Below are positions 1 through 64,000 of a stretch of 64,000 nucleotides of DNA, one piece after another; the stretch's first letter is position 1; each line of letters begins with the position of its first letter. Position numbers and translations under genes: made by a program. Under the pieces are notes generated by a model. The model searched no databases. It was not told where the DNA came from and saw nothing but the letters and a program-made list of their open reading frames with translations. The stretch spans positions 3,100,001 to 3,164,000 of the forward strand of contig NZ_CP017715.1 in assembly GCF_001854125.1 (NCBI RefSeq), given 5' to 3'. The DNA is from Marinobacter salinus. Lineage in GTDB: Bacteria > Pseudomonadota > Gammaproteobacteria > Pseudomonadales > Oleiphilaceae.

Positions 1-926
1 CCGAACAGGCCACCGAGCTGGAACAGAGACTCCGACTGGAAGAGCCTCCAGTGGAAGCCCAGAAAGCGGTTCTGCACACGACTTTCACGGAAATCACCCG
101 GGGCCTTGTGGATGCCTGGTCATTGGGACCGTTTATCAGCGATGTCGTTTCGCCAGGGCAAGCCAATTCTCCCGCAGCCAGCCTGGTCCGAAACTCCGTG
201 GAAATGGCACGGCTGTCGGAAAACGGATGGCGCGGCGACGACATGGACAAGGTACTTGAACGGCTTGGCAAGGATATTGGTGAAACGCCCGCGGCAGTGC
301 GTGACCAAGTCAAAGTCAATGCCACCGAGGCAACCCGGGTGGCGGTTTCCCTAGGGATTCCGCAAGTTACTGCATTGATGCCCGGCAATCAGCAAGACAA
401 CGGAAGTGCGGTCCGCAAGGCACCGGATATGGACCCGGAGCTTCAATTACAGATTCTCCGTGACCTGACCCAGAGTCTTGCTGAAAAGCCGGACATCAAC
501 GAGATCTGTCAGTTGGTGATCGAAGGCATTCAGCGGGCCATCGGCATGCAGCGGGTTGCCCTGTTAATGAATGATCGAAGCGGGCGGGAGCTGGTTCCTC
601 GCAAGCTCAGCGGTCGCGGCACGGATGAGTGGCGGGACAACTTTGCGATCAGCCGGGACGGCACCGGTCCTCTGGGCAGTCTCCTGCCCCATGCCAGCTG
701 TTCCGTGTACCAGCCAAAACCCAATGCCGAAGCCGTTCCCTACGACCGCTGGCTGGGCCGGGTGCCTGCGCTGGTCGGCCCTCTCAGGGCTAACGGTCGC
801 CTGATTGGCCTGTTTTACGCCGACAATGCTGCCGGCGACTATGTGCCATCGGAACAGCAGCTGACGGCGTTCGGACATTTTATCCAGAACGCCCAGCTGT
901 GCCTCAACCTGATCGCATCGTCGTGA
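1..926 (+). CDS. HDOD-type signalling protein with C-terminal GAF domain (5' truncated)
   Basis: The reading frame is open to the left window edge (frame starting at base 3), so only the C-terminal part is present; the GTG at 51 is an internal codon rather than a convincing start. The first ~100 residues are helical and resemble the end of an HDOD output domain. From about residue 130 after base 51 a GAF-like fold follows: a helix (LQLQILRDLTQSLAEKPDI), then VIEGIQRAIGMQRVALLM and a closing LIGLFYADNAA strand-helix typical of GAF domains. HDOD-GAF proteins in Pseudomonas and Marinobacter are thought to act in signalling without a catalytic HD site. It ends 10 bases before the convergent gene at 937. 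Family assignment is by pattern recognition and the missing N-terminus limits certainty. Confidence 0.6.
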   Translation, partial: EQATELEQRLRLEEPPVEAQKAVLHTTFTEITRGLVDAWSLGPFISDVVSPGQANSPAASLVRNSVEMARLSENGWRGDDMDKVLERLGKDIGETPAAVRDQVKVNATEATRVAVSLGIPQVTALMPGNQQDNGSAVRKAPDMDPELQLQILRDLTQSLAEKPDINEICQLVIEGIQRAIGMQRVALLMNDRSGRELVPRKLSGRGTDEWRDNFAISRDGTGPLGSLLPHASCSVYQPKPNAEAVPYDRWLGRVPALVGPLRANGRLIGLFYADNAAGDYVPSEQQLTAFGHFIQNAQLCLNLIASS

Positions 927-936
927 CGAAAACCGA

Positions 937-1548
937 TCAGTGCAGTGCTCTCATCTGACGGGGGTACAATGCGGCGCTCACCTCCGGTTCCTCCAGCAGG
1001 TCTGCCAGTTCCCGATCAATGGCGGTTTCTTCACCTTCATCCGGCAGCGGCTCAAACAGGGTGCTAAGCCAGGAGGCGACAGACGGCGCCTCGTCCCGCT
1101 TATAATCCGTAGACAGCGCCTTGATGCGTCGGAAGCCGATGATACGCTGGTGTTTGGGATCACGAATCTGCTCGAAACCGCGCCAATACACGTGCTCCCG
1201 TGTGTGGAGCTGAACAAACAGGGTGTCTATGGGGCCGTTATCGCCGTCTTCGGGTTCCTCAGGGACCTCAACTGTGGCACTTTCAGCCTCGGCTGCAGGC
1301 TTCTTGTGGCGAATGGTGGTCCAGGCCGGGTACAACACCGCCACGGCATCTGCCTCCACATGCTCACGGGCGGCGCGGAGGATCAACCCCCAGCGGGCCT
1401 TGTCGGCATCGGTTTCAAGAGAATTGATGGGCAAGTCGTAGCTTTGCTCGCTGGACAGGACAATCGCCATCATCGGGGCATCAAGCTCCCCCATGGCCTC
1501 GGCCTGTGCTACTGATACCAGTTCATCGATTGCCATCGGTTGGTTCAT
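937..1548 (-). CDS. Conserved hypothetical protein
   Basis: A 203-residue acidic, probably cytoplasmic protein with no signal peptide or membrane segment. I do not recognise a named domain. The middle (about residues 90-115) is a Glu/Pro/Ala-rich linker, followed by a more ordered stretch with YWRGFEQIRD and the pattern IIGFRRIKAL, and an acidic C-terminus. The ATG at 1548 is preceded by a GAGGCGAG ribosome-binding-like stretch, which supports the start. It lies downstream of the amidase on the same strand with a 114-base gap, so cotranscription is possible but not shown. No function is proposed. Confidence 0.7.
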   Translation of the reverse strand: MNQPMAIDELVSVAQAEAMGELDAPMMAIVLSSEQSYDLPINSLETDADKARWGLILRAAREHVEADAVAVLYPAWTTIRHKKPAAEAESATVEVPEEPEDGDNGPIDTLFVQLHTREHVYWRGFEQIRDPKHQRIIGFRRIKALSTDYKRDEAPSVASWLSTLFEPLPDEGEETAIDRELADLLEEPEVSAALYPRQMRALH

Positions 1549-1662
1549 AATACGCTCGCCTCCTCGATGCCATCAGGGTCTGTCAGGGAGAAGTTGCTCC
1601 CCCTGAGTAACAGCATAGCCTGTTCGGCACTCAAAGATAAACGTGGAGTTTCGACAAGCGGA

Positions 1663-3165
1663 TCACAACCCCCCGGCGTCAGTTATCTTGTCGAGGTGCT
1701 CATACTGGCCGAACCACGGGTTTGCCTCCTCCAGTTGGGCCGCCAGCTGAAGCAACCTTTCTTCACGCCCGTGACCGGCCCCGAACTGCACACCCACCGG
1801 TAAGCCCGATGCCGTCCAGTGCATTGGCACCGACATGGCCGGGGTACCGGTGAGATTGGCCAACTGAGTGAACGGGGTCCGGGCCAGGCTTTCTATGACC
1901 ATCTGATCCACCTGGCCCGTGCGGTGCACCAGTTTTCCGGCCCTTAGGGTCAGCATGATCTTGGCCATCATTTTGAGGTGGGCGGGGGTATCCAGTTCAC
2001 CAATACGGGCCGGCAACTGGCCGGTGGTGGGACAGAGGTACAGATCGTAGCGTTCAAAAAACGCGCCCAGCGCCCGCGCAAAGTCGTTCCACTGCTGCCG
2101 GCGCCGGACATAATCGGGCAGCGGCATGGTATTGCCCAGCATGCCAATCAGCCGGGTATCGAGTTCAAAATCCTCATCTCGGGCACCAAACTGTTCTTTG
2201 GCCTTCGCCATGAGCGCGGACACCTCCCCAAAGTACAGCCCGAGGTAGCAGCGAGCCAGAGCCATGCCATCAAACTCCGGACGGGCATATTCGACCTTGT
2301 GCCCCAGGTTCTCAAGTATCCGGGCCGTGGATTCCACGGCCGCCACACACTCCGGCGCGACGTCGGTGTCATAGGGTGAGGAGGTGAATACACCAATTTT
2401 CAGCGTGCCCGGCGCTTGCTGCATCAGCTCGGAGTATTTGCCTCCCGGCGCCCCGATTTGAAAGGGATCTCCGCACGCAGGTCCGCTCAGGACATCCAGC
2501 ATCCTGGCGCTGTCCCTGACAGTGCGGGTGACTACGTGGTCGGTCGAAGCGCCGGTCCAGGCTTCACCCATGAACGGACCGCTGGAAATGCGCCCCCGGG
2601 AAGGCTTGATGCCAAAGAGACCACAGTAGGCCGCCGGGATACGAATAGAGCCACCGCCATCATTGGCACCTGCCATCGGTACAATACCCGCCGCCACGGC
2701 AGCCCCGGAGCCGCCACTTGATCCGCCCGGCGTCAGTTCGGTATTCCACGGGTTGCGGGACGGTCCCCACAGTTCCGACTCCGTGACAGCCTTGAGGCCG
2801 AATTCCGGCGTCGCGGTGCGCCCCAGAAATACCAGTCCACCCTCACTTGCGCGACGGACAAACTCAGAATTCCGGGGCGCAACGTTCTTCGTCAGCCCTC
2901 GGCTGCCATAGGTACAGGGGTGGCCCGCCTGTTCCTGGGCCAGATCCTTCAGCAACAGTGGCACGCCTGCGAATTCTGACTGTTTCGGAAACTCCTGGGC
3001 CAGCGCTTCGGAAAACTGGGGATAACAAATGGCATTCAGAGTACCGTTGACAGAAGTTGCCCGTTCCACAGCGGCTTCGCAGACTTCCCGGGAGGTCACA
3101 TCTCCCCGCTGAATGAGGTCGGCCAGTGCCGTGGCGTCGTATCGCAGGTATTCGGATTGTTTCAT
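1663..3165 (-). CDS. Amidase signature family enzyme
   Basis: Hydrolyses carboxamide bonds; the substrate cannot be told from sequence. The 500-residue protein has the complete amidase-signature triad at normal spacing: Lys73 in PLLLKDLA, the cis-Ser in the GGSSGGSGAAVAAG glycine-rich loop (Ser149) and the nucleophile Ser173 in GGGSIRIPAAYCG. Length is typical of the family (450-520 residues). No GatB or GatC neighbour is present, so this is unlikely to be the Glu-tRNA amidotransferase subunit GatA; a detoxifying or catabolic amidase, or a 6-aminohexanoate-dimer-hydrolase-like enzyme, fits better. It has no signal peptide, so it should be cytoplasmic. It is divergent from the lytic transglycosylase-like gene at 3218 with only 52 bases between the starts. 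Confidence 0.9.
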   Translation of the reverse strand: MKQSEYLRYDATALADLIQRGDVTSREVCEAAVERATSVNGTLNAICYPQFSEALAQEFPKQSEFAGVPLLLKDLAQEQAGHPCTYGSRGLTKNVAPRNSEFVRRASEGGLVFLGRTATPEFGLKAVTESELWGPSRNPWNTELTPGGSSGGSGAAVAAGIVPMAGANDGGGSIRIPAAYCGLFGIKPSRGRISSGPFMGEAWTGASTDHVVTRTVRDSARMLDVLSGPACGDPFQIGAPGGKYSELMQQAPGTLKIGVFTSSPYDTDVAPECVAAVESTARILENLGHKVEYARPEFDGMALARCYLGLYFGEVSALMAKAKEQFGARDEDFELDTRLIGMLGNTMPLPDYVRRRQQWNDFARALGAFFERYDLYLCPTTGQLPARIGELDTPAHLKMMAKIMLTLRAGKLVHRTGQVDQMVIESLARTPFTQLANLTGTPAMSVPMHWTASGLPVGVQFGAGHGREERLLQLAAQLEEANPWFGQYEHLDKITDAGGL

Positions 3166-3217
3166 GATCGGTTCCGTTTGTTATTGTGTTATCAGGAAGG
3201 TCACGGATTGAACGTGT

Positions 3218-4345
3218 ATGAACTGTAGACTCAAGAGCTTACGCCAGCTCGCCCTGTTTTTCATCCTGACCGGTTCGGTTCTGAATCATGTCCGGGCGGA
3301 CACCGGTTCTCAGCCATCCGGAAACGACTGGATGCAAGTCATCCGGTCCTCGCCCTATTGGGTCAGCCAGGGCGTTTACAGCAACATCCTCACCATCCGG
3401 GACTGGGTCCTCAGGGAAGGCGGTTATTGCGATGACACGGACCGCCACATCCTGTTCGACATGCGGGGACAATTTCTCGCCTGGATTTCCGACGGGGCCG
3501 ATCGCGACGACACCCAGGCCCTGCTCAACACCACCCGGCAATCCCTGCACGAAAAGAAAACCGTCGAAACCTGGGTTCCGGGGCAAGAGGGAGAAACGGG
3601 CTACCCGTTCGCCCTGGCCTGCGACCAACCCCACGTAAACCTCGATGAAGCTGTTGCTCGCTATCTGGGCACCATACCGGCAGACCGGATCTGGGGAGAC
3701 TGGGATGATCTGTCGTTCGGCAGCACTGAACGGCCGGGAGCTCTGCACGAAGCACTCATGTATGTTTACCAGCGACGGATGAGCCAGAACCGGCTGGAGC
3801 TTCCTGAGGCCTTGCCTCGCTACCTCGCCGGGCAAATCCTGATTGAGAGTGGCGGCCAGGCCAGGGCACACTCGGAGGCCAACGCCCGGGGTATTCTCCA
3901 GCTGTCACCATCGGCACTGTCCGACTGCCAGATAAAACCTCGCAATTACTGGCACCGACTGGCCCAAATCGACTGCGCATTCAAGCTTATGAACCAGAAT
4001 GCCCGCAACCTGCGCCCGGCTTTCGAGCAACGTTTCGGCCACCTCCCGCAGGCCAAGCGCGATCGCTTATTCACGCTTTTGCTGGTGCAGGCCTACCATG
4101 GCGGAGCGGGTCGCGTACAAGCCCTGCTGGATGACGAGAACCTGTCCCGGCCGGCGGCGTACTTTGCGGAACACCAGGAACGCTTTTCCGCAGGCGACAT
4201 TGCCTTTGGCATGGTCTTCCATAATCTGGGGCGAGATCGCCTCGGGCTGGCATCGCTTTACTACGTGGCCGATGTTCAACTGGCCACAGAAGCTCTGTGC
4301 CGGTCACCTCGGTTAAGTACAACGGAATTCTGTAAATGGAATTAA
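3218..4345 (+). CDS. Secreted lytic-transglycosylase-like (SLT fold) protein
   Basis: A 375-residue protein with an N-terminal signal peptide (hydrophobic LALFFILTGSVL, probable cleavage near VRA-D at residue 27), so periplasmic. The C-terminal half looks like a goose-lysozyme/SLT transglycosylase domain: the likely catalytic Glu210 in ILIESGG, followed by the characteristic ARGILQLSPSAL segment (usually GLMQI/GLMQL). Such enzymes cleave the MurNAc-GlcNAc bond of peptidoglycan. The N-terminal 150 residues are unfamiliar and hold several cysteines. The last 10 bases overlap the start of the TauE/SafE gene, suggesting translational coupling. Divergence from standard SLT motifs means activity is inferred. 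Confidence 0.7.
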   Translation: MNCRLKSLRQLALFFILTGSVLNHVRADTGSQPSGNDWMQVIRSSPYWVSQGVYSNILTIRDWVLREGGYCDDTDRHILFDMRGQFLAWISDGADRDDTQALLNTTRQSLHEKKTVETWVPGQEGETGYPFALACDQPHVNLDEAVARYLGTIPADRIWGDWDDLSFGSTERPGALHEALMYVYQRRMSQNRLELPEALPRYLAGQILIESGGQARAHSEANARGILQLSPSALSDCQIKPRNYWHRLAQIDCAFKLMNQNARNLRPAFEQRFGHLPQAKRDRLFTLLLVQAYHGGAGRVQALLDDENLSRPAAYFAEHQERFSAGDIAFGMVFHNLGRDRLGLASLYYVADVQLATEALCRSPRLSTTEFCKWN

Positions 4346-5097
4346 CCCTGTTACCCGAGAGCCTTAGCCTGCCTGTCGCTCTCTTTCTGCTGGCCTGCTC
4401 CACCCTGACCTCCATGATCACCGCCAGCCTCGGCGCCGGTGGCGGTGTGCTCTTGCTGGTGTTAATGGCCAACTGGATGCCGCCAGCCGCCATTATTCCG
4501 GTCCATGGCATGATCCAGCTGGGCTCTAACAGCGGCCGCGCCTTCCTGACCCGAAAAAAAGTGGACTGGAAAGTGATTGCTGTATTTGCACCCGGCGTGG
4601 TCGCCGGCGCGACTCTCGGCGCCTGGCTGCTGATTGATTTACCCGCGCCGGTCTGGCAACTGACCATCGCCCTTTTTGTGCTTTGTCTGTGTTGGGGACC
4701 GCCGCTGCCAAAGGCATCCCTGGGCAAGGCTGGAATCTTTCTGGCCGCAACACTAACCAGCTTCGTCAGCCTTTTTGTCGGTGCCACAGGCCCGCTGGTG
4801 GCGGCCTTCATCAAGCAGATTCACGCAGACCGGTTCACCACAGTCGCCACCTTTGCCACCGCCATGACCCTGCAGCACGCCCCCAAGGCATTGGTCTTCA
4901 GCGTAGCGGGTTTTGTCTTTCCGGACTGGCTGCCGTTCATACTGGCCATGATCGTCAGCGGCTTTGCCGGCACCTGGCTCGGGCTTCATGTTCTCAACTC
5001 ACTGAGCAACCGATGGTTTCATCAGGCCTTTAACCTGGTTCTGACACTCCTGGCGCTGCGATTGCTCTGGCAGGCTGGGAGCGCCGCTGGCGGGTGA
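4336..5097 (+). CDS. TauE/SafE family sulfite/organosulfonate exporter-type membrane protein
   Basis: An inner-membrane protein of 253 residues with about eight hydrophobic helices. It shows the two related halves typical of the TauE/SafE (DUF81) family: the first begins with a GAGGGVLLLVLMANW motif and the second with VGATGPLVAAFI, each the family's glycine-rich re-entrant signature. Members export sulfite, sulfoacetate or related anions, but substrates are rarely known. The start overlaps the end of the upstream gene by 10 bases, so the two are probably cotranscribed. It runs convergently into the diguanylate cyclase at 5107 with nine bases between them. Confidence 0.85.
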   Translation: MELTLLPESLSLPVALFLLACSTLTSMITASLGAGGGVLLLVLMANWMPPAAIIPVHGMIQLGSNSGRAFLTRKKVDWKVIAVFAPGVVAGATLGAWLLIDLPAPVWQLTIALFVLCLCWGPPLPKASLGKAGIFLAATLTSFVSLFVGATGPLVAAFIKQIHADRFTTVATFATAMTLQHAPKALVFSVAGFVFPDWLPFILAMIVSGFAGTWLGLHVLNSLSNRWFHQAFNLVLTLLALRLLWQAGSAAGG

Positions 5098-5106
5098 GCC
5101 TGACAA

Positions 5107-7473
5107 TCAGGACACGGCGGGTTCCGGGTCGTCGGGCGGCGCAGGAACCACGACAACCGCATTGCGACCACGGGATTTGGCAATGTACGAGCCTTCGTCA
5201 GCACGGGACATCACCTCTCTTGGGCCACTGTCACTGGAGGTGAGCCCGGTAAGGCCAATGCTGGCAGTAACGCCGAAACTCCGACCATCCCGCTCTATCC
5301 GCAAACCCTCAACGCGGGCTCGAATGCTCTCTGCCAGAGCCTCGGCTCGTTCAAGACCACAGGCAGGAAGAATAATTCCGAATTCATCACCACCCAGCCG
5401 TGCAACGGTGTCGGACTGCCGCACCGCATCCTTGAAGAGGTCCGCCAGGCGTTTCAGCAAATCGTCCCCGAGCAGGTGACCGCCTTCATCGTTCACTGGC
5501 TTGAAATAGTCCAGATCAATCAACATCAGCACCGATCGAGCAGACTGATGCGACACTTCACCCATGCATTTGACCAGGGAGGCGCTGAACGCCCGGCGAT
5601 TGAGCAACTGGGTAAGACTGTCATGGGTTGCCTCCCAGGACAGTCGCTGTTCCTCGCGCCGGCGTTCGCTGTCATCCCTGATCACAAACACCATGCGCTC
5701 GTTGTGTCTGCCCTGACGGATATGCAGCATGGTCAGATCGATATCAAATATCCGGCCATTCTGATTGCGTAATGTGGCGTAAAGACTGTCAACATTTTCA
5801 CCGTCCAGAAACTCGGTGAGGGACAGGACCTTCTCGTTGGCCAGAATCACCACCAGATCAAAGAAATTCTGCCTGGCACAGTCACCCTCTGCGCCAAGGA
5901 ACTGACAGGCCGCGTGGTTGGCGTAACGAATCCGGCCCTGCACATCCACCATCAGAACCCCTTCCTGGAGCACTCCCAGAATGTTTTCCGCACGCAACTG
6001 CTCTTCCCTCAGCGCTTCTTCCACTTCCAGTTCGCGGGAAATATCACGCACCACGGTGATACTTCCCAGCGCCTTGTCCTGCGTCTCGATCACCGATGTC
6101 ATGACATCCCCCCAGATCAACTCACGGTCGCCACGACTCGGAATCCGGAACCGCCCCCGGAAGACTTCATTGTTCTTCAGAGCCTGCTTCCAACCAGCCA
6201 GAACAACCTCGCGATCCGGCTCGTAAACCCCGGCGATCAGGTAAGTATGTTGAAGCTCTGAAGCCGGGCGCCCGATGAGGTTTTCGAATGCCGGGTTCAC
6301 AAAATCGATTCGCCCCAGAACATCGGTCTGAACGATGCCGATTGGAGCACTCTGGGTCAGTGAACGGAAAAAGGCCTCTCGTTCCGCCAGTGATCCCAGC
6401 ACTTCGTCCCGTTCGTCCATCACCGTGTTGAAGATTTGCGCGACCTGACGGATTTCCCGGCCTCCGGACACATCGACAGGATTGTTTCGAATCCCCAGGT
6501 GACGCTCATTGATTTGCACACCCAGTGTCTGCAGTGGTGCCATCAGGCGGCGGAATCTCCACAACGCCAGGGGTGCAAACAGGGCAATGACACCGAGCAG
6601 TGTCCAGACGAACGCGTCCGCCATGCGGGTAATCGGGGCAAAGGCCTCCCGGGCTGGCCACTCCGCTGCTACAAACCATGGCACCTGGGCCATCTGCTGC
6701 ACCGACATGATGGTTTTATCGCCACTGTCATTGCGGGTTGGCCGCGTACCCTCAAAACCCTCCATGGCATCCCGCAGCACAGGATTCTCCACCCTCACTG
6801 GCACCATAACTTCGCCCGTTCGACCATGGGCCAGCGCGACCCCGCTCCGGGTGGCAACGCTCAGATACCCAGTCTTGCCGACATGGATACTGGCGAACTC
6901 TTCCATGAAGTTCTCGCCCTTGAGGAGAATGGCGCCGCCGATCATGCCGATGAACTTTTGCCGATGATCGAAAACCGGCGCTGCGATCATGATCGTCGGG
7001 CTTTCCTCATAGTTGGCGGCATAGGGCTCGCTGATCACCGGCGTCAAACGCTGGGAAACGTCCCGGAAATAGCCTCGATGGCTGATATCGAGGCCGGTCT
7101 GTCGGAAGGCTTCAGGATACTCGGCCAGAACCTGACCACTCGCGCCGATCAGGTAGAGACCATCAAAGAGGTGCTGGAGAGCAATTTGCTGGCGAATGAG
7201 GATCTTTGCCCGGGCACTGAACGCCGTTTCGTCCATGGTGAAGCTTTCGGCAACGTGATTAAGCGCCTCCAGCCTCAGGGCCAGTTTGTCGTCCAGTTCC
7301 CCCGCCACCAGCCGGGCAATGGTTTCAACCTGAATTTCCGCCTGCTGCTCAAGCTCGCCCTGACTGAGCAGGGAACCGGCAATGGTGACCATCAATGCCG
7401 AAAGCACGATAGCAACGACAACCAGAGCCACTGCCCGATTAACAAGGCTTCCAAACCAGCGTTTGATCATCAC
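5107..7473 (-). CDS. Membrane diguanylate cyclase: Cache-PAS-PAS-GGDEF
   Basis: Predicted to make cyclic di-GMP from GTP in response to a periplasmic signal. Domain order over 788 residues: TM helix (about 12-34), periplasmic Cache-type sensor (35-280, with ISEPYAA and MIAAPVFD segments), second TM helix (286-308), a HAMP-like linker (309-360), two PAS domains (365-480 and 495-605) and a GGDEF domain (615-775). The active site is intact, GGDEF at 694-698, and an allosteric inhibitory site RQSD lies at 685-688, exactly five residues before it. The N-terminus of the GGDEF domain has the canonical HDSLTQLLNRRAF. It should therefore be an active, product-inhibited cyclase. No EAL domain is present. 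A 203-base intergenic region separates its start from exbB. Confidence 0.95.
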   Translation of the reverse strand: MMIKRWFGSLVNRAVALVVVAIVLSALMVTIAGSLLSQGELEQQAEIQVETIARLVAGELDDKLALRLEALNHVAESFTMDETAFSARAKILIRQQIALQHLFDGLYLIGASGQVLAEYPEAFRQTGLDISHRGYFRDVSQRLTPVISEPYAANYEESPTIMIAAPVFDHRQKFIGMIGGAILLKGENFMEEFASIHVGKTGYLSVATRSGVALAHGRTGEVMVPVRVENPVLRDAMEGFEGTRPTRNDSGDKTIMSVQQMAQVPWFVAAEWPAREAFAPITRMADAFVWTLLGVIALFAPLALWRFRRLMAPLQTLGVQINERHLGIRNNPVDVSGGREIRQVAQIFNTVMDERDEVLGSLAEREAFFRSLTQSAPIGIVQTDVLGRIDFVNPAFENLIGRPASELQHTYLIAGVYEPDREVVLAGWKQALKNNEVFRGRFRIPSRGDRELIWGDVMTSVIETQDKALGSITVVRDISRELEVEEALREEQLRAENILGVLQEGVLMVDVQGRIRYANHAACQFLGAEGDCARQNFFDLVVILANEKVLSLTEFLDGENVDSLYATLRNQNGRIFDIDLTMLHIRQGRHNERMVFVIRDDSERRREEQRLSWEATHDSLTQLLNRRAFSASLVKCMGEVSHQSARSVLMLIDLDYFKPVNDEGGHLLGDDLLKRLADLFKDAVRQSDTVARLGGDEFGIILPACGLERAEALAESIRARVEGLRIERDGRSFGVTASIGLTGLTSSDSGPREVMSRADEGSYIAKSRGRNAVVVVPAPPDDPEPAVS

Positions 7474-7615
7474 CGCGTTCCGGCTCCGTGTACTGGGGTG
7501 TTACGGCAGATAGAGATACTCCGTTGTTCGCTGTTCAGCCACTGTTAGCACGATGTTTTAATCACAACTCGTTGACTGAATTTTACCAGAGCTTTCGGCA
7601 ATTTCAGGTTACACC

Positions 7616-7643
7616 TTGAAAACTTACTGCGAATGTATATCAT
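7616..7643 (+). promoter_or_regulatory. Predicted sigma-70 promoter of the exbB-exbD-exbD-tonB operon
   Basis: TTGAAA (7616-7621) and TATCAT (7638-7643) are separated by 16 bases and lie about 35 bases before the exbB start. They match five of six bases in each consensus hexamer. Read by eye only. Confidence 0.5.
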
Positions 7644-7662
7644 TTAGATCTAGTTCTCATTA
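7632..7662 (+). promoter_or_regulatory. Candidate Fur-binding region
   Basis: An AT-rich stretch with AATGTATATCATTT followed by AGTTCTCATT overlaps and follows the predicted -10 element of the TonB-system operon. The ATCATT and TTCTCATT modules resemble Fur-box hexamers, and iron control of exbB/tonB operons is well established. The match to the 19-base Fur consensus is partial. Confidence 0.4.
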
Positions 7663-7676
7663 GCGAGTGCACATCC

Positions 7677-8477
7677 ATGCCAGATATTGCCCTGCTCCAC
7701 ACAACTGAGCCGCTCGGTCACCTGGTTTCCCGTTTGTTCGCTATGGGCGGGCCGGTAATGATGGCCCTCGTCGTGATCGCAATGACCGGCGTTATCACCT
7801 TCGTCTATCTGATGCTGCTTGGGATTTTTTACGCACCCCGCCTGACCAGCAGACTTAAAAAAATTATGACGATCTGGCAACAAACGCCGGCCAGAGTGAA
7901 CCCCCGGGAGCTGCAGTTACGGGTGGGTACATATGGCCGCCTGAACCCGTTACTTCGCCTTGTTACCAGTACCATGCTGGCCTGCCAGCAAAGGCGGGAC
8001 CGAGAGCAAATTCGCAAGACGGTTGCCCTTGACGCTCAGCAAGCGCTGGAACCCTTCGAGGCACCACTGAAAATTATTGAGGTAATCGCAGCCCTTGCTC
8101 CTTTACTGGGGTTACTGGGAACCGTAATGGGCATGATTGAGGCGTTCAGCACCATGGCCGCAGCTGAGGGCCGAGCCAACGCCACACAGCTCAGTGGTGG
8201 TATTTATGAAGCTCTGACCACGACCGCCGCAGGCCTGGTGATCGCCATCCCCTTTGCCGCGATTGCAGCCTGGATCGAGTTCCGATTACGACGTATTCAC
8301 CAAACCGTTAACTATACGCTGATCACCGTATTGAGCGTAGCAGACTCGGAGGAGGCGTTTGTATCGGAGCCTCCATCCAGCGTCTCTCCCCAGACGAATA
8401 GTGTTCAGGAAGACCCTGGAACTGCGAATGAAACCGCCCGGTATGACAGGCAAGGGCTGGCGCATGCAACTGGTTGA
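7677..8477 (+). CDS. exbB: ExbB/TolQ/MotA family proton channel subunit
   Basis: First gene of a four-gene TonB energising operon. ExbB forms the pentameric inner-membrane proton channel that drives TonB. The 266-residue protein has a first TM helix (about 22-50), a cytoplasmic stretch, and the conserved pair of helices around LGLLGTVMGMIEAF and GIYEALTTTAAGLVIAIPFAA, the ExbB/TolQ signature. The C-terminal ~35 residues are hydrophilic and variable. A Fur-like promoter precedes it, suggesting iron regulation. TolQ is an alternative, but the downstream TonB-like gene and the absence of tolA/tolB favour ExbB. Confidence 0.85.
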   Translation: MPDIALLHTTEPLGHLVSRLFAMGGPVMMALVVIAMTGVITFVYLMLLGIFYAPRLTSRLKKIMTIWQQTPARVNPRELQLRVGTYGRLNPLLRLVTSTMLACQQRRDREQIRKTVALDAQQALEPFEAPLKIIEVIAALAPLLGLLGTVMGMIEAFSTMAAAEGRANATQLSGGIYEALTTTAAGLVIAIPFAAIAAWIEFRLRRIHQTVNYTLITVLSVADSEEAFVSEPPSSVSPQTNSVQEDPGTANETARYDRQGLAHATG

Positions 8478-8859
8478 GCCCCGCCCTGGCCGGCCGATCC
8501 CCATTCGTCTTACACCACTGATAGACGTGGTGTTTATCCTGCTGGTGTTCTTCATGCTCACCAGCAGGTTGCTGCCGGTCAGCTTTCTGGAACTCGGCAA
8601 CACCCATCCGGGGCGTAGCTTCCTCACCGACCACCCGATCCCTGAACTGACTGTCATCCCGGATGGCAACGTACTCTGGCGGAGCCAGCCCCGGACGTTG
8701 CAGGTGCTGGTCATCGAACTGACTTCGGCCGGCATATCCGAGGTTAGCCTGAGCACCCGGCCAGAAACCGGGCTTAAACATTTCACCCGGACTCTCGGCC
8801 GGCTCAACAACGCCGGTATTAAAACCCACTGGAAACGAACCACCCAAGAGACACCATGA
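8428..8859 (+). CDS. exbD: ExbD/TolR family protein (first copy)
   Basis: The single-TM partner of ExbB, carrying the essential Asp in the membrane helix: the motif PIRLTPLIDVVFILLVFF is the ExbD/TolR hallmark (Asp in LIDVVF). A periplasmic domain follows. The frame opens further upstream, but the ATG at 8428 or the ATG at 8464 is the more sensible start; 8428 gives 143 residues. Both overlap the end of exbB, suggesting translational coupling. It ends in an ATGA overlap with the next gene, which encodes a second ExbD-like protein. Confidence 0.8.
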   Translation: MKPPGMTGKGWRMQLVEPRPGRPIPIRLTPLIDVVFILLVFFMLTSRLLPVSFLELGNTHPGRSFLTDHPIPELTVIPDGNVLWRSQPRTLQVLVIELTSAGISEVSLSTRPETGLKHFTRTLGRLNNAGIKTHWKRTTQETP

Positions 8860-9263
8860 CCGATATGGTTCCCCCACCATCAACCTCTGGCAAAACTCTA
8901 ATGAGTCGCGTGGAGGATGCTCTGCTTCCGCTGATCAACCTGGTGTTCCTGTTGCTCATGTTCTTTATCGTCGCCGGCCAGCTTGCCGACGAACCGCTAC
9001 CAGAGCTACCTTCTACCGGTGCCAGCCAGTCCCAACAACCCTATGCCGATCTGCTGGTGACGGCCAGCGGCGACTGGCAGGTAGCTGGCGAGACACTGAC
9101 GCGCGAAACCCTGCCCGGCAGGCTACCCGGGGCGCAATCCGGGCAGCCCCTGAAGGTTGCCGCCGCAGGCGCTATATCCATGGCGCAACTGGAAACTCTG
9201 TTTCGGGTACTGGCGAGCAGCGGCTACACCGACATAATACTGCTGACAGAGCCATCATCATGA
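8856..9263 (+). CDS. ExbD/TolR family protein (second copy)
   Basis: A 135-residue paralogue of the preceding gene, with one N-terminal TM helix (LLPLINLVFLLLMFFIVAGQ) and a short periplasmic domain. Here the helix reads LINLVFLL where the upstream copy has LIDVVFIL, so the usual membrane Asp is replaced by Asn at that position. Start and stop codons overlap neighbours (ATGA at 8856 and again at 9260). Tandem ExbD genes in TonB operons are known in several proteobacteria; the second may be a non-proton-carrying structural partner. That is inference. Confidence 0.8.
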   Translation: MTDMVPPPSTSGKTLMSRVEDALLPLINLVFLLLMFFIVAGQLADEPLPELPSTGASQSQQPYADLLVTASGDWQVAGETLTRETLPGRLPGAQSGQPLKVAAAGAISMAQLETLFRVLASSGYTDIILLTEPSS

Positions 9264-9937
9264 CAGCTTCACCCGGTCTCGTACGCGCCGGCCTGTTGCT
9301 AACCGCCATCTCACTCACCTTACTGACAGCCCTGTTGGCGAGCCCGGACCAGCTAACGTTGCTGGCACCCTCAAGCGACACGACTACCGATAACATGGCC
9401 GCGATCAGGATCAAGCTGGCCCCACAACCTGCTCCAACCTCTGGGGTGGAACCGGCGCCTTCGCCCCAACCCCCAGCTGCGCCAGAGCCAGAGCCAGAAA
9501 TTGCCCCGGCTCAGGCCCCCGAACCCAAACCCGAACCAATGAAGGAAGCACCGGAGCCATCACCAGAACCGGCGCCGGACACAGCCGCTTCCGACACGGC
9601 CCTACCACCCCACAGCCAACGGGTGGAGCTGAACGCGGGACACTCCGACATGGTCGACAACTATCTGACCCGCCTAAGCCGGCACCTCAGCGGCTTTTAC
9701 GACTACCCCAGGCGGGCCAGAAGGCTGGGGCAGGAAGGTTTACCCGTGGTTGTGTTCAGTTTTCGCCGCAACGGCTCACTGATCGAGCATCACCTTGAGA
9801 CCAGCTCAGGGCACCGCTTGTTGGATGAAGCCGCCCTGGACATGCTGCAACAGGCAGCACCGCTGCCGGCCGTGCCGGCTGAGATGACGGGCCTTCACTT
9901 CAGATATGCCCTGCCAGTCCGATTTCAACTGCGATAA
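9260..9937 (+). CDS. tonB: TonB family energy transducer
   Basis: Transmits the ExbBD proton-motive signal to outer-membrane TonB-dependent receptors. The 225-residue protein shows the full TonB plan: an N-terminal membrane anchor (about 8-28), a Pro/Glu/Ala-rich periplasm-spanning region (about 50-110, many PEP and APEP repeats), and a C-terminal TonB domain with DYPRRARRLGQEG, then VVVFSFRRNGSL and LLDEAALDMLQQAAPLP (family pattern YP..A...G..G.V.V.F.I..DG). Its start overlaps the stop of the second exbD by four bases, completing the operon. No receptor gene lies in the window. Confidence 0.9.
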   Translation: MTASPGLVRAGLLLTAISLTLLTALLASPDQLTLLAPSSDTTTDNMAAIRIKLAPQPAPTSGVEPAPSPQPPAAPEPEPEIAPAQAPEPKPEPMKEAPEPSPEPAPDTAASDTALPPHSQRVELNAGHSDMVDNYLTRLSRHLSGFYDYPRRARRLGQEGLPVVVFSFRRNGSLIEHHLETSSGHRLLDEAALDMLQQAAPLPAVPAEMTGLHFRYALPVRFQLR

Positions 9938-10064
9938 GGCGCTTGCTCAGCACGGCTCAGGCCCTATGGCTGAAACTCGCCCCGGGCTGGCCGCTTTGAT
10001 TTTTACCCCGACACAGGCAACGGGTATCATGGAGTCCAATGCCATTGAATGAAGTACCCGCTTG

Positions 10065-10757
10065 ATGAAAAGTGCCCAGGCCCGGCAAGTCGGCCAACTG
10101 ATGTGCGACACCACCGTTGATGTGCTCTGGCGACCTGCCGCTGGCTGGGTCCGGGACCGGACTCCGGGCAGTTTCCTGATCTGTCGGGTGGGTTCTGGCC
10201 AGGCCACTTACCATCGCTTTGACCCGCAGCAACAGCAACACCTCATCACCTACGGTGTGCGAATGATTGAGGCCAAGCACCAGCCCGACACCGCCAGTGG
10301 CTGGCTATCCAGTCGGGAAATCCGGCGTCGGGGGTATTTCGGCGGGCAATTGAGCCCACTCAACCTGCTGGCACACACCTGCTGCCATGAATTTGCCCAT
10401 CTGCTGCAGCAGAGCGCCGGGCAACGATTCCGGGGCTCGGTGCATAACCGGCACTTCTACGGCATTCTGGATGGGTTGTACGAGAGCGGTGGCGCCGATG
10501 CAACCCGGCAGGCACTGGCTGACCGGGCCGCCGGGGCTGGAGTGGCCTTGTCCGATGTCGCGTTCGAATTACCGGATCCGGTGGTGGAGCGATCCCACTG
10601 GCAGGTGGGCGAGGCCGTCGCCTTTGGCTCGGGCCCCCGGGAGGTCCGCGGCAACATTCTCCGGGTCAACCGCAAGACCTGTACCGTCAGGGCAACGGGG
10701 CATGCCCGAAGCGCGCGTTACCGGGTTCCGATCCAGATGCTACGAAGAGTCAACTGA
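10065..10757 (+). CDS. Putative zinc metalloprotein with HExxH motif
   Basis: A 230-residue cytoplasmic protein with no signal peptide. HEFAH at residues 108-112 is a classic gluzincin-type zinc motif, and His127/His130 in the HNRHFYG segment that follows could supply a third ligand, an arrangement reminiscent of SprT-like and WLM-type metallopeptidases. The C-terminal ~60 residues form a separate small beta-rich region (RVNRKTCTVRA) that could bind nucleic acid or a partner. ATG at 10065 is preferred over the TTG three bases earlier. I cannot place it in a named family with confidence. It stands alone between tonB and a long intergenic region. Confidence 0.65.
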   Translation: MKSAQARQVGQLMCDTTVDVLWRPAAGWVRDRTPGSFLICRVGSGQATYHRFDPQQQQHLITYGVRMIEAKHQPDTASGWLSSREIRRRGYFGGQLSPLNLLAHTCCHEFAHLLQQSAGQRFRGSVHNRHFYGILDGLYESGGADATRQALADRAAGAGVALSDVAFELPDPVVERSHWQVGEAVAFGSGPREVRGNILRVNRKTCTVRATGHARSARYRVPIQMLRRVN

Positions 10758-10961
10758 CAGCGCGATCGGGACGGGCCAGTCACCTGCTTCGGTCAGGCTT
10801 CATCCACCGCATTATCTGACAATTCGCTCAGAAATTTTCCCGTCAATAAAAGGCATCAAAGTCGTGCAAACCGCCCCAGCACAGGGCGTCCAATCAGGCT
10901 TTCCTTATCTCCTCTCATTACAAGAAAATCTCATGTTATTGATTTTAAAAGACACTAAAAG

Positions 10962-10978
10962 CTGGCATGAAGATCGCA
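10962..10978 (+). promoter_or_regulatory. Candidate sigma-54 (-24/-12) promoter
   Basis: CTGGCATGAAGATCGCA matches the RpoN consensus (TGGCAC-N5-TTGCW) with the essential GG and GC dinucleotides exactly 10 bases apart. It lies in the 413-base gap between 10757 and 11171. The upstream part of that gap (10758-10961) is AT-richer but shows no gene or obvious repeat. Confidence 0.5.
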
Positions 10979-10988
10979 AAGCATTAAT

Positions 10989-11097
10989 CAAGGATGAACG
11001 ACCGGCCAAGGACCTGGCTGGACCATCAGATCATTGTTGTTGGCATTGGCGCCGGACTATCAACTCCCTTCCGGGACGAGATGCTCCGGCTTTTTTT
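10989..11097 (+). ncRNA. Candidate small RNA or long leader with repeated GGA motifs
   Basis: Starting about 12 bases after the GC of the sigma-54-like promoter and ending in a T7 run (11091-11097), about 110 bases hold five GGA triplets (10992, 11010, 11020, 11054, 11074). The first sits in CAAGGATG, close to the CsrA/RsmA target consensus. GCCGGA (11051-11056) can pair with TCCGGC (11085-11090) immediately before the T run, giving a weak intrinsic terminator with a 28-base loop. Size and GGA content resemble RsmY/RsmZ-type RNAs, but I see no homology to them. It could equally be the 5' leader of the wax synthase gene. Confidence 0.35.
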
Positions 11098-11170
11098 GAT
11101 TTTTCGACGATCACGTGAGAGCGGTAACTAGTCTAAGATCAGAGAAAACATCAAGAACAAGGATGCCTCT

Positions 11171-12541
11171 GTGAAGCCTCTCAGCCCCACCGATCAGCTG
11201 TTCCTTTGGCTGGAAAAGCGCCAGCAACCCATGCACGTGGGCGGGTTGCAGCTGTTCTCGTTTCCGCACGATGCCCCGGATGACTATGTTGCCCGGCTGG
11301 CTGAGCAACTCCGCCAGCACACTCATGTGACGCCGCCGTTTGACCGGCGCCTCGACACCCGTCTGGCACAACCGGTGTGGGTGCACGACGAGCACCTGGA
11401 TCTGGAACACCATTTCCGGTTCGAGGCCCTGCCCAGCCCCGGCCGGATTCGTGAGCTACTGACCTTTATTTCCGCCGAGCATTCGCACCTCATGGACCGG
11501 GAACGGCCACTTTGGGAGTTTCACCTGATTGAGGGTCTGGGAGAGCGGCAATTTGCGGTTTACATCAAGGTGCACCATGCCTTGGTGGATGGAATTTCCG
11601 CCATGCGGATGATCCAACGCATGCTGTCCACGGATCCGGCACAACGCAATATGCCGCCAATCTGGGATCTGCCCAGGCGCTCCGACCCTGATGACTGTGA
11701 TGATAGCGGCTCCTCACTCTGGCGCAATATCGCGCACCTGCTGGGAGAGTCGGGCAAACAACTGAGCACGGTACCCGCGGTTGCACGGGAGCTGTTACGC
11801 ACGATCAATAGCGCTCGCAAGGATCCGACCTATGATTCTATTTTCCATGCACCACCAAGCGTCCTGAACCAGAAGATTACCGGTTCTCGACGCTTTGCCG
11901 CCCAGTCCTATGGCATGGAGCGGATCAAAAAGGTGTGCCAGGCCTTCGGTGTCACGGTGAACGATGTCGTCACCACGATGTGCGCCACCGCGTTACGCAC
12001 CTATCTGATGAATCAGGATACCCTACCGCAGAAGCCCTTGATCGCCATGGTCCCGGTGTCGTTGCGAAAGGACGATAGTTCCGAGGGAAATCAGGTGGGC
12101 GTCATCCTGGCAAACCTCTACACCGATGAAAATGACGCCAGTGAACGCCTCAGGAAGATTCATCAGGGCATACAGGAAGCCAAAGATCGATATGCCAAAA
12201 TGTCATCCGATGAAATCATCAACTACACCGCACTCACCCTGGCTCCAGCAGCTTTCAATTTTCTTACCGGCATGGCGCCAAAATGGCAGACTTTCAACGT
12301 GGTTATCTCCAATGTACCCGGCCCAAAAGAAACGTCTTACTGGAACGGCGCCAAGCTTGAAGGCATGTACCCGGTATCCATTGCTATGGACCGTCTGGCT
12401 CTGAATATGACGCTGACCAGTTATAACGATCAGGTCGAGTTCGGGCTTATCGGCTGCCGCCGGACCCTGCCCAGCCTCCAGCGCATGCTCGATCACCTCG
12501 AAGATGGCCTGGCGGAGCTTGAGCAGGCGGCAGCGCTGTGA
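11171..12541 (+). CDS. Wax ester synthase/diacylglycerol O-acyltransferase (WS/DGAT, WS2-like)
   Basis: Esterifies fatty acyl-CoA with a fatty alcohol (wax ester) or diacylglycerol (triacylglycerol) for storage lipid. The 456-residue protein is very like the Marinobacter WS2 enzyme as I know it. It has the catalytic HHxxxDG motif as HHALVDG at 135-141, the PLWE motif at 113-116, and the conserved NVPGP motif near residue 380. The GTG start at 11171 gives MKPLSPTDQLFLWLEK, the standard N-terminus. Length matches the family (455-475). It stands alone behind a candidate sigma-54 promoter, so nitrogen-linked control of storage lipid is an attractive but untested idea. It converges with the TM2 gene with no gap between the stop codons. 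Confidence 0.95.
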   Translation: MKPLSPTDQLFLWLEKRQQPMHVGGLQLFSFPHDAPDDYVARLAEQLRQHTHVTPPFDRRLDTRLAQPVWVHDEHLDLEHHFRFEALPSPGRIRELLTFISAEHSHLMDRERPLWEFHLIEGLGERQFAVYIKVHHALVDGISAMRMIQRMLSTDPAQRNMPPIWDLPRRSDPDDCDDSGSSLWRNIAHLLGESGKQLSTVPAVARELLRTINSARKDPTYDSIFHAPPSVLNQKITGSRRFAAQSYGMERIKKVCQAFGVTVNDVVTTMCATALRTYLMNQDTLPQKPLIAMVPVSLRKDDSSEGNQVGVILANLYTDENDASERLRKIHQGIQEAKDRYAKMSSDEIINYTALTLAPAAFNFLTGMAPKWQTFNVVISNVPGPKETSYWNGAKLEGMYPVSIAMDRLALNMTLTSYNDQVEFGLIGCRRTLPSLQRMLDHLEDGLAELEQAAAL

Positions 12542-12949
12542 TCAGCCGAACCGCTGTTCCTCATTTCGAATGGAGATCTGTTCGTTCAAGGTCCAGAAAT
12601 CATAGAGCACACCCAGCAGGAACAGGCCACCGGTGAGCAGGTAGATAATGCCGCTGATCCATTTACCCATGTACATCCGATGCAGGCCGAACACGCCGGT
12701 GAAGGTCAGCAGCAGCCAACCGATGTTGTAGCTGACCTCACCCTCGCGGAAACGAAAATCCGCTTCCCTATCCATGGACGGAATCAGGAACAGGTCGATG
12801 ATCCAGCCGATGAAGAACAGGCCCAGGGTGAAGAACCAGATGGTGCCGGTGATGGGCTTGCCGTAGTAGAAGCGGTGGGAACCCAGGAATCCGAAGATCC
12901 AGAGGAGGTAACCGAAGAGTTTGCTGTGGGTGTCTGATCTGGCTTCCAT
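12542..12949 (-). CDS. Double TM2-domain membrane protein
   Basis: The ATG at 12949, preceded by AGGAAA, is preferred over the long upstream extension. It gives 135 residues. The protein has two successive TM2 modules: GSHRFYYGKPITGTI with its following helices, and GLHRMYMGKWISGII with its helices. Each carries the G-x-HR-x-Y-x-G turn between two membrane segments that defines TM2 (DUF2628-like) proteins. About four TM helices result. Function of bacterial TM2 proteins is unknown. Its stop abuts that of the wax synthase. Confidence 0.8.
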   Translation of the reverse strand: MEARSDTHSKLFGYLLWIFGFLGSHRFYYGKPITGTIWFFTLGLFFIGWIIDLFLIPSMDREADFRFREGEVSYNIGWLLLTFTGVFGLHRMYMGKWISGIIYLLTGGLFLLGVLYDFWTLNEQISIRNEEQRFG

Positions 12950-13023
12950 AATGGTTTCCTTCTGGCTCCTAATTCTGATCCGGCAGCGGGTGTCTTTTCC
13001 TGCCAGCCGGCAGGCATCCAGAC

Positions 13024-13806
13024 CTATCCGGGGCCTGCCGGCCCCTTCATGATCACTTCCCCTTTTCGCCACAACCGCCATTCTCCCGGTCGGTAAACAT
13101 CCCAGGTTTCATCGGTTGTCAGGGGTTCGGTGACAATCACACTGACCACATCGTCCGGCGTCGTTTCCGATTCAAAGTCGACAATAACATCGGCATCTTT
13201 CAGGCGCGCTGGCCCGAAGGGAGCCCGGCGGGTAATACTGGCCATTTTGGTCGAGCAATAGGTGAACAGCCAGTCGCCGTTACTGAGCAACAGATTGAAC
13301 ACACCTTCGCGGGCGTAGGCTTGTGACAAGGTTACCAGGCGTTCGATGATTTCTTCGGTCGGGGTATCTCGATTGCAGTGGACCCTCAGATGGTTGAGGA
13401 TATCGCAGAAGAGTGACTCACTGTCTGTGCTTCCGACCGGTTCGTAAAACCCCTGTCCGGGACGGAACCCCGAGATCTGGCCATTGTGGGCAAATACCCA
13501 ATAACGCCCCCATAGTTCACGCATGAAAGGGTGGGTATTCGCCAGACAGATTTCTCCGACATTGGCCTGGCGTATGTGGCAGACCGCCACCTCGCTTTTG
13601 ATCGGGTGGGTTTGCACTACTTCTGCAATACGTGAGTTGGCGCTGGCGTCTGAATCATGGAAGGCACGAACACCCTTGCCTTCGTAAAACGCGACCCCCC
13701 ATCCATCCTTGTGCGGGCCGGTATCGCCCCCGCGCCGGGTCAGGCCGGTGAAACTGAAGCATAGATCGGTGGGGGTATTGGCACTCATGGCCAGTAATTC
13801 ACACAT
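13024..13806 (-). CDS. Class II glutamine amidotransferase, YafJ-like
   Basis: An N-terminal nucleophile amidohydrolase domain: Cys2 follows the initiator Met (MCELLAMSAN), as needed after Met removal, and the fold markers GPHKDGWGVAFYE, VCHIRQANVG, NTHPF and VFAHNGQISGF are all present. Family members release ammonia from glutamine or hydrolyse gamma-glutamyl bonds (EgtC is related). At 260 residues the length matches YafJ (about 255). No ergothioneine genes are nearby, so YafJ-type is the better label; the physiological substrate is unknown. A neighbouring diguanylate cyclase starts from the same strand upstream with a 51-base gap. Confidence 0.85.
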   Translation of the reverse strand: MCELLAMSANTPTDLCFSFTGLTRRGGDTGPHKDGWGVAFYEGKGVRAFHDSDASANSRIAEVVQTHPIKSEVAVCHIRQANVGEICLANTHPFMRELWGRYWVFAHNGQISGFRPGQGFYEPVGSTDSESLFCDILNHLRVHCNRDTPTEEIIERLVTLSQAYAREGVFNLLLSNGDWLFTYCSTKMASITRRAPFGPARLKDADVIVDFESETTPDDVVSVIVTEPLTTDETWDVYRPGEWRLWRKGEVIMKGPAGPG

Positions 13807-13857
13807 GGACCGGACATCTTCCTGGGAGTTGCAAGTGAGGTTCCAAGGGTACCGGAT

Positions 13858-14964
13858 TCAGCCGGTGCTGCCAGCCAGAAGATCACCCTGGTTGGGATTG
13901 ATTCCGCCACCAGCGCGGGCCACCTGATTACGACCCGCCCGCTTACCACTGTATAAACAACGATCCGCGACACAAAACAGCGTCTCGGCCTGACGGCCGT
14001 GTTCCGGCCACTGGGCAATACCGAAAGAAGCTGTAATCCGGACCTTCGCCTCGCCATAAGACAGTTGACGCTCAGAAATACGCTGACGTAATTCATCCAT
14101 CAGCTCAAAGGCATCGGCGGATTTTACGTCCCGGAGAATCAGTCCGAACTCCTCACCGCCTAGACGACCGACAAAATCCGTAATACGCAAACGCTCGATC
14201 AGGCACTGGCCAATCTGTCGCAAAACATAGTCACCGGCATCATGTCCGAGGGTGTCATTGACCAGTTTGAAATGGTCGATGTCCATAACCACCAACGCAA
14301 AACCTGCCCCGCTTCGCTCACATTCCGCAATAGTCCGGGCCAGGGTGCCCTGGAAATTATTGCGATTGGCCAGTCCCGTCAGCGCGTCCGTCTGGGCCAT
14401 GTCCACCAGCCGCTGCTCCGCCTCTTCACGGCGCACCTGATACAGGTGGATAAATGCGAGCATCAAGGCGGCACAAAGCACCATATTGAGCAGATCAATC
14501 ATGGCATGAGGACTGCCAACACTGCCCAAATAGTAATAGTAGATAACACAGCCCACGAGCATGAACGGCACACTGAGAATCATGCCTTCGCGCTTGCCCA
14601 GCAGGAGGTAGGCCAGCACCGGCATCATCAGCACCCAGACAAAGGCCGCTACTGAGGCCTCTGGCAACAGCATGATGACCAGAAAAAAGAAAAACAGAGT
14701 TACAAGGTAGCCATAGACCCATTGTTGCAGGTAGGAGGTACTGCGCAGCCGCCAGACCCCGACATAGAGGATGACACTGGCCGTCAACTCGCCGGCGCCG
14801 ACCCACCAGAATCCATTAAGGATCTGCAGGCAAGCGAATACCACCAGAGCGGTACCGGTTACGAAAAAGAGAAGCCGCATCAACGAGCGGCGATGGCTGT
14901 CTCGCAGACCCGAGCGGCTCTCTTCCAGAGTGGCCCCCAGGTCCGATTGGTCAGGCGTATTCAT
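13858..14964 (-). CDS. Membrane diguanylate cyclase (GGEEF)
   Basis: The ATG at 14964 gives 368 residues; the frame runs further upstream but without a good start. The N-terminal half holds about six TM helices (roughly residues 30-180) with no recognised sensor name, followed by a GGDEF domain beginning at TDALTGLANRNNF. The active site is GGEEF at 269-273, a fully active variant, and an I-site RITD lies at 260-263, five residues before it. It should synthesise c-di-GMP under product inhibition. It is followed on the same strand by the YafJ-like gene. Confidence 0.92.
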   Translation of the reverse strand: MNTPDQSDLGATLEESRSGLRDSHRRSLMRLLFFVTGTALVVFACLQILNGFWWVGAGELTASVILYVGVWRLRSTSYLQQWVYGYLVTLFFFFLVIMLLPEASVAAFVWVLMMPVLAYLLLGKREGMILSVPFMLVGCVIYYYYLGSVGSPHAMIDLLNMVLCAALMLAFIHLYQVRREEAEQRLVDMAQTDALTGLANRNNFQGTLARTIAECERSGAGFALVVMDIDHFKLVNDTLGHDAGDYVLRQIGQCLIERLRITDFVGRLGGEEFGLILRDVKSADAFELMDELRQRISERQLSYGEAKVRITASFGIAQWPEHGRQAETLFCVADRCLYSGKRAGRNQVARAGGGINPNQGDLLAGSTG

Positions 14965-15066
14965 GCTGGCTCTTTCCCTAGATAAGCAGCAATTATAGGC
15001 TGTTTTGACTGTATGTAAAATGTACAGCAGGCCACTGAGCCGCAACTTGCCGCCACATTTACTGCA

Positions 15067-15882
15067 TCAAATATACAGGTTCTTTTTCGAGAAACGCTCA
15101 ACGAGAGGCTGATAGGCAGAGCCCAGTATCCGGTTGATAGCTTCGATGCCCCAGGCATCCGGGCCCACCAGAATCCGCGACTCGTCTTTCAGAATACCCT
15201 TAACAATGATCTGCGCCGCCTTTTCCGGCGTGGTCATCGCCAGCTTGTCGAACCCTTTCCGCTGGGCGGCTGCATTCTCAGACTTACCCATGCGTGCGGA
15301 GTTCGCGATATTGGTGCGTATTCCACCGGGATGCACACAACTGACCGACACCGGCTGACCCTCCAGTTTCATTTCCTGACGGAGGGATTCGGTGAAACCA
15401 CGGACCGCAAACTTGGCGGCGTTGTAAGCGCTCTGCTTGGGTACGCCAATCAATCCAAAGACGCTGGAAATATTAACAATATGGCCGTCACCCGAGGCAA
15501 TCAGATGTGGCAGGAAGGCACGGGTGCCGTGCGCAACACCCCAGAAATCAATATCCATGATCCACTTGAAGTCATCATCGGTCATTTCCCGAACGCTGGC
15601 CGATAGCGCCACCCCAGCATTGTTAATGACGAGGTTCACCTGCCCGAAGTCGCTTGCCACTTCCTCTGCGTGGGTATAGATAGCGTCCCGGTCTGACACA
15701 TCCAGTCGATAGCTTTTCACGTCGGAACCCTTGAGTTCAACGATCGTTTCGGCCAGCCCGGATTCATTCACATCCGAAAGTGCCAATCGACAGCCCCGCG
15801 CCGCCAATGCCAAAGCGAGGGCACGCCCAATGCCCGAGCCTGCGCCAGTAACAACAGCAACCTTGTTCTTCAGATCCTTCAT
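15067..15882 (-). CDS. Short-chain dehydrogenase/reductase
   Basis: NAD(P)-dependent oxidoreductase of the classical SDR family. ATG at 15882, with AAGGGG upstream, gives 271 residues. The cofactor loop TGAGSGIG is near residue 12, NNAG near residue 85, and the catalytic YxxxK as YNAAK in the SAYNAAKFAVRGF segment with an upstream Ser (NISS). Preference for NADP or NAD and the substrate cannot be deduced. Similar Marinobacter proteins are annotated as fatty-acyl or steroid-like dehydrogenases without proof. The next upstream stretch, to 16138, is a 256-base intergenic region in which I see nothing distinct. Confidence 0.9.
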   Translation of the reverse strand: MKDLKNKVAVVTGAGSGIGRALALALAARGCRLALSDVNESGLAETIVELKGSDVKSYRLDVSDRDAIYTHAEEVASDFGQVNLVINNAGVALSASVREMTDDDFKWIMDIDFWGVAHGTRAFLPHLIASGDGHIVNISSVFGLIGVPKQSAYNAAKFAVRGFTESLRQEMKLEGQPVSVSCVHPGGIRTNIANSARMGKSENAAAQRKGFDKLAMTTPEKAAQIIVKGILKDESRILVGPDAWGIEAINRILGSAYQPLVERFSKKNLYI

Positions 15883-16138
15883 GGTCAAAGACCCCTTATT
15901 GTCGTTTCGTCCGAAAACAGCCTGCGCTGACAAGTGGATTGGTGACTCAAAGCACTCCGGCCACAGCTAATTAAAGCAGATACTCTAACAGTTGCCGCCC
16001 CCTTGATATGGCTAAAACAGACACTTCACCCAGGCATTACAGCCACCCTCTGACGCGGCGGCAGGATTTGGGTACAATCGATGTCCGCTGACCGGCAACC
16101 CGCCGTCCGTTTCTTTCCTGGATCAATGGATACACCGT

Positions 16139-16597
16139 ATGGAATGGAGTCTCACGCATTTCTGGCTGATTCTGGCCCTTGTCCTGAGCCTGGCCGAACT
16201 TACCTCCGGGGTCCTGCTCCTGCTTGCCCTGGGCGTGGCGGCCGCCCTCACGTCTGTTCTTGCCTCCTTCGGCATGCCCTTTGAGTGGCAACTGGTAGGC
16301 ATGGGCGTGTTTTCTGGCATCCTGATTCCCGTCGCCATCCGCTGGATCCGTCCCCGGTTTTCCCCCAAAGGCGTTGCCTATGGAACCACCGGCACCGGCG
16401 TGGAACAGGGCGAGCGTTATCGCACACTGAAACGGGACTTTGATGGCGCCAGCGGCATCAAGGTCAATGGCGACTTTTACCGCCTGCGCGTCTTTAACAC
16501 AGGAACCACGGACCTCCCCGAAGGAACCGAGGTTATCTTCAGAGAATTCGACGGCACGACTGCCGTTGTTGAAACGATCACACACAAGGAGCAGTAA
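16139..16597 (+). CDS. Short NfeD-like membrane protein (YbbK/NfeD1b type)
   Basis: A 152-residue protein with two or three N-terminal TM helices (FWLILALVLSLAEL, then VLLLLALGVAAAL and a third) and a C-terminal OB-fold domain ending in KVNGDFYRLRV..GTEVIFREFDGTTAVVE, the NfeD soluble domain. NfeD proteins partner SPFH proteins at membrane microdomains. This one lacks the serine-protease domain of the long form found at the other end of the window. Two bases separate it from the stomatin-like gene, a conserved gene pair. Confidence 0.85.
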   Translation: MEWSLTHFWLILALVLSLAELTSGVLLLLALGVAAALTSVLASFGMPFEWQLVGMGVFSGILIPVAIRWIRPRFSPKGVAYGTTGTGVEQGERYRTLKRDFDGASGIKVNGDFYRLRVFNTGTTDLPEGTEVIFREFDGTTAVVETITHKEQ

Positions 16598-16599
16598 GC

Positions 16600-17634
16600 A
16601 TGGAATCGTTCATTTCGCCGGGGCTTGTTCTTAGTCTGGTATTTGTTGTCATTGGCATTTTCATCATTGCCAAGGGCCTGGTTATCGTCCGCCAGTCCGA
16701 GGTCATGGTGATCGAACGCCTGGGTTCCTTTAACCGGGTTCTGGAAAGCGGCGTTAACATCATCATTCCGTTCATCGAACGGCCTCGTCCGATCACCATG
16801 ATCCGCTACGTTCGTATGGGTGAGGAATACCATCCGGTCAGCAGTGATGAAACCCGCATCGACCGCAGAGAAACGGTCATGGACTTTCCAGGCCAGCCGG
16901 TAGTTACCACCGATAACGTCACGGTGAAAATCAACGGTGCGCTGTACTACCAGATCATCGATCCACGACGCGCGGTTTATGAAGTCGCCAACATGAGCCA
17001 GGCCGTGGAAGTTCTCGCCAAGACCACCCTGCGCTCCGTTGTCGGCAAGATGGAACTGGACAAGCTGTTTGAATCCCGCAGCGAAGTGAATAACGCCATC
17101 CAGGCCGAGATGGAAGAACCGGCGTCCAAGTGGGGTGTGAAGCTCACTCGGGTCGAGGTTCAGGACATCAGCATGCCGGAGGAAGTCGAGGAGGCCATGC
17201 GCCTGCAAATGGCCGCCGAGCGTAAGCGGCGGGCCACGGTAACAGAAGCCGAAGGGGAGAAATCCGCAGCCATCGCCATGGCTCAGGGCCAGCGTGAATC
17301 CGCTATCCTCAATGCCCAGGGCGATAAGGAATCGGCGATTCTGCGGGCTCAGGGCGAGCAGGAATCCATTCGACTGGTACTCAGTGCCATGGGCGACTCC
17401 GAAGACAACAAACAGACTGTTATCGGTTATCTGCTTGGCCAGAGCTACATCAAAGTCTTGCCGAACATGGCGAAAGACGGTGAGCGGGTCTTCGTGCCCT
17501 ATGAGTCCTCTGCTCTTCTGGGTTCCATGGGCATGTTCCGGGAACTGGCCGGCAGCCCGGACGACGTTGTCCGCCAGTCACTGCGTCGGGATGGTTTGAG
17601 AGGCGGCCTGGTCGGTTCTGCTGCCGACGCCTGA
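16600..17634 (+). CDS. SPFH/stomatin-like membrane protein (QmcA-like)
   Basis: A 344-residue member of the SPFH/band 7 superfamily: an N-terminal hydrophobic anchor (about 5-28), the SPFH domain with VMVIERLGSFNRVLESG and TTDNVTVKINGALYYQI, then a long helical coiled-coil stretch containing repeats such as AQGQRESAILNAQGDKESAI. These form ring or cage assemblies around membrane proteases such as FtsH. E. coli QmcA is about 305 residues; this version has a somewhat longer C-terminus. It follows the short NfeD gene directly. The window contains a second, distinct SPFH gene at 61931. Confidence 0.9.
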   Translation: MESFISPGLVLSLVFVVIGIFIIAKGLVIVRQSEVMVIERLGSFNRVLESGVNIIIPFIERPRPITMIRYVRMGEEYHPVSSDETRIDRRETVMDFPGQPVVTTDNVTVKINGALYYQIIDPRRAVYEVANMSQAVEVLAKTTLRSVVGKMELDKLFESRSEVNNAIQAEMEEPASKWGVKLTRVEVQDISMPEEVEEAMRLQMAAERKRRATVTEAEGEKSAAIAMAQGQRESAILNAQGDKESAILRAQGEQESIRLVLSAMGDSEDNKQTVIGYLLGQSYIKVLPNMAKDGERVFVPYESSALLGSMGMFRELAGSPDDVVRQSLRRDGLRGGLVGSAADA

Positions 17635-17645
17635 CACAGCGCAGC

Positions 17646-17675
17646 AACCTGCCGGGGCTATCGCCCCAGCAGGTT
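17646..17675. terminator. Convergent hairpin between the SPFH gene and yfbR
   Basis: AACCTGCCGGGGC (17646-17658) pairs with GCCCCAGCAGGTT (17663-17675) with one mismatch and a four-base loop. It overlaps the last codons of the minus-strand gene. There is no clear T tract, so termination is only likely from position. Confidence 0.4.
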
Positions 17676-18254
17676 ATCCAATGGCTGCTCATAGCTGGGC
17701 GCGAATACTTCCATGAAATACGCCACTTCCCGCAAGCCGTCCTCTTCCAGGCGCGCCCGGATCTGGTTCTCGGCCGGCTCAAATTCCTTGTTGCCGGCCC
17801 GTATCTCAGCCCGACATTTGAGCCATGCGGACAAACGGTCGGCCGCCTTGATCAGCTCCCGATCCTCCGCAGGTAGTCGGGATTCCCTCAGATACGGAGA
17901 AAAATCATCCCTGAGATCTTCTGGTAACAGTGCCAGCAGTTCTGCCTCCGCCTTGTGCTCAATATCGCCGAACGCCTCCCGCATAACCCGGGAGTGGTAT
18001 TTCACAGGTGTAGGCATATCCCCGGTAATCACTTCCGTTGCATCGTGGTAGAGCGCCGCTGCCGCAATGCGGTCAGCATTGACCTGTCCGCCAAAATGCC
18101 GATTACGGATCAGCGCCAGCGCATGCGCAAGTGTCGCCACTTCCCATGAATGAGTCGCCACGTTTTCTTCGATGGCATTTCGCATCAGCCCCCAACGCTT
18201 GATCCAGCGAAGTCGGGAAACATAAGCAAAAAAATGGCTGACAGAGTGAGGCAT
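17658..18254 (-). CDS. yfbR: 5'-deoxynucleotidase, YfbR family
   Basis: Dephosphorylates deoxyribonucleoside 5'-monophosphates; an HD-domain metal enzyme. The 198-residue length and the N-terminal pattern FFAYVSRLRWIKRWGLMRN..EENVATHS are characteristic of YfbR, with the HD pair as YHDATEVITGDMPTPVKYHS and a later ELIKAADRLSAWLKC segment supplying the distal Asp. It converges with the SPFH gene; the two share a hairpin. Confidence 0.92.
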   Translation of the reverse strand: MPHSVSHFFAYVSRLRWIKRWGLMRNAIEENVATHSWEVATLAHALALIRNRHFGGQVNADRIAAAALYHDATEVITGDMPTPVKYHSRVMREAFGDIEHKAEAELLALLPEDLRDDFSPYLRESRLPAEDRELIKAADRLSAWLKCRAEIRAGNKEFEPAENQIRARLEEDGLREVAYFMEVFAPSYEQPLDNLLGR

Positions 18255-18361
18255 AGGGAAAATTCCTATTTTGCATAACTTTATAAGCTTTGGCTTTCAG
18301 CCACCAGCACTACAATGGTAATCTGAATATGTATTCACTTGTTACACATTCTGGATCCAGC

Positions 18362-19186
18362 ATGTCAGTCATGCAGAAAACAACAAGAACACTCGCTCTG
18401 CTCGCCATCGTGCTTTTTACCACATGGATGCCCTCTGCCTATCCGGAAACGAAAGTCAGGATCGGCATCTACCATTTTCCGCCAGTCGCGGGTGTGGGCC
18501 CCGATAACCAACCGACCGGCTTGCTGGGTGACCTTCTCAGGGAACTCCGGAAAGTTCACAACGATGTGTCCTTCCAGGTTTTTTACACATCGCCCAAACG
18601 CCGTTACCTTGATTACGAGGCCGGCCTGTACGACGTTATTTTCTTTCAAAGTGCCAACTGGGGCTGGTCAGGCCGGGACGTAACCATCAGTCGTCCGATT
18701 CTGACGGACGAAGAACTCTATGTCGCCCTGAAAAAACCGGGCCGGAACCTTTCCTTCTTCGATGACATTGCCAGTCACGCCATCGTGGCTATGTCCGGCT
18801 ACCACTACGGTTTCGCGGATCTGGAGGTCGATAGCCAGAAGCTTCAGCAGAAATTTAATGTCGAGTTCTCTGACAGTCACAACCGTAATCTGCAACTGAT
18901 CATGGCGGATCGTCCCTCTGTGGCGGAAGTTGCCGTCATCAGCCACTCCTACCTTCAGATGCATCTGTCAAAACACCCCGATGACCGGTCAAAGTTGCTG
19001 ATCTCCGACAAGCCTGATCAGCAGTACGAACTCAGGATCATCGCCCGTAAGAACGGCCCGGTAAGCGCCACGGACATGATGGAGCTTCTGGCGCCCCTGA
19101 TACACAACGGCTCCTACCAAAAGATGGTGGAGGACTGGGGCCTGCATCTCCCACCCGAATTTCTCAATGGTTTCCAGTCCCTCTAA
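18362..19186 (+). CDS. Periplasmic solute-binding-protein-like (SBP_bac_3 type)
   Basis: ATG at 18362 gives 274 residues with a signal peptide (TLALLAIVLFTTWMPSA, cleavage near AYP-E), so periplasmic. The mature start VRIGIYHFPPVAGVGPDNQPTGLLGDLLREL is typical of the polar-amino-acid/family 3 binding-protein fold, seen also in orphan sensor proteins with no transporter. No ABC permease is adjacent, so it may be an orphan binding protein or signal sensor. Its last four bases overlap the convergent end of the AsmA-like gene. Confidence 0.75.
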   Translation: MSVMQKTTRTLALLAIVLFTTWMPSAYPETKVRIGIYHFPPVAGVGPDNQPTGLLGDLLRELRKVHNDVSFQVFYTSPKRRYLDYEAGLYDVIFFQSANWGWSGRDVTISRPILTDEELYVALKKPGRNLSFFDDIASHAIVAMSGYHYGFADLEVDSQKLQQKFNVEFSDSHNRNLQLIMADRPSVAEVAVISHSYLQMHLSKHPDDRSKLLISDKPDQQYELRIIARKNGPVSATDMMELLAPLIHNGSYQKMVEDWGLHLPPEFLNGFQSL

Positions 19187-22001
19187 CGTACGTCGAGGGT
19201 CAGCCTGACCGTCACCTCGCCGCTCTCGTTAACATCAGCACTTCGAGAAGGATCCGACAAGAACAACTGATTTGCGGGCACCTCATGGGTGTCCTGCAAG
19301 ACCTTCCGGATGGCCATGCCCCGGGCACTGGCCAGGTTATTCAGAGCCTCGGGTGCCAGGTCACGCTCACCCGCAAGGTAGTCCTCCCGCGCAGCCGCCC
19401 ACGCCTCATCAGAAAGGGTCTTCGCTCCACCGCTGGTCAGCTCATCGCGCAATAGCGCCAGACCGTCGGCCTCTGGTGCAATACCGCCTCGAATATTAAG
19501 CAGCAGATTCGGGCGCTCCAGCAGAGCGTCCGCCAGAGCCGCAAGTTTGGCGGGCTCACCTTCCGCCAATGCAATGCTGCCAGGCTGAAAGCTGACTTTC
19601 CCCAGTTCATCGCCGCTCAATCCGGCCAGCTCCGCAATGGAGCCAAGCATACTGAATGGTGATGCCGCCGCCTTGGCGAGAAGGTTTACAAAGGCGCGCA
19701 TAACCACTTTTCCGATGCTGAAGTCCGGATCCGAAAGATCGCCACTGATAGGCAGGTCCACTTCAATCATACCGTCCCGATCCCGGAGCAGTGCCAGCCC
19801 GAGCTTTACCGGTGCGTTCACCGCTTCCTCACTGGCAATTGGCTGCCCCAGTTCCAGGCGATCCATGACCACCAGATTACTGGCATCAATACGGGTACCG
19901 GCGATCTTATAGTCCAGTTTCAGGTTCAGCTTGCCACTATCGACACCATAGCCCACGTAGCGTCCGAAGTAGGGCGATAGCACAGGGAGCGAAAGATCGT
20001 TCATTGTCAGTTTCAGGTCACTTACGTCCTCAGTCCCCAGTGTCCCGATGGTGCCCTGAAAATCCACAGTGGCAACCTGGCCCACACGACCACTGATCGA
20101 CACCTTGCCCTGCTGCGGCGGAATATTACTCAGCCCGGTGACGGAGCCGGTCAGCGCGTCAAATGATGTGGTAACGGCCGGATTGAGGGTGCGGTCGGTA
20201 TAGGCTACCGAGCCATCCTCAAGCATCAACTGGCCGATCCGGAAGATAAAGTCAGCTTCTCCATCGCCACTATTATCGGAGGGAGCGGCAGAGGTCGTGC
20301 CAGTGCCCGATGGCTGGCCGGTTCTGGCAACTCTTTGCAGGTTATGGATGTTGTCTGAGTCACGCACTACGTTGATAACCGGTTGGCTCAGGGTAACGGT
20401 CCCGATCTCAAGCCGGGCAGGGTTAACGTTATATTCAATGGGCGCCAGACGCAGGGAGGTCCAGGAAACCATTTGGTCATCCCTTCCCGGCAGCCGCAAA
20501 GAAAACCCGGTGACTTCCGCGGTGCCACTGAACGTGCCGGTAAGGGGAGTCTGCTGACCGTCCAGATCCAGGTTGCCATCAACCGTCAAACGGCCGCCAC
20601 CAACGGCAAGATTGGCGCCTTCTTGCATGTAGGGTTCAAACGCCGCCAGGGCAACATCAGACCCGGAAATGGCCGCCTCAAGGGTAAAGGGTTGCGGTGT
20701 GACCTGACCGCTCAGGGACAACCGGCCACCGCTGGCGAGAGTGGCCTTCGCCTGGTAGGTCACGGGCTCTTCAAGCCGGTCGCTCATTCGGCCACTGGAC
20801 AGCGACAACTGCTCAAGGGTCAGATCCACGGCAGTATCCGGTTGCCGATCTTGCCAGTGAACCCGACTATTGGATACGGAAATGCCTTCAACCGACCAGC
20901 GAACAGGCTGACTCGCGCCCGCAGTCTCCGAGGCCGCTTCGGTGACAGGCGCCTGGGAGTCACCATCCGTCGCACCCAACGGCGCCAACCAGTCAATAAT
21001 GCCCGATTCATCCCGTGCCAGAGCGGCATCCAGATTCTCTAGGCTAACCTGACCCACACTGATTTGCATGGCATTGAGATCGAACCCCATCTGGTCCACA
21101 GCAATGTTGCTGGACGTCAGGCGGGGCTCCTCGCTCTGCTCATCAATCGCGACGGCCAGGTCATCCAGTGACAGGGTGCCGTTACGGGTTGTCAGGTAAA
21201 ACACTTCGCCGGCCTGGAGTTCGTAATCAGAGCGCAGGGTGACGCGCCCCCGCGAAGATCGTAGGGTAAATAGGGTGCCAGAAAGTGCTTCAGGGTATCG
21301 GACCCGACACCGACGATACGCAGGGAACCTTTGGAATAGAGCGGAGCAACACTCAGGTCGCCTTCCCACTCAATGGTCTGGCTACCGATCGCCGCCAGCA
21401 GGGAATAATCGCTGTCGCGACCGTCCCGGCGCCAGGTCGCAAGATCATTCAGAGTCAGATCCAGGGGGGTTATCTGAAATTCCGCCGGCGTTTTCTGGCT
21501 GAAATCCCGGAACAGCAGTTCGCCGCCATCAACAACGATCTGTTGAAAGTAGAGCTTCGGCGGTTCTGCACCGGTCTCTTGGGGCTGGTCCGACGGTGAG
21601 TTATGGTTCTGCCAGTCCCTGGCAAAATTGACACTGTAATCCTCTAGCAGGTCCAGCCGGATGAAGGGTTCCTGTAACTGGATCGCCTGAAAACCAACGA
21701 TGCCACGGAGCAGTTGGAAAAAACCCAGATCAAGGAACAGGCGATCAAACCCGACCACCTCTTTGCCCTCGGCATCCTGGGCAGACAGGCCCACGGTCTC
21801 GACACTGAGTGCGAACGGATTCACTCTGACGCTTTCAATCTGGCTCTGCCAGCCCATCCGCTGGGCGAGTTGCTCCGGTATGGCCCGCTCTATCCACCAG
21901 GGAAGCAGCAGGAATCCGGCGAGTGCGTAGAGAACAACAAGAATGAGAAACCCGATAACCAGGTTCCTCGTCAAATGACTGCGCTGACGGCTCTCGGCCA
22001 C
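19183..22001 (-). pseudogene. AsmA-like DUF748 protein gene, broken by one-base frameshift
   Basis: Two overlapping minus-strand frames together make one protein: 22001 down to about 21250 encodes the N-terminus with a TM anchor (NLVIGFLILVVLYALAGFLLL) and an AsmA/DUF748-like domain ending at PYLPYDLRGG; the frame from about 21246 to 19183 continues with RVTLRSDYELQAGEVFYL. The join lies at a run of five C on the plus strand (21247-21251). Adding one base there restores an uninterrupted 939-residue frame. DUF748 proteins are large inner-membrane-anchored periplasmic proteins related to AsmA/TamB lipid-transport proteins. The C-terminus has an OmpA-like NNLASARGMAIRKVL stretch. Either real pseudogenisation, a phase-variable tract, or a homopolymer sequencing error. 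Confidence 0.85.
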
Positions 22002-22086
22002 AACTATCTCCTCGTGGGCGGCGGGTTCCGGAGGCCGTCTCGGCCCCCAGCCTGCCTACAAGGATAGTCGCCCGCGAGCCGTTTTG

Positions 22087-23379
22087 TCAGCTGTTGATCT
22101 GACTGGGCAGTACCAGCTCCGGGTCTGCCTTCATACCGGAGAAATGCCCGATCTGGTTCAGATCGCGGGGAATCATGGCTGCGCGGATCAGCTTGCGGCT
22201 GGAATTACCAGTCACCGGGTACACTGACTGCCCCGCACGCCAGGTAACGGCTGTCTCACCCGACTGAATGGCTGTATCAAGCTGCCGCAGGCGCTTGTAC
22301 ATGAAGGCGTGGTCAGTGTTGTCAGGATCCGGCACCACTGCAAAAAAGGAACTGGCAGAGTAACGGGCAAGAAAGACGTTTTCAGTCAGGTTCTCCTTGA
22401 GCGCATCGGTGACGTCCCGAATCGCTCCTTTCATCTTGACGGCATCCAGCTTGTCGGAGAGCTCTCTGAAATTGGCGATATCCAGATAGATCAGTGCGAA
22501 CGGGTTCTCGCAGGCATTCTGGCGGGCGAGTATATCCAGAAGTTTCTGTTCGAGTCCGGAGCGATTCGGCAGGCCGGTCGCCAAGTCCACGAACGCCATT
22601 TTCTCAACCCATTCATTCTGTTCAGCCTTACGTTCTTCAAACCGGCGACGTGCCCGAACATCCATAATGGTGACCGCAAGTGCTACGGCCAGAAGAGCAA
22701 CACAGGCAACCGCCAACGGAATACCTATCCACTCCCCCGTCAAACCGTTATCTGCGGCTGGAACAGCACCTGCCGGGAACATCATGGCCATCATGCCGGT
22801 ATAATGCATACCGCAGATCGCAGCGGCCATGACCAGCGCAGCAGCAAACTGAGTCACAATGACCGTTCGGCCGGTCATGTTCTGGAGTTTTCTGCAAATC
22901 GCCAGTGCGGCCCCCGAGGCACCCACTGCGATAGCAATCGAGAGCGCAAAGAACCCCATATTAAAGACCGGATCTTCCGACATCCGCAGAGCGTACATGC
23001 CGAGATAGTGCATGATTACAATACCCCCTGACATCGCCAGAGTGGCCCCGGCGAACAGGCCCCCGCTGATATCCTGACGTCCAATGATGTGCAAGGCCAC
23101 GCCCGAGGCCGAGATGGCAGCCAGCCAGGAAATGAGCGTCATGGTGGAGTCAAAAGACATCGCAACGTCCATGGGCATGGCACGCATACCAACGAAATGC
23201 ATGGTCCAGACACCCGAACCCATAATCAGGGCTCCGGTAACCAACCAGCGCCGGCGTTCGGCTCCCTTTGCACTGTTCAGCCTGGTCCCGAAATACAGCG
23301 CGGTGTAAGCGGCTAGGACGGCGACCACATAAGATGCAGCCACCAGTGACGGGTCATATTCAGCCATCATCGTATTCAA
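22087..23379 (-). CDS. MHYT-sensor protein with degenerate GGDEF domain
   Basis: The N-terminal ~240 residues form a seven-helix MHYT domain with the three diagnostic motifs MHFVGM, MHYLGM and MHYTGM, proposed to bind copper and sense O2, CO or NO. A GGDEF-like domain follows (from FVDLATGLPNRSGLEQ), but the catalytic motif is replaced by SASSF in RYSASSFFAVV and there is no I-site, so it should be inactive as a cyclase. No EAL domain is attached. It may bind GTP or c-di-GMP as a receptor or be a decayed cyclase. 430 residues; a 213-base gap with no feature separates it from pdxH. Confidence 0.9.
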   Translation of the reverse strand: MNTMMAEYDPSLVAASYVVAVLAAYTALYFGTRLNSAKGAERRRWLVTGALIMGSGVWTMHFVGMRAMPMDVAMSFDSTMTLISWLAAISASGVALHIIGRQDISGGLFAGATLAMSGGIVIMHYLGMYALRMSEDPVFNMGFFALSIAIAVGASGAALAICRKLQNMTGRTVIVTQFAAALVMAAAICGMHYTGMMAMMFPAGAVPAADNGLTGEWIGIPLAVACVALLAVALAVTIMDVRARRRFEERKAEQNEWVEKMAFVDLATGLPNRSGLEQKLLDILARQNACENPFALIYLDIANFRELSDKLDAVKMKGAIRDVTDALKENLTENVFLARYSASSFFAVVPDPDNTDHAFMYKRLRQLDTAIQSGETAVTWRAGQSVYPVTGNSSRKLIRAAMIPRDLNQIGHFSGMKADPELVLPSQINS

Positions 23380-23592
23380 CTCTCTCGTTATTCATTTAAG
23401 ATGTCTGGCACGGCCATTTGTTGAAGCGCCATGAATTGGGATTGAAATACGCGCAATTTGTGAATCCGCTCTCATTCCTTTGTATTAATTATGTAACCAG
23501 CAGCTGCACATGTGGCGCTGACAGCCATGACTGAACCCGATATGCTCGGCAGTCGTAACCGCTCCAGGCTTTTAATCGTGAGGAAAGGAGTT

Positions 23593-24228
23593 ATGGACAT
23601 CGGCGATATGCGTCGGGATTTTGAAAGTGAGGGACTTGACCGCGATGCCCTTGATAACAATCCGGTGCGGCAATTTCAGAGTTGGTTTGAGGATGCCCGA
23701 GCGGCAGGAATACTGGAGCCTAATGCCATGTCTCTGGCGACAACCGGAGACAGTGGAATGCCCGACCTGAGAACGGTCCTGCTCAAATATTTCGACGAGC
23801 AGGGCTTCGTGTTCTACACCAACTACGGCAGCCGAAAGGCTCGGGAGATTGACGAAAATCCCCGGGCCGCATTGTTGTTTCCCTGGCTCGGGTTAAACCG
23901 TCAGGTGAGAATCCAGGGCGTGGTAGAGAAAGTCAGCAAGGCCGAATCCCTGCGCTATTTTGCGTCGCGTCCCCGCGGAAGCCAGATTGGCGCCTGGGTG
24001 TCCGAACAGAGCAAGGCCATCACCTCCCGGGGTCTTCTTGAACAAAAGGTTGCCGAAATAAAACGCAAGTTCAGTGAGGGCGAAATACCACTGCCGGGCT
24101 TCTGGGGCGGGTATCGGATCGTTCCCGAACGTATCGAGTTCTGGCAAGGGCGCCCGAGTCGGCTTCATGACCGTTTCGAATATGTGAGGGAGGAGGATGG
24201 CTGGCTCATACAACGACTGCAGCCCTGA
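23593..24228 (+). CDS. pdxH: Pyridoxamine 5'-phosphate oxidase
   Basis: FMN enzyme that oxidises pyridoxine or pyridoxamine phosphate to pyridoxal phosphate (vitamin B6). ATG at 23593 has an excellent ribosome-binding site, AGGAAAGGAG two bases upstream, and gives 211 residues (E. coli PdxH 218). Family signatures are clear: NPVRQFQSWFEDA, AMSLATTGDSGMPDLRTVLLK, FVFYTNYGSRKAREI, and the C-terminal signature WGGYRIVPERIEFWQGRPSRLHDR..YVREEDGWLIQRLQP. It heads a compact operon; the next start overlaps it by 32 bases. Confidence 0.97.
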   Translation: MDIGDMRRDFESEGLDRDALDNNPVRQFQSWFEDARAAGILEPNAMSLATTGDSGMPDLRTVLLKYFDEQGFVFYTNYGSRKAREIDENPRAALLFPWLGLNRQVRIQGVVEKVSKAESLRYFASRPRGSQIGAWVSEQSKAITSRGLLEQKVAEIKRKFSEGEIPLPGFWGGYRIVPERIEFWQGRPSRLHDRFEYVREEDGWLIQRLQP

Positions 24229-24985
24229 GCAATCACCGACCATCTGGCTCTGCCACGAAGGCGGCGAGGCAACATCCCGGTTACCTGCCTGGCTGACTGC
24301 CTACGAACGAGAGACCGTGGCGAAGTTCAGTGGCCCGCGGAAGCGGGAGTATCTCGCTAGCCGCTGGCTGATTCGCCAGGCCATCGCCGGTGCCAGCGGA
24401 CAAAGCGCCTCATCATGCAGCCCCGTGGACGGCCGACCGGTTCACTCCGGGACGCCTGCCGGCTGGCGTCTGTCACTAAGCCATAGCCATGGCCTCTCAG
24501 CCTGCGCAACCAGCCAGCACAGCCCAATTGGCCTGGACATAGAGCCGTGCCAGCGACACCCCCAATGGCAGAAGGTGACCAGACGCTGGTTTACCACCCA
24601 AGAACAGCAATGGTTACTCCGCGATGACAACCCGGAGACCTTCCTGAAGGTATGGACCCTCAAGGAAGCCTGGTTAAAGGCCACTGAGCGGGGAATTGCC
24701 GACAACCTGCAAACCCTGGAGGTGGGACCCGGATTCGAGCTGCTCGGCGATCGCCAGGAACAAGGCTGGCAAGCCTGGTGCTGTATTGCCGAGGGCTTTC
24801 TGGTGACCCTGGTGTATCGGATGCCGGTTCAAAGCAGGGACTTGCAGCCCCCGAAACTCGTATTGCTGACTGCACCACCCGACGACTTTTCTCTCGTCCG
24901 TCCCGACAACCTTGCCGGTTCAGACGTCGCGGTCTTGCACGCTCCCATACACACCAAGCAGGAAAGGAGAAACCAGAGCCGATGA
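24197..24985 (+). CDS. 4'-phosphopantetheinyl transferase, Sfp type
   Basis: Transfers phosphopantetheine from CoA to carrier proteins of fatty-acid, polyketide or non-ribosomal peptide synthesis. The 262-residue protein carries the Sfp-family motifs in order: LSLSHSHG (P1-like), IGLDIEPC (metal-binding Asp/Glu) and FLKVWTLKEAWLKA (the W-x-x-KEA motif). Start ATG lies inside the end of pdxH; the end overlaps the tag start through ATGA. It could serve a carrier protein elsewhere. No NRPS or PKS genes occur in the window. Confidence 0.92.
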   Translation: MAGSYNDCSPEQSPTIWLCHEGGEATSRLPAWLTAYERETVAKFSGPRKREYLASRWLIRQAIAGASGQSASSCSPVDGRPVHSGTPAGWRLSLSHSHGLSACATSQHSPIGLDIEPCQRHPQWQKVTRRWFTTQEQQWLLRDDNPETFLKVWTLKEAWLKATERGIADNLQTLEVGPGFELLGDRQEQGWQAWCCIAEGFLVTLVYRMPVQSRDLQPPKLVLLTAPPDDFSLVRPDNLAGSDVAVLHAPIHTKQERRNQSR

Positions 24986-25563
24986 CACACCCGGAACGTT
25001 GTCCATGGTGCGGGACTGACCCGTTATATGTTCACTATCACGATACGGTTTGGGGAAGACCAGAATATAACGATCTGGCACTTTTCGAAAAACTGTGCCT
25101 GGACGGCCAGCAGGCGGGGCTGAGCTGGCTGACCATCCTCCGCAAGCAACAGGGGTACCGGGAGGCCTACGATGATTTCGACCCGGAAAAAATCGTGCGA
25201 TACAAGGATGACAAGATCGCAGAACTGATGACAAACCCCGCTATTGTCCGCAACCGCCTGAAAGTCAACTCCATCATCAGGAATGCCCGAGGATTTCTCG
25301 ACCTCCGGGAAAAAGGCGTCTGTTTCAGTGAGTTTTTGTGGTCGTTTGTTGATGGCCAGCCGATACAGAATCAGTGGCAGAACTTTGATCAGGTACCGGT
25401 AAGTACCCCTGAATCTGAAGCCATGTCCCGTGAGCTGAAACGAGCCGGCTTCAATTTTGTTGGCCCGACGATCGTTTATGCCTTTATGCAAGCGACCGGA
25501 ATGGTCAATGATCACCTCGTCAATTGCCCCCAGCACCGGGAGTGTCATTCACTCGGTAAATGA
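24982..25563 (+). CDS. tag: DNA-3-methyladenine glycosylase I
   Basis: Excises 3-methyladenine from alkylated DNA (base-excision repair). ATG at 24982, in the ATGA overlap with the preceding gene, gives 193 residues (Tag is about 187). It shows the family start RCPWCGTDPLYVHYHDTVWGRP (zinc-Cys and catalytic region), GLSWLTILRKQQGYREAYDDFD, and a C-terminal FNFVGPTIVYAFMQATGMVNDHLVNCPQH with the His/Cys zinc ligands. Translational coupling with the two preceding genes seems clear. Confidence 0.96.
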   Translation: MTHPERCPWCGTDPLYVHYHDTVWGRPEYNDLALFEKLCLDGQQAGLSWLTILRKQQGYREAYDDFDPEKIVRYKDDKIAELMTNPAIVRNRLKVNSIIRNARGFLDLREKGVCFSEFLWSFVDGQPIQNQWQNFDQVPVSTPESEAMSRELKRAGFNFVGPTIVYAFMQATGMVNDHLVNCPQHRECHSLGK

Positions 25564-25619
25564 TCCCAAAGCGCTCTGGAGTCGTAAGTCTGGCAACACA
25601 ACCATTCCGGAGCTCCATT

Positions 25620-25925
25620 GTGAGAATTACCCTCGAAGAACTCAGGAACGCGCCGGACCCGGTGATCGATTTGCTGGAGATTATTTCCCTGGAAGGCCAG
25701 CATTATATGGCGCGGCTTAACATAGGTGACAAAATACTCCTGCTCTCCGACAAACAGGGCATTACAAGTCTGTTCCGCGGCGCCTGGCAGATTCAGGATA
25801 CACTGGCCTCCTTCGCCATCCGGGAAACCCAGATTGTCCATCCTTCTGCCTATCATGAAATGGTGGGAATGGAGCCTTCCGACATCGAGCCCATGCGAAT
25901 CAGGGTCCAGAGGCAGAAACCGTGA
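25620..25925 (+). CDS. DUF6482-type small conserved protein
   Basis: A GTG start at 25620 with GGAG nearby gives 101 residues, a better fit than the ATG at 25560 overlapping tag. The pattern ITLEELRNAPDPVIDLLEIISLEGQHYMARL followed by LLLSDKQG resembles small proteins of the DUF6482 group found in Pseudomonas and relatives, of unknown function. It lies in the pdxH operon between tag and a DUF3429 gene, the latter starting at a GTG overlapping its stop. Confidence 0.7.
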   Translation: MRITLEELRNAPDPVIDLLEIISLEGQHYMARLNIGDKILLLSDKQGITSLFRGAWQIQDTLASFAIRETQIVHPSAYHEMVGMEPSDIEPMRIRVQRQKP

Positions 25926-26377
25926 TTTCAGTAGCGCGACTTGCCATTCTGGTAGGTATCGCCGGCCTGATTCCGTTTTTGGCGGGCGTCGCGGGCCTGT
26001 TCATGATGCCGGAGCACAGCGTGACAATCCTGCGCTGGTTTTACCTCTACAGCGCCGGCATACTCGCGTTTATGGCCGGCATTTACTGGCCCATCGCCAT
26101 GCAGCTGGATAATTGCTGCTACCCCCAATCCCCGCTGGTCACCATGCTTCTCAGCCAGACCTTCTTCGTGACAGCCGGTATTGGTCTGCTGCTCTCGACG
26201 CCTGCTCAGATTTTTCTCTACACCGTGGCCTACATCGGACTGTACATAACGGACGCAAAATGGATGCGGATTTACTGGCCAGCCTGGTACCTGAAAATGC
26301 GTCTGGTGCTCACATCCGTCGTGATGGCGTGTCAGATTAGTATTGGCTGCTGGTATTTCCTGATCCATGGCGCCTGA
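25922..26377 (+). CDS. DUF3429 membrane protein
   Basis: A 151-residue inner-membrane protein with about five TM helices and short loops. It resembles the DUF3429 family: LILVGIAGLIPFLAG-like start, a conserved YSAGILAFMAGIYW segment and an aromatic-rich WMRIYWPAWYLKMR stretch. GTG start overlaps the preceding stop (GTGA). Function unknown. A convergent hairpin with the sigma-factor gene follows. Confidence 0.75.
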   Translation: MISVARLAILVGIAGLIPFLAGVAGLFMMPEHSVTILRWFYLYSAGILAFMAGIYWPIAMQLDNCCYPQSPLVTMLLSQTFFVTAGIGLLLSTPAQIFLYTVAYIGLYITDAKWMRIYWPAWYLKMRLVLTSVVMACQISIGCWYFLIHGA

Positions 26378-26392
26378 TCCAAGATCAGGCGC
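26370..26392. terminator. Convergent hairpin between DUF3429 and the sigma-factor gene
   Basis: GCGCCTGATC (26370-26379) pairs perfectly with GATCAGGCGC (26383-26392), loop CAA. It overlaps both stop codons. No T tract is seen on either side. Confidence 0.5.
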
Positions 26393-27383
26393 GAAATGCG
26401 TCCTCGGGACTGCTGAACTGCCCCTGTAGTTTCTTCAAAGCCATTTTCTCAATTTGTCGTACCCGCTCTCTGCTAATGCCCAGATCGTCGGAAATGACCT
26501 GCAAGGTCTCAGGTTCTGGCAAGCCCAGACCGTAGCGACGGGACAGGATTTCCTGCTCCCGATCCGTGAGTTTGCCCAGCATGGCATTCAGCGTACGACT
26601 CCGGTCCCTATGGAACATCGGGTGATCAGGCGTCAGCTGTTCTCTTCCTTTCAGACTGTCACCCAGAGTCACTGAGCCGTCGTCTACCAGCGGGACGTCG
26701 GTGGATACTTCCCTGGCGGCCAGCGCTCGCAGTTCGCCAATGCGCGATGGCGAGGCCTCCATTTCACGGGCCAGCTCCGTCTGCGAGGGGGTACGGCCAA
26801 GGCTCTGATGCATCTTCAGGGAGACTTTGTGCAGTTGACGGATCTCGTCAACAACGTTCTCCGGCGTGTGCACCAGGCGCGTTCCCCGCTGCAGGCAGCG
26901 CTTGACCTCTTCACTGATCCACCAGTAAGCATAGGTGGAAAACCGGAAGCCCTTGCCCGGATCGAAACGTTCCACAGCCTTTATCAGGCCGACATTGGCG
27001 TCCTGAATCAGGTCCGACATCGGAATTCCATACTGGCTGTACCGGCGCGCGATATGCACCGCCAGGCGAAGATTGCTCTGGATCAGCTTACGGCGGCAGG
27101 CAGTGGCCAGGTGGAAAGCGCGGCGACAGCGAGTCGAAAAGGCACACGCGTCTCCCAGACTGCCAATGATCTCCCGAAAGGTCTGCGGCGTTTCGTCCGG
27201 CAGGGCCAGTTCGGCGCTGATGATCCGGTAACACAGTGTCAATTTGCGGGAGAGACGCTTCTCAGCCTCGTTACTTAGCAGTTCATACCGGGACGCATCC
27301 CTGAAGTACAGCCCAACCAGGGAATCCCTTTCTCCATCATTGGACGTGGTCGGAGACGGCCCCAGCCTCTCAGTTTTACCCAT
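26385..27383 (-). CDS. Group 2 sigma-70-family sigma factor, RpoS-related but divergent
   Basis: A primary-like sigma factor of about 332 residues (ATG at 27383). It has regions 1.2/2 (LIQSNLRLAVHIARRYSQYG, then LIQDANVGLIKAVERFDPGKGFRFSTYAYWWISEEVKRCL), a region 3 and region 4 helix-turn-helix (LGISRERVRQIEKMALKKL). Region 2.4, which reads the -10 element, differs from the RpoD/RpoS WWIRQ..ERA pattern: it reads WWISEEVKRCLQRGTRLVH. It is too diverged to call rpoS with confidence; a stress or stationary-phase sigma is likely. It sits next to the ectoine genes but is separated by the ask terminator. Confidence 0.85.
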   Translation of the reverse strand: MGKTERLGPSPTTSNDGERDSLVGLYFRDASRYELLSNEAEKRLSRKLTLCYRIISAELALPDETPQTFREIIGSLGDACAFSTRCRRAFHLATACRRKLIQSNLRLAVHIARRYSQYGIPMSDLIQDANVGLIKAVERFDPGKGFRFSTYAYWWISEEVKRCLQRGTRLVHTPENVVDEIRQLHKVSLKMHQSLGRTPSQTELAREMEASPSRIGELRALAAREVSTDVPLVDDGSVTLGDSLKGREQLTPDHPMFHRDRSRTLNAMLGKLTDREQEILSRRYGLGLPEPETLQVISDDLGISRERVRQIEKMALKKLQGQFSSPEDAFRA

Positions 27384-27473
27384 GGCTAAGGTACCGGTTG
27401 CAAATTTACAGAGGATACGTTTTCGGGGCAGTGATGGATTTGCGCGAAAGAGGGGGGAGCAAAACACTGGTTA

Positions 27474-27512
27474 TTACCCAAGGGCGGAGCGACCGGTTCC
27501 GCCTTTGGGTAA
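27474..27512 (-). terminator. Probable terminator of the ectA-ectB-ask operon
   Basis: TTACCCAAGGGCGGA (27474-27488) and TCCGCCTTTGGGTAA (27498-27512) form a 15-base stem with one G-T wobble and a nine-base loop, starting 13 bases beyond the ask stop. On the minus strand it is followed by TAACCAGTGTTTTGC, a poor but present T-rich tail. Confidence 0.6.
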
Positions 27513-27524
27513 TGGGGTAATTGC

Positions 27525-28976
27525 TTACTCTATCGAGGCGGCAACGATTGCGTACTCATGCTTGTGCGGCTCAATCAGCGCACCATGGAGCGTTGCAATA
27601 GCCTTTTCATAATGATCCTCATCCACGACAAACTGAATATCCACCTGCCGCATGCACTGGTGAATGGCAAGGACGCTGATTTCGTTATCCGACAGTGCCT
27701 TCACCGAACGGGCGAGGATGCCCGGCACCTTCATATCACTGCCGATGGCGGAGACCAGGGCCACCTTGCGGGTGCTGATTTCAGCATTAGGGAACGCTTC
27801 CTTGAGCTCCTTGACCACACGCTTGACGTGCTTGAGGGTGCTGCCAACGTAGTGGGTGATCGTATTGGCATTGGTGTCCTTGGACATGAAGCGCACCTTG
27901 AAGCGACTCAGCACATCCAGGATACGACGGTCAGAACCCGGCTCGCCCTGCATGTCCTGATCAAACACCTCAATAGCAAAAACGCCCTTGGCGCCAGCAA
28001 TGATTTCCACCTGCGGCGTTTCGCTGACGTAGTCACCTGTGATCAGCGTGCCCGTGTGCTCCGGCTCGAACGTGTTCATCACCCGCAACGGAATCTCGTT
28101 CTGGCGCATACCCTTGCCCGCACGGGGATGGATCGCCTCCATTCCAAGATTCGCCAGCTGGTCAGCAACGTCGTAGTTGGTACGCCCCAGCGGCACCACT
28201 TTGTCTGCACCGACGATATTGGGATCAGCGGAACTCAGGTGATATTCCTTGTGAATGATGGCTTCACGGGCCTGGGTGATGACCGCCACACGGCTAAACG
28301 TCATTTCGCTGTAACCCCGGTCGAAGGTCCGCATCAGACCTTCCTTGCACTGGGCATAGCCGGTAACGATCGGCAGCTCCCGGGTGAGATCAACGGCATC
28401 AAAGGCTTGTTTGAGTTTCTCATCGAGGGGCAACAGTTCGGAATCGCGCCAGCCAGTCAGATCGACAAACCGGGCATTGATTCCTTCTTGCTGAAGCTTC
28501 AGTGCGGTATTAAACGCGCTGTGGGCTTCGCCGATACCCGCCAGCATTTCCCGAACGGTCAGTAAGTGCTCCTCGAGCTGAAACTGGCCATAAGAACACA
28601 AGCGCTGGAGGTCAATCAGACAGCCGCGCACACCTTCAACGCGGTCGGTGATGAATTGATCCGCCTGCTGCTTGAGCATGGGATCTTCAAACAGTTCACC
28701 GTTAATGTCGGTGAGAAATTTCACCAGTTTGGTGAGATCATCGCCCCAGGCCCAGTCGGATTCGGCATCGGCAAACAGTGCATAAACCCCCGGCTCGCCC
28801 GTCTTCTTGTGTTCCAGCAGTTCATTCGTCACACCGGCATAGGCCGAAACCACGAATATGCGCTGGTAGAGGTCTGCCTTGGTGCGATTACCAATAATGA
28901 TGTTATCGCGGACAGCCTCGTAATTGCTCATGGAGGTACCGCCAATTTTCTCAACGGTATGTTGTTGGGTAGTCAT
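27525..28976 (-). CDS. ask: Aspartate kinase, ectoine-operon type (Ask_Ect)
   Basis: Phosphorylates aspartate, the first step toward aspartate semialdehyde and so the EctB substrate route. The 483-residue protein begins HTVEKIGGTSMSNYEAV, with the kinase N-terminal motif K-x-GGTSM and the sugar-phosphate FSRVAVITQAREAIIHKEYHLSSADP region, and has two C-terminal ACT-like regulatory segments (around VEIIAGAKGVFAIEV and ALVSAIGSDM). Ask_Ect enzymes typify ectoine clusters and are less sensitive to lysine/threonine feedback. It directly follows ectB with a 51-base gap, where ectC would normally be. Confidence 0.95.
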   Translation of the reverse strand: MTTQQHTVEKIGGTSMSNYEAVRDNIIIGNRTKADLYQRIFVVSAYAGVTNELLEHKKTGEPGVYALFADAESDWAWGDDLTKLVKFLTDINGELFEDPMLKQQADQFITDRVEGVRGCLIDLQRLCSYGQFQLEEHLLTVREMLAGIGEAHSAFNTALKLQQEGINARFVDLTGWRDSELLPLDEKLKQAFDAVDLTRELPIVTGYAQCKEGLMRTFDRGYSEMTFSRVAVITQAREAIIHKEYHLSSADPNIVGADKVVPLGRTNYDVADQLANLGMEAIHPRAGKGMRQNEIPLRVMNTFEPEHTGTLITGDYVSETPQVEIIAGAKGVFAIEVFDQDMQGEPGSDRRILDVLSRFKVRFMSKDTNANTITHYVGSTLKHVKRVVKELKEAFPNAEISTRKVALVSAIGSDMKVPGILARSVKALSDNEISVLAIHQCMRQVDIQFVVDEDHYEKAIATLHGALIEPHKHEYAIVAASIE

Positions 28977-29027
28977 AATTTTGCCTTCGCTATCCTGCGG
29001 AATAAATTTCCTGAGTTGCGGAGCGTC

Positions 29028-30296
29028 TCACGACGCCTCGCTGATCCCTTCCTGCATGATCTCATCAACGCTTTCCGCCAGCAGGGCAGCACCTTTCCTG
29101 AGATCATCCTCACTGGTGGTAAGCGGCATCAGACACTTGATAACCTCGTCGTTCGGACCACTGGTCTCGATAATCAGACCACGTTCAAACGCACGCTTGG
29201 TAATCGGATCAGTCAGATCGGCGTTCTTCGCCTCAATACCGCGCATCAGACCACGGCCTTTCATTTTGAACTCGCCGGGATACTTATCGCAAATTGATTG
29301 CAGGGCATCGCCAAGCACTTTGGTTTTGGCCTTCACTTCGTTGGCGAAGGCATCGTCTTTCCAGTAGGTTTCAACCGCCGTCCGAGCCGTGATGAACGCC
29401 ATATTATTACCACGGAAAGTACCGTTATGCTCGCCCGGGTCCCAAACATCCAGTTCTGGCTTGAACAGCACCAGAGCCATCGGCAGCCCGTAGCCACTAA
29501 GGGACTTGGACACCGTTACGATGTCAGGTTTGATGCCAGCGAATTCAAAGCTGAAGAATTCCCCGGTGCGCCCGTTGCCTGCCTGGATGTCATCCAGAAT
29601 CAGCAGGATATCGTGCTTCTTGCAGAGCTCGGAAAGACCTTTCAGCCACTCCGCACGACAGGCGTTCAAGCCACCCTCACCCTGAACCGCTTCTACGATA
29701 ACAGCGGCCGGCAGCTCAAAGCCGGAAGAGCCGTCGTTCAGCAATTTGTCCATAATCGCCAGGCTATCCACGTCGTCACCCAGGTAGCCGTCGTAGAACA
29801 TGAAGTCGACATTGCCCAGTGGTGTACCGACACCACCCCGGTGATGCTTGTTACCGGTGGCGGCTACAGCGCCCATGGTTACACCGTGGAACCCGTTGGT
29901 GAATGAAATGATGCCATTGCGGCCTTTCACCTTACGGGCCAGCTTCAGGGCCGCTTCCACGCAGTTGGTGCCCGTCGGGCCGGTAAACTGCATTTTATAG
30001 TCCAGGCCCCGCGGGTCGAGGATGTATTTCTTATACGACTCAATGAAGTCGTGCTTGGCCGTGGTAAACATGTCCAGGCCCTGGCTTACACCGTCTGCTT
30101 CAATGTATTCCAGCAGGGCTTTCTTGAGAATATCGTTGTTATGGCCGTAGTTCAGTGAACCGGCACCGGCCAGAAAGTCCAGGTATTCCTTGCCGTCTTC
30201 GGTGTACAGGTGCGCATTCTTGGCACGATTAAAAATCACCGGAAAAGCACGGCTGTATACACGTACTTCGGATTCAGTTGACTTGAAAATTTCCAT
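29028..30296 (-). CDS. ectB: Diaminobutyrate-2-oxoglutarate aminotransferase
   Basis: PLP enzyme converting aspartate semialdehyde and glutamate to 2,4-diaminobutyrate. ATG at 30296 gives 422 residues (typical EctB about 420), starting [20 protein letters not shown] as in EctB orthologues. Class III aminotransferase motifs are present: [33 protein letters not shown] and the Schiff-base Lys in [18 protein letters not shown]. The C-terminus [21 protein letters not shown] also matches. Confidence 0.96.
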
Positions 30297-30459
30297 TGTC
30301 TTGCCTCTTAGCATGTCAGGTTCGAGGTAGATGCGCGGGGACTTACCGGGTTATTTCGAATTCGGTCACAACAAGCCCGCCGTGCATTGGTTTAAGCGCC
30401 ATGGCGAACCTACCTCAGTAGTCCGCCGGCTAGCCCAAAACACAGTCTTATTAAGTCAG

Positions 30460-30474
30460 CGCCGACTTTCGGCG
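30460..30474 (-). terminator. Short hairpin in the ectA-ectB spacer
   Basis: CGCCGA (30460-30465) and TCGGCG (30469-30474) form a six-base perfect stem with a three-base loop just after the ectA stop. No T tract follows, so it may pause or process the message rather than end it. Confidence 0.3.
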
Positions 30475-30489
30475 GCGGTGACCGGGCTC

Positions 30490-31005
30490 TCAGACAGGCT
30501 TCGTGAAGGGACCGATGCGCAGCAGAAATTCGGAATCGTGCTGGCCGCCGAAGTGGGTCTCTTTCTCGAAGTGCTCGTGATAGGTGAGCTCGGCTCCCAT
30601 GTCACGCGCGAATGAACGGAACAGCGCCCATGAGGCCTCGTTGTCTGCTGTAATCGTCGTTTCCATGTGCATCACATCTTTACACGCGTCACGGCTAACG
30701 ATCTCTTTCAGCATCCGCTTGGCGAGGCCTTGCCCACGACCTTTCTCGTGAACCGCCACCTGCCATACAAACACGGTCTCGGGCTGTTGGGGAGGGATGT
30801 ATCCGGAGATAAAGCCGACCAGATCGCCTTCCTTCTCCGCGGCCACGCCGGTTTCGGCGAAGTGGCTGCACTGCAACAGGTTGCAGTAAATAGAGTTGGG
30901 GTCCAGCGGGGGGCATTCTGCGACCAGCTGGTGGAGCCTGAAGCCATCATCTTTCACGGGTGTGCGAAGTGTGATGGCGGTGGTATTCGATCCTTTCGAT
31001 GTCAT
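30490..31005 (-). CDS. ectA: L-2,4-diaminobutyrate N-acetyltransferase
   Basis: GNAT enzyme that acetylates diaminobutyrate to gamma-N-acetyl-diaminobutyrate. ATG at 31005 gives 171 residues (EctA is about 170-190). EctA-specific features are visible: ITLRTPVKDDGFRLHQLVAECPPLDPNSIYCNLL, the acetyl-CoA loop VAVHEKGRGQGLAKRML, and MHMETTITADNEASWALFRSFA. It is the first gene of the operon, behind a good sigma-70 promoter. The gap to ectB is 193 bases. Confidence 0.96.
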   Translation of the reverse strand: MTSKGSNTTAITLRTPVKDDGFRLHQLVAECPPLDPNSIYCNLLQCSHFAETGVAAEKEGDLVGFISGYIPPQQPETVFVWQVAVHEKGRGQGLAKRMLKEIVSRDACKDVMHMETTITADNEASWALFRSFARDMGAELTYHEHFEKETHFGGQHDSEFLLRIGPFTKPV

Positions 31006-31040
31006 AACGTGATCAATTTGCCTCAAAAAGTTAGTGCTGA

Positions 31041-31068
31041 ATTATATAGACCACAAAATATATTTCAA
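31041..31068 (-). promoter_or_regulatory. Sigma-70 promoter of ectA
   Basis: On the minus strand TTGAAA (31063-31068) and a perfect TATAAT (31041-31046) are 16 bases apart, about 35 bases before the ectA start. A strong vegetative-type promoter; no osmo-specific element or CosR/EctR regulator gene is seen nearby. Confidence 0.65.
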
Positions 31069-31154
31069 GTCAGGCCTACAGGACTCACACCAAAACCCTT
31101 CCACTCCTCTTTTCAGAATAGACCGGATTCACACTTTCGCCAGTGACAAATTCG

Positions 31155-32105
31155 TTACGAACCGGAAGGAAAAACAACCTGCTCCGGGTTCAGGGAAGTA
31201 CCGTTCAGGATGCGGCTGCGATAGGACACAGCAGCGTCCGAACCCGCTGGCCACAGCTCGTCAAATCGGGCCAGCCAGGCTGCCACATCAAAGCTGACAG
31301 GCAGCAGGGAAATGTGGACGCCGCGTTGTTCGAAAGCGACTACCGGCTCAGTGGCGGGAGCGGACAACCCTATGCGGGTGATCAGGCCGCGAGGATCTGC
31401 CTGCAGGTTACCCATACCGGCAGAGCCGTTGTTGGCCACCACACGAGCGCAGTTTTCAACCTCACCGGACCAGAGCACGGGAAGGCAGGTGTGGGTGCAG
31501 GCAATTACATCGGCCCCGGTGTCCCGCAGCCACCCGCACAGAGCTGATTCATTAGCGGCGCTAAAGGATTCATGGGCCAACCCCCAACCGGCAAGAGATT
31601 CCGGATCACCATGGAGAACAAGAACCTTTAGTCCTCCAAACATCAAGCATTGATACCGTGGCAAAAGCGCCAGCTTCTCTTGTATATCCGGGTGCTGTTC
31701 TGCCACACCCTGGAGTTTCTCCATGATGCGATTGGAGCGCTCTACCACGCCCTGGTCGACAAACTCAGGGTAGGCGCAACCACACCCGGCACCGGCACTG
31801 GCATTCGCCAGTTCGTATTCAACATTGCCAAGACTTGCGGTGTGGGCCAGCACCCGTTTATTGATATCCTGGAACAGCGTGTCATCGGCGTTAAACCAGT
31901 TGAAATCGCCATTGAAAACAAGCCTTACCCTACGGCCCTGGCGTTCCTCGGCAAGCGCCATCTGCTCAATAGCATCAAGAGCGAAGGGATTACCGTAGAG
32001 CCCGCCAACAATATAAAGCACATCTTCCGACACCTCGGTCGGCTCCCGACACAGCGACTCCGGCGCGTATCGATAAGCCAGGGGACAACTACGGCCTTCA
32101 CTCAT
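31155..32105 (-). CDS. Calcineurin-like metallophosphoesterase
   Basis: A 316-residue cytoplasmic protein with the metallophosphoesterase pattern: a YIVGGLYGNPFALDAI start (D/GxHGN variant: GLYGN), FNGDFNWFN in place of GDxxDRG, LHGDPE, THTCLPVLW and a NNGSAGM loop. Several of these motifs are unusual, for example the first metal motif lacks the usual D-x-H, so metal binding or activity may differ. It follows the sodium:solute symporter by nine bases, so translation is probably coupled. The GAGGTG before its ATG supports the start. Likely acts on a phosphorylated small molecule imported or made by the cluster; substrate unknown. Confidence 0.75.
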   Translation of the reverse strand: MSEGRSCPLAYRYAPESLCREPTEVSEDVLYIVGGLYGNPFALDAIEQMALAEERQGRRVRLVFNGDFNWFNADDTLFQDINKRVLAHTASLGNVEYELANASAGAGCGCAYPEFVDQGVVERSNRIMEKLQGVAEQHPDIQEKLALLPRYQCLMFGGLKVLVLHGDPESLAGWGLAHESFSAANESALCGWLRDTGADVIACTHTCLPVLWSGEVENCARVVANNGSAGMGNLQADPRGLITRIGLSAPATEPVVAFEQRGVHISLLPVSFDVAAWLARFDELWPAGSDAAVSYRSRILNGTSLNPEQVVFPSGS

Positions 32106-32114
32106 GGTGACACC

Positions 32115-33518
32115 TCACACTTCTCCAGCCGCCAGCGAACGCCCGGCCAAACGCCGGAAAGCCAGCGGCAGAAAAAAACCGCCGGTACAGATCAGGAAAC
32201 CATACGCGTTCACCCCGAGCAGCATGGCGTACTTGCCATCCCCGATCGCCCAGCCGTCCGGAATCAGACCCACCGCCAGCAACACCCCAAGGCCCAGTCC
32301 TGTCCAGAAACTGAGATGAAAACTCCAGGGCGACCATTTGGTAAAACCGTAGAACAGGAACACCGGCGCAAGCCCCATCACCATCGTGCCGGAAATTGTG
32401 GTGGCCTTGAGAATATCGGTACCGGCAAACATCGGGAGATTGCCCGCGAAAGCGAAGATAATCATCACCACAGCTCCGACACGGACACTGGGCAGCGTGT
32501 CCTTTGCCCGCTGAGCCAGGCGCGGCAGGTCCACCGCCAGCGACTTGGCCAGCGATGTAAAGGTGGAATCCAGCGTTGAACCTGCGGATGTCATCATCAC
32601 CACACTCATGAAAAACAAGGCTGCGAGCCCCAGGGACTGCCCGACCGCCGCTGGCGCATTGCCCATCGCATCAATACCATTGATCCGGGCATGCACGCCG
32701 ACCAGGCTGAAAATAAACACCGCCACAAAACCCAGCAAACCCGCAACCACAAAGCTTTTGAGCATGGTTTTTTCTTTATTTACAAAGCCCCGATCGGTTA
32801 GCACCGGGTCATGAAACGGATAACTGAACATCTGCAGCAGCGCCACCAGCAACAGATCAAAACCCGCATCCAGCCTGAATTCGCCGTTGCTCAGCAACAC
32901 GCTGGTGTCGTTCGCCGGGACAATGAGGAAAAGCACCGCGCCGACAAAGAACACGAAGACAAACGCCTGAATCACATCGGTGAAAATCGACGAACGCAAC
33001 CCGCCCTTGAGACTGTAGGCAAGCGTAAAAACGGTGAATAGCATGGCGGCGGCGTAGTACTCCCATTCGCCCGGCAGGCCAAAGTAACCGCCCACCACCG
33101 CAGTGTTACTCCACACCTCATTATAAAGCCGGATCAGAATCGCCGCCGCGAACGCCAGAGACGCCAGCCGGCCAAACCGCGAGGTCAGGAAATCCTGCAG
33201 ACTCCGGGCCCCGGTCTGGGTCCGGATCAGATAGATGATGTAACCGGCCACCGGAATTGACAGCCAGTAACTGGCATAGGCCAGCCCCCCGGTGACGCCA
33301 TAGGCGGCGCCCAGGTTAGCCGCGTTGGTCACCGACTTGGCAAAAATCCAGCTGATAAAAATACTCGCGGTCAGCGACCACTGACCCACCGGATTACCCT
33401 GATCATCGGCACCTTTGTAAAAGGAATTCGCGTTCTTGCTCCGAGGCGACAGTACATACATCACAATGCCGTAAACCACCAGAAACCCCCAGAACAGGGC
33501 ACCCTCAAACGTCGTCAT
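32115..33518 (-). CDS. Sodium:solute symporter (SSS family)
   Basis: A 467-residue inner-membrane transporter with 12-13 hydrophobic segments. It looks like the SSS (SLC5/PutP-like) family, including SLTASIFISWIFAKSVTNAANLGAAYG near residue 50 and GARSLQDFLTSRFGR, which carry the Na+ site-2-like helix breaks. Substrates of the family include sugars, amino acids, nucleosides and osmolytes; nothing in the sequence indicates which. It lies between the radical SAM gene (114-base gap) and the phosphoesterase in a single-direction cluster. Confidence 0.9.
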   Translation of the reverse strand: MTTFEGALFWGFLVVYGIVMYVLSPRSKNANSFYKGADDQGNPVGQWSLTASIFISWIFAKSVTNAANLGAAYGVTGGLAYASYWLSIPVAGYIIYLIRTQTGARSLQDFLTSRFGRLASLAFAAAILIRLYNEVWSNTAVVGGYFGLPGEWEYYAAAMLFTVFTLAYSLKGGLRSSIFTDVIQAFVFVFFVGAVLFLIVPANDTSVLLSNGEFRLDAGFDLLLVALLQMFSYPFHDPVLTDRGFVNKEKTMLKSFVVAGLLGFVAVFIFSLVGVHARINGIDAMGNAPAAVGQSLGLAALFFMSVVMMTSAGSTLDSTFTSLAKSLAVDLPRLAQRAKDTLPSVRVGAVVMIIFAFAGNLPMFAGTDILKATTISGTMVMGLAPVFLFYGFTKWSPWSFHLSFWTGLGLGVLLAVGLIPDGWAIGDGKYAMLLGVNAYGFLICTGGFFLPLAFRRLAGRSLAAGEV

Positions 33519-33632
33519 CGCATAAATCCACGTTGTTATTTACGAACAGCACGGTGAACCGCGCGGTCTGTGGGGTGGAAATTAATTCCCGCCCCGCAGG
33601 CCGCCAACTCCCAGCCAGCAGGCCTAACAAAC

Positions 33633-34603
33633 TCAACCGGGCGCCGAACAACTGGCCCCAAACCGGTAACAGGAAAAGCACCGGTGATGCCGCAACATAA
33701 TGCGCTCATCCATGCTTTCCGCCAGCGACCCACCCAAATCGTACTGCGGATCGTCATCCACCAAAGTACAGGCATAGACCCGAACCTGGTCTCCCTTCTT
33801 GACCAGCATCCGTGTATAGGTGCACATAAAGTGGGAACGTGCCTCCTCCGTAGGATACTTCTCCATACACGTTTCCGTGATCTCCGGGCTACCGTCTTCC
33901 GACCCCGGTGTGCCCAGGTCCGGAAACGCGGTGAACGCCAGATTCTCTGGAATGCTCCAGGCCCGGAAAATGTCGCGGAATGCCGCCTCGACGTCCGCGG
34001 GGCTTTCCTCGGGATCCGTCTGGCGGGCGATTGAAACCTTGAAACCCTGTTCGATCAGCCAGTGAACACCCTCCAGGGCCTGATCAAAACTGCCTTCCCC
34101 CGATCCTTGTCATGACGGGCGCGATCCGGAAAATCCAGGCTGACACGGAAGTGGATCGGGTAGGGATTTTCCAGCAAGGGCAGCACCTGCGCCCGGCGCT
34201 TGAGCAACGGCTCGGTGGCGTTGGTAAGTACGAAGCAGGGACGGTGCTGACTGGCATAATCGAGAATATTGACAAAATCCCGGATCACAAATGGCTCACC
34301 GCCGGTGAAGGAAAACTGTTCCACGCCCATGTCGATGGCTTCATGGATGAACGGCTTCACATCACTCAACTTCATTCCCGGAATCCGGCCATCGCCGGGA
34401 TGGGAGCCTTCAAGGCAGAATGGGCAGGCCAGGTTGCAGGCCGTGCCGGTGTGGATCCACAGCTCTTTCAGCCTGTTCGCATCAATGTATCCACGCGGGT
34501 CGCCGTTGCGGGTATGAGTCCAGCTGTCGAATGCCCTGGGTTCCAGGACCTCCACGGCCGGAATACGTTTTCTGCGGGCCGTCGGGGTTTCAATCTGGGA
34601 CAT
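33633..34603 (-). pseudogene. Radical SAM protein gene with C-terminal Cys cluster, one-base frameshift
   Basis: ATG at 34603, preceded by AGGAG, begins a radical SAM enzyme with CNLACPFC (CxxxCxxC, SAM-cluster ligands), GVEQFSFTGGEPFV and a TIM-barrel body. The first frame stops at 34055, but one extra base in the C5 run at 34097-34101 restores a continuous frame to 33633 (323 residues). The restored C-terminus holds many cysteines (CTYTRM, VYACTLVDDD, CFSCYRFGASCS), suggesting SPASM/Twitch-type auxiliary iron-sulfur clusters. No recognised substrate class; it does not look like ArsS or a known peptide-modifying SPASM enzyme to me. A 13-base overlap with the upstream TVP38-flavoenzyme gene argues for one operon. 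Confidence 0.8.
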
Positions 34604-36779
34604 AGAGACTCCTCGGTGTTTTCGTGTCTTTGCCACGGCGCCAGCCGTGCAGCTTTTCCAGCAATTTCAGAATGCCGGCAGGGGCGTGGGCTCGCTTCCA
34701 TTCGCCGGCGGCGAATTTTGCGGATTCGTTCCAGGTCGGGTAGGGGTGGATGGTACCCAGAATCTTGTTCAGGCCCAGACCGTGCTTCATGGCCAAAGTA
34801 AACTCGGCCAGGATTTCACCGGCATGGGCACCAACCACCACCGCACCCAGTATCTTGTCCTTGCCTGGGGGTGTGAGCACCTTGATGAATCCATAGTCTT
34901 CGCTCTCCGCAATCGCCCGATCCAGATCGTCCAGGCCGTATCGGGTAACTTCAAAGGCAATGCCTTTCTCTGTGGCTTCGGCTTCGCTCAGCCCCACCCG
35001 GGCCACTTCCGGCGAGGTAAAAGTCACCCATGGCATCACCCGGTAGTCCACCCTGAACCGTTTGAACTGACCGAACAGGCCGTTCACCGCGGCATACCAG
35101 GCCTGATGCGCTGCCGCATGAGTGAACTGATAGGGGCCGGCCACATCGCCACAGGCAAACACGTTCGGATAACGCAGGCTCATGTCCTCTTCCACCGGCA
35201 CGGTGCCGTTAGGCAGGGGCTCGATACCAATTTTGTCGAGCCCGAGGCCTTTGGTATTTGCTGCACGCCCCACCGCCACCAGCACCTTATCGAAGGTAAT
35301 ACGAACCCGCTCGCCCTTATGCTCGCAGTAGACCACTTTCTCGCCTTCTTCGATGGCGAACTCTTTCGCCGCATGTCCCAGGCGAACGTCAATTCCATCA
35401 TTTTCGAACCGGGATTTCACCAGCTCGGATACATCACTGTCTTCTTTCGCCAACAACCGGTCGCCCATTTCCACCTGAATCACCTTGCTACCCAGACGGG
35501 CAAAGGCATGGGCCAGCTCGGAACCGATGGGACCACCGCCCAGCACCAGCAAACGCTCCGGCTGCTCCTGCAGAGCCCAGAGGTTGTCAGAATTCAAAGG
35601 ATCCATGTCAGCAAGCCCTGGAATCGGTGGCATGGCCGGTTTGCCACCTGTCGCAACAACAATACTCCGCGCCGTCAACCGTTCAGTGTGACCATCGGTG
35701 TGCCTGACCTCCAGCTCCCAGGGGGATACGAAGCTTGCCTCACCAGAGATGCAATCCACGCCCAGTTTGCGGTAGCGCTCAGGGGAATCGTGGGGCTCGA
35801 CCTTGGCAATCACGTCCTGAACGCGGTTCATGATGTTCTTGAACGAGCCTTTCACCGGCACTGACTCCAGACCGTAACGGTTGGCGTGACGAAGCGTATC
35901 CGCTGCTTTGGCACTTCGAATCAGAGCCTTGGAGGGAACACAACCGGTGTTGAGGCAGTCGCCACCCATCTTGTGCTTTTCGATCAGGGCCACCTTGGCC
36001 TTAACGGCTGCAGCGATGTAGGCGGAAACCAGCCCGGCAGAGCCGCCGCCAATAACCAGTAGGTTGTAGTCAAAATGCTCAGGCTTCTGCCAGCCGGAAT
36101 ACACTTTGCGGCGGCGAATAAAACCGACCACAAACTTGGCAATCAGGGGGAAGAGCCCAAGCAGGGCAAAAGACAGCAGCAGATCGGCAGAAACAATATC
36201 ACCGGTGGACTGGATCTGGCCAAGCTGGGTGCCGGCGTTCACATACACAAAGGTGCCCGGCAGCATGGCAACCCAGCTCACGAGAGCGTAGGTGCGCAGC
36301 TTCATGCCAGTCAGGCCCATGGCCAGGTTGATCAGGAAAAACGGAAAGACCGGCACCAGGCGCAGGGTCGCAAGATAGAAAGCCCCGTCCTTTTCGATGC
36401 CACGATCCATTTTCGCCACCGTCTCGGCATAGCGCCTGCGCAAGGTATCGCGCATCAGAAAGCGAGCCACCAGAAATGCGAGGGATGCCCCCACGGTTGA
36501 GGCGATGGAAACCGCGGCCAAACCGTAAAGGTTACCGAAGAAAGCACCACCGGCCAGGGTCATAATGGTAGCCCCGGGGAGTGACAGTGCTGTAACCACC
36601 ACATAGACCGCGACAAAACCAAACACCGCAACCACCAGGTTCTGACTGATCCAGTTATCCAGAACCTGTTGGTTTTCCTTGAGATTCTCAAGCGTTAGAA
36701 GCTCACCACCACCGCTGGCGATAAAACCGATGACGACAGCCGCAATCAACGCGACCAGAATCCATTTTTTCAATGTCAT
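34590..36779 (-). CDS. TVP38/TMEM64 membrane domain fused to pyridine-nucleotide disulfide oxidoreductase
   Basis: ATG at 36779 gives 729 residues. Residues ~1-220 form a TVP38/TMEM64 (SNARE-associated Golgi/DedA-like) membrane domain with LPGATIMTLAGGAFFGN and LRLVPVFPFFLINLAMGLTG. Residues ~240-729 form a mercuric-reductase/lipoamide-dehydrogenase-like flavoprotein: FAD site LLVIGGGSAGLVSAYIAA, redox-active pair GGDCLNTGCVPSKAL, NAD site LVLGGGPIGSELAHAF, and FACGDVAGPYQFTHAAAHQAWYAA. No N-terminal heavy-metal-associated domain or vicinal C-terminal Cys pair is seen, so it is unlikely to be a mercuric reductase itself. It probably moves electrons to a membrane-linked acceptor. Confidence 0.9.
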   Translation of the reverse strand: MTLKKWILVALIAAVVIGFIASGGGELLTLENLKENQQVLDNWISQNLVVAVFGFVAVYVVVTALSLPGATIMTLAGGAFFGNLYGLAAVSIASTVGASLAFLVARFLMRDTLRRRYAETVAKMDRGIEKDGAFYLATLRLVPVFPFFLINLAMGLTGMKLRTYALVSWVAMLPGTFVYVNAGTQLGQIQSTGDIVSADLLLSFALLGLFPLIAKFVVGFIRRRKVYSGWQKPEHFDYNLLVIGGGSAGLVSAYIAAAVKAKVALIEKHKMGGDCLNTGCVPSKALIRSAKAADTLRHANRYGLESVPVKGSFKNIMNRVQDVIAKVEPHDSPERYRKLGVDCISGEASFVSPWELEVRHTDGHTERLTARSIVVATGGKPAMPPIPGLADMDPLNSDNLWALQEQPERLLVLGGGPIGSELAHAFARLGSKVIQVEMGDRLLAKEDSDVSELVKSRFENDGIDVRLGHAAKEFAIEEGEKVVYCEHKGERVRITFDKVLVAVGRAANTKGLGLDKIGIEPLPNGTVPVEEDMSLRYPNVFACGDVAGPYQFTHAAAHQAWYAAVNGLFGQFKRFRVDYRVMPWVTFTSPEVARVGLSEAEATEKGIAFEVTRYGLDDLDRAIAESEDYGFIKVLTPPGKDKILGAVVVGAHAGEILAEFTLAMKHGLGLNKILGTIHPYPTWNESAKFAAGEWKRAHAPAGILKLLEKLHGWRRGKDTKTPRSLYVPD

Positions 36780-36972
36780 GAAATAATCCCTGCTAACCTG
36801 AACGTGATGCTGAAAAGACACGCCAGTCTCGGAAGTGTTACACCAGCCCTGTCGGTTTTGCTTACTTTACCGGTCTAATGGTGTTGTACGTCGTTCTTGC
36901 CGGCATTGTGTCAACGATTGCTCATGAATATCTAACAATTTGGTCACGGTCCCCTGATGGTGTGCCCCCCAG

Positions 36973-36982
36973 GGAACTTTTC
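36973..36982 (+). promoter_or_regulatory. Candidate ECF-type -35 element
   Basis: GGGAACTTTT about 58 bases before the ECF sigma gene resembles the GGAACTT -35 element recognised by many ECF sigma factors, which commonly autoregulate. The -10 region is not convincing. Confidence 0.3.
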
Positions 36983-37039
36983 GGCAGCTTTCAGAACTTA
37001 CTGCCATTCTTGAACAATTGCTCACAAAAGGGAACTGCC

Positions 37040-37657
37040 ATGGCCGCTCCAGCCCCCCTCGGGGAGGAAGCACTGATTCAGAGCATGAAAGCGGGAGACG
37101 ATCATTCCTATCAGGAGGCCGTGCGCACCTTTACGCCCGGTATGTTGGCGGTCGCCCGTTTCTACCTGGACCACTCAAGCGCCGAGGAAATCGTCCAGGA
37201 CTGCTGGGTCACCGTCATTGATGCCATCCACAAGTTCGAAGGCCGCTCCGGTCTGAAAACCTGGTTGCACCGCATCGTCGCCAACCGCTGCAAGAACCGG
37301 CTTCGGTCCAGCAACCGGGAAGTCCCCACGGATTTTTCCGAGAGCCTCGAGCCGGAACTGGCGGGACGTTTCAACGCCAAAGGCCGATGGGATCTGCCGC
37401 CCAAGATGCAATTCCACGACTCCGCAGACAAGTTGATGGAAAACGGCGCCCTCAGCGATTGCCTGGATAAACACCTTTCCGCCCTGCCAGAAACCCAGCG
37501 CTCAGCCCTGATGCTGTATGAAGCCCACCAGCACAAATCCGATGATGTCTGTAACATTCTGGATGTAAGCGCCTCTAACCTTCGTGTACTTTTACACCGT
37601 GCGAGGCAGAAAATCTTTCTGATGGTCGAAACCTTCCAGGAGACTGGCGAATGCTGA
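37040..37657 (+). CDS. ECF-family RNA polymerase sigma factor
   Basis: ATG at 37040 with AAGGGA upstream gives 205 residues. Region 2 is present (YQEAVRTFTPGMLAVARFYLDHSSAEEIVQDCWVTVIDAIHKFEGRSGLKTWLHRIVANRCKNRL) and region 4 as LSALPETQRSALMLYEAHQHKSDDVCNILDVSASNLRVLLHRARQKI. The length and motif set are typical ECF. The last seven bases overlap the start of an anti-sigma-like gene, a standard arrangement. Its natural signal may concern the adjacent cysteine-rich cytochrome unit; this is inference. Confidence 0.93.
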   Translation: MAAPAPLGEEALIQSMKAGDDHSYQEAVRTFTPGMLAVARFYLDHSSAEEIVQDCWVTVIDAIHKFEGRSGLKTWLHRIVANRCKNRLRSSNREVPTDFSESLEPELAGRFNAKGRWDLPPKMQFHDSADKLMENGALSDCLDKHLSALPETQRSALMLYEAHQHKSDDVCNILDVSASNLRVLLHRARQKIFLMVETFQETGEC

Positions 37658-37908
37658 TGTGCAGGGATCTGGCTGTGGTTGCCAGTGATTACATCGATGG
37701 CGAATTGGCCGGTCTGCAGAACCTGTCCGTTAAGATGCACCTGATGATGTGCAGGGACTGCCGAACCTTTATTGGCAACCTCCGGGCGAGCACCGAACTC
37801 ATGAAGGCGCACTCCTCCATTCGTCCGGATGAGGAATTTATGCGTCGGATTGATGAGCGGGTCGCCGAAGCCCTTAAGGCCAGGAAAGAAGATAGTGGCG
37901 ATGGGTAA
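37651..37908 (+). CDS. Zinc-finger (zf-HC2/ZAS-like) anti-sigma factor
   Basis: An 85-residue cytoplasmic protein. The motif HLMMCRDC (His-x3-Cys-x2-Cys) after an N-terminal CRDLAVVASDYIDGEL is the HxxxCxxC zinc-binding signature of ZAS anti-sigma factors. No TM segment. The gene overlaps the sigma gene by seven bases. It presumably binds and inhibits the preceding sigma factor, releasing it on oxidation or metal stress. Confidence 0.85.
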   Translation: MLMCRDLAVVASDYIDGELAGLQNLSVKMHLMMCRDCRTFIGNLRASTELMKAHSSIRPDEEFMRRIDERVAEALKARKEDSGDG

Positions 37909-37957
37909 CCGTTTCCATGGGAAGGGTTGATCACTGCCTGCGGTGAGCCCCTGACAG

Positions 37958-38686
37958 CTACCCCTGGTGAATATCGCCCGATTGAGTCCTTGTTTGAAGT
38001 TCTGCTTCCAGTTTTTCTGCCCAGCTCTCAACGTCAATCGGTACTGTCCCTGTAATCTCCAGTGAACGGTCCTCAAGCACCTGCTCAAGACCCTCTTCCT
38101 GCCATTTTGAGACAACCTCGTCCCGGTGATGAAGCAAGGCTTCGATCTGTGGTCTGAAACAACGCACCATCGCCGTCAGCCAACGATTCACCGGCCAGCT
38201 CGGATAGGCGTGGTCCATGGCAAACTGGTCGAGTGCAGTCACGATCACCCCCGCTGGCAGCCAGCTTTCATCCGTCACCCAGCGGTTAACCGCAAACAAA
38301 TCGGTCGGGTAGCCCCAGGCGTCCATGGAAACGGCAACAAGGTGAGCGACACGATCCTCTCCGGTCGGGCCCAAAGCCGGCTCAAGACCTTCGGGCAGTG
38401 CCGGGTTGCGAAGGAAAAGATGAAAATGCCCGTGCTCATCATGATCGTCCCGATGGGCATGATAGTAATACTGGGACGCTGTATCACTATCATAGACGTC
38501 GTCCTTCGGGTAATGATCCATTTCATAAAATGGACCCTGCCCCCTCAGTACTTCACCGACTATATTCAATCCCCCTTTTTGTAGTACCCGGTAGCATTCC
38601 CGAATATCGTCAATCGCCGCCAGGCTACTCAATAACTGGCTCCGACCAAGGCTCGCCAGTTTGGGGACCTCAAGCTCTGTCACCAT
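37958..38686 (-). CDS. DUF6969-like His-rich conserved protein
   Basis: ATG at 38686, with AAGGAG upstream, gives 242 residues; the upstream extension to 38752 has no better start. No signal peptide. A conspicuous segment, YYYHAHRDDHDEHGHFHLFL, is dense in His and Asp and could bind metal. I think this is the DUF6969 family but that is memory of pattern, not a search. It is the second gene after the cysteine-repeat cytochrome, with a 67-base gap on the same strand. Confidence 0.65.
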   Translation of the reverse strand: MVTELEVPKLASLGRSQLLSSLAAIDDIRECYRVLQKGGLNIVGEVLRGQGPFYEMDHYPKDDVYDSDTASQYYYHAHRDDHDEHGHFHLFLRNPALPEGLEPALGPTGEDRVAHLVAVSMDAWGYPTDLFAVNRWVTDESWLPAGVIVTALDQFAMDHAYPSWPVNRWLTAMVRCFRPQIEALLHHRDEVVSKWQEEGLEQVLEDRSLEITGTVPIDVESWAEKLEAELQTRTQSGDIHQG

Positions 38687-38753
38687 CTCTCGTCTCCTTG
38701 TAATGCGGCCCCGGCATAACCGCAGGCCGCGCTTGTCCGCCTTTTTCGCCAAG

Positions 38754-39602
38754 CTATGCAGCTGAACCTGTCAGGTCCTGTCCTGCATGTGCTGAACAGG
38801 GGTTCTTAACCGCACAGGGATTTTTTGTAGCACATGGGTTTTTCGTCGCACAGGGATTTTTTCCAGCGCACGGATTGCAGCCTCCGCATTTGCCTCTTTT
38901 AAGAGCACAGGGATTAGTTGCAAGCTGCTTGTGGACCTTACCCATATAGGCTGTCAGGGCCGCCAGTTGCTCTCCGTCCCATTCAAGAGGCTCGGCTGCC
39001 ATCGGCTGCACCATGCAAATCTGGACCATTTCATCCAGATGCACCGTATCCAGACCAAAGATATCACGGGCCATTGCTACAGAATGCGGGTAGGCGTTGG
39101 CGAAGGTCGCGTTGTAGCCCGCTCCGTTGTTGTGGCAGGTCGAGCATGACAGGCCATTAGCGCTGAGGGAGGGGTCGTTAAACAGCTTCTCGCCCATTGC
39201 CATCAGTTTGCACGGATTGCCCTCATACGGCTGATAGCTGACAGGCCGGGTCACCTTTTTAGCCGCACAGGGATTGGGTTTGGCGCCGCACTTACCCGCT
39301 GCTGCACACGGGTTGCACCCCTTCACTGCACAGGGATTACAGCCCTTGGTGGCGCACGGGTTCTTCGTGGCACAGGGATTTTTGGTCGCACATGGGTTTT
39401 TGGCCGCGCATGGATTGCAACCGGCCTTACAGTGTTGCCCGGCTTTGCACTTGCTCTTACAGAGGGAACACGGGCTGCAGGCCGCAACCGCCAGCCCGCC
39501 GTGGCCGAGCATGGCAGTCATCAGAGCTGCAGACCACCAGGCAGTGCACCGATGTTCACAGGAACTGCGAATGGCTTTCCTCAGAGGATGTATTGTGGAC
39601 AT
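38754..39602 (-). CDS. Exported cytochrome c-like protein with Cys-rich NPCATK hexapeptide repeats
   Basis: A 282-residue protein with an N-terminal export signal (AALMTAMLGHGGLAVA, cleavage near residue 40). Mature residues 42-112 hold 16 cysteines, many in NPCATK/NPCAAK hexapeptides or GCNPCA units; residues 230-269 hold another 8. Between them lies one class I-like cytochrome c domain with CSTCH heme motif at 153-157, and a possible distal Met near ICMVQPMAAEPL. The cysteines would have to stay reduced, be disulfide-bonded or hold metal in the periplasm. ATG at 39602 follows AGGGAGAG. Not a known copper-storage protein to me; a novel combination. Confidence 0.85.
   Translation of the reverse strand: MSTIHPLRKAIRSSCEHRCTAWWSAALMTAMLGHGGLAVAACSPCSLCKSKCKAGQHCKAGCNPCAAKNPCATKNPCATKNPCATKGCNPCAVKGCNPCAAAGKCGAKPNPCAAKKVTRPVSYQPYEGNPCKLMAMGEKLFNDPSLSANGLSCSTCHNNGAGYNATFANAYPHSVAMARDIFGLDTVHLDEMVQICMVQPMAAEPLEWDGEQLAALTAYMGKVHKQLATNPCALKRGKCGGCNPCAGKNPCATKNPCATKNPCAVKNPCSAHAGQDLTGSAA
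38793..38915 (-). repeat. C-terminal cysteine-repeat array (NPCATK units)
   Basis: Residues 230-270 of the cytochrome-like protein repeat NPCA-T/V/G-K at six-residue spacing, giving an 18-base period in DNA with 8 cysteines. Confidence 0.8.
39261..39419 (-). repeat. N-terminal cysteine-repeat array (NPCATK units)
   Basis: Residues 62-114 repeat NPCA-T/A-K and GCNPCA units with a dominant 18-base DNA period. The DNA-level similarity of neighbouring units suggests expansion by slippage or recombination. Confidence 0.8.
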
Positions 39603-39741
39603 TGTCTCTCTCCCTGATTATGGAGTTATTGGTTGGACCGTCAGAGCCCATCACCGCCTGAAAGGGCGGCTTCATAAGAGACACAGGAGTTCCTGAACTA
39701 TTACACCCACTAACACTGAACTTAACCAAAGGGGATGCCCG

Positions 39742-40944
39742 ATGACCAGCAACCTGGCCGATGACAGAAAAGCTGCAATAATCGCCGCCTTGGCAGGGGG
39801 CTGGGTTGGTGACGCGGCCAGCCTTGGCCTGCACTGGCTTTATGACAGCCAACGTATTCTTGAGGTGGGTGACCAGTCTCCGGAATTTTTGCCGCCAAAG
39901 GCCGACTATTTCAAAGGCGGGTTCGGCTACTTTGCTCATGAAGGCAAACAGCCTGGTGATGTCAGCCATTATGGAGCAGCAACGGGGATATTGACCGACA
40001 GCCTGCTGGCGAGCGCAGGTAGACTGGATATCCGCGATTACCAGCGACGCTTTCGTGCTTTCTTTGGCCCCGGCGGCCTCTGGCAGGGTTACATTGATAA
40101 TCCGACCCGGGTCACACTCGACAATCTCAACAGCATCGAACGTGAATCCATTGAGCAGGCCAGATCAACAACCACAACTGAGCTGACTGATAAACAGAAG
40201 AGAGTGCTGGTTCAGAAGGTCTTGCCTTACACCCGGTACCTGAGCGGCAGTCAACTGGCTGAACCAGTCCGCAACGCCATCAATCTCACCTATCACGAAC
40301 CCGCGGTTCAGGAGGCTGGCGTTCACCTCGCCGAAACCATCGACCGTAACCTGCTGCCGGAAAGCGGCGCCGACGACATGCAACTGCCGGCGGTTTCCAA
40401 ACTGCCGCCCTTGGTGGCCTCCTACTGTGGTAAAGAAAACCTGATGGAGATTACAGAAGCCGCTGTCCGCGTGACCAATAACAATGATGAAGCCGTAGCC
40501 TGGGCAAAATGCGCAGCGCGACTTCTCGACCACCTCTTCCAAGGCACACCGATGTCGACAGCACTGGAGGCTGCCAGTAATGAAGCACCAAGCCGGGAAA
40601 AACTAAGCAGCGCCCAAACTGATTCCTCGATGGACGCTGTAACTGCAGGCGACACCTATGGCCGCACCTGCTACCTGCATGAGGCCATGCCGGTAATCTT
40701 TCACATCCTTAGCCATGCCAGCAGCTACGCCGAAGCCATTCGCGCCAATATTCAGTGCGGAGGCGATTCCTGCGGGCGGGCCTGGATCATCGGTCCGGCC
40801 ATGGCGGCCGTCCACGGCGCTGGAGGTGAGCAAGGTATACCCCTTAGCTGGCTTACCCGGGTGAAAAATGCCGACGCTATTATCAAGGATATTGAGTCCC
40901 TCGTGGGCGAAGAATGGAAGCGTAACGAGCAGACGCAGGCCTGA
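39742..40944 (+). CDS. ADP-ribosylglycohydrolase family protein
   Basis: A 400-residue cytoplasmic protein of the ARH/DraG superfamily. It begins with AALAGGWVGDAASLGLHWLYD, the family's start (GxxxGDAxG-type), and has the metal-binding C-terminal RANIQCGGDSCGRAWIIGPAMAAVHG. Members remove ADP-ribose or related groups from proteins or small molecules. Alternatively it is a distant family member without that activity; an ADP-ribosyltransferase partner is not seen. It is divergent from the cytochrome gene and convergent with TVP38. Confidence 0.85.
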   Translation: MTSNLADDRKAAIIAALAGGWVGDAASLGLHWLYDSQRILEVGDQSPEFLPPKADYFKGGFGYFAHEGKQPGDVSHYGAATGILTDSLLASAGRLDIRDYQRRFRAFFGPGGLWQGYIDNPTRVTLDNLNSIERESIEQARSTTTTELTDKQKRVLVQKVLPYTRYLSGSQLAEPVRNAINLTYHEPAVQEAGVHLAETIDRNLLPESGADDMQLPAVSKLPPLVASYCGKENLMEITEAAVRVTNNNDEAVAWAKCAARLLDHLFQGTPMSTALEAASNEAPSREKLSSAQTDSSMDAVTAGDTYGRTCYLHEAMPVIFHILSHASSYAEAIRANIQCGGDSCGRAWIIGPAMAAVHGAGGEQGIPLSWLTRVKNADAIIKDIESLVGEEWKRNEQTQA

Positions 40945-40948
40945 AACC

Positions 40949-41641
40949 TCAGGTCTCAGTGCCCAGATGCAGAAAACGCGACAATCGGGAGTGAGGACGC
41001 CTGCTGAGATACAGCGGCAAGGTGCTCATGACGATAAGAATTATGGCAGCGGCCACGACCGTCAGCACAGGACTGAGCTCAAAGCTGTGCCCCAGCCCGG
41101 CAAACACGAAGGTCATCGGCAGCATGCCGATGGTTGTCGCGAGCGCATAACGCCAGAGGGAGATTGCAGTGACACCGGCGGCATAACTGATCAGCGCAAA
41201 CGAAAACAGAGGAACCAGGCGCGTCAACGTCACCGCGATAAACAAGAAGCGCTGGGAGCCATTGGCCGAGAACACCGGGTGATCACCCAGTTTGCGCCGA
41301 ACCACTTCACGCCCGAGGATCCGCGCCAGGTAAAAAGCAATGATGGACCCCGCGAGAGCCCCCGTCACCGCGATTGCGGTTCCTGTGAACATGCCATAAA
41401 CAAGCCCGGCGGCGGCACTGATCGGCAGCGTGGGAATGGGTCCGACCACTACAGCAAGGATCATCATCAGCATCAGCAGCAGTGGCCCCGACACGCCCTG
41501 ATGGCCCAGCCAGTCAGACAGCGCTGAGGGCGCCAGACTGACGGGCATGCCCAGCTGGCGAAGCACCAGCCAGATTACAGCCATCACCAACGCTACAATG
41601 ACCAGAATGGAAAGACGGAAAACCCATTTTGAATGGTTCAT
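40949..41641 (-). CDS. TVP38/TMEM64 family membrane protein
   Basis: A 230-residue inner-membrane protein with five or six TM helices. The family signature VGPIPTLPISAAAGLVYGMFTG followed by FYLARILGREVVRRKLGD and LTRLVPLFSFALISYAAG is clear (DedA-related, possible lipid-scramblase-like fold). It differs from the fused version in the radical SAM cluster. It stands alone. Confidence 0.88.
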   Translation of the reverse strand: MNHSKWVFRLSILVIVALVMAVIWLVLRQLGMPVSLAPSALSDWLGHQGVSGPLLLMLMMILAVVVGPIPTLPISAAAGLVYGMFTGTAIAVTGALAGSIIAFYLARILGREVVRRKLGDHPVFSANGSQRFLFIAVTLTRLVPLFSFALISYAAGVTAISLWRYALATTIGMLPMTFVFAGLGHSFELSPVLTVVAAAIILIVMSTLPLYLSRRPHSRLSRFLHLGTET

Positions 41642-41732
41642 GGGGGTATTCTACCCGTCAAATGAAAAGCGGGAAGCATTGGTGAGAATTTGCAGACCGC
41701 GCGGAGACCGCCACACGGTCTGTGCGATCGTC

Positions 41733-42287
41733 TTATTGGTTCTTGCTCCAGGCAAACTTCCTGAACGGCTCGTCTACCGGCGTTTCTGCGATATGGTTGA
41801 TGTAATTGCTCATCACTTTCTGTGACAACACCAGAATGACTTCCAGCACCTGGCGGTTGTCATATCCGGCCCGGGAGAACGCGGCCAGGTCATCCTCGCT
41901 GACATTGCCCTGCTTGTTCATGACGGCCAGCGTGAAGGTACGCAATGCTTCCAGTTTTTCACTGGGCAGCGGCGTTTTTTTCCGCAAAGCGTTAGTAATG
42001 TCATCGGACACTTCCATCATTTTCGCGATGCCGGTATGCGCAGGCACACAATAATGGCAGGCATTCTCAACGTTGATGGTCTGCCAGACCACGGTTTTTT
42101 CATCGTTATCGAAGCTGCTGTCCAGAACCAGCTGGTGCAGTTTCTGATACGCTTCAAGCACCTGAGGTGATTCCGCCATAACCCCATGAAGCCCCGGGAT
42201 CATACCGAAGCTTTTCCGGGAGTTTTCCAGGAAAGGCTTCGCCCCTTCCGGTGCCGTGTTTATATCGTGCTTCTTAAAGTCAGCCAT
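41733..42287 (-). CDS. Carboxymuconolactone decarboxylase/AhpD-like protein
   Basis: 184 residues from ATG at 42287, which has GGAG at the right distance. The redox pair is present as NACHYCVPAHTGIAKM (CxxC followed by His), as in AhpD-type peroxidase-associated proteins. The domain length and helical pattern fit the CMD family. It faces a divergent TetR-type gene, and three palindromes in the intergenic region suggest that TetR regulates it. Confidence 0.88.
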   Translation of the reverse strand: MADFKKHDINTAPEGAKPFLENSRKSFGMIPGLHGVMAESPQVLEAYQKLHQLVLDSSFDNDEKTVVWQTINVENACHYCVPAHTGIAKMMEVSDDITNALRKKTPLPSEKLEALRTFTLAVMNKQGNVSEDDLAAFSRAGYDNRQVLEVILVLSQKVMSNYINHIAETPVDEPFRKFAWSKNQ

Positions 42288-42304
42288 GTTCATCTCCAAA
42301 TTAA

Positions 42305-42318
42305 TGAGTGATCATTCA
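42305..42318. promoter_or_regulatory. TetR operator site 1
   Basis: TGAGTGATCATTCA, a near-perfect palindrome of type TGAGYGATCAYTCA, close to the AhpD-like start. Confidence 0.55.
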
Positions 42319-42343
42319 ATTACGAGTTCACGGTAACTGTTAC

Positions 42344-42357
42344 TGAGCGATCACTCA
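42344..42357. promoter_or_regulatory. TetR operator site 2
   Basis: TGAGCGATCACTCA, the best palindrome of the three, in the centre of the divergent intergenic region. Confidence 0.6.
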
Positions 42358-42366
42358 AGATATAAT

Positions 42367-42380
42367 TGAGCGCGCATTCA
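42367..42380. promoter_or_regulatory. TetR operator site 3
   Basis: TGAGCGCGCATTCA keeps the outer arms of the other two sites but has a GC core. It lies 24 bases before the TetR start. Confidence 0.5.
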
Positions 42381-42403
42381 AAGTTGCAGGTAACGGTGAC
42401 ACC

Positions 42404-43006
42404 ATGGCGAGAAGTCCAAATTTTGACCGAGAAGCCGCCCTTGGCCAGGCCATCGGCCTTTTCTGGCAAAAGGGTTATCACGGAAGCTCAATGAAGCAGA
42501 TTGAGCAGGCCTTGGATATGCGCCCCGGAAGCATCTATGCAACGTTTGGCAGCAAGGATGGCCTCTATTCGGAGGCCCTGGCCCGCTATGCCGAGGCTGG
42601 CGGTGCGGAGATGGCGAAGCATATGGCGGGCTATGATTCCATTCTGGACGGTCTGAAAGACTATCTCCGCAAAATCGCAACAAGCTGTGTCGATAAGGAT
42701 GAAGTGCCCTCGCGAGCTTGCCTCATCGTCAAAACCCTTCTGGAGTCGAGCAATACCCATACAGGGCATTCAAAGCAGGCCCGGGAAATCCTTGGAGCCA
42801 TTGAGCAATCTTTCTCTGAGTTGCTCGAGGAAGCCAAACGACGGGGCGAACTTAAAGACGCTACGGATTGCAGCCGCCTGGCCCGACTGCTGCAAAGCCA
42901 GATCATGGGTCTGCGTTCCATTGCGGAGCGCAACCTCTCTGGCGAAGAACTCGATGCCCTGGGCGATGACATGGCCCACATACTGGATGCTTATCGGGCG
43001 GGCTGA
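42404..43006 (+). CDS. TetR/AcrR-family transcriptional regulator
   Basis: A 200-residue repressor with an N-terminal HTH: MARSPNFDREAALGQAIGLF, then GYHGSSMKQIEQALDMRPGSIYATFGSKDGLYSEAL, a standard TetR recognition helix. The C-terminal domain is helical and unassigned. It is divergently transcribed from the AhpD-like gene with three shared palindromes between them, so it likely represses both that gene and itself. Confidence 0.93.
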   Translation: MARSPNFDREAALGQAIGLFWQKGYHGSSMKQIEQALDMRPGSIYATFGSKDGLYSEALARYAEAGGAEMAKHMAGYDSILDGLKDYLRKIATSCVDKDEVPSRACLIVKTLLESSNTHTGHSKQAREILGAIEQSFSELLEEAKRRGELKDATDCSRLARLLQSQIMGLRSIAERNLSGEELDALGDDMAHILDAYRAG

Positions 43007-43020
43007 GGCTTAGTCAAAGA

Positions 43021-43872
43021 TCAGCTGGCCAAGCGGTTTACCTGCTCCACAAACCCTGCAGGAACATTATCAATTGCCGGCCGAGCGTCCCCGCAAACAT
43101 CTGGATGCGGGACATCTGGCTCCGACGCCAGGGTTACAGGCGATTCGGACCAATGTAGCAGTTCCAGCCGACCATTCGCCTGCTCAACCAGCGCCGTGCA
43201 GTGTTCGACCCAGTCGCCATCGTTACAGTAAAGACTCTCTTCGCTACGCAGGAACCCGGCCGAATGGATATGGCCACAAATAAATCCATCGTAATGGCCC
43301 TTTTCCGCGACAGTGAGCGCCGCAATTTCAAACCGCCTGATAAACGTCCGGGCCCGGCCTATCCGGCTTTTTACCCAGGCCGCCAGCGACCAGTAGGGTT
43401 TCCCTTGCACGCGCCGCCATGCGTTAAACCAGCGGTTCAGCCGTAACAGCAACCCGTGGGCACGATCACCCACCAGCAGCATTAGCGGACTGCAGCGAAC
43501 TACCTGATCAAACTGGTCGCCATGGCAGACCATGAACCGGCGTCCATTCGCTGTGGTGTGAACCGCCTTATGCTTAAGCTCTATGCCCGCGATGGTCTGT
43601 CCACAGAACGCGCGGAAGAAGTCATCGTGATTACCCGGGATGTAGATCACCCTTGTATCCGTCGCCGCGATTTCAATCAGGCGACGCACAATCGCGTGAT
43701 GTTCAGAGGGAAGGTGTATCCGCCTCTGCATGGCGATAAGGTCAATGATGTCGCCTACCAGATACAGAGTTTCACATTGCACCTGGTTCAGAAAATCCAG
43801 CAGGTAATCTGCCTGGCAATCCGCGGTACCCAAATGCACATCAGAAATGAAAATGCTCCGGTAGTGTTGCAT
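43021..43872 (-). CDS. UDP-2,3-diacylglucosamine diphosphatase-like metallophosphoesterase
   Basis: A calcineurin-fold enzyme with all motifs of the LpxH/LpxH2 group: IFISDVHLGT (D-x-H), LVGDIIDL (GDxxD), YIPGNHDD (GNHD), VCHGDQFD and ICGHIHSA (GHxH). The 283-residue length is a little longer than E. coli LpxH (240) and closer to the LpxH2-type paralogues. A lipid A role is possible but not certain; the normal lpxH may be elsewhere. AGGAGAAACG before the ATG gives firm support for the start. Confidence 0.85.
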   Translation of the reverse strand: MQHYRSIFISDVHLGTADCQADYLLDFLNQVQCETLYLVGDIIDLIAMQRRIHLPSEHHAIVRRLIEIAATDTRVIYIPGNHDDFFRAFCGQTIAGIELKHKAVHTTANGRRFMVCHGDQFDQVVRCSPLMLLVGDRAHGLLLRLNRWFNAWRRVQGKPYWSLAAWVKSRIGRARTFIRRFEIAALTVAEKGHYDGFICGHIHSAGFLRSEESLYCNDGDWVEHCTALVEQANGRLELLHWSESPVTLASEPDVPHPDVCGDARPAIDNVPAGFVEQVNRLAS

Positions 43873-43974
43873 CGTTTCTCCTGCCCTCAGCCTGCCCGGA
43901 TAACCGAAGCATCACAAAACCGAATGACGACAAGGTGACAACCTAGAGACAATTCCGTGAATCGGCAGTAAATC

Positions 43975-44002
43975 GCCGGAACCGAGGTTCAGTGGTTCCG
44001 GC
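43975..44002 (-). terminator. Hairpin after the PEBP gene
   Basis: GCCGGAACC (43975-43983) pairs with GGTTCCGGC (43994-44002), loop 10 bases, 37 bases past the PEBP stop on the minus strand. Only a short T-rich tail. Confidence 0.45.
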
Positions 44003-44038
44003 AATAGAGTAAATAGGAGAAAGCTACACCTTAAAAGA

Positions 44039-44662
44039 TTAACGCAGCTCCGGATTAAGGGTATAGGTCCCCGTCACCCGCGCGCTCGCCAATACATGCC
44101 CGGCCATGGCTTCCCGGACATCGTTGCCGTCGAACTCTCCTTCGAGGCCAAGACTGCCCACATCAAGGGCGTGCACTTCAAAATGGTAGTGGTGAACAAT
44201 CTCGTCATTCCAGGGCGGGCAGGGGCCGTCATAACCTGCATAGGTACCGGCCATATCCGGGTTGCCGGCAAGAAACTGGGTATAGTTGTTTACACCGCGA
44301 AGGCCGATGGGGCCCGGCCCGGGATCCTTGCCCTTGGGAATAACACCATCACTGTCCTCGCCTTCGGGAATCCGGCCGGTGTTGGCGGGCACATCCACCA
44401 GCAACCAGTGAAAGAAATCCACTCTGGGCAGGTCCGCGGGCACCGTCTTGCCTTCCTGATTAACATCATCCGCCACACTGGGCACGTCCGGATCAAACAT
44501 CATTACCACAAAGCTCTGGGTGCCTTCCGGCGCATCATCCCAGATGATTTCGGGGTTACGGTTAGGCCCGAAACTCATGTGGTCCTCTTCGCTGTAGACG
44601 CCAAATGCGAATTTCTCCGGTATTGGCTGGCCCTCTTCAATGCCTCGAACATCCAGTTTCAT
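44039..44662 (-). CDS. YbhB/YbcL-type PEBP (Raf kinase inhibitor-like) protein
   Basis: A 207-residue cytoplasmic protein of the phosphatidylethanolamine-binding family. It has the anion-binding pocket markers SPEI/NPEIIWDDAPEGTQSFVVMMFDPDVP (D-P-D), FFHWLLVDVPANTGRIPEG (H-W) and YAGYDGPCPPWNDEIVHHYHFEVHALD. Function of the bacterial members is unknown. AGGAGG eight bases before the ATG makes the start firm. Confidence 0.92.
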   Translation of the reverse strand: MKLDVRGIEEGQPIPEKFAFGVYSEEDHMSFGPNRNPEIIWDDAPEGTQSFVVMMFDPDVPSVADDVNQEGKTVPADLPRVDFFHWLLVDVPANTGRIPEGEDSDGVIPKGKDPGPGPIGLRGVNNYTQFLAGNPDMAGTYAGYDGPCPPWNDEIVHHYHFEVHALDVGSLGLEGEFDGNDVREAMAGHVLASARVTGTYTLNPELR

Positions 44663-44777
44663 ACCGCTGCCTCCTATCGATTATTGGCCTTGGATTCATT
44701 GACTGTGTCTGGGACAGTCGCGTTCTGTGATAATACGGTTTTAACACAAAATCGATTAACCTGACCACGGAGCGCCA

Positions 44778-45110
44778 ATGAGCGAAAAAACACCCGGCCA
44801 GCCGCAACAGCCCACCAGTCAGAAGGACGAAGACGCCGTTGCTTTTGCCCGCGGCATTTTCGAACTGGCACGAAATGGCGGCGCGGGTCCGCTCAGCGTT
44901 ATGCTGAATGCTGGTGTACCGGTAGACATGCGTACCAGTGAGGGTGACAGCTTACTGATGCTCGCCAGCCGCAATGGGCACCTTGAGACGGTTCGGCTGC
45001 TACTGGAAAGCGGCGCAGACCCGGAGACCCTCAACGATCAGGGCGAATCCGCTTCGAGCCTCGCAACGTCAGACACCATCCGAAGCCTGATCAGCGACTG
45101 GAGCCAGTAA
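44778..45110 (+). CDS. Ankyrin-repeat protein
   Basis: A 110-residue protein with two clear ankyrin repeats (VDMRTSEGDSLLMLASRNGH, then LLLESGADPETLNDQGESA) and an N-terminal cap. No signal peptide or catalytic domain. It is followed after six bases by a spermidine-synthase-like gene on the same strand, so cotranscription is likely. Probably a protein-binding adaptor. Confidence 0.85.
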   Translation: MSEKTPGQPQQPTSQKDEDAVAFARGIFELARNGGAGPLSVMLNAGVPVDMRTSEGDSLLMLASRNGHLETVRLLLESGADPETLNDQGESASSLATSDTIRSLISDWSQ

Positions 45111-45116
45111 TCCCGA

Positions 45117-45857
45117 ATGTTCAACCAGGGAGAAATTATTCACCATGCCCGGGATTCTCTCGGCAGCATTCTGGTGATCGACTACCGCAAACATCGGGTT
45201 CTGACCTTCAACTCCGTCTTTGAGCAGAGCAAGATTGACCGGCGCTGGCCGCACCTGCCTGTCCACGAATACAACCGGGCCATGATCTTACCCGCGGCGT
45301 TCAACGAGCCCGGGCACGTCACGATCCTTGGGCTTGGCGGAGGTGTCATGGCCAGTGCCTTTCATCACCTTTACCCGGACTGCCACATTCATGCAGTTGA
45401 ACTACGGCAAGCGGTGCTGGATGTCTCCCGGGAGTTCTTCGATCTGCCGGAAAGTGACCGGCTGACCGTCACCATCGGTGATGCCCGGGCCGCTCTTGAG
45501 CAAATGCCGGAAGCCAGCACGGACCTGATTCTGGCCGACCTGTACAACTCGGATCGAATGAGCCCGGCGCAGGCCCAGCGGATGTTCATTGATCACTGTA
45601 GTCGTGTACTCGGCCCCGGCGGCTGGCTGGCGCTGAACTATCATCGCACGCCGGATCCGGACGGGCCCTATTTCCGACAGCTCAAGAAGCATTTTTCTGT
45701 ACTCCTGATGTTCAGGAGTAAAAGTAACAACACTGTCATTTACGCCAGCAAACGACCTTTCGAGGCGATGCATTCCAGGGATCCCCGGCTGGCCAAACTG
45801 GAGGAACGCCTGCCTATCGACTGGCGCCGATTGATGGCAAAAGTCACCCGCCTTTGA
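45117..45857 (+). CDS. Spermidine synthase-like methyltransferase-fold protein
   Basis: A 246-residue member of the SpeE/polyamine aminopropyltransferase superfamily: SILVIDYRKHRVLTF (N-terminal strand), ILGLGGGVMASAFHH (nucleotide loop), HAVELRQAVLDVSREFFDLPESDRLTVTIGDARAAL and DLILADLYNSDRMSP. The catalytic DYxD-type segment is not obvious, so it may be a SpeE-like orphan rather than a working spermidine synthase. No speD partner nearby. Confidence 0.8.
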   Translation: MFNQGEIIHHARDSLGSILVIDYRKHRVLTFNSVFEQSKIDRRWPHLPVHEYNRAMILPAAFNEPGHVTILGLGGGVMASAFHHLYPDCHIHAVELRQAVLDVSREFFDLPESDRLTVTIGDARAALEQMPEASTDLILADLYNSDRMSPAQAQRMFIDHCSRVLGPGGWLALNYHRTPDPDGPYFRQLKKHFSVLLMFRSKSNNTVIYASKRPFEAMHSRDPRLAKLEERLPIDWRRLMAKVTRL

Positions 45858-45931
45858 GCCAGGCCCTTGATCAATAGGCAGAATGCTCCATAGTACTAGT
45901 AACGATATCCATAAAGACAAGGAGAAGACTC

Positions 45932-46123
45932 ATGGCCGATGAAGACTACAAAAAGCTGCACCCGATCCTCAGCGAGGTCACACAGACCTATGTTGATCTG
46001 TATTCCAACAAACCCAACGAAAAGAACCGTGAGCAACTAATCAAACTGGAGGCACTGCTGCACGAAAAACTGGAACAACTGAAGAAAGCACGTGACGAAA
46101 ACGGCGGTCCTGCATCTGGTTGA
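45932..46123 (+). CDS. Small conserved helical protein
   Basis: A 63-residue charged protein, nearly all helical, with coiled-coil potential (LIKLEALLHEKLEQLKKARDE). AAGGAGAAGACT precedes the ATG, supporting a real gene. No recognised domain. It is followed by a bidirectional terminator. Confidence 0.7.
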   Translation: MADEDYKKLHPILSEVTQTYVDLYSNKPNEKNREQLIKLEALLHEKLEQLKKARDENGGPASG

Positions 46124-46141
46124 CGTGGTGGTACTGACAAA

Positions 46142-46166
46142 GACTGGCGCCATCATGGCGCCAGTC
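46142..46166. terminator. Bidirectional terminator between the small protein and LOG genes
   Basis: GACTGGCGCCA (46142-46152) and TGGCGCCAGTC (46156-46166) make a perfect 11-base stem with loop TCA. A short T tract follows on both strands. It overlaps the stop of the minus-strand gene. Confidence 0.7.
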
Positions 46167-46725
46167 AGGTCCATTTTTCATGAGGTGGGACATAGGTCCT
46201 GAAACCATTGACCAGGTCCTCAGGCGTCTCTGCGAGAACCAGCATGTCGATGTACTCCTGCTTCACGAATCCGGCCGCTTCCATGGTTCTCACCATCGTC
46301 AGCAACGGCTCGTAGAACCCGTCAATGTTATAGAGGGCACAGGGCTTGTGATGAAACCCCAACTGCCCCCAAGTCCAGGCCTCAAAGATCTCCTCAAGGG
46401 TACCTATGCCACCGGGCAGGGCGACAAAGCCGTCGGCAAGCTCTGCCATCCTGGCCTTGCGCTCATGCATGTCCTTCACCACAAACAGCTCGGTCAGGCC
46501 GCTGTGGGCCAGCTCCCGGTCCCGCAAGTGTTCAGGGATTACGCCATAGACTTTACCGCCATTTGCCAGCACTGAGTCGGCAACTATGCCCATCAGTCCT
46601 ACGTGACCACCACCGAACACCAGATCAATACCATTGGCGCCGAAGAACCGCCCAAGTTCACGGGCTTTATCCGCATAAAGGGAATCGTTTCCGGACCGGG
46701 AACCACAGTAAACGGCTATTTTCAT
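46165..46725 (-). CDS. LOG/TIGR00730 Rossmann-fold nucleotide-processing protein
   Basis: ATG at 46725 gives 186 residues. LOG-family motifs: IAVYCGSRSGND, FGGGHVGLMGIVAD and the catalytic PGGIGTLEEIFEAWTWGQLG (PGGxGTxxE). These enzymes release nucleobases from nucleoside 5'-monophosphates (AMP or cytokinin ribotides). Bacterial housekeeping role unknown. Confidence 0.92.
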   Translation of the reverse strand: MKIAVYCGSRSGNDSLYADKARELGRFFGANGIDLVFGGGHVGLMGIVADSVLANGGKVYGVIPEHLRDRELAHSGLTELFVVKDMHERKARMAELADGFVALPGGIGTLEEIFEAWTWGQLGFHHKPCALYNIDGFYEPLLTMVRTMEAAGFVKQEYIDMLVLAETPEDLVNGFRTYVPPHEKWT

Positions 46726-46880
46726 TTGGGTATCTCTTGTTTCATACAACGTTTAACCCGGCCCGCCATTTTGCAGTCTCCTCATAAAGTAGCAGACAGC
46801 TGGCTCCGAGGTCGCATTGAGCATGTGCCTGAAAACTCTAGCATGTAGGTTCAAACAACAAAAAATCGCAGGAGTACCCC

Positions 46881-49004
46881 ATGGCAGGGCGTGTCATGCT
46901 CCTTTTTGCCTGCCTGATGTTGTTGCCCTCGGCCCATGCGGAGCTGACGGACAGCAAGCGGGCGCTGATTCAGGAACTGTTTCCGAAAGCCACGGTGATT
47001 GAAGACAAGCTGTCGGACTTTCCCGTTTACCCGGTGTACCAGCTCCAGGAGCTGCTCGGCTATGCCTATGAGTCGGTGGACCTGAGTCGGCTTCAGGGCT
47101 TTGCCGGCAAACCAATCAGCATGCTCATTGGCCTGGATGCCCGTGGCCGGTTCACCGGCGTCAAGATACTAAGCCATCACGAGCCTGTCTTTCTGCATGG
47201 GCTTGGAGAAGAACCACTATTCGGATTTGTAGACCAGTATGAGGGCCGCTCACTGCGTGAACAGATCATCGTCAACACCTCAAACTCCAGGCGAAGCGGC
47301 AAGGACACCCAAGGAAACGTTGTGCACTTTGACGGCGTCAGTAAAGCCACCGTATCGGTACTGATCATCAACGATACGGTCCTCTCATCCGCCCTGAAAG
47401 TCGCCCGCACCAGGCTGCCAGGCTTTACCCAGGCAGCACCAACCCGCGCCCGGGCCGACTTTTTTGAGCCACTTACGTGGCAAGAGCTGGTAAACCGGGG
47501 TTACGTCGTCCACTGGCAAGTCCAGGCTGACAAGATTGAGGAGAGCGTTGGCCGACCACTGTCGGACTATCCGGAAGCGCCGGACGTCATGCCGGGAGAG
47601 CCGTTCACTGATCTCTTCTTTGGCTACATCAACTCCCCCATGGTGGGCCGAAACCTGTTGGGAGACGACGGCTACAACCGTCTGCTGCAAAAAGCCGGCG
47701 ACGGCGCCCAGATTCTGGCAGTGATGTCCCGCGGACCGTTTACCCACCTGTCAGACGACTTTGTGCCCGCCAGCGCGCCCGACCGGCTGGGCATGGTCCA
47801 GAATAATCTGGCGGTGGAGATGCGGGACCTCAACATGTTCGATGGCACTATTGCGCTGCAGGCAGAGGGCATGCCGGACTTTGCCCGACAAACCCTGTTC
47901 CGGATTGGTGGCAACGCCGGCTTCAACCCCGGTGCCAACGCGGAACTCAGACTGAACGTGGAGCTTGAACGCAATCACCTGATAACGGACCGGACCACCC
48001 TGGATGTACCTGTGAGCTTTTCCAGCGACCTGTTTGAGACAGTCGAGGTCGCTCCACTGCCGGAGCATACCCGTCAGCCAGTATGGGTCGGTCTGTGGAA
48101 GGAGCGCTGGTGGCAGATCTCCCTGCTGGTCACAGGTCTTGCCGTACTAACGGTCTTCTTTGCCCGCCAGAAGTCACTAAGCCGTCATCCGAAACTGGTT
48201 CACCGCTTTCGCTGGGGCTTCCTGTTCTTCACTCTGTTTTTCATCGGCTTTTATGCCCAGGGCCAGCTTTCCGTGGTCAACATCTACACCCTGTTGTTGG
48301 CCTTGTGGGACGACTTTTCACTGAATGTTTTTCTGCTTGATCCTGTCCTTTTCATTCTTTGGACCTATACCTTCATCACGCTGTTCATCTGGGGGCGCGG
48401 CCTGTTTTGCGGCTGGCTGTGTCCCTTTGGCGCCCTGCAGGAAATGGCAGCCTGGCTCGGGGAAAAGCTGAAATTCAAACAGGTTCGGGTACCTGAGCAC
48501 TTGCATCGGCGGCTGATCCTGCTCAAGTACCCGATTTTGATCGGGCTTGTGGGCACGGCCTTTTACTCGCTGACCTTGGCGGAGCAATTGGCGGAGGTGG
48601 AGCCGTTCAAGACCAGTATCACACTTCTGTTTGTTCGCTACTGGCCCTTTGTGGCCTATGCCATAGGTCTGCTGGTGATCGGCATGTTCATCCACAAGTT
48701 CTACTGCCGCTATCTGTGCCCGCTTGGTGCGGGCCTGGCCGTGTTGGGGCGCTTGCGTCTGTTCAGCTGGCTGGACCGTGTGGAACTCTGCGGTAACCCT
48801 TGCCAGCACTGCAAAAATGAGTGCGGCATCAATGCCATTCGCAAAGACGGGCGGGTTGACTACGATGAGTGCATCCAGTGTCTTGAGTGCGTGGTGATCC
48901 TTCGGGATGAAGACCAGTGTGTGGACAAACGACTGCAAAGCAAAAGGAAAGGCAAGCCGCACATTCTGGCGACGGATGCGGCGCAGCCTATTGAAATGTC
49001 GTGA
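46881..49004 (+). CDS. NosR/NirI-family flavin and iron-sulfur membrane protein
   Basis: A 707-residue inner-membrane protein: signal peptide, periplasmic FMN-binding domain (residues ~60-180, with HEPVFLHGLG and DGVSKATVSVLII, where the Ser/Thr could carry FMN covalently), five or six TM helices with two CP motifs (GWLCPFGALQ, RYLCPLGAGL), and cytoplasmic 4Fe-4S motifs (CGNPCQHCKNECGINAI, CIQCLECVVI). NosR and NirI support N2O or nitrite reductases, but no nos or nir genes are present. It may feed electrons to another periplasmic enzyme. AGGAGTACCCC before the ATG. Confidence 0.85.
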   Translation: MAGRVMLLFACLMLLPSAHAELTDSKRALIQELFPKATVIEDKLSDFPVYPVYQLQELLGYAYESVDLSRLQGFAGKPISMLIGLDARGRFTGVKILSHHEPVFLHGLGEEPLFGFVDQYEGRSLREQIIVNTSNSRRSGKDTQGNVVHFDGVSKATVSVLIINDTVLSSALKVARTRLPGFTQAAPTRARADFFEPLTWQELVNRGYVVHWQVQADKIEESVGRPLSDYPEAPDVMPGEPFTDLFFGYINSPMVGRNLLGDDGYNRLLQKAGDGAQILAVMSRGPFTHLSDDFVPASAPDRLGMVQNNLAVEMRDLNMFDGTIALQAEGMPDFARQTLFRIGGNAGFNPGANAELRLNVELERNHLITDRTTLDVPVSFSSDLFETVEVAPLPEHTRQPVWVGLWKERWWQISLLVTGLAVLTVFFARQKSLSRHPKLVHRFRWGFLFFTLFFIGFYAQGQLSVVNIYTLLLALWDDFSLNVFLLDPVLFILWTYTFITLFIWGRGLFCGWLCPFGALQEMAAWLGEKLKFKQVRVPEHLHRRLILLKYPILIGLVGTAFYSLTLAEQLAEVEPFKTSITLLFVRYWPFVAYAIGLLVIGMFIHKFYCRYLCPLGAGLAVLGRLRLFSWLDRVELCGNPCQHCKNECGINAIRKDGRVDYDECIQCLECVVILRDEDQCVDKRLQSKRKGKPHILATDAAQPIEMS

Positions 49005-49182
49005 GGCACAAGCCTTGGGGCAGAATGGAATAGGCACTTCTGTCGAATTGTATCAACCATCCTGACCGCGTTAATATTAAAGCTGCAGCATTAGCACCCT
49101 ACCTTTCAGTGCATCGCAGTGAGGACAGCCAAGCGCTTTGTGCCAAAGTGTTTGGCTCTCTTCATTTAAAGGTCTGATTGTT

Positions 49183-50493
49183 ATGGACAACCTTCATCAT
49201 ATCGTAGTGGTTGGCGGTGGCGCTGGCGGTCTTGAGCTTGTCACCAGTCTTGGCAACAAACTGGGCAAGAAACGCAAGGCCCGTATCACCCTGGTCGATG
49301 CTGGCCTGACCCACGTCTGGAAACCCCTGCTTCACGAAGTCGCCTCCGGTTCCCTGGACGCCAGTGCCAACGAGATCAATTACCGCGCCCACGCCCGGAA
49401 GCATCACTACGAGTTCCAGCTCGGCCGTATGAGGGGTCTTGATCGCAAGGCCAAAAAACTGGTCATTGCGTCGTTTCATGACGAAGAAGGCGTGGAAGTG
49501 GTTCCGGAGCGACACGTCAGCTACGACACCCTGGTTATCGCCGTAGGCAGCACTGCAAACGATTTCGGCACGCCTGGCGCCCAGGACAACTGCCTCTTCC
49601 TGGACAGCCTGAGACAGGCACGACGTTTCCATAACCTGATGCTGAATGCGTTTCTGCGCAAGAACCATGAAGCGCTTGAGGGACAGGACCACATCCTGAA
49701 CATCAGTATTATCGGGGCTGGCGCCACCGGTGTTGAACTGGCTGCGGAGTTGCGGTTGGCTTCGCGGGAACTGCCGGTCTATGGCATGAACCACCTGCAA
49801 TCCTCGGATGTATCCATCTCCGTGATTGAAGCCGCGGACCGCATTTTGCCCGCCCTTCCGGGGCGTCTGTCCGCAGCCGCCACCCGGGAACTGGAACACC
49901 AGCATGTGAAGGTATTGACGGGCCAGCCGGTGAGTGAAGTCCGGGAAAGCAGCATTATCATGAAAGACGGCACCGAACTGCCATCTGAGATGACTATCTG
50001 GGCCGCAGGCATCAAAGCGCCCGCGTTCCTTGCAGAGCTCGACGGCCTGGAAGTCAACAAAAGCAATCAACTGGTGGTGGAGCAGACCCTGCAAACCACC
50101 CAGGATGCGGACATATATGCTTTCGGAGACTGTGCAGCCTGCCCCCAACCCGATTCCGACCGGCCGGTTCCCCCCAGAGCCCAGGCAGCACACCAGCAAG
50201 CTGCGGCGCTGTTCAAAACCCTGTGCAATCGCCTGGGCGGCGGCGAGGCCGTGCCCTTCGTCTACAACGACCACGGCTCATTGATCAATTTCAGCCGCTA
50301 CACGACGGTCGGCAACCTGATGGGCAATCTGTCCGGGCGCAGCATGTATATTGAAGGCAAAGTGGCGAGATTATTCTACGTTTCGCTGTACCGCATGCAT
50401 CAGGTCGCCCTTCATGGCTTTGTCCGTACTGGCATTATCTGGCTTATGGATAAAATCAGCCGTGCGATGCAGCCGCGTCTCAAGCTCCATTAG
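49183..50493 (+). CDS. ndh: Type II NADH:quinone oxidoreductase-like flavoprotein
   Basis: ATG at 49183 gives 436 residues. Two Rossmann loops are present, FAD (IVVVGGGAGGLELVTSLG) and NAD (ISIIGAGATGVELAAELR), with the family marker IYAFGDCAACPQP and a hydrophobic amphipathic C-terminus (HQVALHGFVRTGIIWLMDKISRAMQ) for membrane attachment. The enzyme oxidises NADH without pumping protons. NDH-2 usually has a VVDFTPHF-like marker; the start GGAGGLELVTSLG is typical. Confidence 0.9.
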   Translation: MDNLHHIVVVGGGAGGLELVTSLGNKLGKKRKARITLVDAGLTHVWKPLLHEVASGSLDASANEINYRAHARKHHYEFQLGRMRGLDRKAKKLVIASFHDEEGVEVVPERHVSYDTLVIAVGSTANDFGTPGAQDNCLFLDSLRQARRFHNLMLNAFLRKNHEALEGQDHILNISIIGAGATGVELAAELRLASRELPVYGMNHLQSSDVSISVIEAADRILPALPGRLSAAATRELEHQHVKVLTGQPVSEVRESSIIMKDGTELPSEMTIWAAGIKAPAFLAELDGLEVNKSNQLVVEQTLQTTQDADIYAFGDCAACPQPDSDRPVPPRAQAAHQQAAALFKTLCNRLGGGEAVPFVYNDHGSLINFSRYTTVGNLMGNLSGRSMYIEGKVARLFYVSLYRMHQVALHGFVRTGIIWLMDKISRAMQPRLKLH

Positions 50494-50673
50494 CACAGGC
50501 TGGCCTCAGCCGGCACCGAACCCAGTCAATCATCGGCGCCGGGTAGATGCTGGGGACCAGCATCGCTTCCGCCATTACCGGGTGAGTCACCCCGTCGATA
50601 CGACTGCCCCGGACGGACGGGGCGAGGGAAGCCGTATACAAAGGATCTGGAGAAAGCGATACATAGGTCGGGG

Positions 50674-50697
50674 AAGGCGACCTGGAGCAGTCGCCTT
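50674..50697. terminator. Convergent hairpin between ndh and the aldehyde dehydrogenase gene
   Basis: AAGGCGAC (50674-50681) and GTCGCCTT (50690-50697), loop eight bases, lies between two converging genes in a 209-base gap. No T tract. Confidence 0.4.
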
Positions 50698-50702
50698 CGA
50701 CC

Positions 50703-52151
50703 CTAGTCGTGGCTGATCATGATGTGACGCACGACGGTGTAGTCCTCCAGGCTGTACATGGACATGTCTTTACCATAGCCCGACATCTTCACGCCCCCAT
50801 GGGGCATTTCCGAGGCCAGCAGCATGTGGGTGTTGATCCAGGTGCAGCCGTAGCGGAGTTTTGCCGCCAGGCGGGTGGCTCGGGCAGTGTCCCGCGTCCA
50901 GACTGAAGATGCCAGGCCGTAAATGGAGTCGTTGGCAAAGTTGAGCACCTGGGATTCCGTCTCGAATGATGTGACGGAAACGACAGGGCCGAAGACTTCT
51001 TTCTGGACAATTTCATCAGCCTGACGGGCATCTGCAATCACGGTTGGCGCAAAGAAGTTACCGGGCTGATCCAGCCTGCCACCACCGATGGTAACTCTGG
51101 TATGGTCCAGTGCTTCGGCGCGTTTTACGAAGCCTTCGACCCGTTCAAGATGAGCCTTGCTGACTACCGGTCCAATCTCACTCTCGTCGTCAAACGGCAT
51201 TCCCACCCGGAGGGTGCGAACGGCGTCGGTCAGTGCATCGACGAACTTGTCGTAAATGGATTCCTGGACATAAACCCTGGATGCTGCGGTGCAGTCCTGT
51301 CCCGCATTGGCGAACGCAAAATTCTTCACGCCATCAACCGCTTTCTCAATATCCGCGTCCTCAAAGACAATAACCGGGGCTTTGCCACCCAGTTCCATGT
51401 GCGTCCGTTTCATCGTGGCCGCGCCGCTACTGACAATGGCCTGGCCGGTAGGGATCGATCCGGTCAGTGACACCATGTCGACGTCCGGATGTGATGTCAG
51501 CGGCGCGCCGACTGTCTGGCCACGGCCAAAAACGACATTGAGAACGCCGGCCGGCAACTTGTCCTTGAGCATGGTGGCAAGCTGCAGGGTTGTCAGCGGT
51601 GTTAATTCAGACGGCTTGAGAACCACGGTATTCCCGGCTGCAAGTGCTGGCCCCAGCTTCCAGGCGGCCATCATCAACGGGTAATTCCATGGGGCAATTG
51701 AGGCAACAACGCCAATCGCGTCACGGCGAACCATGGAGGTGAAACCAGGCAGGTATTCGCCACCGGCAGAGCCGTTCATGCAGCGGGCCGCACCGGCAAA
51801 GAATCGGAAAATATCAACGACGGCAGGAATTTCTTCATCCAGCATCAGGTGGTACGGTTTCCCTGTGTCGAGGCATTCCAGCTTCGCAAACAGCTCGGCA
51901 TTGTCTTCGATCAGGTCGGCAATGCCCAGCATGTGGAGCGACCGGTCCTTGGGGGTCAGTTCCGACCAGCCGGCAAAGGCAGCCCGTGCCGCCTTGACCG
52001 CCTCATCCACCTGCGCTTCGGTTGCTTCACTGATGCTCAGAACCCGTTCGTCATTATGGGGGGACACAATATCAACGGCCTCGCCCTGTCCAGCCACAAG
52101 CATCCCGTTGATGAGCATCTGGTGTTCAATATCTTTGATCATTTGGTTCAT
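50703..52151 (-). CDS. Gamma-aminobutyraldehyde dehydrogenase-like ALDH
   Basis: Oxidises aminobutyraldehyde (from putrescine) to GABA using NAD+, in the family of YdcW/PatD. 482 residues with [52 protein letters not shown] (catalytic Glu) and [14 protein letters not shown] (catalytic Cys). The gene immediately follows four ABC-transporter genes of the ydcSTUV type, with a 10-base gap to the permease, supporting the polyamine role. Confidence 0.88.
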
Positions 52152-52161
52152 GGCTTGGTCC

Positions 52162-52944
52162 TTATCGGTCTTTGGTGAGCCAGTAGGAAAGCAGTACAGG
52201 AAGCATGGTCATCATCATGACCAGCAGTGCCACTACATTGGTGATGGGCACATCACGCGGCCGGGATAGCTGGTTGAGCAACCACAGCGGAAGGGTCGGC
52301 TCATGACCCGCAGTGAAGATCGTCACAATCAACTCGTCGAAAGACAGCGCGAATGCCAACAGCCCCCCGGCAAACAGGGATGCGCCCAGGTTGGGCAGGA
52401 TGATGTACCAGAACGTCTGCCAGGCGGTCGCACCCAGGTCATAGGAAGCTTCGACGATGTTGAATGAAATTCGGCGCAGTCGGGCGACAACATTGTTGTA
52501 GACGATCACCACACAGAAGGTTGCGTGCCCGATGGTAATGGTCGCCATACCCGGGGTAATGCCAGCTGACTTGAAGGTGCTCAGCAGCGAGAGGCCGGTG
52601 ACAATACCCGGCAGTGCGATAGGCAGGATCATGATCAGTGTGAAGGCGTTTTTGCCCGGAAAATTGTTCCGGTAGAGCGCCAGCGCCGCCAATGATCCCA
52701 ATAACAGGGCGATCAGCGTGGATATCGCCGCAATCTGCAGGGAAAATCCGAGCGCCTGAAAGATGTCATCACGCTCGGCGGCCTTGAAAAACCACTCGAC
52801 CGTGAACCCTTTGGGCGGGAACGAGAACGCCGATTCCTCGGTATTGAAGGCGTAGATCAGGATGATCAGTATCGGGAAATACAGAAAGCAGATACCCGCC
52901 AGCGCAAGCCCTTTCAGCAGCCAGGTCGATTTATCAGAGTGCAT
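52162..52944 (-). CDS. ABC transporter permease, spermidine/putrescine type (PotC/YdcV-like)
   Basis: ATG at 52944, overlapping the upstream permease stop, gives 260 residues. Six TM helices and the EAA loop ([32 protein letters not shown]) of polyamine-type permeases are present. Together with the preceding permease it would form the channel of the transporter. Confidence 0.92.
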
Positions 52945-53866
52945 CGAACGCCCCCGCCCTTTTCGCAAAGTAGAGATAGACCGCGATAATCAGGATCGGG
53001 GCCAGGGTGAAAGCCGCTGCCATTGGCATATTGCCGATTGAGCCCTGCTGGACGTACACCATGTTGCCAATAAACAAGCCTGGCGGGCCCACGAGTTGTG
53101 GAACGATGTAGTCACCGAGCGTCAGTGAAAAGGTAAAGATGGAGCCGGCAATAACACCGGGAATGCAGAGCGGCAGAATGACATGGCGAAACGTCTGGAA
53201 AGGGCGTGCGCCAAGGTCATTTGACGCATCCAGCAAACTCGTCGACAGCCGCTGCAGAGCCGCCTGTATCGGCAATATCATGAACGGCAACCAGATATAG
53301 GTGAATACCAGAAAACGTCCCACATTGGAGGTGGACAGGGTATTGCCACCGATGGACGGTATATCAAGGATCGCATGCAGTACGCTGGTCAGGCCCAGTG
53401 CATCAATGATCCAGTAAGCCACACCTTCCTGCGAGAGGATAAGGGTCCAGGAATACGCCTTGACGATATAGCTGGTCCACATGGGCAGGATGACGGAGAT
53501 ATACAGAAACGCCTGCATCTTCCCCGAGGCATGACGTGTCATGTAGTAGGCCACAGGAAAGGCGACAACCGCGCTGAATACCGACACCGCCAGTGCCATG
53601 GTGGCAGTTCTGATAATGATGTCGGCGTTGGCCGGCGAGAACAGATTCCTGATGTTCTCGAGGCTGAAATCCCTGACCACAGTCATGGTGAAATCATCGA
53701 AGGTGTAGAAGGACTGGCTCAGCAAATGCAGCAGTGGGTAGATGTAAATCACCAGAAACCAGACGGCGGGCAGTCCGAGCAGCAGTATCAGCTTCAGGCG
53801 CGGCCGGTTGAACAGGGATCCCGATTTCCTCACGGCGGCCCGGTTTTCAGCGGTAGCAGGCATCAT
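52934..53866 (-). CDS. ABC transporter permease, spermidine/putrescine type (PotB/YdcU-like)
   Basis: 310 residues, six TM helices, with an extended cytoplasmic N-terminus and the EAA motif ([29 protein letters not shown]). The gene overlaps the ATPase stop at its start and the next permease at its end. PotB-like permeases are the partner of PotC-like ones. Confidence 0.92.
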
Positions 53867-54864
53867 GACCCCGGCTCCTCCAGCCTCACCATATCCGCGC
53901 GATCCCAGCTGATACTGACGGGCTGCTCGCCCAGCGAGTTGCGATCAAAGGCATAGGGTGGCTGGACCAGTAACGTACGATGGTTGGGCAGTCGGATTTC
54001 AACTTTGGTTACCGCGCCCTGGTAGAAAATTTCGGATACCTGGCCCTGCAAGGTCATATCGCCGTGGCCATTGTTGAGTCGGATTTTTTCCGGGCGCAAT
54101 GCGAAAACCTGGGGACCGTCGACAAGCTCGGGAAACAGCTTGCTGTCAATGATATTGGCCGTTCCCATAAAGTCGGCAACAAAGCGGGTTTTCGGCGACT
54201 CATAGAGTGCTTCCGGAGTGCTGACCTGCTCAATCCTGCCCTGGTTGAATACCGCAATCCGGTCTGACATGGAAAGGGCTTCGCCCTGATCGTGCGTGAC
54301 GAAGACAAACGTGATACCCAGCTGTTTCTGCAGGGCCTTGAGTTCACCCTGCATCTGTTCGCGGAGCTTCAGATCCAGGGCGCCCAGTGGTTCATCCAGC
54401 AATAACACCTTTGGCTGATTCACCAGTGCCCGCGCCAGTGCCACACGCTGTTGCTGCCCACCTGACAACTGATTAGGCCGGCGATTGGCCAGATGCTCCA
54501 GATCCACCAGTTTGAGCGCATCCTTTACCCGTATTGCCCGGTCTTTGCGTCGTACCCCTTTGACCATCAACCCGTAACCGACGTTGTCTTCGATGGTCAT
54601 ATGAGGAAACAGCGCATAATCCTGGAAGACAGTATTCACGTTGCGTTTGAAAGGAGGGAGCCACGTGGCGTCTTCACCATTGATATAAATGGTGCCCGAC
54701 GTTGGCTGCTCAAACCCCGCCATCAGGCGAAGGCATGTGGTCTTGCCCGATCCCGAAGGCCCAAGCATGGAAAAGAACTCACCTTCTTTGACGGTGAGAG
54801 ATACGTCATCGACAGCCTTAACATCGCCAAAGTGACGTTTCACATTCTCAAAGATCACTGACAT
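53863..54864 (-). CDS. ABC transporter ATP-binding protein, spermidine/putrescine type (PotA/YdcT-like)
   Basis: 333 residues: Walker A GPSGSGKTT, signature LSGGQQQRVALARAL, Walker B VLLLDEPLGALD, H-loop VTHDQGEA and a C-terminal TOBE domain (EKIRLNNGHGDM.LQGQVSEIFYQGAVTKVEI). PotA-type layout. Hydrolyses ATP to power polyamine or related solute uptake. Confidence 0.95.
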   Translation of the reverse strand: MSVIFENVKRHFGDVKAVDDVSLTVKEGEFFSMLGPSGSGKTTCLRLMAGFEQPTSGTIYINGEDATWLPPFKRNVNTVFQDYALFPHMTIEDNVGYGLMVKGVRRKDRAIRVKDALKLVDLEHLANRRPNQLSGGQQQRVALARALVNQPKVLLLDEPLGALDLKLREQMQGELKALQKQLGITFVFVTHDQGEALSMSDRIAVFNQGRIEQVSTPEALYESPKTRFVADFMGTANIIDSKLFPELVDGPQVFALRPEKIRLNNGHGDMTLQGQVSEIFYQGAVTKVEIRLPNHRTLLVQPPYAFDRNSLGEQPVSISWDRADMVRLEEPGS

Positions 54865-54897
54865 AGATGACCCGGATTTCTGGAGTTGACGTCAATC

Positions 54898-54930
54898 GAG
54901 CCTGTTCCCGTTACTCATGGGAACAGGCTC
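54898..54930 (-). terminator. Hairpin between binding-protein and ATPase genes
   Basis: GAGCCTGTTCCC (54898-54909) pairs with GGGAACAGGCTC (54919-54930), a 12-base perfect stem with a nine-base loop. It lies just after the binding-protein stop on the minus strand and probably stabilises or partly terminates the message, raising binding-protein expression. Confidence 0.6.
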
Positions 54931-54944
54931 CCGGGAGGGAAGCG

Positions 54945-56081
54945 TTAGCGGCCACCCATGATGGCGATGTAATCCTGCGTCCAGCGACTGTATGACACGC
55001 ATTCCTTGTCGCCGTCACACTGAGCTCTCGGAGTCTTCCAGAACGAGACCTGTTCGAAATGGTCTGCACCATTGGCCTTGCAGCCGTCTTTGCCCAGCAG
55101 GTCGTTGTCGTCACAGGCGGCGGGTACGGCGGGTACGGAACCAAACCAGGACGCCAGGTCACCCTGCAGCTTGGGCGTGATTGACCAGTTCAGCCAGGCA
55201 TAGGCGCACTCCTGATTTTCAGCATTTGTGGCCAGCATGGTGGTATCTGCCCATCCGGTCACACCTTCCTTGGGGAAGCTTGTTGCAATAGGCTGACCGT
55301 CTGCTTTCAGGGCATTGGCCTGGAAAGGCCAGGCGCTGGAAGCAACCACCCCTTCGTTCTTGAAATCACTCATTTGCACGTTGTAGTCGTGCCAGTACCG
55401 ATGCAGGAGATCATGCTGTGTACGCAGCACGTCCAGAACAGCCTGGTATTGCTCTTCATTCAGCTCGTAGGGGTCGGTGATGCCGAGCTCAGGCCTCTTG
55501 TCTTTGACGTAAAGCGCAGCGTCAGCGATATAGATCGGTCCATCGTAGGCCTGAACCCTACCCTCATTGGACTTGCCGTCCGGCAGTGTCATGGGCTTAA
55601 AGACCACATCCCAGCTATCTGGCGGTGTAGTGAATACATCGGTGTTATACATCAGCAGGTTGGGGCCCCACTGGAAAGGCACACCGTAGTGTTCACCGTT
55701 AACGGTGAACCAGGCACCATCCTGCAAGCGAGGGTCTATCGAGTCCCAGGCCGTTATTCTGCTGATATCAATAGGCTGGACGCGCTTGCCATAGATCAGG
55801 CGAAGCGAAGCATCACCGGATGCGGTGACCAGGTCATAACCACCCTTTGCCATCAGGCTGACCATTTCGTCAGAAGTCGCTGCGGTTTTTACGTTAACCG
55901 AGCAGCCGGTATTTTGTTCAAACTGGGTAACCCAGTCGTAATTGGGATCAGTGTCCCCACGTTCAATATACCCCGGCCAAGCCACAATGTTGACCTGGTC
56001 CTCTAAGCCCTCGGCAGCATGAGCGCTGGTGCAAACAAGGGTGAGCGAAAGCGCCGCTAGTTTCAGATTCTTTATTTTCAT
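54945..56081 (-). CDS. ABC transporter substrate-binding protein (PotD/YdcS-like)
   Basis: 378 residues from ATG at 56081 with a signal peptide (MKIKNLKLAALSLTLVCTSAHA, cleavage AHA-A). Mature start EDQVNIVAWPGYIERG matches the bacterial spermidine/putrescine-binding fold. It binds a polyamine or related amine in the periplasm. Cys residues at the C-terminus (CDDNDLLGKDGCKANG) could form disulfides. It heads the five-gene unit; the 240-base upstream region shares the LysR gene's promoter. Confidence 0.9.
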   Translation of the reverse strand: MKIKNLKLAALSLTLVCTSAHAAEGLEDQVNIVAWPGYIERGDTDPNYDWVTQFEQNTGCSVNVKTAATSDEMVSLMAKGGYDLVTASGDASLRLIYGKRVQPIDISRITAWDSIDPRLQDGAWFTVNGEHYGVPFQWGPNLLMYNTDVFTTPPDSWDVVFKPMTLPDGKSNEGRVQAYDGPIYIADAALYVKDKRPELGITDPYELNEEQYQAVLDVLRTQHDLLHRYWHDYNVQMSDFKNEGVVASSAWPFQANALKADGQPIATSFPKEGVTGWADTTMLATNAENQECAYAWLNWSITPKLQGDLASWFGSVPAVPAACDDNDLLGKDGCKANGADHFEQVSFWKTPRAQCDGDKECVSYSRWTQDYIAIMGGR

Positions 56082-56321
56082 GACCGGTACCTGTCGTCTG
56101 AGTGAGCCGCATTGTTGGCACAATATATTTACTTGTTATTGAAGATTCTTTTTTCCTGAGTTCTTACCTAAAGCTTATTCAGCAATCGCGGGGCATAGCC
56201 AATACAAAATAAAGAAGCCTGCCATTGAAAAAATCGATATCTCGTTGAATAATGAACTTCCCATAACGAATCATCGAATTGCGGGCCCGGCATAACAGAT
56301 ACCCTGCAGGAGCATGGCGAC

Positions 56322-57242
56322 ATGTTTTCGTTCAGGCAGATTCAATACTTCATTGCGGTGGCAGAGACTGGGTCGGTGTCATCGGCGGCCAATGCCGTCC
56401 ATATTTCCCAGTCGACGCTCACAACCGCCATCAAACAGCTTGAGGACGATGTCGGCGTCAGTCTTTTCTCCCGGCATTCCAAGGGCATGGAGCTGACCCA
56501 TTCCGGCCATCAGTTTCTGCGTCAGGCTTACCAGATCATGTCGGCCGTCGACAACGCGAAACGCAGCCTGACCGAGGCGACCGATGAAGTCATTGGCGCC
56601 CTCAACATTGGCGTGACAAGCCTGGTTTCAGGCTACTATCTCGCTGACCTGCTCTCCGGTTTCAAGAAAATCTATGGCAACGTGGAACTGCGTGTTTTCG
56701 AGGATGACCGTTCCTATATCGAGCATTTGCTGGTCAATGGTGAACTGGACGTAGGGGTGCTTCTTCTCTCCAGTATCGAGAACCATAAAGCGCTCAACAC
56801 CGAAGTTCTGACCTATTCCCGTTACCGGGCGTGGCTACCGCCGCACCACCCTCTGCTCCTGGAAGAGTCCATCAGCATGGACCAGTTGTTGCGGGAACCC
56901 CAGATTTTGCTCAGGGTTGATGATCTCAGCGACCAGATCCGGAGTCTGTGGCGCGGCTTTTCGCAGGAACCGGAGATCGCCATTCAGAGCGGCTCTGTGG
57001 AGGCGGTGCGAAGTCTGGTTTATGCCGGAATGGGAGTCTCTCTGATGCCGGATATGACCTACCGCCCATGGTCACTGGAGGGTGATCGTGTCGAAGCGCG
57101 GCAGATCATTGATCTCTCCGACACGCTGGACATTGGACTGGCCTGGCGTCGAGGTGGTCGCCGCAATGCACTGGTTGAATATTTTGTGTCGGTGGCACGG
57201 GAGCAACTGCCTTCGGCTTCAGGATCCGCCCTGCCTATATAG
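56322..57242 (+). CDS. LysR-type transcriptional regulator
   Basis: 306 residues with the LysR HTH ([58 protein letters not shown]) and a periplasmic-binding-like effector domain. It is divergent from the binding-protein gene and codirectional with a second ALDH gene 14 bases after it, so it likely controls both. The effector may be a polyamine-derived compound. No clean T-N11-A operator could be picked out by eye in the 240-base divergent region. Confidence 0.93.
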
Positions 57243-57255
57243 AGAGTTGTGCACA

Positions 57256-58689
57256 ATGATTGATGATTGGCCTACAGAGTTACTGATCGGCGGCCAGCTT
57301 TGTACTGGCCTGGGTGCAGCGGAAACCATCTATGACCCGCGGACCGCCCAATCACTCGGCGCAGTGCCTGAAGCGTCGGCCAATCAGGCCGATGACGCCG
57401 TAGCGCAGGCCAGCGACGCTTTTCATGCGTGGTCGCGAATGGCCATTAACCAACGCTCCAGGTTGCTACTGTCGATTGCTGAAACGATAGAACGGGCGAA
57501 GCCATGGCTTGCCGGCCTGGAGGCGATCAACTGTGGCAAAAATCCCGGTCAGGCGCTGGATGAAGAGCTCCCGGCCGCTGCAGACACCTTTCGCTACTAC
57601 GCGGGCCTGATTCGCAACCAGGCGGCCCCTATGGCCGGCGAGTACTGCCCGGGGCAGACCAGCTTTGTGCGGCGATCAGCCGTCGGCGTCGTTGTCGCCA
57701 TCGCGCCATGGAACTATCCCATCATGATGGCGGCCTGGAAAATTGCTCCAGCTCTCGCGGCGGGCAATACCGTCGTTTTCAAACCGTCCGAGCTGACGCC
57801 CTACACTGCGCTTGCGCTCGCCCGGTTGATTGCGTCGGTGGTGCCTCCGGGTGTTTTGAACATTGTCACCGGGCGGGGTGAGAGTGTGGGTCGCCAGCTC
57901 ATCACGAACCCCCGGGTCCGTATGATTTCTCTCACAGGCGGCATTCCAACGGGCCAGAAGATCCTTCAGGCAGCTCATAAAAGTGTTAAACGAACCCACC
58001 TTGAACTTGGCGGCAAAGCGCCAGTGCTGGTCCTTGACGATGCCGATGTTGAAAAGACCGTGGCCGGCGTTGCGCGCTACGGCTATTACAATGCGGGGCA
58101 GGATTGCACGGCCGCGTGTCGCATTTTCGTTCAGAAAGGGATTTACGACCAGTTTGTTGACATGCTGTCAGAGCGGGTTGGTGGACTCCGGTTCGGGGTG
58201 TCTCGGCACCAGGATGATGTTGGCCCGCTGATCAGTGATCGCCAGCGCAATAGCATTGCCAGTTTTGTGGAACGAGCGCGGGAACAGTCTCATATCGATG
58301 TGACAGTGGGTGGTTATATTCCTGACTTGGAAGGCTATTTTTATGCTCCAACGCTGATTGTCGGAGCTCAACAGTCCGATGAGATTGTTCAGGCCGAGGT
58401 TTTTGGGCCGGTAGTATCGGTCACCTGCTGTGACGACGAGCAGCAAGCCGTAAGCTGGGCGAATGCCTCCGAATACGGTCTCGCGTCTTCAGTCTGGTCA
58501 GGCGATATCGGTCGGGCGATGCGCGTGGCTTCGGAGTTAGAGTACGGTGCGACCTGGATTAACAGCCATTTCCTGCTAGCCAGCGAAATGCCACACGGAG
58601 GCTTAAGGGCGTCTGGATACGGTAACGATCTCTCGGCGTTTGCCTTGGATGATTACTCTGTACTTCGGCATATCATGGTTTCGCACTGA
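57256..58689 (+). CDS. Second gamma-aminobutyraldehyde dehydrogenase-like ALDH
   Basis: ATG at 57256 gives 477 residues, a paralogue of the gene at 50703. It has the same markers: [52 protein letters not shown] and [14 protein letters not shown] (catalytic Cys). It is 14 bases from the LysR stop, so the two likely form an operon. The paralogues share an N-terminal start with about 480 residues and end in HIMVSH/HIMISHD, suggesting duplication within the locus. Confidence 0.9.
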
Positions 58690-58873
58690 TAGACGACATC
58701 TGACTAGAGCACGGCGATGATGATGTTGAGGTAGAGACTGGCGCCAATTACTCCTTGAGCACGAATGATTCAGTAGCCCATACTCTATCAATAGGAGCTT
58801 CTGCCCTAGCGGACCAGGGAAAAGTGTACTACCAATAGGCCATAACCTATTGTTTTTGATTTTATTATTGAGA

Positions 58874-58947
58874 TGGAGCGGGTGAAGGGAATCGAACCCT
58901 CGTATGCAGCTTGGGAAGCTGCCGTTCTACCATTGAACTACACCCGC
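58874..58947 (-). tRNA. glyU: tRNA-Gly (anticodon CCC)
   Basis: On the minus strand the 74-base sequence folds as a tRNA: acceptor stem GCGGGTG/CACCCGC, anticodon stem GCAGC/GCTGC around loop TTCCCAA (anticodon CCC), T-loop GGTTCGATTCC and an encoded CCA end (TCCA). It closely resembles E. coli glyU. Confidence 0.95.
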
Positions 58948-59018
58948 ATTGGCGATGGCCGCGTGAGCAATATAAGCGGTCTGCCCGCTTGGGGGCAAGC
59001 ATTCTGTCTGGAGCAACA

Positions 59019-60743
59019 ATGGATCCCATCCTTACCCTGATTGGCGCCCTCATGCTGGTCATCAGTATTGTGCTCAGTCCGTTATCAAGCCGGGTTGGCA
59101 TGCCGGTGCTGCTGATTTTTCTCGGCGTCGGGATGATCATGGGCGAAGACGGACCCGGTGGTATCCAGTTCGACAACTTTGAGCTGGCCTTCCTGATTGC
59201 CAATCTGGCGCTTGGCGTCATTCTTCTTGACGGTGGCATGCGCACCCGGGCCGAGACCTTCCGCGTAGGTTTACGACCTGCACTGGTTCTGGCCACTATC
59301 GGTGTATTCATGACCGCGGCCGGAGCGGCCGTCGTTGCCCGCTGGGTGTTTGATCTGCAATGGCTAACGGCGCTGCTCGTGGGCGCCATTATTTCGTCCA
59401 CCGACGCGGCCGCCGTATTCTCATTGCTTCAGGGCCGGGGACTGCACCTCAACGAAAGGGTTAGCGCCACACTGGAGATCGAGTCCGGTAGCAACGATCC
59501 CATGGCGATCTTCCTGACCCTGATGCTGGTGACTTTAATCGGAAATAGTGGCGAAAGCGCAACGTGGGCGGCCCTCATCATGCTGATCAAGCAATTCGGC
59601 ATTGGTGGTCTGGCAGGTATCCTGGGCGGTTATACCGTGGTGGAACTGGCCAACCGGATTCGACTGACCCCATCTCTCTATCCGCTTCTGGTCGCAGCCG
59701 CAGGCATTTCTGTTTTCTCAGCCACTAACGCACTGGGTGGTAGCGGCTTTCTGGCGATTTATCTGACCGGTGTGGTGATTGGCAATCGCCACGTTCGGAT
59801 GATGCCAATGATCCTGCAGGTTCACGATGGACTGGCGTGGCTCGCACAGCTTTGCCTGTTCCTGATGCTTGGCCTGCTGGTCACCCCATCAGACCTGTTG
59901 CCGCTTTTGGGTAGCGGCCTGATTCTCGCATTGTCGCTTATCTTCATCATCCGCCCGCTGACCGTCATGCTTACACTCTGGCCCTTTGCCTTCAATCGCC
60001 GGGAATTGAGCTTCATCAGCTGGGTTGGTTTACGGGGCGCCGTGCCTATCGTGCTGGCACTTTTTCCAATCATGGCCAACCTTCCCGAAGCCCAACTCGT
60101 CTTCCATGCGGCCTTCTTTATTGTGCTGGTTTCACTGTTGGTTCAGGGCACCACAATGGCACCCCTGGCCCGGAAACTGCGCCTGGAAGTCCCGGCCGGC
60201 GAGGACCCCTACCGTCGTCTGCCCCTCGATGCGCCTGCCGCAGGCGACCACGAACTGATGCTGTTTCCGCTGCGGGGCGAGTCCTGGGAAACACCTCGCC
60301 GCCTCAGCCAGCTGCGATTCCCGGAGAATACTGCCGTTGCCGGTGTATTCCGCAACCGTGTGTGTCTTCAACCCAAAGGGGACCTGGAGGTTTCCAGTGG
60401 CGACATGGTCGCCATGTTCGCGACGCCAGGTGTGCTGCCCGAGCTCGGCAAGGCGCTCAGTGGACGGCATGCGCCGAAATATCTTGCCGAGCGGGCATTT
60501 TTCGGGGACTTCGTCCTAAACGGAGACGCGCTGCTGGGCGACGTCGAACAGGTCTATGGCATTGAATTCGACGACCTTCCCCCGGAGCTGTCCCTGGCAG
60601 AATGCTTTGCCAGGCGCACCAAGGGCCACCCGGTCGTCGGAGACATTGTGACGCTGGGCCCGGTCACTCTGGTCGCGAGAGCAACGAATGCGGATCAGGT
60701 CACCAAGGTAGGGCTGAAGATGGACAGCTCACAAAACAGGTGA
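59019..60743 (+). CDS. Potassium/proton antiporter with TrkA-C and C-terminal domain (CvrA/NhaP2)
   Basis: ATG at 59019 with TGGAG upstream gives 574 residues. The N-terminal two-thirds is a CPA1-type transporter with ~12 TM helices (IISSTDAAAVFSLLQGRGL; the TDA and NDPMAIF ion-binding motifs). The C-terminal part has a TrkA-C-like domain (ESWETPRRLSQLRFPENTAVAGVFRNRVCLQPKGDLEVSSGDMVAMFATP) and a CorC/HlyC-type transporter-associated module near the end (YGIEFDDLPPELSLAECF). This order is that of K+/H+ antiporter NhaP2 (CvrA). Exports K+, protecting cytoplasmic ion and pH balance. Confidence 0.93.
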   Translation: MDPILTLIGALMLVISIVLSPLSSRVGMPVLLIFLGVGMIMGEDGPGGIQFDNFELAFLIANLALGVILLDGGMRTRAETFRVGLRPALVLATIGVFMTAAGAAVVARWVFDLQWLTALLVGAIISSTDAAAVFSLLQGRGLHLNERVSATLEIESGSNDPMAIFLTLMLVTLIGNSGESATWAALIMLIKQFGIGGLAGILGGYTVVELANRIRLTPSLYPLLVAAAGISVFSATNALGGSGFLAIYLTGVVIGNRHVRMMPMILQVHDGLAWLAQLCLFLMLGLLVTPSDLLPLLGSGLILALSLIFIIRPLTVMLTLWPFAFNRRELSFISWVGLRGAVPIVLALFPIMANLPEAQLVFHAAFFIVLVSLLVQGTTMAPLARKLRLEVPAGEDPYRRLPLDAPAAGDHELMLFPLRGESWETPRRLSQLRFPENTAVAGVFRNRVCLQPKGDLEVSSGDMVAMFATPGVLPELGKALSGRHAPKYLAERAFFGDFVLNGDALLGDVEQVYGIEFDDLPPELSLAECFARRTKGHPVVGDIVTLGPVTLVARATNADQVTKVGLKMDSSQNR

Positions 60744-60851
60744 TCAGGGAAAGAGATAGCTAAAAAAGGTAACAAAACCTCTTAACAGCAAGCCCGCGGG
60801 CTATGTTATAAACGGGTTTGTATGAAGATTAACCATTGGTAAGTAAAAATC

Positions 60852-61412
60852 ATGTTCGCCCGTTATTTGATTACCTTCTGCCTGTTCACATGTCCGGCCT
60901 TGCTCCCGCTCTCAGCCTCGGCGGGGGATCTGCTGGCCAGAGCCGACTTGCGGCTGCCCGCTGTCAGGCCAGCTCAGGAAGACGCACTGGACATCAACAA
61001 GGTGGTGGTTCGTAAGAGTGAACGACGGCTCTACCTGATGGATGGGAGCCAGGTGGTAAAAAGCTACCGCGTTTCCCTCGGGGACAACCCGGAAGGGCAC
61101 AAGCTTTATGAAGGCGACGAGCGCACCCCTGAAGGTGATTACACCCTTGACTGGCGCAATGCCGGCAGCGATTTCTACAAATCGATCCACATCTCCTATC
61201 CCAGCGAGAAAGACCGTGAGCTGGCCCGGGCCTGGGGGCTCAACCCAGGCGGCAGCATCATGATTCACGGCCTGCCCAATGACGTCGGCGATATGGCCTT
61301 TGCTTACCGGGGCCTGGACTGGACCGACGGATGTATCGCCCTGACCAATGAAGAAATGGACGAAATCTGGCAGTTGGTGGCTGACGGAACACCCATTCGT
61401 ATTCTCCCCTGA
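60852..61412 (+). CDS. L,D-transpeptidase (YkuD domain)
   Basis: 186 residues with an N-terminal signal peptide (LITFCLFTCPALLPLSASA), so periplasmic. YkuD motifs: VVRKSERRLYLMDGSQVVKSYRVSLG, ERTPEGDYTL and the catalytic region MIHGLPN...DWTDGCIALTNEEMDEIW (His and Cys in SxGC-like context, here TDGC). These enzymes make 3-3 peptidoglycan crosslinks or attach lipoproteins to the wall. The next gene encodes an Lpp-like lipoprotein. Confidence 0.93.
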   Translation: MFARYLITFCLFTCPALLPLSASAGDLLARADLRLPAVRPAQEDALDINKVVVRKSERRLYLMDGSQVVKSYRVSLGDNPEGHKLYEGDERTPEGDYTLDWRNAGSDFYKSIHISYPSEKDRELARAWGLNPGGSIMIHGLPNDVGDMAFAYRGLDWTDGCIALTNEEMDEIWQLVADGTPIRILP

Positions 61413-61608
61413 AACAGTTATGACAGCCGGATTAAGTTGTTGTCATAAGCCGAATAAATATACGTATCCTTAGTTAACATTTTGTCCCTGAGTGTTTTAC
61501 ACTGTTTAACGACTCCGGTAGTCAACGCCTATCGGGATAGTTGACAGGAAGTCGTCTATACTGACTTTCGGATCACAGGAAATAACACGACCAATAAGGG
61601 GATTTACA

Positions 61609-61887
61609 ATGCGTAAACTGACGATCGCCGGGATTGCACTGGCTACTGCCCTGACCGCAGGCTGTGCGACCAACCAAGCGGCTCTCGACGAGGCAAATGC
61701 AACCGCAAGCTCCGCTGAGCAAACGGCTGAAAATGCACTGAACACCGCCAACAGCGCTGCAAGCTCTGCACGTACTGCTCAGCAGACTGCAGAAGAAGCG
61801 CTGGCCGCAGCCAAGGCAGCCCAGAAGGCTGCTGACGAAGCAAACGAGCGCGCCAAGCGCATGCTTCAGCAATCAAGCATGAAGTAA
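61609..61887 (+). CDS. lpp: Lpp/OprI-type alanine-zipper outer-membrane lipoprotein
   Basis: 92 residues: lipobox signal LATALTAGC (mature N-terminal Cys about residue 19), then a helical alanine-zipper with heptads rich in Ala (AEQTAENALNTANSAASSARTAQQ), ending in QQSSMK with a C-terminal Lys as in E. coli Lpp. It is thought to trimerise and tether the outer membrane to peptidoglycan. AAGGGG before the ATG. It is followed by a strong terminator. Confidence 0.92.
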   Translation: MRKLTIAGIALATALTAGCATNQAALDEANATASSAEQTAENALNTANSAASSARTAQQTAEEALAAAKAAQKAADEANERAKRMLQQSSMK

Positions 61888-61904
61888 GGCTTGCGCCGAC
61901 GTTG

Positions 61905-61932
61905 AAAAGGCCGGATTTTCCGGCCTTTTTTT
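61905..61932. terminator. Intrinsic terminator after lpp
   Basis: AAAAGGCCGGA (61905-61915) and TCCGGCCTTTT (61919-61929) form an 11-base stem with loop TTT, followed by a T tract (to 61932); also A-rich upstream, so bidirectional. Serves lpp and, on the other strand, the slipin gene. Confidence 0.9.
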
Positions 61933-62719
61933 ATGCCTCCGGCTCCGGCTTTTTCGGTGATGCCGGCTTGCTTTCCTTCAGGAACGTTGTCATCAACTCC
62001 ATCGGCAACGGGAAAACGATGGTGGCACTGTTGGTATTGCTCATGTCCGCCAACGTCTGCAAATACCGAAGCTGCATCGACCCCGAATTCCCGGACATCA
62101 CGTCCGCCGCCTCGACCAGTTTCTTCGACGCCTGCAATTCGCCTTCGGCGTGAATCACCTTGGCCCGCCGCTCACGCTCGGCCTCTGCCTGACGGGCAAT
62201 GGCACGAATCATGGATTCGTTCAGGTCCACATGTTTGATTTCCACGTTGGCGACCTTGATGCCCCACTCCTCGGTCTGGGCATCAATGATTTCCTGAATG
62301 TCAGAATTCAGCTTGTCCCGCTCCGAAAGCATTTCATCCAGATCATGCTTGCCCAGCACCGAACGCAGTGTCGTCTGTGCCAGCTGGCTGGTGGCCGAGT
62401 TGAAATCCTCGACCCGGATAATCGCCCGCTCCGGATCCACCACCCGGAAGTACAGCACAGCATTCACCCGCACCGTGACGTTGTCCTTGGAAATCACATC
62501 CTGGCTGGGGACATCCAGGACAATGACCCGCAGGTCGACCCGAACAATCTGTTGGATACCGGGGATCACAATGATCAGGCCCGGACCTTTCACTCCCTGG
62601 AATCTGCCCAGGAAAAACACCACACCGCGCTGGTATTCCGGCAGTATCTTGATCGCCGAGCCAAGAATCAGTAATAACACTACGGTAGGTGCAAGATAGG
62701 GAATCAGTTCGCCAATCAT
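61931..62719 (-). CDS. Slipin/stomatin-family SPFH membrane protein
   Basis: 262 residues with an N-terminal hydrophobic segment ([19 protein letters not shown]) and an SPFH domain beginning [25 protein letters not shown], then [25 protein letters not shown] and the helical [47 protein letters not shown] region. AAGGAGGCCGT before the ATG gives a firm start. It is downstream of the long NfeD gene, its common partner, with a 39-base gap. Confidence 0.95.
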
Positions 62720-62758
62720 ACGGCCTCCTTGTTTGCCGTTGCCTTCATCCGCGCCAGG

Positions 62759-64000
62759 TCAGTCGATTTCGTTAATGACCTCGACGGTTACTGTTAAACC
62801 ATCCATATTCGTTACTTTTACCCGGTCACCATTACTGACCGGTTGGGCGCTGACTGCATTCCAGCGTTCCCCACTGATCCGAACGTGGCCTCTGAAATGC
62901 TCCCGCTCACGGGTGAAATCATCCAGAGCCCGGCCTTCCTCATGGGTAATCTGCTCACTGCCGCTAACCGGATGCTTGCGTCGCAGACCGATAAATTTGG
63001 TGACCGTCCACAAGATAAATCCGCCAGCCACCAGGGCGGTTCCGCCGATCGTCGGCAGCGAAATCTCCCGATGGCTGCCATCCATGAGGATCACGGAACC
63101 GGACACGAAGGCAACAATTCCGCCCACTCCAAGCATGCCGAAGCTGGGCACAAACGCCTCTCCGACAATAAACGCCAAACCAAGCATGATCAGTGCAAGC
63201 CCAGCGTAATTTACCGACAGGACCTGAAACGCAAAGAGGGCAAGGATGAGACTGATGGCACCGATCACGCCCGGCACGATAGCGCCCGGGTTAGCGAGCT
63301 CAAAGATAATGCCGTAAAACCCGATGATCATCAGGAAATAAGCGACGTTGGGATCCGTAATTACGGAAAGCAGACTGGTACGCCAGTCCGGTTGCGACCG
63401 GACAATCTCAAGGTCGGCGGTTTTCAGGGTTATCTCACCGGAGACCAGCGGCACGGTACGGCCGTCGATCTGACGAAGCAGGTCTTGCAGATTCGGGGCA
63501 ACCACATCAATGACATTTTTTTCCAGGGCCTCGCTGGCCCCCAGATTTACCGCTTCGCGCACAGCCTCTTCTGCCCAGTCGGCATTCCGTCCATGGCGAT
63601 CGGCCAGACCCCGAATATAACTGACCGCGTCTTCAAGGACCTTGCGTTCCATGGCGGTTTTACCGCGACGCTTGCTGTCGTCACTGGTCTTGTCACTACC
63701 GCTGGCTGCCTTGTCTGTCGCATCACCGGGACTGTCGGTGTTCTCTGGTTGCTTCTGTTCAGGTTCTGACGCCGGCTCAGGAACACCAGGCAGGCCGCCC
63801 ATCTGAACAGGCGTGGCGGAGCCCAAATTGGTTGCCGGCGCCATGGCGGCAATATGACTGCCATAGAGGATGTAAGTGCCTGCACTTGCGGCTCGGGCCC
63901 CTTGCGGGGAAACGTAGGTTGCCACCGGCACCTCGGAGGCGAGGATTGTCTTGATGATTTCCCGCATCGAATCCATCAGGCCACCGGGCGTATCCATTTC
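62759..64000 (-). CDS. Long NfeD protein: ClpP-class serine protease plus membrane and OB domains (5' truncated)
   Basis: The frame is open to the right window edge; the apparent ATG at 63997 is internal, so the N-terminus is missing. Present are a ClpP/SppA-like protease part (DTPGGLMDSMREI and the nucleophile Ser in ARAASAGTYI, catalytic Lys further on), an acidic Ser/Asp-rich linker around residues 80-115, about four TM helices, and the C-terminal NfeD OB-fold (GRALDDFTREREHFRGHVRISGERW). Long NfeD proteins cleave stomatin-like partners; the slipin gene directly follows on the same strand. Confidence 0.93.
   Translation of the reverse strand, partial: EMDTPGGLMDSMREIIKTILASEVPVATYVSPQGARAASAGTYILYGSHIAAMAPATNLGSATPVQMGGLPGVPEPASEPEQKQPENTDSPGDATDKAASGSDKTSDDSKRRGKTAMERKVLEDAVSYIRGLADRHGRNADWAEEAVREAVNLGASEALEKNVIDVVAPNLQDLLRQIDGRTVPLVSGEITLKTADLEIVRSQPDWRTSLLSVITDPNVAYFLMIIGFYGIIFELANPGAIVPGVIGAISLILALFAFQVLSVNYAGLALIMLGLAFIVGEAFVPSFGMLGVGGIVAFVSGSVILMDGSHREISLPTIGGTALVAGGFILWTVTKFIGLRRKHPVSGSEQITHEEGRALDDFTREREHFRGHVRISGERWNAVSAQPVSNGDRVKVTNMDGLTVTVEVINEID

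Follow-up and report, generated by a model that had tools for sequence, protein, structure and literature searches.

Arsenosugars and arsenolipids are major marine forms of organic arsenic, and knowledge of the bacterial steps leading to them comes mainly from the cyanobacterial enzymes ArsM and ArsS. The genus Marinobacter comprises abundant marine hydrocarbon degraders. The closest described systems to the locus considered here include ArsS, cited in PMC12159101 and PMC8552651, and ArsL of the arsinothricin cluster, an enzyme of 428 residues in which only the three cysteines of the CX3CX2C motif are conserved (PMC8552651). In arsQML, the gene for ArsL, which forms a C–As bond, adjoins arsM and a transporter gene. 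The radical SAM protein of the present locus (rSAM) is likewise encoded next to a transporter gene here and next to arsM in other families, but differs from ArsL in its length of about 320 residues and in its additional C-terminal cysteines.

In the window, a 64,000-nucleotide stretch of the Marinobacter salinus genome, four genes form a block on the minus strand. They encode a fusion of a TVP38/VTT membrane domain with an FAD/NAD(P)-disulphide oxidoreductase (TVPFAD, 34590..36779), rSAM (33633..34603), a sodium:solute symporter family (SSS/SSF) protein (SSS, 32115..33518) and a divergent calcineurin-like, metallophosphoesterase-like protein (MPE, 31155..32105). The rSAM ATG at 34603 overlaps the end of TVPFAD by about 13–14 bases, a 114-base gap separates the rSAM end at 33633 from the SSS start at 33518, and 9 bases lie between SSS and MPE; this is the single-strand layout, with its overlap and gaps, that the original prediction had described. 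Its proposal of a conserved unit also holds, as the order TVPFAD, rSAM, SSS, MPE is kept genus-wide in Marinobacter and not in one strain only. Because SSS and MPE are present in all 59 long Marinobacter-type loci with rSAM, and TVPFAD in 56 of them, the four-gene arrangement is more than chance. Ectoine genes always adjoin the block in Marinobacter, which makes synteny within the genus weak evidence by itself and leaves room for four unrelated housekeeping genes that are merely kept together. Such an explanation is nevertheless very improbable: the genes overlap or nearly overlap and, outside the genus, TVPFAD, MPE and SSS recur jointly with arsS, in varied gene arrangements, in other orders and classes, which contradicts it.

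The radical SAM gene named in the original prediction is present, but here it is split by a one-base deletion: the N-terminal frame (34603-34055) meets its stop codon at 34055, and from about 34100 the remaining C-terminal half is read in another frame (34100-33633). Alignment with relatives places the frameshift at 34093..34105 (minus strand), in a GGGGG run that is one base short; the GATCGGGGGAAGGC stretch is one base longer in all seven relatives aligned across the site. An intact rSAM of about 320 residues was found in 23/23 relatives first checked, and the gene is intact in 65 of the 66 other Marinobacter-type loci. Because relatives carry the extra base and an intact gene, the split in the window is, judged by this comparison, a recent lesion or a one-base assembly error. 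The frameshift had been missed at first reading, as had the arsenic context, which emerges from relatives; the four-gene unit itself contains no arsenic genes. The CX3CX2C motif of rSAM reads CNLACPFC, and the extra C-terminal cysteines that had been predicted are spaced C-x17-C-x29-CxxC-x6-C, a pattern shared by 65/65 intact loci.

The view that rSAM lies outside any characterised radical SAM class was upheld. Intact relatives reached the cut-off of no NCBIfam profile, those of named radical SAM families included. The best-scoring named family is that of Rv1681 (NF049973; 82–125 bits), to which the SAM-binding core aligns; the scores of 101.5 and 124.6 bits for two relatives (L074 and L218) compare with a cut-off of 380, and only about half of the profile is matched. 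To our knowledge, Rv1681 has no known function. MoaA, PqqE, mycofactocin and RiPP-maturase assignments were rejected, all scores being far under the cut-offs. A peptide (RiPP) maturase with incidental neighbours might still be read from the best solved-structure match, which is SkfB, and from scores of 54–73 bits against the StsB and WgkB models. Those scores fall far below the respective cut-offs of 625–650, no precursor-peptide gene was recognised in an unsystematic look through the listed open reading frames around rSAM, and the neighbours are instead arsM and arsenosugar-type genes, so that we give this reading hardly any credence.

The comparison with ArsS is closer in context than in sequence. 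Both proteins have the CX3CX2C core and a C-terminal C-x14/17-C...CxxC-x6/7-C pattern, and both keep company with arsM, MTA phosphorylase, TIGR04282, TIGR04283, the TVP38-FAD fusion, MPE, SSS and an ECF sigma factor. By contrast, rSAM scores against the ArsS model TIGR04167 are low where there are any (50–53 bits for three relatives, cut-off 300), intact Marinobacter rSAM gives no match to it at 1e-10, and rSAM and ArsS are barely alignable, with rSAM far outside the ArsS clade in a tree. Given this distance, a common chemistry is not implied by descent. The two proteins also exclude one another: among 390 genomes of the order, rSAM occurs in 53 and ArsS in 125, with an overlap of 0 against 17 expected, a count that treats related genomes as independent. 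Some families, and even one genus (f44/g46), have rSAM in certain members and ArsS in others, and 37 Marinobacter genomes gave no convincing ArsS, just weak generic radical SAM matches. TIGR04282, whose 'arsenosugar' name is, like that of TIGR04283, an NCBI label, is present in 51 of the 53 rSAM genomes and 124 of the 125 ArsS genomes, and occurs without either radical SAM protein in 25 of 212.

The neighbourhoods of rSAM and of arsS connect the two sets of genes further. arsM directly adjoins rSAM in at least five other families (f44, f23, f43, f34 and f8), and one of these loci (f8) holds, besides arsM, arsC (arsenate reductase), MTA phosphorylase, TIGR04282 and TIGR04283. The nearest rSAM relatives in the tree are arsM-linked; those of f44 are 70–71% identical to Marinobacter rSAM and group with it. 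Most rSAM loci outside Marinobacter lack MPE and SSS. In Burkholderia glumae and in beta- and gammaproteobacteria, TVPFAD, SSS and/or MPE lie with arsS, TIGR04282, TIGR04283, MTA phosphorylase or DUF3047, and one arsS locus (L293) has a divergent ECF gene together with DUF3179, GGDEF and DUF547 genes, as do some Marinobacter loci. A literature search outside subscription journals returned no reports of ArsS clusters with TVP38, SSS or MPE. The genomic evidence for an arsenic link of rSAM is good, and we put at roughly 60% the probability that the operon represents, in Marinobacter, the set of genes found with ArsS in other proteobacteria, with the place of ArsS filled by an unnamed radical SAM family.

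Within arsenic chemistry, rSAM might form a C–As bond otherwise than ArsS does, for instance by ArsL-type transfer of a 3-amino-3-carboxypropyl group. The product would then be an amino acid containing arsenic or the headgroup of an arsenolipid, and not an arsenosugar. ArsL demonstrates radical SAM C–As chemistry beyond that of ArsS (PMC8552651), the poor alignment of rSAM with ArsS is in keeping with such a difference, and adjacency to arsM is compatible with either. We consider such a route rather unlikely, since the genes to which rSAM is coupled (MTA phosphorylase, TIGR04282 and TIGR04283) are those that a ribose-type product would call for, and since rSAM and ArsS are mutually exclusive.

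The Marinobacter operon could also have left arsenic chemistry, having become an ECF-controlled stress pathway of arsenosugar ancestry that modifies something else, such as phosphorus, selenium or some small metabolite. No ArsM was detected in the window genome with either the PRK11873 model or a protein closely related to the linked ArsM, nor was one found in 17 of 25 Marinobacter genomes; methylarsenic must therefore be imported, or the substrate differs, and the simplest form of the arsenic pathway is weakened. It is in Marinobacter specifically, moreover, that MPE and SSS accompany rSAM, and in M. lipolyticus the operon shares its ECF promoter motif with further genes, those for GGDEF and DUF3179 proteins among them. 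Yet ArsM is also missing from some ArsS genomes (G039, G044), the closest rSAM relatives are arsM-linked, and Marinobacter has kept a TIGR04283/TIGR04282 glycosyltransferase pair and an MTA-phosphorylase-family gene; in the window genome the pair is adjacent, lies elsewhere and scores above cut-offs, and the latter gene falls under the MTA-phosphorylase family cut-off. A departure from arsenic thus appears unlikely.

The remaining products fit their assigned families to different degrees. Both domains of TVPFAD exceed Pfam cut-offs (VTT_dom PF09335, 90.2 bits; Pyr_redox_2 PF07992, 202.3 bits), whereas those of the MerA and lipoamide dehydrogenase equivalog models are not reached; its redox motif is GGDCLNTGCVPSK, and it shares 51% identity over 713 residues with a B. 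glumae plasmid fusion from the same region as arsS. SSS passes the PF00474 gathering score (43.2 versus 22.8 bits) but not the TIGR00813 cut-off, and is 82–96% identical across Marinobacter. For MPE, the label 'metallophosphoesterase' is weakly supported: neither Pfam nor NCBIfam gives a match to the window protein, which falls short of the PF00149/PF12850 gathering scores, and Metallophos_2 matches 14 of 25 relatives weakly (best E 1.4e-6). Segments of calcineurin-like metallophosphoesterases such as LpxH (GD, GN, HG and GHTx) align weakly with MPE. The full metal-ligand set (DxH, GDxx, GNHx, H, GHxH) is, however, incomplete: the D-x-H of motif I is replaced by G-L-Y, the motif III (GNH) histidine by Val, and the last His of GHTH by Cys, while D67, N94, H165 and H205 are retained and four cysteines (C7, C108, C110 and C207) are invariant. 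With part of the canonical metal-binding motifs lost, dephosphorylation by MPE is only putative, and the unusual phosphorylated metabolite of the original prediction is possible only as an intermediate.

Upstream of TVPFAD lies a conserved motif, TGTAAC-N15-GTGTC (36817..36842, minus strand), that resembles an ECF-sigma promoter. It precedes TVPFAD in 46 of 57 sequences, with 15-base spacing in all, and is the sole match in the window, where shuffles give an expectation of 0.22. Divergently transcribed on the plus strand are an ECF sigma factor gene (37041..37657; likely start ATG 37041, listed ORF from 36878) and, conserved with it, a gene for a zf-HC2 putative anti-sigma factor (37651..37908; PF13490); among the 59 long loci, 41 have the ECF gene next to the operon. 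The Caulobacter SigF promoter, GTAACC-N16-CGAA (PMC3511200), has a similar GTAAC -35 core and belongs to a metal-stress regulon, but differs from the operon motif in the rest of its sequence and spacing, and the regulator here is putative. In M. lipolyticus the motif also occurs at GGDEF, DUF3179 and other genes. The motif is missing from the majority of arsS loci and likewise from most rSAM loci of other genera, so that a single regulator common to the two systems is unsupported.

Returning to the preferred reading, in which rSAM fills the place of ArsS, expression of the operon would be turned on by the divergently encoded ECF sigma factor, acting at the TGTAAC-N15-GTGTC promoter, and SSS would import methylated arsenic. 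TVPFAD would either reduce pentavalent arsenic or serve as a source of reducing equivalents, and rSAM would form the C–As bond; its simplest chemistry would be that of ArsS, in which a trivalent methylarsenical receives the 5'-deoxyadenosyl radical. Adenine would then be removed by an MTA-phosphorylase-type enzyme, the resulting sugar phosphate possibly by MPE, and an aglycone would be added by the TIGR04282/TIGR04283 transferases. More tentatively, and at rather less than even odds, two mutually exclusive radical SAM families would serve arsenosugar formation, the unnamed one of Marinobacter turning SSS-imported methylarsenic into arsenosugars or arsenolipids under ECF control, with the cysteine-rich MPE adapted to arsenic. 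The genomic comparisons suggest a second bacterial route to organic arsenic compounds, through rSAM. If this is true, the likely producers would extend to Marinobacter and to several gammaproteobacterial lineages that look arsS-negative, a new C–As bond-forming enzyme would be available for comparison with ArsS and ArsL, and the TVP38-flavoprotein, the SSS symporter and the odd phosphoesterase would join the gene list of the pathway.

On the minus strand of the window, four genes are encoded in an operon: a fusion of a TVP38/VTT membrane domain to an FAD/NAD(P)-disulphide oxidoreductase (TVPFAD), an unnamed radical SAM protein (rSAM), a sodium:solute symporter (SSS) and a divergent metallophosphoesterase-like protein (MPE). 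The genome is a single contig of 4.12 Mb, and the operon is flanked by ectA, ectB and aspartokinase genes on one side and a divergent ECF sigma factor gene on the other. The overlap and gaps originally reported between the four genes are correct to within one base, and all four are present as described, except that rSAM is broken into two frames by one base absent from a run of G. All seven relatives aligned across this site carry one extra base, and rSAM is a single frame of ~320 amino acids in 23/23 relatives first checked, as well as in 65 of the 66 loci checked later. Since the two halves retain 95% and 92% identity to L074, a relative with the gene intact, the break is either recent or an assembly error; statements on the rSAM protein here rely on intact relatives. 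An extra, unannotated rSAM copy on plasmid pHP-187 of Marinobacter adhaerens HP15 (NC_017507.1; L302:12001-12940) is frameshifted at a different site and is followed by an SSS gene.

The conservation of gene order that the original prediction called for is found genus-wide: TVPFAD-rSAM-SSS-MPE is kept across Marinobacter and its nearest neighbours, and the closest loci to the MPE gene are almost all from Marinobacter, which places the window genome in this genus. Among 59 long loci with rSAM, SSS and MPE occur in every one, TVPFAD in 56 and an ECF/zf-HC2 pair in 41. Conservation is mostly 80–95% for rSAM and SSS, whereas for MPE it is 60–78%. A second, stand-alone TVP38/VTT gene (window 40949-41641) lies close to the fusion gene; many Marinobacter loci likewise have one in the vicinity of the operon, on one strand or the other. 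Two further genes of the window accompany the operon in a minority of loci from the genus: one for a cytochrome c-like protein (38754-39602; a single CxxCH with about a dozen cysteine-rich NPC(A/T)xKNPC repeats around it) and, next to it, one for a 264-residue protein (37958-38752; 32% identical to the product of a gene in the Burkholderia glumae arsS cluster). Between ectB and the aspartokinase gene there are only 51 bases (28977-29027) and no ectC, likewise in other Marinobacter loci.

Upstream of TVPFAD, the element TGTAAC-N15-GTGTC occurs with constant spacing in 46 of 57 sequences and once in the window (0.22 expected in shuffled sequence). It resembles ECF sigma promoters (that of Caulobacter SigF is GTAACC-N16-CGAA; PMC3511200), and is inferred to be the target of the divergent ECF factor. 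In M. lipolyticus, six TGTAAC-N15-(G/C)nGTC sites fall within 19 kb (L290:6627-17817), several just upstream of genes for GGDEF, DUF3179 and ATP-grasp/tubulin-ligase-like proteins and of the TVPFAD operon; they are likely to mark an ECF regulon.

Compared with radical SAM families, rSAM receives no assignment, as had been anticipated: intact relatives reach no NCBIfam cut-off, the best model being the Rv1681 family (82–125 bits; cut-off 380). The C-terminal cysteine pattern, C-x17-C-x29-CxxC-x6-C, resembles that of the arsenosugar enzyme ArsS (TIGR04167) and therefore suggests an auxiliary iron-sulphur cluster. MPE retains D67, N94, H165 and H205, has lost the D-x-H motif and replaces the last His of GHTH with C207; C7, C108, C110 and C207 are invariant in 25/25 relatives. 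It may be a phosphatase or a binder of a thiophilic metalloid.

A tblastn search of plasmids with MPE led out of the genus to B. glumae, where an MPE homologue follows arsS in a region that also contains the 'arsenosugar' glycosyltransferases TIGR04282 and TIGR04283, MTA phosphorylase (MTAP), an ECF sigma factor, zf-HC2 and TVPFAD (51% identity to the fusion of the window). The same gene company, in shuffled order, occurs in other gamma- and betaproteobacteria: arsS-SSS-MPE-TVPFAD (L071), TVPFAD-TIGR04283-TIGR04282-SSS-MPE with arsS adjoining (L072), and arsS-TVPFAD-DUF547-TIGR04283-TIGR04282 with divergent ECF, DUF3179 and GGDEF genes (L293), accessories that also surround rSAM in some Marinobacter loci. 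In L144, L145 and L154, MPE is paired with another SSS subfamily (60–64% to the L070 type) rather than the Marinobacter type, so the symporter is swappable while MPE stays.

Profiles for rSAM and ArsS, searched against one set of 390 genomes from the order, matched 53 and 125 genomes, respectively, and never together (17 expected; the naive probability of 2e-10 overstates the exclusion because the genomes are related). In families f23, f37, f39, f41, f43 and f44 the two occur in different members, once within one genus. TIGR04282 is present in 51/53 rSAM genomes and 124/125 ArsS genomes, and in only 25 of 212 with neither. Those 25, mostly from f36, f39, f40 and f44, possibly hold a third radical SAM family or remnants. 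In a tree, Marinobacter rSAM clusters with f44 and f36 proteins as one family, far from ArsS.

Outside Marinobacter, rSAM (52–75% identity) directly adjoins an arsenite-methyltransferase-like (arsM) gene in f44, f23, f43, f34 and f8. The f8 block reads TIGR04282-arsM-rSAM-arsC-MTAP-TIGR04283, and that of f37 TIGR04283-MTAP-rSAM-TIGR04282, beside TVPFAD. These neighbours score under the curated NCBIfam cut-offs (arsM-like 180/263 bits, TIGR04282 114/134, TIGR04283 151/182, arsC 140/174) and are thus divergent members. One Marinobacter genome (G021) carries an arsM of this type ~11 kb upstream of TVPFAD. The window genome has no ArsS, and no ArsM is detectable at the thresholds used, which is the chief weakness of the arsenic reading; ArsM is also absent from two of five ArsS genomes of the same sample (G039, G044). 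A TIGR04283/TIGR04282 pair over curated cut-offs lies side by side at 1834630-1835914 of the window genome, and 25/25 Marinobacter genomes searched have such a pair; the window genome also has one MTAP-family gene, which scores under its model's cut-off.

In arsenosugar synthesis, ArsS is described as the enzyme that adenosylates arsenic (Cheng et al. 2021, as cited in PMC12159101). The data here are gene associations, from which each chemical step can be proposed by inference. SSS would import methylated arsenic; rSAM, by analogy with ArsS, would link a 5'-deoxyadenosyl group to a trivalent methylarsenical; MTAP would strip the adenine, MPE would process the phosphorylated sugar, the two transferases would attach the aglycone, and TVPFAD would hold arsenic or Fe-S clusters in the reduced state. 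By sequence, rSAM falls outside the ArsS family; by context, its system works like that of ArsS. We read the operon as a gene set of the arsenosugar type, with an unrecognised family of radical SAM enzymes in the position that ArsS holds elsewhere.

Follow-up and report, generated by a model that had tools for sequence, protein, structure and literature searches.

The stretch of DNA analysed, hereafter the window, comprises 64,000 nucleotides of contig NZ_CP017715.1 of Marinobacter salinus (positions 3,100,001 to 3,164,000, G000:C1:3100001-3164000 in our genome collection), whose genome is complete (4.1 Mb). The locus of interest is formed by two genes on the minus strand, one encoding an exported cytochrome with cysteine arrays on both sides of its heme domain and the other a DUF6969 protein, whose start lies 67 bp past the stop codon of the cytochrome gene on the same strand. 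The features are the following:

38754..39602, minus strand: exported monoheme c-type cytochrome of 282 aa with N- and C-terminal Cys-repeat arrays (ORF and translation, Pfam, AlphaFold2)
39480..39602, minus strand: signal region, residues 1-41, by reading of the sequence (hydrophobic stretch ending in LAVAA/C; type I cleavage or lipobox)
39267..39479, minus strand: N-terminal Cys array, residues 42-112, with 16 Cys and 7 NPC units (shuffle control)
38919..39260, minus strand: cytochrome core predicted to be SoxA/TsdA-like, residues 115-228 (Pfam, invariant columns, model)
39132..39146, minus strand: CSTCH heme-attachment motif, residues 153-157 (CxxCH invariant in 34 diverse relatives)
39015..39017, minus strand: Cys196, candidate distal heme ligand (invariant in alignment A2; spacing counts)
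38793..38915, minus strand: C-terminal Cys array, residues 230-270, with 8 Cys and 6 NPC units
37958..38686, minus strand: DUF6969 gene, 242 aa, with no signal peptide seen (Pfam, AlphaFold2)
38414..38464, minus strand: YHxH...EHGHFHxF cluster of DUF6969, residues 75-91, putative metal site (invariant in the 57 sequences of alignment A1)

The cytochrome contains 30 cysteines. The signal region has 2 of them, residues 42-112 have 16 and residues 232-269 have 8; the others are residue 131, the pair 153/156 of the heme motif, and residue 196. An earlier sequence-only reading of this DNA had described 16 array cysteines ahead of a single CSTCH heme domain, 8 more after it and an export signal; the counts are right, the motif is present and the N-terminal hydrophobic signal is seen in the sequence. 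The same reading took the arrays for cysteine hexapeptides. The repeats are real, since NPC occurs 14 times, whereas the mature protein shuffled 20,000 times contained it 0.2 times on average and at most 3 times, but not all are strict hexapeptides: the 13 NPC units of the arrays are interspersed with CSPC, CSLC, KCKAGQHCKAGC and KGC units. Scans for promoters and terminators gave no signal above chance.

The adjacent gene, described earlier as DUF6969-like, encodes a genuine full-length DUF6969 protein. The PF22308 profile matched it with an E value of 3.5e-82 (275 bits against a cut-off of 27) over the whole domain, positions 2-201 of 201. The segment dense in His and Asp that had also been pointed out is real (His/Asp/Glu-rich), and nearly all of its histidines are invariant in the family. 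Residues Y75, H76, H78, E84, H85, G86, H87, F88, H89, H115, N134, and W136 are common to the 57 DUF6969 sequences, and this invariant His/Glu cluster reads as a putative metal site. AlphaFold2 predicted the protein with confidence (pLDDT 95.3, pTM 0.92). When compared with the PDB, the model gave no significant fold match (best Foldseek E 0.55, best VIA-align Z 4.5), which does not by itself prove a new fold, and the sequence gave no match. No MNIO structure was found among the matches listed, although a relation to these enzymes may still exist. Considering that no signal peptide is visible in DUF6969, any action of this protein on the repeats would most likely take place before export.

The cytochrome core and its relation to SoxA and TsdA

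The core of the cytochrome matched the Pfam family SoxA-TsdA_cyt-c (PF21342; E 7.9e-9, 35.8 bits against a gathering cut-off of 27), while the score against the SoxA equivalog of NCBIfam, TIGR04484, stayed far below the threshold (31 bits against a cut-off of 110). The AlphaFold2 model of the core (pLDDT 93) was compared with known structures, and the nine best were all SoxA or TsdA, with VIA-align Z scores from 9.4 to 8.2, the next one having 6.7; the highest value corresponded to SoxA 1h31 and those for TsdA were 8.2-8.7. Foldseek also led to SoxA/TsdA, with an E value of 3e-3 and a probability of 1.0. The core is thus predicted, from the model, to fold like SoxA/TsdA.

An alignment of 34 diverse relatives shows no variation in the heme motif, in the Cys of VQ(I/L/F)C or at several His and Met positions. 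The distance between the heme His and this Cys is 39 residues in most relatives, and that from the first heme Cys is 43 in 89 of 113 aligned rows. In the TsdA of C. jejuni the heme ligands are His99 and Cys138 (PMC6879331), which are also 39 residues apart, as are the heme His and Cys196 of the window cytochrome. Cys196, being invariant and at the CjTsdA spacing, is therefore a candidate heme ligand, although the core also has invariant Met and His residues. The alignment with SoxA 1h31 pairs the cytochrome Cys with a SoxA Cys, a pairing that carries little weight by itself (domain i-Evalue 13). An equal spacing to the TsdA of A. vinosum was considered and discarded, given that His53 and Cys96 are 43 residues apart in that protein and the corresponding distance is 39 here.

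The activity of TsdA requires Arg109 and Arg119, located near the ligating Cys (PMC6879331). No Arg after the candidate ligand Cys is invariant or near-invariant in alignments A2 or A3, so it would be unsafe to take this cytochrome for a thiosulfate dehydrogenase, and a classical conjugation of thiosulfate appears doubtful from its sequence. Neither SoxX nor SoxYZ was seen in the neighbourhood of the cytochrome.

Association of DUF6969 with Cys-repeat proteins

About a hundred loci with this core were collected by a scan of genome contigs and a search within the genus. The same core bears two kinds of tails, one made of Cys repeats such as NPCAxK, the other of AEGE repeats, which are acidic and bring no extra Cys; the latter replace the Cys repeats in other Marinobacter and in Halomonas (L031-L079, for example L031:7659-8345). 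The sequence-only reading had proposed to ask how often a DUF6969-like gene adjoins NPC-repeat cytochromes. In the scan loci DUF6969 was found directly downstream of 30 of the 36 Cys-tailed homologues and of none of the 41 AEGE-tailed ones (Fisher p 9e-16, not corrected for descent). The six Cys-tailed genes lacking it at their side belong to Accumulibacter, Rokubacteria, and Tectomicrobia MAGs, and a DUF6969 gene at another place in the genome was found for all three unpaired Accumulibacter and for one of the Rokubacteria. It was absent from the five AEGE-type genomes tested. Within 124 Marinobacter genomes, 30 of the 31 having a strict NPC-repeat pattern in their DNA have DUF6969, against 3 of the 93 without the pattern (Fisher p 3e-24, not corrected for descent), and these three (G032, G095, and G106) turned out to have Cys-type cytochrome genes missed by the pattern, one of them partial. 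The pairing of DUF6969 with the Cys arrays is strongly conserved and, both in homologues and in Marinobacter genomes, supports well the view of DUF6969 as their dedicated partner.

The cytochrome and DUF6969 genes form one cassette. In Cys-type Marinobacter they occupy the whole interval from a DUF3179-like gene (cluster 5; the label is a reading of its sequence) to an anti-sigma gene (cluster 3), and in eight AEGE-type loci this site is empty, with the same flanks 9-33 bp apart. The cassette adjoins a pair formed by an ECF sigma factor and a zinc-finger anti-sigma factor (window 36878-37908, plus strand), which is also present where the cassette is absent. Further along, at 34590-36821 on the minus strand, there is a VTT membrane domain fused to a lipoamide-dehydrogenase/MerA-like flavoprotein. 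In Marinobacter mobilis the cytochrome-DUF6969 region appears on two contigs (L010 and L011; G037 contigs C8 and C9) with identical match figures, corresponding to a recent duplication or an assembly artefact.

DUF6969 was also observed beside other scaffolds. The source genome encodes a second NPC-repeat protein, a putative lipoprotein with a DUF442/BLH-phosphatase-like domain (G000:C1:1441073-1443107; L002, L228), whose operon also encodes a sulfur transporter in two halves, one PmpB-like and one PmpA-like. Strong matches to it were obtained in ten Marinobacter genomes, all of them DUF6969-positive: in seven a second DUF6969 follows directly (PmpB-PmpA-NPC-DUF442-DUF6969), and in three, the source genome included, the DUF6969 of the cytochrome cassette is the only one. 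At a larger scale DUF6969 was found in 30 of 369 genomes of the class sample and 20 of 398 of the phylum sample. Its neighbours across both samples include small exported peptides with repeats of NPCAAK, RGGNPCAPSA, GGGNPCAPG, NPCSLDED, SPCGL, KPCAAK, CGAK, or GCCGCC, as well as Cys-tailed cytochromes; P460 cytochromes with NPC-repeat N-terminal regions also adjoin it (L220:7208-8203 and L295:4747-5838). Tiny exported peptides with GCCGCCGCC, CAATCAAT, CCAAEG, or CAAC repeats were seen directly upstream of DUF6969 at L208:8924-9115, L199:6483-6698, L288, and L289.

With a mechanical finder, which accepted any exported Cys-repeat ORF on the same strand within 1.5 kb of the anchor, such an ORF was obtained near DUF6969 in 42 of 56 loci; for control positions taken from these regions the figure was 10 of 210. 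The calls at L192 and L297 were spurious, the real peptides there being read by eye, and the finder missed L204, L212, L214, L216, and L296 (contig end, too few Cys or other strand). After reading the misses by hand, 5 of the 56 loci have no Cys-repeat candidate. In the tree of DUF6969 the distribution of the members paired with the cytochrome requires three or more changes along branches with good support, from which it follows that scaffolds have been exchanged. DUF6969 follows the Cys repeats rather than the cytochrome core.

Sulfur-gene neighbourhoods and possible roles

In the class sample a YeeE/YedE-type transporter (PF04143) is present in 15 of the 30 DUF6969 loci and an exported rhodanese in 14 of them, the gene order being YeeE/YedE transporter, Cys peptide, DUF6969, and rhodanese. 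Locus L286 of the phylum sample shows PmpB-PmpA-NPC peptide-DUF6969-rhodanese, a rhodanese-transporter pair lies upstream of several Marinobacter cytochrome loci, and in Accumulibacter loci the transporter is downstream. The SulfT counts in the 16-kb background loci are an unclean control, given that several of the matches themselves adjoin Cys-type cytochromes. Proteins of the YeeE family take in thiosulfate or sulfane sulfur, it has been proposed that PmpA and PmpB each correspond to one half of such a protein, and the sulfane sulfur of thiosulfate reaches the cytoplasm by unknown means (PMC11582611). Taking into account these neighbourhoods together with the SoxA/TsdA-like core, sulfur chemistry is the most economical setting.

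The best explanation, to which we would give an even chance, is that DUF6969 depends on a metal to mature or load exported carriers with Cys repeats, and that these carriers serve sulfur chemistry in the periplasm, which is more probable than a role in copper buffering. The cytochrome would be made with a signal peptide and then exported, its heme domain standing between flexible NPCAxK-type arrays. Before export DUF6969 would most likely bind a metal and mature or load the repeat cysteines, as MNIOs do for bufferins; that it matures or loads the arrays is plausible. In the periplasm the array cysteines would most likely accept sulfane sulfur, or groups derived from thiosulfate, and hand them on, while the heme, presumably ligated by a thiolate, would take away electrons, so that the window cytochrome would be a sulfur acceptor and an electron outlet in one protein. 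In relatives the rhodanese and the YeeE-type transporter may then carry the sulfur inwards. We infer that DUF6969 would be an enzyme, that it would act on the cysteines and that sulfur would be the cargo. Several observations weigh against this explanation: some DUF6969-linked scaffolds are P460 cytochromes, which belong to nitrogen chemistry; the window locus has no adjoining sulfur gene and the cytochrome lacks equivalents of Arg109 and Arg119 of TsdA; and the NPC repeats of DUF6969-free genomes are Met/His-rich, more like copper sites. The loci where no Cys-repeat gene was found (5/56) count against it as well.

The main rival, somewhat unlikely in our view, is that the periplasmic arrays serve to bind a soft metal, Cu(I) or another, which the heme would oxidise or sense, with DUF6969 improving the ligands or loading the metal, as in a non-MNIO bufferin. 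The density of periplasmic cysteines would suit this role, a small exported Cys-rich precursor with an enzyme recalls the bufferins (PMC12452194), and a cupredoxin-like gene, identified by reading its sequence, occurs in two Accumulibacter loci. Repeats such as NPCGMKMH and NPCDKGKHH exist in DUF6969-free relatives, and it is on account of these Met/His-rich repeats by multiheme cytochromes that copper buffering is kept as the main rival. However, the core is SoxA/TsdA-like, the source genome has no MNIO match and those neighbours of DUF6969 that were recognised are sulfur transporters and rhodaneses. The sequence-only reading had favoured a metal-buffering or redox-capacitor protein with DUF6969 as its partner; on the basis of these data the partnership stands, whereas metal is the less favoured cargo.

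Some loci of the DUF6969-free relatives deserve a description. Met/His-rich NPC-repeat cytochromes or peptides were seen beside a multiheme c554/MtrC-like cytochrome in L181, L182, L183, L185, and L186, all without DUF6969, and in L181 a YeeE-like transporter follows. In a DUF6969-free genome an MNIO gene (G233:C176:20119-20913) is located about 8 kb from an NPC-repeat cytochrome.

It is improbable, to a further degree, that DUF6969 is a chaperone and not an enzyme, a binding partner that prevents the Cys repeats from folding or becoming oxidised before they are exported by Sec, the arrays being acceptors of sulfur or in redox reactions. Its lack of a visible signal peptide and of an enzyme-indicating fold match would agree with this, and a loose recognition fits the pairing with repeats as different as NPCAAK, RGGNPCAPSA, CGAK, and GCCGCC, but the invariant YHxH...EHGHFH...H cluster is hard to account for without a metal site or catalysis. 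That the tails are low-complexity spacers or disulfide-crosslinking tethers, linked to DUF6969 only by the shared ancestry of a mobile cassette, is very improbable: the tail is exchangeable for AEGE repeats on the same core in other Marinobacter and Halomonas and both genes of the cassette come and go together, yet DUF6969 pairs with unrelated Cys-repeat scaffolds and is absent with AEGE tails.

Comparison with known systems

With SoxA and TsdA the window cytochrome shares the core fold, the Pfam family and the invariant Cys at the CjTsdA spacing; it differs in that its family has a single heme, Cys-repeat or acidic tails and no conserved Arg after the Cys. As regards the YeeE/YedE loci (TsuA, SoxT, PmpAB), many DUF6969/Cys-repeat genes share an operon with these transporters and rhodanese, whereas the window locus has no transporter; in the papers searched, no account of either the Cys-repeat peptide or DUF6969 was found. 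If the proposal is true, a periplasmic Cys-repeat carrier in operon with a YeeE-type importer and rhodanese would be a testable candidate for the transfer step of sulfane sulfur, and the short NPC peptides offer easy test material.

SoxYZ carries one Cys on a GGCGG arm. The role proposed here is the same, a periplasmic sulfur carrier on a flexible Cys arm near a SoxA-type heme, without any claim of homology; the differences are the tens of Cys in repeats and the fusion of carrier and cytochrome.

The association of DUF6969 with exported Cys-repeat proteins across many Proteobacteria, mostly among sulfur genes, points to an undescribed way to build or load Cys-rich carriers. In the open literature searched, which did not cover subscription papers, no description of DUF6969 or NPC-repeat proteins was found, and within that literature DUF6969, the enzyme candidate, and its putative repeat substrates appear to have no assigned role; the paper on the MNIO landscape mentions neither. 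With somewhat less than an even chance, DUF6969 may represent enzymes of a new family that modify proteins in a metal-dependent manner, have no relation to MNIOs and act on NPCA/PCA-type Cys repeats of many exported scaffolds, which would give a class of periplasmic multi-Cys sulfur carriers, one of them fused to its own SoxA-like cytochrome.

The likeness to the MNIO (DUF692)/bufferin systems consists in a non-exported partner gene beside an exported Cys-rich protein or peptide, with several types of precursors. Unlike MNIOs, the window DUF6969 protein matches, at a Pfam threshold of E 0.1, PF22308 only and not PF05114, which had no match in the whole source genome. Unlike bufferins, the repeats are of the NPCA type, the window cytochrome has no DUF2282/Buf1 Pfam match at E 0.1, and DUF6969 neighbours sulfur genes rather than those of copper homeostasis. 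A further trait of bufferins is the formation of copper-binding thiooxazoles from Cys. The enzyme candidate, its fold and the putative substrate repeats fall in no family tested, with a general plan that resembles that of MNIOs and bufferins; if the proposal is true, the system would constitute a second, independent route to modified Cys-rich exported peptides.
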